The position numbers were made by a program, and so were the translations under genes. Positions 1 to 18,217 of a stretch of DNA of 18,217 bases are shown here, piece by piece. The notes beneath the pieces are model-generated. The model was not told the origin of the DNA. It saw only the letters and a list, made by a program, of their open reading frames with translations, and searched no databases. The stretch lies in the NCBI GenBank assembly GCA_014762585.1, contig JABURN010000043.1, forward strand, positions 1 through 18,217, given 5' to 3'. Position 1 is the first letter of the stretch; each line of letters starts with the position of its first letter. Source of the DNA: Methylophaga sp. GTDB lineage: Bacteria > Pseudomonadota > Gammaproteobacteria > Nitrosococcales > Methylophagaceae.

Positions 1-6
1 GTGACT

Positions 7-615
7 TTAGCCTTCTTCATAGTAGAGAGATTTAACTCTCTCTACCCCTAGGCTTCTTGCTTCGGGAGCTATGGCGTTGAGCTCTTCCTCAAGACGCTCT
101 TCTAATTTTACTGCCATTCCTCTGAGATTCTCTAAATTAGCATTATGATTCTTTAGTAAATAACCACTCTTTGCATGGGTTTTGAAGGCTTCTGAATATA
201 TCTCTTCAAACTTACTGCCCAGCTTTTCAAGCTGTTCCTGATCATCACAAGCTATCAAAGGCTTAATGTCAGAAATTAACTCGTTAATAGTTTTGATGGA
301 GTTGAAGTAGTCAGTGAAACCAAGTCTTACGCCTCTGGGTAGATACCAACAAACTTCATGGAAATTTTCTTCGAAAATGAATGTGTAAACATTCCCAGGT
401 CTGGAATCAATCTTTTGACCAAGCACTAAAAGCTGAAGTGAGAATTTGGCTTCTTTGACTACCCTCTGAAGCCATGCATTGTTATCAGAGAGCTCAATAT
501 AAAGCGCTTGAATTTTCTTCTTACGATATTTCTTCTCTTTGATATTTTCCGTTAACTGACTTAGAAGCCAACCAGCTCCAACACCAACCAAAGTTGCAAT
601 AATTGTGACATCCAT
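7..615 (-). CDS. hypothetical membrane-anchored protein, 202 aa
   Basis: I do not recognise this family. The start at 615 (MDVTIIATL) is preferred over an in-frame TTG at 633, because GGGGA lies eight bases upstream of the ATG. Residues about 3-20 form one hydrophobic segment (TIIATLVGVGAGWLLSQL), followed by a very basic stretch (KEKKYRKKK). This suggests an N-terminal membrane anchor with the rest of the protein in the cytoplasm. The remainder is mostly charged and helical-looking, ending in a Glu-rich helix (KLEERLEEEL) that could be a coiled coil. No catalytic motif or cysteine pair is visible. The gene is clearly more A+T-rich than its neighbours and uses codons such as AAA, ATT and TTA. 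It is separated from the lysA-xerC operon by the structured element at 670-1085. A transferred accessory gene is a reasonable inference; function is unknown. That it is a real gene is supported by length, RBS and protein-like composition. Confidence 0.75.
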   Translation of the reverse strand: MDVTIIATLVGVGAGWLLSQLTENIKEKKYRKKKIQALYIELSDNNAWLQRVVKEAKFSLQLLVLGQKIDSRPGNVYTFIFEENFHEVCWYLPRGVRLGFTDYFNSIKTINELISDIKPLIACDDQEQLEKLGSKFEEIYSEAFKTHAKSGYLLKNHNANLENLRGMAVKLEERLEEELNAIAPEARSLGVERVKSLYYEEG

Positions 616-639
616 GACTAAATTCCCCGGCAAATAAAA

Positions 640-669
640 ATCATTTCTGTGTAATCACTACATTATCAA
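640..669 (-). promoter_or_regulatory. possible sigma70-type promoter for the orphan gene
   Basis: Read on the minus strand, TTGATA (664-669) and AATGAT (640-645) are separated by 18 bases and lie just upstream of the GGGGA ribosome binding site of the gene ending at 7. The -35 box starts immediately outside the end of the 670-1085 element. The matches are partial (-35 five of six, -10 four of six), so this is a weak call. Confidence 0.3.
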
Positions 670-767
670 TTTCGCCTTAATGGCGAGTCAGGGATTTGCG
701 CGGCCAAATCCCTAACAACCCTAGGCCGCCCCCTTGTGCTGGCCTGCGGCTCCACTGCGTTGCTCGC

Positions 768-830
768 TTAATCTGGGAATTGGCTAAAACTCGCTGCGCT
801 CAAACACTAGCCAATTCTTATCCAGATTAA
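768..830 (+). other. stem-loop of the left unit
   Basis: TTAATCTGG (768-776) pairs perfectly with CCAGATTAA (822-830). An inner stem GAATTGGCTA (777-786) pairs with TAGCCAATTC (808-817), with a four-base bulge (TTAT, 818-821) on the right side. The 21-base loop carries AACTCGCTGCGCTCAAAC. The structure could form in RNA or in single-stranded or extruded DNA. A weaker outer pairing, GTGCTG (735-740) with CAGCAC (845-850), may extend the base. Confidence 0.75.
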
Positions 831-928
831 CCTGCGCTACTCGTCAGCACAAAAGGGGATCAAAGGGCACCTTAATGATTGTCGGGATGAACCCCTATGC
901 ACCGTTTTGCGAAGCCGAGCATCAGAGG

Positions 929-989
929 CGTGACTGGATCAGTACGAGCGCCTGTTTGAGCGTAGCGAGTTCGCGAGTGCCCAGTCACG
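929..989 (-). other. stem-loop of the right unit
   Basis: CGTGACTGG (929-937) pairs perfectly with CCAGTCACG (981-989) around a 43-base loop. Read on the minus strand, this loop contains AACTCGCTACGCTCAAAC (971-954), one base different from the left-unit loop motif. The stem occupies the same position within the unit as the 768-830 stem but has a different sequence at five of nine positions, with matching changes in both arms. Confidence 0.7.
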
Positions 990-1058
990 GCGAGAAGCGC
1001 AGGGAACCCTCAGGGCAAGCAACGGGCCGGCCTTTTTTGGTTCGTTTTTTGGCCGCGC

Positions 1059-1083
1059 AAAAAATGAACTCGCCCTTAGGCGA
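1059..1083 (-). terminator. possible intrinsic terminator of the lptM-xerC operon
   Basis: On the minus strand, directly after the xerC stop codon, TCGCC (1083-1079), a four-base loop TAAG and GGCGA (1074-1070) form a short hairpin. It is followed by GTTCA and then six T residues (1064-1059). The stem is only five pairs and the T run is offset by five bases, so strength is doubtful. The hairpin is also the outer end of the 670-1085 element. Confidence 0.35.
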
Positions 1084-1089
1084 AACTAA

Positions 1090-2001
1090 TCAGGAATCCG
1101 ATCGCTTCTTGGCGCGCGGATGCGCCGAATCATAAACCTTCGCCAGATGCTGAAAATCCACATGCGTATATATCTGCGTAGTACTGATATCCGCGTGGCC
1201 CAACAACTCCTGCACCGCGCGTAAATCCCCACTCGACTCCAGCATATGCGAAGCAAACGCGTGCCTCAGCCGGTGCGGATGCACATGATCCGAAATGCCG
1301 TGTTTCTTGCCCCAGAAACTCAGACGTTTCTGAATGGAACGCACGCCAAGGCGTCGGCCCTGCTGGGTAATAAAGACGGCCGGCTGATCAAAAAATCCGG
1401 TCTGGTCACGTTTTGCCAGCCAGTCCTGCAACGCTTTAATCGCCTGTGAACCGACAGGACAAACCCGGTCTTTCTGCCCTTTACCGGTGACATGCACCAG
1501 TTGATCGCCAAAATCAATATCACGCAAGTTGAGTTCAGCCAGTTCCGCCAGGCGCAGGCCTGAAGAATAAAACAACTCCATGATGGCGCGGTCACGCGTG
1601 GCAACAAAGGTATTGGGTTCAGTGTGATCGAGCAAAGCATTCATCTGATCGACATCGAGGGTCGAAGGCAGACGCTTCTCGGCTTTGGGCGCCTGCACGG
1701 CCTGAGCGGGATTATTGTCTGCCAGCCCCTGCCTGATCAGATACTGATAAAAAGACCGTATGGCTGAGAGCATGCGTTGAATACTGCGGCTGGAAAGCCC
1801 TTTGCGGTGCAGAAAAGCGGAGAACTGACGCAGATCTCTGGTTTTGAGAGCAGACCAGTTTTTTAAACCGTCACGTTCACAGAACTCAGTCAGTTGCTGC
1901 AGATCACGGCGATAATTTTTGACCGTATGAGCGGATAAACGCCGTTGCAGCGCCAGATAGTCCAGAAATTCATCAACGACGCTGGTCAGCGTGTCAGCCA
2001 T
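1090..2001 (-). CDS. xerC: tyrosine recombinase XerC
   Basis: Site-specific recombinase that, with XerD and FtsK, resolves chromosome dimers at dif. The 303-residue product has the usual layout: an N-terminal SAM-like core-binding domain (about 1-100) and a C-terminal catalytic domain (about 110-295). The complete catalytic set is visible: R150 (SGLRLAEL), K174 (TGKGQKDR), H243 and R246 (HPHRLRH), H269 (LLGHADISTT) and the nucleophile Y278 (QIYTHV). I chose the ATG at 2001 ([12 protein letters not shown]) over an ATG nine codons upstream, because it matches family N-termini and overlaps the DUF484 stop by 8 bases (ATGGCTGA), a normal coupled junction. It is the last gene of the lptM-lysA-dapF-DUF484-xerC operon. 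Length and motifs are normal. It could be confused with XerD, but the gene order points to XerC. Confidence 0.95.
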   Translation of the reverse strand: MADTLTSVVDEFLDYLALQRRLSAHTVKNYRRDLQQLTEFCERDGLKNWSALKTRDLRQFSAFLHRKGLSSRSIQRMLSAIRSFYQYLIRQGLADNNPAQAVQAPKAEKRLPSTLDVDQMNALLDHTEPNTFVATRDRAIMELFYSSGLRLAELAELNLRDIDFGDQLVHVTGKGQKDRVCPVGSQAIKALQDWLAKRDQTGFFDQPAVFITQQGRRLGVRSIQKRLSFWGKKHGISDHVHPHRLRHAFASHMLESSGDLRAVQELLGHADISTTQIYTHVDFQHLAKVYDSAHPRAKKRSDS

Positions 2002-2695
2002 GATTATGGGTGTGATAGCGAAGCACACGCATAAACACTTCGCCTAAAAAACTCAAATAATCGGTCGCCATATCAGCATGGAAACGATTGGGATCTTGGC
2101 TGCCAATCGCCAGCAGCCCGGCGCAGGGTTCATGACCGAGCGGCAGACAGGCGACAGACTGAATATCATCGGCCTTGTCATTGAACAGCAGAGCCTTCTG
2201 GGCTTTGGTCAGACGGCCGCAAATCGGCTTTTGCTTGCTGAGCAGATTATCGAAACTGCGCAATTTGGTATCGTCAGCGTGAAGCTGGCCGACATTGGCT
2301 TTGAGATCGGGCAGTTTGAAAGGCTTATCGCCGTAAAACAGCCGCACAGCGACATCATCGGCAGCAAATTCCTGTTGCAGTTCTTCCATCAGATTTTTAA
2401 TCAGACTGCCGAGATCAGCCGCATCCAGCAGACTCAGGCACAGAGCATGAACCCGCTGCTGCAATTCGGCGTTGCTGTGAGCATTATCAATCAAAGCATG
2501 AAGTTGCTCGTTGAGCTGTTTGTTTTTCTCTTTGAGCCTTTGCTGCTGCTTTTGCGCGAGGGAAATAGTGCCTTCAGGCGATTGATGCAGTTCCAGTGTT
2601 TCCAGCAGTTCCGGGTGTTGCAGGAAGATATCCGGATGCGATTGCAAATAGGCTTCCAGTTCAGCCAGGGTTATTTGTTTTCCAGCGTCGCCCAC
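1994..2695 (-). CDS. DUF484 family protein (GAF-like), 233 aa
   Basis: Member of the DUF484 family, found between dapF and xerC in many gammaproteobacteria. The biochemical role is not established. The N-terminus ([29 protein letters not shown]) is the recognisable family signature. A Gln/Lys-rich coiled-coil stretch (about residues 45-75) and a GAF-like alpha/beta region follow (about 85-230, including [27 protein letters not shown], quoted here only as landmark pieces CLPLGHE, GLLAIGS and DPNRFH). Start: GTG at 2695, 25 bases inside the end of dapF, so translation is likely coupled. The stop overlaps the start of xerC. No catalytic residues can be assigned. Family assignment is secure; function is not. 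Confidence 0.9.
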
Positions 2696-3525
2696 GCTAT
2701 TTCTCCATCAAATACATGTTCTGCCGGCCCGGTCATCCAGACGGCGCTGTCTTCATCGGGCCAGCTGATTTGCAGTTCACCGCCCGGTAAAGAGACGGTC
2801 ACTTCATTGGATAATAAACCACGACGGATACCGCTGACGACCGCTGCGCAGGCGCCGGTACCACAGGCAGAGGTTTCACCAGAGCCCCGCTCAAATACGC
2901 GCAGCCGAATGTGATTGGCATCCTGCAATTGCATAAAGCCAACATTGACCCGCTCCGGGAACTGCTCGTGCGCTTCCATCAACGGTCCGATTTCCAGTAC
3001 CGGCGCGGTATCGACATTATCTACCAGCATAACGGCATGGGGATTGCCCATCGACACGACGGCCACTTCTTTTTTGCCGTGTTCCGGCACAGTCAACATG
3101 TAGGTTGTCGCCTGTTCTTCAACAAGAAAAGGAACACGACCTGGTTCAAACTGCGGCTTTCCCATATCCACAGTCACAGAACCATCAGCCTGTATCGTCG
3201 GGTATATCAGGCCCGAGGCCGTGACTACCGCAATCGTGTCTTTGTCACTCAGGCCTTTTTCGCGCACAAACCGGGCAAAGCAGCGGGCACCATTGCCGCA
3301 TTGTGACACTTCACCGCCATCGGCGTTAAAAATGCGGTAGCGGAAATCAGCCTCATCAGAATCAGAGGCTTCTACCAGCAAAACCTGATCGCAGCCCACA
3401 CCAAAGTGCCGATCAGCCAGAAAACGAATCTGGCTGTCGCTCAGTGTCACTTGCTGATCAATGGCATTGATGACAATAAAGTCATTGCCAAGGCCATGCA
3501 TTTTGCTGAATTTGAGCGTGCTCAT
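2671..3525 (-). CDS. dapF: diaminopimelate epimerase
   Basis: Converts LL-diaminopimelate to meso-diaminopimelate, the peptidoglycan cross-linker and lysine precursor. It is a cofactor-independent two-cysteine racemase. The 284-residue product shows both catalytic cysteines in their motifs: C76 (SQCGNGARC) and C221 (SACGTGAC). The family start ([16 protein letters not shown]) and the substrate-binding segment MGNPHAV (about 159-165) are also present. Length matches the family. The ATG at 3525 overlaps the lysA stop by four bases (ATGA), showing translational coupling with the next enzyme of the pathway. The downstream DUF484 gene starts inside it. Nothing is missing or unusual. Confidence 0.97.
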
Positions 3526-4772
3526 GACGGTAATACGTGTTCTCCGGTGAACAAATCCTGAACCGTTTCGCGTTCACGCACTACATGGATATTTTTGCCA
3601 TCAACCATGATTTCGGCGGCACGCGGACGCGAGTTGTAATTGGAACTCATGGTGAAACCATAGGCTCCGGCAGAACGGATAGCGAGCAGGTCACCCTGTT
3701 TGATGGCCAGCTCCCGGTCTTTCCCCAGAAAGTCGCCGGTTTCACAGATAGGTCCCACAATATCATAGACCGCAGGTTTGGCTTGGGTTTCCAGTTGAAC
3801 CGGCACAATTTGCTGCCATGACTGATATAAAGCGGGACGCAATAAATCATTCATTGCGGCATCAACAATCGCAAACTGCCTGGCTTCGGTGGGTTTAATA
3901 AACTCGACCTTAGTCAACAGGATGCCGGCATTACCGGCAATGGCGCGGCCGGGTTCCAGCAGAATTTCAAGCTCACGTTCTGCCAGCAGCGGTTTTAGCG
4001 CTGCCGCATATTCGGCCGGGCTTGGTGGGGTTTCATCGCGATAATGAATACCCAGGCCGCCCCCGATATCCAGATGTTTAATATCGATGCCGTCCTGAGC
4101 CAATTCATCAATCAGTGCCAGTACGCGTTTCAACGCATCGACAAAAGGCGACACCGACGTCAGCTGCGAACCAATATGGCAATCGACGCCTACGACTGAC
4201 AGGTTAGCCATGCTTTTGGCGGATTGATAAACAGACCTGGCCTGTTCGATATCAATACCGAATTTGTTTTCTTTGAGGCCGGTAGAAATGTATGGATGTG
4301 TTTGCGCGTCAACATCCGGATTGACCCGGATGGAAACCGGCGCCAGCTTGCCCATGCGAGCCGCCACATCATTAATGCGACTGAGCTCAGGAATAGACTC
4401 AACATTGAAACAGCGGATATTCTGCGCCAGCGCATATTCAATCTCGGCTTCGGTTTTGCCGACACCGGAGAAGACGGTTTTTCCGGCTTCACCACCGGCT
4501 GCAATGACCCGGGCCAGTTCACCTGCGGAAACAATATCAAAGCCTGAGCCGAGTCTGGCCAGCACATTCAGGACTGCCAGGTTGGAATTGGCTTTAACGG
4601 CATAGCAGACCAGATGAGGCATTTCCTGGAATGCCTCATCGAAGGCATGCCAGTGTTGCTCCAGCGTTTTGCGGGAATAAATATACGTCGGCGTGCCATA
4701 ACGCTGCGCAATATCGGCAACCGGAACCGCTTCGGCATAAAGGCTGCCGGCTTGGTGCTGAAAGTAATCCAT
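3522..4772 (-). CDS. lysA: diaminopimelate decarboxylase
   Basis: PLP-dependent fold-III enzyme that decarboxylates meso-diaminopimelate to L-lysine, the last lysine biosynthesis step. In the 416-residue product the PLP lysine is K60 (CYAVKANSN). The barrel motifs HIGSQ (199-203), DIGGGLG (235-241) and EPGRAI (273-278) bind the cofactor phosphate, and C343-E344 ([11 protein letters not shown]) with Y371 ([13 protein letters not shown]) complete the active site contributed across the dimer. The start [17 protein letters not shown] is normal for gammaproteobacterial LysA. It follows lptM by 8 bases and overlaps dapF by four, so both final diaminopimelate enzymes are made from one message. No LysR-type regulator gene is adjacent, unlike the divergent lysR-lysA arrangement of enterics. 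Confidence 0.97.
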
Positions 4773-4780
4773 CGTATGTT

Positions 4781-4909
4781 CTAACCTGCCATCACCGAGT
4801 GCAAATTACCTTCCGGCAGATACAGGTCGCCTTTCTGACCGCAGGCACTGAGCGCCAGCATCAGACAGAGTATTAACGCCAACAGACCATGGCGTGGAAA
4901 AGTTCGCAT
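4781..4909 (-). CDS. lptM: LPS translocon maturation chaperone LptM (YifL-like lipoprotein)
   Basis: A 42-residue lipoprotein that is easy to miss. It starts MRTFPRHGLL, has a hydrophobic core and then the lipobox LSAC, with the acylated cysteine at C23. The family signature CGQKGDLYLPEG follows the cysteine. Homologues (YifL, renamed LptM; LppL in Pseudomonas) assist assembly of the LptD/LptE lipopolysaccharide translocon at the outer membrane and are encoded just upstream of lysA or dapF, as here. The start at 4909 is preceded by GGGGA at 4917-4921. The stop lies 8 bases before lysA. The mature part is only 20 residues, short even for this family. The minus-strand gene diverges from pilB. 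Confidence 0.93.
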   Translation of the reverse strand: MRTFPRHGLLALILCLMLALSACGQKGDLYLPEGNLHSVMAG

Positions 4910-4934
4910 AATTCATTCCCCAAAAATTTACGGC

Positions 4935-4963
4935 AGTATATACAGGAAAGACCTGAACGTCTT
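4935..4963 (-). promoter_or_regulatory. possible promoter of the lptM-lysA-dapF-DUF484-xerC operon
   Basis: On the minus strand, TATACT (4940-4935, five of six to the sigma70 -10) is preceded by TG at a near-extended position. The -35 candidate AAGACG (4963-4958) lies 17 bases upstream. Transcription would begin near 4928 and give a leader of about 20 bases containing the GGGGA site of lptM. The -35 match is poor. The rest of the divergent region (4910-5047) shows no convincing box for pilB. Confidence 0.35.
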
Positions 4964-5047
4964 GATACAGAAACTAGAATTTCTTGTTTAACTTACATAC
5001 TATTGGCGTTTAAGAGCAGTGCTTATGTTAAGGAATCGCAAATAGTC

Positions 5048-6760
5048 ATGGCAAATATGGCAACCCCCATGAGACTGAGCGGTCTGGCCAGGCGTCTGGT
5101 CAACGAAGGTCTGTTGAATGAAGAGCAGGCGCTATCCGCACAGTCGGCCGCCAAAGAAGCCAAACAGCCGTTTGTTACCTATCTGGTTAATCACAAGATC
5201 CTGGGCAGTGCCGATATTGCCGCAATCGCCTCGCAGGAGTTCGGCGTTCCGCTGTTTGATATCGAATCTATGAACCTGGATATGTCGGCCACCGAGCTGA
5301 TACAGGAAAAGCTGATTCGTCAGCACAACGCCCTGCCGTTATTCAAACGCGGTAAGCGGCTCTATGTTGCCGTCTCCGATCCAACCAACCTGCAAGCACT
5401 GGACGAGTTCCAGTTTAACACCGCGCTCAATACCTATCCGGTATTGGTAGATGAGCAGAAACTGTCCCTGGTTATCGAAAAGGCCCTTGATAAGGCCGAT
5501 CAAAAGCTGGACGAATTCGAGGATGCCGATCTTGATGATATCGATCTGGGTCCGGATGAGGACAAAGCTGAAACCATCACAGAAGCCAATATTGACGACA
5601 CACCGGTCGTCCGCTTTATCAACGGCATTCTGACCACTGCGATTAAATCCGGTGCCTCTGATATTCACTTTGAACCCTATGAGAAGAAATACCGCGTTAG
5701 GATGCGGATTGACGGTATTCTGCATGAAATGAAAGGCGCACCGGTCGCGCTGGGTGGCCGCATCGCCGCGCGCCTTAAAGTTTTGTCCCGCCTGAACATC
5801 GCGGAACGACGGATTCCTCAGGATGGTCGCATGCGGCTGAAGCTGTCGAAAACCAAGGCGATCGATTTTCGTGTCAACACCTGCCCGACTCTGTTCGGCG
5901 AAAAAATCGTACTGCGTATTCTGGATCCCACCAGTGCCCAGATGGGCATTGATGCACTGGGCTACGAAGAAGACCAGAAGCAAATATTCCTCGAGACCAT
6001 GCACAAACCCTACGGCATGATTCTGGTCACGGGTCCGACCGGTAGTGGTAAAACCGTCTCACTCTATACCGCGCTGAATATTCTCAATACCGGCGACAGA
6101 AATATTTCTACAGCCGAAGACCCCGCTGAAATCAGCTTGCCCGGTGTGAACCAGGTCAATGTGCACCCAGCTATCGGCCTCGGCTTCTCCGAATGTCTGC
6201 GCGCCTTCCTGCGTCAGGATCCCGACATCATCATGGTTGGTGAGATTCGTGACCTGGAAACGGCTGAGATCGCGATTAAAGCCGCGCAGACCGGTCACAT
6301 GGTATTTTCCACCCTGCATACTAATGACGCACCGCAAACTTTAACGCGCCTTGCCAATATGGGCGTACCAGCCTTTAATATTGCCTCAGCAGTAACATTA
6401 ATTATTGCTCAGCGTCTGGCCCGGAGACTGTGCAGCAAATGTAAGGCAGCAGAAAACCTGCCCCAAGATGTCCTCCTGGAAGAAGGCTTTAGCCAGGAGC
6501 AAATTGATGAGGGAGTCACCGTTTTCAAGGCGGTGGGCTGTGACAGTTGCACGGAAGGCTACAAGGGCCGTGTCGGTATCTATCAAGTTATGCCCGTATC
6601 TGATGCGATGGGACGCATCATTATGGAAGGCGGTAATTCAATGCAACTGGCCGATCAGGCAGAAAAAGAAGGCATTGATGATCTGCGTAAATCAGGTCTG
6701 AAAAAAGTCGCCGCAGGGTTGACCAGCCTGGAAGAAATCAACCGTGTGATCAAGGAGTAA
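5048..6760 (+). CDS. pilB: type IV pilus assembly ATPase PilB
   Basis: Cytoplasmic hexameric ATPase that powers pilus extension. The reading frame is open from 4889, but the family N-terminus is MRLSGLARRLVNEGLL. I chose ATG 5048 (570 aa, close to the usual 566) because AAGGA lies at 5030-5034; ATG 5057 or 5069 are alternatives. Domains: N-terminal MshEN/T2SSE-N region (about 1-150), an acidic linker (DEFEDADLDDIDLGPDED), N2 domain with ASDIHFEPYE, and the RecA-like ATPase. Walker A is GPTGSGKT (329-336); Walker B is DPDIIMVGEIRD; the His box is TGHMVFSTLHTND. A zinc site CSKC ... CDSC follows. The Asp box reads AEDPAEI rather than the usual EDPVEI, a mild variant. The gene heads a pilBCD operon and ends 4 bases before pilC. 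No pilin gene is adjacent. Confidence 0.97.
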   Translation: MANMATPMRLSGLARRLVNEGLLNEEQALSAQSAAKEAKQPFVTYLVNHKILGSADIAAIASQEFGVPLFDIESMNLDMSATELIQEKLIRQHNALPLFKRGKRLYVAVSDPTNLQALDEFQFNTALNTYPVLVDEQKLSLVIEKALDKADQKLDEFEDADLDDIDLGPDEDKAETITEANIDDTPVVRFINGILTTAIKSGASDIHFEPYEKKYRVRMRIDGILHEMKGAPVALGGRIAARLKVLSRLNIAERRIPQDGRMRLKLSKTKAIDFRVNTCPTLFGEKIVLRILDPTSAQMGIDALGYEEDQKQIFLETMHKPYGMILVTGPTGSGKTVSLYTALNILNTGDRNISTAEDPAEISLPGVNQVNVHPAIGLGFSECLRAFLRQDPDIIMVGEIRDLETAEIAIKAAQTGHMVFSTLHTNDAPQTLTRLANMGVPAFNIASAVTLIIAQRLARRLCSKCKAAENLPQDVLLEEGFSQEQIDEGVTVFKAVGCDSCTEGYKGRVGIYQVMPVSDAMGRIIMEGGNSMQLADQAEKEGIDDLRKSGLKKVAAGLTSLEEINRVIKE

Positions 6761-6764
6761 CGGG

Positions 6765-8006
6765 GTGGCACAAGCGCAAGCAAGCAAGGCTAAAAAGGTC
6801 AAAGTCCCTGATATATACCTATGGCAAGGCACTAACAAACAAGGTCGCCGGGTCAAAGGTCAGTTAAGTGGTGACAATGTCAATCAGGTTCGTGCAGAAC
6901 TCAGACGACAGGGTATCGCACCGCTCAAGATCAAGAAAAAACCCAAAGACCTGTTTGCGCCCCGCAAGCCTAAAATCAAACCCGCTGATATCGCTATTTT
7001 TAGTCGGATGCTTGCAACCATGATGTCATCCGGTGTGCCTCTGATGCAGTCGTTACAGATCATCGGAGAGGGCCACGAAAACGCCAGTATGCAGGAAATG
7101 ATTCTGGCCATTAAATCCGATGTGGAATCGGGTACCAGTCTGGCTGATTCCCTAGCCAAATTCCCGCTTCACTTCGATGATCTCTATATCAACCTGGTTA
7201 ATGCGGGTGAGCAGTCCGGTACTTTGGAAACCCTGTTGCATGAAATCGCAACTTATCAGGAAAAAACCGAGGCACTGAAAGCCAAAATCAGAAAAGCGCT
7301 GGTATATCCAACCGCTATTATTGTGGTCGCTTTCATTGTTACCGCGATTCTGATGATCTTTGTAATTCCTCAGTTCCAATCGCTGTTCCAGGGCTTTGGT
7401 GCTGATTTGCCTGGGCTAACCAAGCTGGTAATCAGAGTCTCCGAAGTCTTTCAGGAAAAATGGTGGTTAATTTTCGGCATCATCATTGGTGTGGTGATGG
7501 GCTTTATGGCGGCCAAGAAACGTTCGCGTAAAGTACAGCATTTCCTGGACCGCATGCTCCTGAAAATGCCGGTTATCGGTGCCGTTATGACCAAAGCCGC
7601 AATCGCCCGTTTCTCGCGCACCTTCTCCACCATGTTTAAGGCAGGTGTACCAATGGTGGAAGCCATGACCTCCGTGGCCGGTGCCACTGGCAATATTGTC
7701 TACGGTGAGGCCACACTGGAAATGCGGGATGAAGTCTCCACGGGTACGCAACTGAACAAGGCCATGCTGGATACCGAACTATTTCCCAACATGGTGATTC
7801 AGATGACAGCCATCGGTGAAGAGTCAGGTTCTCTGGACTCCATGCTTGCCAAAGTGGCCGACTTCTTTGAGCGCGAAGTGGATGATGCCGTAGATAACAT
7901 GACAGCCTTGATGGAACCCATCATTATGGTTTTCCTCGGCGGGATTGTTGGTACGCTTGTTATTGCCATGTACCTGCCTATCTTCAAGCTCGGCGCAGCT
8001 ATCTGA
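6765..8006 (+). CDS. pilC: type IV pilus inner-membrane platform protein PilC
   Basis: Polytopic inner-membrane protein (GspF family) that couples PilB or PilT to pilin insertion. The 413-residue product has the two tandem T2SSF domains, about 75-200 and 275-400. Each begins with similar text (IFSRMLATMMSSGVPLMQSL and ARFSRTFSTMFKAGVPMVEA) and contains a glycine-rich turn (GEQSGTLE and GEESGSLD). Three membrane segments are visible: about 175-200, 225-245 and 378-400. The start is GTG at 6765, with AAGGAG (6752-6757) inside the end of pilB, so expression is coupled. The basic N-terminal tail (KAKKVKVPDIYLWQG) is typical. pilD starts 3 bases after its stop. Length and features are normal. Confidence 0.97.
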   Translation: MAQAQASKAKKVKVPDIYLWQGTNKQGRRVKGQLSGDNVNQVRAELRRQGIAPLKIKKKPKDLFAPRKPKIKPADIAIFSRMLATMMSSGVPLMQSLQIIGEGHENASMQEMILAIKSDVESGTSLADSLAKFPLHFDDLYINLVNAGEQSGTLETLLHEIATYQEKTEALKAKIRKALVYPTAIIVVAFIVTAILMIFVIPQFQSLFQGFGADLPGLTKLVIRVSEVFQEKWWLIFGIIIGVVMGFMAAKKRSRKVQHFLDRMLLKMPVIGAVMTKAAIARFSRTFSTMFKAGVPMVEAMTSVAGATGNIVYGEATLEMRDEVSTGTQLNKAMLDTELFPNMVIQMTAIGEESGSLDSMLAKVADFFEREVDDAVDNMTALMEPIIMVFLGGIVGTLVIAMYLPIFKLGAAI

Positions 8007-8009
8007 TTC

Positions 8010-8879
8010 ATGGAAGTCATTCAGTTCCTTAGTGCCTCGCCACTGGCATGGCTGACGGTATCACTTCTGCTTGGGCTCATGGTGGGTAGCTTTTTAAACG
8101 TTGTCATCTACCGTTTACCGGTTATGATGCAGCGCGAATGGGAAAGCCAATGTGCTGAACTGTCAGGGCAAACAACCACCGAGCAGTCGGTTTTCAATCT
8201 GTCGACACCACGTTCACGCTGCCCTCATTGCCAGCATGCCATCAGCGCCATCGAGAACATTCCGGTCATCAGTTATCTGTTCCTGAAAGGCCGTTGTCGT
8301 GGCTGTGGCGCCGGTATTTCAAAACGTTACCCCATTATCGAGGCACTCACTGGCCTGATGTCAGTCGTTGTGGCCTGGCATTTCGGTTTCAGTTGGGCCG
8401 GTTTTGGTGCGCTGATTTTGACCTGGTCCCTGATCGCACTGACCTTTATTGATCTCGACCATCAATTATTGCCGGATAAAATTACCTTGCCCCTGGTCTG
8501 GCTGGGCTTGCTTTTCAATTTGTTCGGCCAGTTCAGTGATCTGACCAGCAGTGTCATCGGCGCGATGGCAGGCTATCTGGTGCTGTGGTGTATTTACCAT
8601 CTGTTTCGGCTTATTACTGGCAAGGAAGGCATGGGCTACGGCGACTTTAAATTGCTTGCCGCACTCGGTGCCTGGATGGGCTGGCAATATCTGCCGATGA
8701 TTGTGCTGTTATCCTCTCTGGTGGGTGCTGTCGTAGGTATCAGCCTGGTTCTGCTCAAGAACCATCAGCGAGATATTCCGATTCCCTTCGGCCCCTATCT
8801 GGCTGCAGCCGGCTGGATTGCACTCATCTGGGGTGACAAGCTAAATCAACTCTATCTGGGCAGTGTCGGCCTGAGTTGA
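8010..8879 (+). CDS. pilD: prepilin leader peptidase / N-methyltransferase PilD
   Basis: Membrane aspartic protease that cleaves type IV prepilins and type II secretion pseudopilins after the glycine of the leader and then methylates the new N-terminus. The N-terminal methylation domain (GSFLNVVIYRLP) carries the two zinc CxxC pairs C71/C74 (CPHC) and C96/C99 (CRGC). The peptidase half contains the conserved aspartates in IDLDHQLLPD (148-156) and GYGD (D212). About seven to eight hydrophobic segments are evident in the 289 residues. A normal family motif KEGMGYGDFKLLAALGAW is split here as GMGYGD and LLAALGAW. The gene is coupled to pilC upstream, and its TGA shares a base with the coaE ATG. 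The pilBCD-coaE order is the standard gammaproteobacterial arrangement. Confidence 0.97.
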   Translation: MEVIQFLSASPLAWLTVSLLLGLMVGSFLNVVIYRLPVMMQREWESQCAELSGQTTTEQSVFNLSTPRSRCPHCQHAISAIENIPVISYLFLKGRCRGCGAGISKRYPIIEALTGLMSVVVAWHFGFSWAGFGALILTWSLIALTFIDLDHQLLPDKITLPLVWLGLLFNLFGQFSDLTSSVIGAMAGYLVLWCIYHLFRLITGKEGMGYGDFKLLAALGAWMGWQYLPMIVLLSSLVGAVVGISLVLLKNHQRDIPIPFGPYLAAAGWIALIWGDKLNQLYLGSVGLS

Positions 8880-9484
8880 TGACTTATAAGGTAGGACTTA
8901 CCGGTGGTGTTGCCTGTGGCAAGTCGACAGTCACTGATTTGTTTCAACAACTGGGTGCCACCATAATTGATGCCGATTTGATCGCCAGAGGCCTGCTGGA
9001 AAAAGGCACAGAAAGCTACCAGCAGGTTGTTACCTGTTTTGGTGAGGATGTTTTACTGCAGACTGGAGACATTGACCGTGCCTGGTTGCGGGCTCAAATT
9101 TTCAGTGACCACAAAGCCAAGCAGACTTTGGAAGAAATTATCCACCCCCGGGTCAGACAGCAGATGATCGCAGCAGTCAAAGACTGTGATGCGCCCTATT
9201 GCATTCTCTCGGTTCCCTTGCTGATTGAGGCTCAGATGCAGGACATGGTTGATCGCATCGTTGTCGTCGATGCCGACGAAAAAACCCAATTGCGACGCCT
9301 GATGGCCCGTGACAGGATCTCGGAAGCTGCCGCCATCCGCATGCTGCAAAGTCAGTGTCAGCGGGCTCAAAGACTTGCTGTTGCAGATGACATTATAGAC
9401 AACAGCCAGACCCTTGATTTGCTCCGACCACAGGTCGAACAATTACATCAGCAATATCTTGAGCTCGCAAAAAACACTAACTGA
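8879..9484 (+). CDS. coaE: dephospho-CoA kinase
   Basis: Phosphorylates the 3'-hydroxyl of dephospho-CoA with ATP, the last step of coenzyme A synthesis. The P-loop is GGVACGKS (9-16) and the CoA-binding start is DADLIARGLLEKG. IIHPRVRQQM and the conserved segment SVPLLIEA follow, then a lid region with RLMARDRISEAAAIRM. I use ATG 8879 (MTYKVGLTGG, 201 aa), which overlaps the pilD stop as TGATG; an in-frame TTG directly before it is less likely. Length and motifs are normal. Its position behind pilD is conserved in many gammaproteobacteria and probably reflects an old operon rather than a functional link with pili. Confidence 0.96.
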   Translation: MTYKVGLTGGVACGKSTVTDLFQQLGATIIDADLIARGLLEKGTESYQQVVTCFGEDVLLQTGDIDRAWLRAQIFSDHKAKQTLEEIIHPRVRQQMIAAVKDCDAPYCILSVPLLIEAQMQDMVDRIVVVDADEKTQLRRLMARDRISEAAAIRMLQSQCQRAQRLAVADDIIDNSQTLDLLRPQVEQLHQQYLELAKNTN

Positions 9485-9549
9485 GTTGCTAGGCCGGGCG
9501 CAGTCATGGACAATAAGGCCATTATTCCCTGTCTTAATATTTGGAAACC

Positions 9550-10320
9550 GTGTCAGACACTATTATTTTTGAGCAGCCACTGAACGAGCGCATCCGCACT
9601 TTCCTGCGGCTGGAATTCCTGTTCAAACGTGTCGACAATGCCCTGACCGGCCAATCTGAAATGCATCACCGTGATGCACTTGACGCCATGCTGAACATGC
9701 TCAGCGTATTCGAACGCAGCGATCTCAAACAGGAGTTAATGAAAGAGATCGAACGACTGTCGGCTAATCTCTCTGCGCTGGAAAACACGCCTGGCGTTGA
9801 TCGTGATGCGCTGGATGCCTTGCTGGGTGACTTGGATCAGAACCTGGATGCCTTGCACGTACAGAAAAGTGGCATCGGTCAGACTTTACGCGAAAATGAA
9901 TTTCTTTATGGCATTCGTCAGCGCTCCAGCATTCCCGGCGGCACCTGTGAATTCGATTTGCCGGCCTATCATTTCTGGCTGCAACATACTGCACCGGAAA
10001 TACGTAGTGAGCAGTGCCAGTCCTGGCTCAATGAATTTAACTCAGTGCGAAATGCCGTTAATATGAGCTTGCGTTTGATTCGCGGCAGTGTCGGTTTTCG
10101 AGAGGAAAGCGCAGAAGACGGCTTTTACCAGCGCAGTCTGGACAGTAACCAGCCCTATCAGCTGATTAGGGTGCAAATCCCTAACAGCGTCAGCTATTTC
10201 CCCGAAGTTAGTGGCGGCAAGCATCGCTTCACTGTCCGTTTTATGGAATTTGATATTAATCAGCGACCGCAGCAGGCTCGTGAGCCCGTCAATTTCAGGC
10301 TCAGCTGCTGTGCGATGTAA
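9550..10320 (+). CDS. zapD: cell division protein ZapD (DUF1342)
   Basis: FtsZ-associated protein that cross-links protofilaments and stabilises the division ring. The family start (FEQPLNERIRTFLRLEFLF) and later landmarks (SIPGGTCEFDLPAYHFWL, and FMEFD near the C-terminus) are clear. The start codon is uncertain: no ATG fits. GTG at 9550 gives MSDTIIFEQPLNERIR (256 aa), closest to known family starts, but the only GGA is four bases upstream. TTG at 9541 would add three residues and has no Shine-Dalgarno sequence. This weak initiation region follows a 65-base gap after coaE. Expression may thus be set low. The yacG stop-to-start spacing downstream is 3 bases. Confidence 0.93.
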   Translation: MSDTIIFEQPLNERIRTFLRLEFLFKRVDNALTGQSEMHHRDALDAMLNMLSVFERSDLKQELMKEIERLSANLSALENTPGVDRDALDALLGDLDQNLDALHVQKSGIGQTLRENEFLYGIRQRSSIPGGTCEFDLPAYHFWLQHTAPEIRSEQCQSWLNEFNSVRNAVNMSLRLIRGSVGFREESAEDGFYQRSLDSNQPYQLIRVQIPNSVSYFPEVSGGKHRFTVRFMEFDINQRPQQAREPVNFRLSCCAM

Positions 10321-10323
10321 TCT

Positions 10324-10509
10324 ATGGTCACAACAGTCAATTGCCCGCAATGCGGAAAATCTGTCCCCTGGCAGGACGATCAGAAATGGAAACCCTTCTG
10401 CAGTGAACGCTGCAAATTGATTGATCTTGGGGAATGGGCTTCAGAGGGCCATCGTATCGCTGGTGAACCGGTTATCGATCCGGATCAGGATCCGGAAGCT
10501 TTTCACTAG
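10324..10509 (+). CDS. yacG: DNA gyrase inhibitor YacG (zinc-binding)
   Basis: A 61-residue treble-clef zinc protein. The metal ligands are C7 and C10 (CPQCGK) and C26 and C30 (FCSERCK), followed by the family tail [18 protein letters not shown]. YacG binds the GyrB subunit of gyrase and blocks DNA binding in E. coli. It follows zapD by three bases, the usual zapD-yacG pair. Its TAG interlocks with the stop codon of the convergent mutT gene, a four-base overlap with no space for a separate terminator. Confidence 0.96.
10479..10503 (+). terminator. weak terminator-like hairpin inside the end of yacG
   Basis: TCCGGAT (10479-10485), loop CAGG and ATCCGGA (10490-10496) form a perfect 7-bp stem, followed after three bases by four T residues. 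It lies within the coding sequence, just before the convergent stop codons. It could end plus-strand transcription before it runs into mutT, but the T run is short. Confidence 0.3.
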
Positions 10510-10901
10510 AATGCGGTTTGTTTCAGCGCTTCAATAATCGCCAGATTGGCCGCAGGAAAGTCTTCAGCCTGCAAATCTTTTACTGCCTGCCAGCGTAAGG
10601 GCTGACCTTCCTTACCGCTGGGCTCACCGCTGAAACGCGACACCAGCCAGACATCAAGACTGACCTGTTTATCACCGTAATCATGGTCGATGCGGACAAA
10701 AGGCTCAGCCTGCTCCACCCGCACACCCAACTCTTCATGAACCTCGCGTTTCAGGGCTTCCAGCATGGTTTCTTCCGCCTCGCGCTTGCCGCCGGGGAAC
10801 TCCCACAGGCCACCCTGATGTTGATGCGGCTGGCGCCAGCTGGTCAGGACTTTCTGCTCTTCACTGAGCATCACCGCTACAGCCACTTCGATTTGTTTCA
10901 T
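10506..10901 (-). CDS. mutT: 8-oxo-dGTP diphosphatase MutT (Nudix)
   Basis: Hydrolyses oxidised purine nucleoside triphosphates (8-oxo-dGTP) and so prevents A:T to C:G mutations. The full Nudix box G-x5-E-x7-REVHEELGV is present at residues 38-60, and the upstream WEFPGGKR (33-40) is the MutT-type substrate segment. At 131 residues it matches the single-domain enzyme; the ThiE-like C-terminal extension found in some proteobacterial MutT proteins is absent. It starts inside the end of the zf-CHCC gene (four-base ATGA overlap), so it is probably the last gene of the fmdB-aspS-nadA transcription unit. A related Nudix hydrolase cannot be fully excluded, but the position next to yacG is the usual one for mutT. 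Confidence 0.92.
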
Positions 10902-11092
10902 GCAGCGTGCTCTTTCAATACATAAATAGCGCCGCAGTAGGGGCAGCGCTCTTCGCCGGACTCTTCTATCGGCAGATAGACTCTCGGGTGAGCATTCCAG
11001 GCGGGCATATCAGGCATCGGGCAGGACAGCGGCAAATCCTTGTGAGTGACTTCATATCGCTGTTCGGTACATGCGGGTCGTTGCTCTGCCAT
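10898..11092 (-). CDS. zf-CHCC zinc-finger domain protein, 64 aa
   Basis: Small protein of the zf-CHCC family, related to the zinc-binding part of the NDUFS6 subunit of complex I. The four metal ligands are C24, H35, C50 and C53 (SCPMPDMPAWNAH, then CPYCGAIY). HPRVYLPI before the second pair is the family signature. The role in bacteria is not established. It begins 14 bases after the nadA stop and overlaps mutT by four bases. Length is normal for the family. Confidence 0.9.
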   Translation of the reverse strand: MAEQRPACTEQRYEVTHKDLPLSCPMPDMPAWNAHPRVYLPIEESGEERCPYCGAIYVLKEHAA

Positions 11093-11106
11093 GCCGCCTC
11101 CAGAGT

Positions 11107-12213
11107 TTAGATAGGTAATGACAGCATTCTGTCCAATGCAAGTTTAGCTTCTTTGGCTGTCTGAGTGTCAACCGAGACCTGGTTGACCACATGTCCCTCT
11201 ACCAGGTTTTCCAGTACCCACAGGAGATGTTGCGGATCGGTGCGGAACATGGTCGAACACATGCAGACGGTCGGTGACATGAAGTGCACAGATTTCCCCT
11301 CAGGCTGGAAACGCTCATTAAGCCTGTTGACCAGATTCAGTTCAGTTCCCACCAGCCAGCGTGTGCCCGGTTCGCTGTTAGCGATAGTATTGACGATATA
11401 TTCGGTCGAACCGACATAATCCGATTTCTGGCAGACTTCAAAACTGCATTCCGGATGTGAAATCACCTTGGTTTCCGGATATTTTTCCAGGAAGTTATCA
11501 ATCTGTACCGGCTGGAACATCTGATGCACGGAACAGAAGCCTTTCCACAAAATCATTTTGGCATTACGCAGCTCTTCCGGCGTCAGGCCGCCCATCGGCT
11601 TATCAAAATCCCAGACCACCATTTCTTCCAGAGGAATACCCATCTTGTAGCCGGTATTACGTCCCAGATGCTGGTCAGGGAAGAACAGGACTTTCTCACG
11701 CTGATTGAAGGCCCAGTCCAGAACATGGGGTGCGTTAGTCGAGGTACAGACTATGCCACCGTGTTTACCGCAGAACGATTTCAGATCGGCCGCTGAGTTG
11801 ATGTAGGTAATCGGGGTCACCAACTCTTCCGGGTCGAACACTGCCTTCATTTCTTCCCAGGCACGATCGACGTTAACACGGTTGGCCATATCCGCCATAG
11901 AGCAACCGGCGGCCATATCGGGAAGAATCGCAACCTGATCGGGCCTTGACAGGATATCCGCGACCTCAGCCATAAAGTGCACACCACAGAATACGATGTA
12001 TTTTGCATCGGAATCTGCCGCATTGCGTGACAGTTTCAGCGAGTCGCCGGAAAAATCAGCATGCTTGAACACTTCATTACGCTGATAGTGATGCCCCAGA
12101 ATGATGAGGTCATCACCCAGTTTCTTTTTGGCCTCGATGATACGGGCTTCGCAGGTTTCATCATCCAGCGAAAAGTACTCATCAAACGGAATTTCTGTTT
12201 CGGCCACAATCAT
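11107..12213 (-). CDS. nadA: quinolinate synthase A
   Basis: [4Fe-4S] enzyme that condenses iminoaspartate with dihydroxyacetone phosphate to quinolinate in de novo NAD synthesis. The 368-residue product shows the three-fold repeat signatures: ILGHHYQRNEV (38-48), FCGVHFMAE (75-83), CTSTNAPHVLDWAF (156-169), SHPECSFEVC (252-261). Likely cluster ligands are C104 (AAGCSMAD), C227 (WKGFCSVH) and C317 or C319 (TVCMCSTM). The length resembles the longer NadA form (as in Bacillus) more than the 347-residue E. coli form; this comparison is from memory. ATG 12213 has GGGAGA just upstream and begins 13 bases after aspS. nadB and nadC are not in the window. Confidence 0.97.
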   Translation of the reverse strand: MIVAETEIPFDEYFSLDDETCEARIIEAKKKLGDDLIILGHHYQRNEVFKHADFSGDSLKLSRNAADSDAKYIVFCGVHFMAEVADILSRPDQVAILPDMAAGCSMADMANRVNVDRAWEEMKAVFDPEELVTPITYINSAADLKSFCGKHGGIVCTSTNAPHVLDWAFNQREKVLFFPDQHLGRNTGYKMGIPLEEMVVWDFDKPMGGLTPEELRNAKMILWKGFCSVHQMFQPVQIDNFLEKYPETKVISHPECSFEVCQKSDYVGSTEYIVNTIANSEPGTRWLVGTELNLVNRLNERFQPEGKSVHFMSPTVCMCSTMFRTDPQHLLWVLENLVEGHVVNQVSVDTQTAKEAKLALDRMLSLPI

Positions 12214-12226
12214 GTTTGTCTCCCTG

Positions 12227-14014
12227 TTACTGGGTCTCTGCGTTAGGCAATTTTCGCAAACGAATGTTCAGTTCGCGAAGCTGCTCATCCGCAATTTCAC
12301 TCGGAGCGTCGGTCAACAGACAGCTGGCTGACTGGGTTTTGGGGAACGCCATCACATCACGAATCGACGCCGAGCCGGTCATCAGCATCACCAGACGATC
12401 CAGACCAAAGGCCAGACCACCATGCGGCGGACAACCGTACTTCAGTGCTTCCAGCAGGAAGCCGAATTTATCTTTGGCTTCTTCTTCACCGATGCCGAGC
12501 AGTTCAAACACTTTTTTCTGCACCTCGGTCTGGTGAATACGAATCGAACCACCGCCCAGTTCGGTACCATTCAGGACCATATCGTAGGCACGTGACAGGC
12601 AGTTTTCCGGGTCCTTCTCCAACAGTTCGATATCCGACTCTCTCGGTGCGGTGAACGGATGATGCAGGGCATACCAGCGGTTGGTTTTGTCGTCCCACTC
12701 AAACATTGGGAAGGCAACAACCCACAATGGACGCCAGCCTTTTTCGACCATGTCCAGATCATGGCCCAGTTTGACACGTAGCGCACCCAGCGCCTCATTG
12801 ACGATAGTCGCTTTGTCGGCACCGAAGAACACCAGATCACCGGTTTGTGCTTCAACCCGCTGCATGATGGCGTCGACAACTTCATCCGGCAGGAATTTCA
12901 GAATCGGTGACTGCAGACCTTCGCGTCCTGCTGCCAGATCATTGACCTTGATATAGGCAAGCCCTTTCGCACCGTAGATGCCTACAAACTTGGTGTAATC
13001 ATCAATTTCTTTACGCGTCAGTTCATTGCCACCCGGCACTTTCAGTGCCGCCACCCGACCGCGTTCATCATTGGCAGGACCGGAAAAGACCTTGAAGTCC
13101 ACGGCTTTCATCAGGTCGCTGACTTCGACCAGCTCCAGCGGAATACGTAGATCCGGTTTGTCGCTACCAAAACGCGCCATCGCCTCCGCATAGGTCATGC
13201 GTGGGAACGGATTCGGCAGGGCCTCTTCAAGCACATTGGCAAACAGGCTGCGGATCAATTCTTCCATCAGCGACATGAATTCTTCTTCGTCGACAAATGA
13301 AGTCTCGATATCGAGCTGAGTGAATTCCGGCTGGCGATCGGCACGCAAATCTTCGTCACGGAAACAGCGAACGACCTGATAGTAGCGATCCATGCCCGAC
13401 ATCATCAGCAATTGTTTGAACAACTGCGGGGACTGAGGCAAAGCGAAAAACTCACCAGGATGAGTTCGACTTGGAACCAGGTAGTCACGCGCGCCTTCCG
13501 GGGTCGCTTTGGTCAGGATTGGAGTTTCGATATCCATGAAACCATGGTCATCGAGGAAATTACGCAGATGACGGGTGATCTGGGCGCGCATGCGCAGACG
13601 CTGTAGCATTTCAGGACGACGCAGGTCGATATAGCGATGACGCAGACGGATGTCTTCGTTGACATCAAGCAGCTCGTTCAGAGGGAACGGCGGGGTTTCA
13701 GAGGTGTTCAGAATCTCAAGCTTTTTGGCAATGATTTCAATCTTGCCACTTCTGAGGTCAGGGTTATCACTGCCGGCAGGCCGCAGATTAACCTTACCTT
13801 CGATTTGCAATACGTACTCGCTGCGGACGCGCTCAGCAACAGCAAAGCTCTCTGCGTCTTCAGGGTTACACACCACCTGAACCAGACCTTCACGGTCCCG
13901 CAAGTCGATAAAGATAACCCCACCATGGTCACGTCGACGATGCATCCAACCGACGACGGTGACTGATTGCCCCTCCAGTGTTTCGTTAACTTCGCCGCAA
14001 TAATGGCTACGCAT
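12227..14014 (-). CDS. aspS: aspartyl-tRNA synthetase, probably non-discriminating
   Basis: Class IIb synthetase that charges tRNA-Asp. The open frame extends to 14131, but the true start is ATG 14014 ([10 protein letters not shown], 595 aa), with GGGAAAG upstream. Domains: N-terminal OB-fold anticodon-binding domain (1-110); catalytic core with motif 1 ([23 protein letters not shown] in part), motif 2 ([21 protein letters not shown]), a bacterial GAD insertion (about 290-420) and motif 3 ([12 protein letters not shown]). The anticodon-recognition region has H30 (RRRDHGG) and G81 (RPAGS). These match the residues reported for non-discriminating AspRS of Pseudomonas aeruginosa (H31, G81), rather than the RRRDLG form of E. 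coli. The enzyme may therefore also make Asp-tRNA-Asn for GatCAB. Motif 2 and motif 1 strings are longer in the protein than quoted. Confidence 0.97.
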
Positions 14015-14025
14015 AAACTTTCCCA

Positions 14026-14071
14026 ATCTTGTTATATCTTGTTTCTGAATCTGTTCCGTATGAATCGGAAC
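14026..14071 (-). promoter_or_regulatory. hairpin and direct repeat in the aspS leader
   Basis: The 61-base gap between DUF502 and aspS contains GTTCCG (14053-14058) and CGGAAC (14066-14071), a perfect 6-bp inverted repeat with a seven-base loop. It also contains two copies of ATCTTGTT (14026-14033 and 14036-14043, plus-strand reading), exactly 10 bases apart. The spacing of one helical turn could suit a DNA-binding dimer, or the set could act in the RNA leader. Function is unknown. Confidence 0.3.
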
Positions 14072-14075
14072 CCTA

Positions 14076-14705
14076 TTATTGTTGCTGGGCCTGCTCTCTG
14101 AGTAAGGCCTCTTTCTGCCAGTCGGGCACAACCGTGCCCATAGAGATAATCATTTTCAGACCCTGCTCAACCGGCATATCCAGGTAAACCACCTCATGCT
14201 CGGGCACCATCAGCACAAAGCCTGAGGTCGGGTTGGGTGTGGTCGGGATAAAAACACCGATCACATCGGACTCCGTTTTTTGCTGCACCTCACCCAGTTG
14301 GTCCGTCGTCATAAAAGCGAGACTCCAGACACCCCGGCGCGGATACTCCACCAGTAATACACGGCGGAACGACTTGGCATCCGTGGCCAGTACCGCTTCC
14401 ATGATCTGCTTCACGCCGGCATATAATGTTCGCACCAGCGGAATCCGAGACAATAATGACTCCCAGGCACTCACTAGACGTCGGCCCAGCAGGTTGGCGA
14501 CGATCATACCGGTTGCCAGCACCAGAATCACTGCCAGCAAAACGCCCAGACCGGGTATGTGAAAGCCCAGCAGATTATCCGGCTGATAAGCTTCCGGTAA
14601 TAACAACAAGGTGTTATCCAGGAAGCCGACGATAGCACGAATTACCAGAAATGTGATGCCCAGCGGCATCCACACCAATAAGCCGGCTATCAGATATTTA
14701 CGCAT
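14076..14705 (-). CDS. DUF502 family inner-membrane protein
   Basis: A 209-residue membrane protein of the DUF502 family, often found beside aspS. The N-terminus [21 protein letters not shown] is the first membrane segment (about 4-28). A second segment lies at about 50-75 ([25 protein letters not shown] split around G52). The soluble part carries the family motifs [37 protein letters not shown] and VPDWQKE-like end text. Related proteins in plants (LCV/COV) affect vascular patterning; the bacterial role is unknown. It begins 12 bases after the fmdB-like gene and is probably co-transcribed with aspS. Confidence 0.9.
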
Positions 14706-14717
14706 TAATCAGCGCTG

Positions 14718-14993
14718 TTAGTGACAGCCGCAACCTGAACCACAGGCAGCGGCTTCAGGCTTTTTTGCGCTATCTGCCGAGCTGCCGCTTTCTGCCAGGT
14801 TACGTTTACTGCCGGTTTTAAAGTCAGTCTCATACCAGCCCTGGCCTTTGAGCCGGAAACCTGCCGCTGACACCAGCTTACGTAAATCCGGTGCCTCACA
14901 GGCAGGACAGTGAACCAGTGGTTCATCGCTGATTTTCTGCAGCGCCTCAAACTCATGGTTACAGGCATCACAACGATATTCATAGAGCGGCAT
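14718..14993 (-). CDS. FmdB-family zinc ribbon protein
   Basis: A 91-residue protein with the FmdB/CxxC regulatory-protein zinc ribbon: MPLYEYRCDACNHEFE at the start, ligands C8/C11 and C29/C32 (CPAC). The segment KLVSAAGFRLKGQGWYETDFK is typical of the proteobacterial subgroup that precedes DUF502-aspS. The C-terminus ends in a Cys/Gly-rich tail (CGSGCGCH) that might bind metal. The family is annotated as a putative regulator of amidase genes, but the role here is unknown. It is the first gene of the probable six-gene minus-strand operon. Confidence 0.93.
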   Translation of the reverse strand: MPLYEYRCDACNHEFEALQKISDEPLVHCPACEAPDLRKLVSAAGFRLKGQGWYETDFKTGSKRNLAESGSSADSAKKPEAAACGSGCGCH

Positions 14994-15050
14994 GCTATTA
15001 TCCTCACACTAGCCATCAATTCACTGTCAAAGTGTGGCTTCAAAGCCTTT

Positions 15051-15079
15051 TTTCAAGTACTAAACCTGTTAATTATAAC
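15051..15079 (+). promoter_or_regulatory. possible divergent promoter region for the Atm1-type exporter and fmdB
   Basis: In the 151-base divergent gap, TATAAC (15074-15079, five of six to -10) stands 17 bases after TTTCAA (15051-15056, a weak -35) on the plus strand. The overlapping text reads TATAAT on the minus strand (15077-15072), without a good -35 box. A perfect TTGACA on the minus strand (15030-15025) has no -10 at correct spacing. CACACT (15005-15010) and AGTGTG (15031-15036) form a small inverted repeat near the fmdB start. Confidence 0.3.
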
Positions 15080-15144
15080 CAAAAAATTTCAGCCTCGCCG
15101 AAACGCTTTTCCAGCAGATAAAGGATTCGGCTACACTGCCGGGT

Positions 15145-16914
15145 ATGAAGACACAGCAAGACTGGCAGGCAATCCGTAGCCTGCTGCCTTTTATCTGGCA
15201 ATTCAAAGGACGGGTGCTGTTCGCACTTGGTCTGTTGATACTGGCCAAGCTGGCTAATGTCGGCGTGCCACTGGCACTTAAAGAAGCCATCGATGCGCTC
15301 GACCCGCAGCAACAGGACATCATCTACCTGCCAGTGATGATGCTGGTCGCCTATGGCGTTCTGAGACTGGCAAGCAGCGTTCTCAGTGAACTGCGTGACG
15401 CCCTGTTTGCCAAGGTCATCTTTCGTTCTGTGCGACGGATCGCCACCTCGATTTTCCGTCATCTGCACCGCCTGTCACTTCGTTTCCACCTGCAGAGACA
15501 AACCGGCGGTATTTCCCGTGATATTGAACGCGGTAGTCGAGGCATTAGTTTCCTGCTCAACTTCATGATCTTCAACATCGTACCGACGCTGGTGGAAATC
15601 GCGCTGGTCTGCATCATTCTGTTGCTCAACTACGATGCCATTTTTGCATTGATTACCACCGGCACCATCCTTCTCTATATTATATATACGCTAGTGGTAA
15701 CCGAGTGGCGCATGCGCTTTCGCCGCGCGATGAACGAGATGGATTCCAAAGCCAATAATCAGGCTATCGACAGCCTGCTCAATTATGAAACGGTCAAATA
15801 CTTTAATAATGAAAATCTTGAGTTGTCACAGTACGACAACAAACTGGCTAGCTGGGAACACTCGGCGATTCGTAACCAGACTTCACTCTCGGCACTGAAT
15901 ATCGGCCAGGGCATTATCATTGCCGCCGGACTCACGGCGTTGATGCTGCTGGCAGGTCAGGGCGTGGTAGCTGGAGAGCTGACACTGGGTGATCTGGTAT
16001 TGGTCAATGCATACCTGTTACAGCTTTATCTGCCATTGGGCTTTCTCGGGTTTGTTTACCGTGAAATCCGCCACTCACTGGCCGATATGGAACGCATGTT
16101 CAGTCTGCTGGAGAAAAAGGAAGAGATTAGAGATTCCGAGGACGCCGGTCAGCTTAAAGTCATGGCGGGTCGTATTGCATTCGAGCATGTGAATTTTGCC
16201 TATGACCCGGCGCGGCCGATTTTGCACGACATTAGTTTTGAGATCGATTCTGGCCGTAAGCTCGCTATCGTGGGTGCCAGCGGCTCAGGTAAATCCACCA
16301 TCGTGCGGTTACTGTATCGATTTTATGATCCCCAGCAGGGGCGGATTCTGATTGACGGTCAGGATATCCGGACCGTGACCCAGGATAGCCTGCGGAAAGC
16401 CATCGGCATCGTGCCCCAGGATACTGTGCTGTTCAACGACACGATTTATCACAATATTGCATACGGCAACCCGGAGGCGAGTGAGGATGCCGTGATCTCT
16501 GCAGCGCAACAGGCTCATATTCATCGCTTTATCAGCCTGTTGCCTGACGGCTACCAGACGCTGGTCGGTGAGCGTGGCCTCAAGCTTTCCGGTGGTGAGA
16601 AACAGCGGATTGCCATCGCCCGGACTTTACTGAAGAACCCGGCCATCGTAGTTTTTGATGAAGCCACTTCTGCACTCGATAGTCATTCTGAGCAGGCCAT
16701 CGTTCAGGAAATGCAGGCTATCAGTCGGGATAAAACCACGCTGGTGATTGCCCACCGTCTCTCCACCATCACCGATGCCGACACCATTCTTGTCATGGAT
16801 GAAGGTCGTATTTGTGAGCATGGCAGTCATGCCGAGTTACTGCAACAAGGCAGACGATATGCCGCCATGTGGGCATTGCAACAACATGAAAACCGTCTCA
16901 CTACAGACCCGTAG
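15145..16914 (+). CDS. Atm1/ABCB7-type ABC exporter (fused membrane and ATPase domains)
   Basis: Half-transporter of 589 residues that would work as a homodimer in the inner membrane. The type-1 exporter membrane domain (about 15-320) has six hydrophobic segments. The signature DSLLNYETVKYFNNE (about 210-224) is characteristic of the Atm1/HMT1 group, which exports glutathione-linked metal or sulfur species. The ATPase domain has Walker A GASGSGKST (377-385), Q-loop GIVPQDTVLFND, signature LSGGEKQR (481-488), Walker B IVVFDEATSALD and H-loop IAHRLST. The start MKTQQDWQAIRSLLPFIWQF is family-like. It is monocistronic here: fmdB diverges upstream and the pseudoazurin has its own leader. The substrate cannot be told from sequence. 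Bacterial Atm1 proteins are linked to heavy-metal tolerance and glutathione-complex export. Confidence 0.92.
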   Translation: MKTQQDWQAIRSLLPFIWQFKGRVLFALGLLILAKLANVGVPLALKEAIDALDPQQQDIIYLPVMMLVAYGVLRLASSVLSELRDALFAKVIFRSVRRIATSIFRHLHRLSLRFHLQRQTGGISRDIERGSRGISFLLNFMIFNIVPTLVEIALVCIILLLNYDAIFALITTGTILLYIIYTLVVTEWRMRFRRAMNEMDSKANNQAIDSLLNYETVKYFNNENLELSQYDNKLASWEHSAIRNQTSLSALNIGQGIIIAAGLTALMLLAGQGVVAGELTLGDLVLVNAYLLQLYLPLGFLGFVYREIRHSLADMERMFSLLEKKEEIRDSEDAGQLKVMAGRIAFEHVNFAYDPARPILHDISFEIDSGRKLAIVGASGSGKSTIVRLLYRFYDPQQGRILIDGQDIRTVTQDSLRKAIGIVPQDTVLFNDTIYHNIAYGNPEASEDAVISAAQQAHIHRFISLLPDGYQTLVGERGLKLSGGEKQRIAIARTLLKNPAIVVFDEATSALDSHSEQAIVQEMQAISRDKTTLVIAHRLSTITDADTILVMDEGRICEHGSHAELLQQGRRYAAMWALQQHENRLTTDP

Positions 16915-16920
16915 TGAGGC
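16895..16920 (+). terminator. hairpin spanning the exporter stop codon
   Basis: GTCTCACTAC (16895-16904), loop AGACCC and GTAGTGAGGC (16911-16920) form a 10-bp stem with one G-T pair, and the TAG stop lies in the second arm. A run of six T occurs only 24 bases later (16945-16950), so it is not a classical intrinsic terminator. It could still stabilise or end the transcript. Confidence 0.4.
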
Positions 16921-16995
16921 AAATGCCACACTATCAGGCTGATTCTTTTTTGGACATTTCTGTCAGGCTCGGGTTAGTATGTCGCGCGGTCTCGG

Positions 16996-17057
16996 ACTGA
17001 ACTAAGTCATTAACAACAACAATATACAGATTTAGTTTTGTTCAGTTTCGGTTCAGT
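16996..17057 (+). promoter_or_regulatory. three copies of a GTTCAGT heptamer upstream of the pseudoazurin gene
   Basis: GTTCAGT occurs at 17040-17046 and 17051-17057, within the longer direct repeat GTTCAGTTT-CG-GTTCAGTTT (11-base period). It occurs once in inverse orientation (ACTGAAC, 16996-17002). The 11-base period puts both direct copies on the same DNA face, as expected for an activator or repressor site. No clear sigma70 promoter was found; a weak -10 candidate is TATACA at 17023-17028. The regulator is unknown. Confidence 0.4.
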
Positions 17058-17118
17058 TTGGCTATGCCACACTGGAACCGCACTGAGGCAAATAACCTAC
17101 AAAACGAGAGGATTAATA

Positions 17119-17562
17119 ATGAAATATGGCAAATCACTTATTGCTGCCGCTCTGAGCGCAGCGACTCTGATGTCAACTGCTGTTATGGCTGAAGACCATG
17201 TCGTCACTGCTTCTGTTACAGCATTCAAACCAATGGTTGTTGTTGCTCAACCAGGTGATACTGTTTCCTGGACCAACATGAACGGCCATATCGCCAACAC
17301 TAAATTCGTGACTGCTGACGGCGAAGTTGAGTTCATCCCTGAAGGCGCTACTGGCTGGACTTCAGCCATGGGTGAAAACTTCACCACTGAACCACTGACA
17401 GTTGAAGGTGTTTACCTTTACAAATGTGACCCGCATTGGGGCGCAGGCATGGGTGGTGCTATCGTCGTTGGCGAGCCAACCAACCTGGAAGCTATCAAAG
17501 CAACTGACCCGAAAGGCGCTCTGGGCCGTCTGGTCAGAAAAACCGAAAAAGCACTGAAATAA
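17119..17562 (+). CDS. pseudoazurin (periplasmic type 1 blue copper protein)
   Basis: Small cupredoxin that shuttles single electrons in the periplasm, in known cases to nitrite reductase or other acceptors. ATG 17119 (MKYGKSLIAAAL, 147 aa) has GAGAGGA at 17106-17112; the longer frame from 17038 lacks a signal-like start. A Sec signal peptide is cleaved most likely after VMA (residue 24). Copper ligands are H57 (NGHIANT), C103, H106 and M111 (KCDPHWGAGM); the C/H/M spacing of 3 and 8 matches pseudoazurin. The C-terminal helices (NLEAIKATDPKGALGRLVRK) are also typical of pseudoazurin and absent from amicyanin and plastocyanin. Compared with the Alcaligenes protein as I recall it, about 7-8 extra residues lie between H57 and IPEGA. 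Codon choice (GTT, GCT, GGT, AAC, TTC) suggests strong expression. Confidence 0.92.
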   Translation: MKYGKSLIAAALSAATLMSTAVMAEDHVVTASVTAFKPMVVVAQPGDTVSWTNMNGHIANTKFVTADGEVEFIPEGATGWTSAMGENFTTEPLTVEGVYLYKCDPHWGAGMGGAIVVGEPTNLEAIKATDPKGALGRLVRKTEKALK

Positions 17563-17588
17563 TTCAGTCGCAACAATCGGCTTAATCG

Positions 17589-17619
17589 AAAGCCCGCCTG
17601 ATTTCAGGCGGGCTTTTTT
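17589..17619 (+). terminator. strong intrinsic terminator of the pseudoazurin gene
   Basis: AAAGCCCGCCTGA (17589-17601) and TCAGGCGGGCTTT (17604-17616) form a 13-bp perfect inverted repeat, ending in six consecutive T residues (17614-17619). It is 26 bases after the pseudoazurin stop and separates that gene from petA. Confidence 0.93.
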
Positions 17620-17685
17620 GATCCTATTACCCCCACGTTATGCTAAAATTTAAGAGTTTATTTACTCGGTTATCAATTATTCACC

Positions 17686-17715
17686 TTGTGAAACTTTATT
17701 TACCTTAGATAAAAT
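17686..17715 (+). promoter_or_regulatory. probable sigma70-type promoter of petA
   Basis: TTGTGA (17686-17691, four of six) and TAAAAT (17710-17715, five of six) are 18 bases apart in an A+T-rich stretch between the pseudoazurin terminator and petA. Transcription would begin near 17722 and give a leader of about 36 bases with GGGGGA at 17743-17748. Confidence 0.45.
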
Positions 17716-17757
17716 CACAGGGTCATCATATTTAAGAATGCTGGGGGAAATCCTTCA

Positions 17758-18217
17758 ATGAGTCAGTCTATCGATACCGGCAAACGGCGCTTCCTCACGG
17801 CTGCAGCCAGTGTTGTCGGCGGTGCAGGCGCTGCTGCCGTTGCCGTACCTTTTGTATCATCCATGTTGCCCAGTGCCAAAGCGGAAGCTGCCGGCGCGCC
17901 TGTTGAGGTCGACATTAGTAAGCTGGAATCAGGTCAACTGCTGACCGTTGAATGGCGGGGCAAGCCGGTGTGGATTTTCCGCCGCAGTCCGGAAGCGCTG
18001 GCCAACCTGGAAACGCTCGATGATTCCCTGCGTGACCCCAACAGTCAGGTGGCTTCTCAGCAGCCGGAATACTGCCAGAACGATACCCGTTCTATTCGCG
18101 ATGAACTGATGGTTCTGGTTGGTATCTGTACTCACCTGGGCTGCTCACCGACTTATCGCCCTGATCTGGCACCCGCTGATCTGGGTGCAGACTGGAAAGG
18201 CGGTTTCTTCTGTCCTT
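17758..18217 (+). CDS. petA: ubiquinol-cytochrome c reductase iron-sulfur (Rieske) subunit, partial
   Basis: Rieske [2Fe-2S] subunit of the cytochrome bc1 complex, which takes an electron from ubiquinol in the inner membrane and passes it to cytochrome c1. The window ends after 153 codons of a protein usually near 200 residues. Visible are a Tat-like N-terminus (GKRRFLTAAASVVGG) that also forms the single membrane anchor (about 12-37), and a periplasmic domain. The first cluster motif CTHLGC (C124, H126, C129) is complete; the second begins at C152-P153 and is cut. Start ATG 17758 has GGGGGA ten bases upstream. The RR motif is followed directly by FL rather than xFL, a slight variation. petB and petC are expected just beyond the window. 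Identity is secure despite truncation. Confidence 0.96.
   Translation, partial: MSQSIDTGKRRFLTAAASVVGGAGAAAVAVPFVSSMLPSAKAEAAGAPVEVDISKLESGQLLTVEWRGKPVWIFRRSPEALANLETLDDSLRDPNSQVASQQPEYCQNDTRSIRDELMVLVGICTHLGCSPTYRPDLAPADLGADWKGGFFCP

Follow-up and report, generated by a model that had tools for sequence, protein, structure and literature searches.

Repeated hairpins in the intergenic DNA of bacteria have been described under several names. REPs, BIMEs and REPINs, which are associated with RAYT (TnpA-REP) transposases, are thought to be moved as single-stranded DNA (available parts of PMC2817692 and PMC6006769), and the element analysed here resembles them in being made of dispersed intergenic hairpins, often in inverted pairs. 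Bacterial MITEs, as presented in the accessible portion of PMC10969869, are short, non-coding and intergenic and have inverted ends; the element shares these features, together with terminal inverted repeats (TIRs) and one 8 bp duplication in a distant genome (G111). Hairpin repeats also serve as landing places, as they do here, when IS elements insert into REP sequences (available text of PMC1525189). A 2008 survey of stem-loop families that included Haemophilus influenzae (PMC2267715, in the part accessible) deals with similar repeated intergenic stem-loops; the likeness is one of description rather than of family sequences, and a Haemophilus member of the element could be among those families. 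At the level of the single hairpin, d(GCGAAGC) combines a GNA loop with at least two G-C pairs into an extra-stable, nuclease-resistant DNA mini-hairpin with a Tm of 78 °C (available part of PMC4686876), and the conserved loop described below contains GCGNAGC. No description of the element itself was found in open PMC papers, including by the letters of its motif and hairpins (titles and starts of abstracts).

Layout of the inverted-pair element

The window is the whole stretch of 18,217 nucleotides of Methylophaga sp. DNA that was analysed. Between an ORF of unknown function (7–633, minus strand) and a gene that we take to be xerC by similarity and from a genus-wide search, it carries two hairpins whose outer stems enclose spacers of 45 nt in the left unit and 43 nt in the right unit. 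The original prediction had placed these stems, the spacers and the 18-base motif within them correctly, and its observation that five of the nine stem positions differ between the units, with all nine still paired, was confirmed; the single variable position that it saw in the motif is the N of GCGNAGC. Each hairpin lies at the centre of a unit of ~200 nt, and the two units, inverted relative to each other, form a non-coding element of ~416 bp. The left unit, from 670, could be aligned over nearly its whole length with the reverse complement of the right unit, up to 1085, so the feature is wider than 768–989. Three hairpins make up each unit: H0 at the end, H1 as the second, and a long one whose loop carries the motif. 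The features are as follows (strand given where assigned).

670–1085: whole inverted-pair element, non-coding (left unit aligned with the reverse complement of the right; ends common to copies elsewhere)
670–686: left end hairpin H0, TTTCGCC-TTAA-TGGCGA (unit alignment; like the head hairpin of the Haemophilus and Variovorax copies)
690–713: left hairpin H1, AGGGATTTG..CAAATCCCT (inverted-repeat search)
768–776: left outer stem, 5′ arm TTAATCTGG (exact positions)
777–786: left inner stem, 5′ arm GAATTGGCTA, 10 bp and perfect (exact positions, folding)
788–805, minus strand: left apical loop; the minus strand reads GTTTGAGCGCAGCGAGTT, with GCGCAGC at 793–799 (motif scan; strand suggested by stem mismatches)
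808–817: left inner stem, 3′ arm TAGCCAATTC (exact positions)
822–830: left outer stem, 3′ arm CCAGATTAA (exact positions)
909–915, plus strand: the mini-hairpin sequence GCGAAGC, exact, within the right unit (exact positions)
929–937: right outer stem, first arm CGTGACTGG (exact positions)
954–971, plus strand: right apical loop GTTTGAGCGTAGCGAGTT, with GCGTAGC at 960–966 (motif scan)
981–989: right outer stem, second arm CCAGTCACG (exact positions)
1040–1069: right hairpin H1, GTTCGTTTTTTG..CAAAAAATGAAC (exact positions)
1070–1085: right end hairpin H0 (unit alignment, exact positions)
1090–2028, minus strand: presumed xerC, flanking gene (similarity, genus-wide search)

The 18-mer was found at 788–805 (+) and 954–971 (−) and nowhere else in the window at up to three mismatches; two such matches occurred in none of 200 shuffles, and in shuffled sequence arms of at least 9 bp would arise no farther than 25 nt from the motif with a probability of ~0.0015 per unit. 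Beyond the outer stem first described, the left unit has a second, inner stem of 10 bp, and its core gives folding z-scores of −4.3 and −4.4 for the two strands. The inner stem of the right unit is degraded, placing this unit among the six of 47 copies that have no 6 bp stem within 20 nt of the loop, and its 87 nt core alone folds no better than shuffles (z −1.3 and −0.5). Folded as a single strand of 461 nt, the region has z-scores against shuffles of −6.6 as DNA and −9.5 as RNA, and the best fold is one long palindrome of the left with the right unit, not two hairpins. The ends of the window copy (TTTCGCC..GGCGAGT) align on both sides with some differences and are TIR-like; a reading of the flanking sequence revealed no target duplication. 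Translation of the repeat as a Pfam family was considered and rejected, none of ten proteins having a match above the cut-off: the window ORFs 7–633 (minus strand; 208 aa) and 875–1135, and eight ORFs overlapping or near units.

Several of these features would suit a structured RNA, that is, a 3′-UTR hairpin or a small RNA acting as a two-way terminator or RNase barrier. They are the RNA folding score, the GC-rich hairpin followed by a T-rich stretch that ends the sense strand of each unit, and the position of the window copy, which begins (with its right end) 4 nt past the stop codon of xerC. However, no Rfam match was found in window positions 1–3000 (E up to 1) or at six representative loci (gathering scores), and clustering of 499 ORFs near motif copies gave no constant or recurrent neighbour gene; the largest group comprised 6 loci, and the second largest 5 loci, with ORFs mostly overlapping the units.

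Covariation of the stems and the folding strand

Copies of the motif were scored for complementary arms, taken as a perfect stem of 6 bp or longer no more than 20 nt from the loop, after near-duplicates and copies flanked by fewer than 80 nt had been removed; as a control, the left flank of one copy was paired with the right flank of another. Among distinct copies, arms accompanied 41 of the 47 in relatives and the own genome (mismatched flanks, 11%) and 84 of the 105 among the GTDB matches listed (8%). The original prediction, under which the motif should not occur mostly without arms, stood in these two sets but not in viral contigs, where arms accompanied 16 of 41 distinct copies (7%). In our reading, the low viral figure is largely due to recurrent matches in unrelated sequence, and the viral set (at least 82 motif rows listed, L183–L262), diluted in this way, was not counted as support. 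At viral loci L187, L192, L207 and similar ones, exact motif matches recur in unrelated, gene-like sequence with no arms, a caution for searches by motif only.

Stem covariation, first suggested by the two window units, was tested on 51 of the 74 units found, picked for diversity from Methylophaga, Variovorax and others and aligned (alignment A1; four units slightly trimmed). It proved far above both shuffled and slid controls: the covariation score was 0.702, against 0.169 in shuffled alignments (none of 500 reached the observed value) and at most 0.18 with the partner column slid. Paired cells made up 87.4% (shuffled, 56.7%) and 326 cells had changed on both sides (shuffled, 105); since the rows are related, the changes are not independent events. 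At several stem positions each of the four Watson-Crick pairs is represented, again among related rows. The outer helix is 95% paired and the inner helix 76%, partly as a result of alignment gaps, and the internal loops remain non-complementary.

The history originally read into the two window stems, namely stepwise paired change of one duplicated sequence, did not hold up, as the stems represent two unit classes, each recurring in other genomes. A relative (G013) with a XerC 98% identical to that of the window keeps the left unit with the same stems and has a wholly different right unit, along with another spacer and flank (L302 versus L303), which points to whole units being swapped or newly inserted rather than to pairwise mutation. 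Within one unit class, single changes matched in the opposite arm are nevertheless seen (L340 versus L334).

The mismatches that remain in the stems are unevenly divided among types. On the strand reading ACTCGCT there were 34 A·C, 10 G·T and 57 other mismatches (p 0.0004), with 13, 1 and 14 in the relatives' copies (p 0.002) and 21, 9 and 43 in the GTDB copies listed (p 0.04), the copies in each case not being independent. An excess of A·C on the ACTCGCT strand means wobble pairs on the TGTTTGAG strand, which marks the strand reading TGTTTGAGCGNAGCGAGT as the one that probably folds. The outer helix of A1 agrees with the asymmetry (GU 11, AC 2 on the TGTTTGAG strand). The inner helix gives GU 18 and AC 12 with columns 29/70 excluded, which lie beside the internal loop and in most rows do not truly pair; including them raises AC to 30 (that pair alone contributing 18), and the inner helix counted in this way does not support the asymmetry. 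The original prediction had left open whether an RNA or single-stranded DNA is folded. Wobble asymmetry shows the folding strand and not the molecule, and it fits RNA equally, as G·U pairs would produce the strand bias observed; it is the loops that point to single-stranded DNA.

On the folded strand the loop reads TGTTTGA-GCGNAGC-GAGT. All four bases occur at N (A 60, T 31, C 30 and G 5 among the exact GTDB matches listed, which were not deduplicated and include armed and armless copies together). Both pairs of the mini-stem are formed in all 51 rows of A1, in one case by a double change from G-C to C-G (L032); the C-G form is also found in three further units of the same stem class (L033, L034, L168), and the four probably reflect one event. 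Triloop hairpins with 3 bp stems were counted against shuffles of single bases. In 49 units, 67 GNA triloops were found (shuffled, 9; sevenfold), 47 of them closed by C-G (shuffled, 3), and the opposite-strand form TNC numbered 7 (shuffled, 7). A further 65 copies, counted without the loop, had 22 GNA triloops (shuffled, 10; twofold), 12 closed by C-G (shuffled, 1.9; sixfold), and 8 TNC (shuffled, 8.9). The GNA enrichment is thus confined to the folded strand.

RNA would rather favour tetraloops than GNA triloops. The GCGNAGC loop and the enrichment of GNA on one strand speak for single-stranded DNA rather than RNA, since triloops of the GNA type on G-C stems are described as extra-stable in DNA (accessible part of PMC4686876). 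Nearest-neighbour DNA folding of the isolated 19 nt loop predicts no structure and no mini-hairpin. Weighing these points with those from the window copy, a structured RNA appears rather unlikely.

Spread, probable mobility and insertion into loops

The exact motif AACTCGCTNCGCTCAAAC is present in four copies in the own genome and occurs in 29 of the 58 genomes searched, namely 28 of the 35 that belong to its family, itself among them, and 1 of the 23 that do not; the reversed pattern, used as control, gave four matches in all. A scan of GTDB contigs found at least 117 stretches with the motif, in Bacteroidota, Bacillota, Pseudomonadota, Patescibacteria and others according to their titles. 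When both internal-loop anchors were required as well, just 5 of 185 genomes sampled from the class had a match, so the exact strict-unit architecture is patchy rather than general. By blastn, the window element had no match among plasmids and phages, nor the Haemophilus copy among phages. The DNA behind xerC was compared in the 22 genus genomes with a XerC match out of 24 searched (900 nt read, 761 nt in one); the motif, at up to two mismatches, is present in 14 and absent from 8, and the types of element vary among species.

Variants were seen in more distant bacteria. In two Clostridia genomes (L086, L146) a lone hairpin with this loop is nested in another long inverted repeat, flanked by different genes in each. 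On Paraburkholderia megaplasmids (L427–L432) the H1 end hairpin was matched at at least 37 places per 2-Mb record (seven records). The copies read there have H0/H1 ends of the same kind and a different interior, and were for that reason left out of all counts; in two strains the element-bearing stretch is 94% identical and the flanks 99%. The few related matches that were looked up lie in unannotated sequence, but these plasmid records have hardly any gene table, which makes the result uninformative.

Close pairs of motifs (<700 nt) were convergent in 17 of 22 distinct cases among the loci examined. The clearest ends are those of G111, in which at least 15 copies are listed. Four complete elements of 411–527 bp have 23 bp TIRs and lie in A/T-rich targets; their flanking octamers match at 8, 7, 6 and 4 of 8 positions, one being a perfect 8 bp duplication, which suggests ordinary DDE transposition rather than a single-strand route. 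In the G111 contigs (L325–L346, L367–L396) several elements lie beside terminator-like T-runs, and several contigs break within an element. For one Methylophaga copy (L166) the flank had no match in nine relatives, leaving no empty site for comparison.

These ends, the exchange of units in G013 and the TIR-like ends of the window copy would all be accounted for by an ordinary DDE MITE, whose palindromes are simply internal and whose arms match through copying between arms or copies and not through selection on a fold. However, the ends vary among lineages while the loop persists, the internal loops have stayed non-complementary, and copying alone does not give strand-biased mismatch types and GNA hairpins, so that this explanation is judged unlikely. 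An ISL3 transposase (PF01610) was considered as a partner in G111 and discarded as unconvincing, the single odd match having no TIRs around it; genome G000 had no ISL3 match, and 20 ISL3 loci in 15 genomes searched were without the motif. Mobilisation as a REP/REPIN-type repeat by a RAYT (Y1 HUH) transposase is improbable. The intergenic inverted hairpin pairs would agree with it, as would the Y1 genes, present in 36 of the 58 relatives examined, but the motif (up to two mismatches) lies within ~1.5 kb of none of 30 Y1 loci, a subset of those found and with only 15 from motif-bearing genomes, which weakens this negative; the own genome (85.7% complete) has no Y1 match; and GTAG near the stem base is seen in only some unit classes of A1, the GTAG/GTRG foot not being conserved. 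The Y1 and ISL3 searches thus tied no transposase to the element.

The element is itself a site of insertion. A palindromic insert of 70 nt, ATTCGYGRCATCCATG...AAATTTGTG, was located at 35 distinct sites (including L307, L313, L315, L176 and, in the own genome, L001), and its start pattern occurs in 23 of 58 genomes searched. By a script rule, 18 sites fell in the apical loop, 5 in another loop closed by 6 bp or more of stem, and the other 12 elsewhere; by eye, these 12 comprised 3 apical loops, 5 H1 loops, 2 internal loops and 2 sites outside units. The insert is therefore in apical or H1 loops at 31 of the 35 sites (23 by script, 8 by reading), and at 16 of the 19 sites from loci taken for the insert itself (30 of 66 matches covered). 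A bare stem test of the insert flanks was weak (13 of 35, against 16%), and the filled and empty pair L307/L308 showed no target duplication apart from at most 3 ambiguous nucleotides.

Proposed mode of action and comparison with known systems

The window element is best explained, with a probability of roughly 0.45, as one dispersed, non-coding, transposon-like copy of a non-autonomous mobile element that acts as folded single-stranded DNA. A copy would normally consist of two inverted units. The TGTTTGAGCG strand would become single-stranded as lagging-strand template, in an extruded cruciform or as a transposition intermediate, and would then fold into a long hairpin with variable yet complementary stems, capped by the conserved loop, itself closing into the GCGNAGC mini-hairpin. 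What is kept would be the DNA fold, not the sequence of the stems, and the gene-free element would be moved in trans. Of this picture, the analysis showed the conserved loop, the covarying stems, the strand asymmetry, the GNA enrichment and the dispersal without a constant neighbour gene; the TIR-bounded G111 copies and the 70 nt insert in the loops also speak for it. We infer that the working molecule is DNA (single-stranded DNA being likelier than RNA), that the element is still mobile and that its fold is read by an enzyme. Counting against it are the DNA folding predictions, which give the loop no structure and the whole element a single palindrome, as well as the mismatches of the inner helix, the wobble asymmetry in that it suits RNA equally, the window copy without a target duplication, the G111 duplication with its hint of DDE transposition, and the Y1 and ISL3 searches that tied no transposase to the element.

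More tentatively, the copies may belong to a cross-phylum class of element, in which a hairpin of any sequence, capped by TGTTTGA-GCGNAGC-GAGT, would be read by a widespread enzyme or host factor, the DNA fold being selected while the stems drift. By analogy, and just as speculatively, such a selected DNA fold would be comparable with a structured RNA, at the level of DNA. If true, covarying stems, a favoured strand and GNA loops would provide a signature, readable from sequence alone, of DNA acting as a folded single strand, borne by elements found in genomes of several bacterial phyla, and the loop and the strand would offer a concrete handle for seeking the protein that reads them.

Relative to the open PMC literature searched, dispersal, inverted pairing and TIRs (in one lineage) class the element with the MITE/REP kind; its loop, its strand signature and its spread over phyla were found in nothing described there. 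The unit, at ~200 nt, is far longer than the 20–40 nt of a REP (available part of PMC3733652); unlike REPs, it has a GNA-capped conserved loop instead of a GTAG foot and no flanking RAYT among the 30 Y1 loci, and the same loop recurs in several phyla. In contrast to the MITEs described in the accessible part of PMC10969869, its two hairpins are large and their stems covary, and the loop stays constant while the ends vary by lineage. Where IS elements enter REP sequences (PMC1525189, available text), the insert here is of 70 nt and lies in loops. Finally, d(GCGAAGC) is, in the available part of PMC4686876, a chemical and aptamer tool, whereas here it belongs to a natural, dispersed element.
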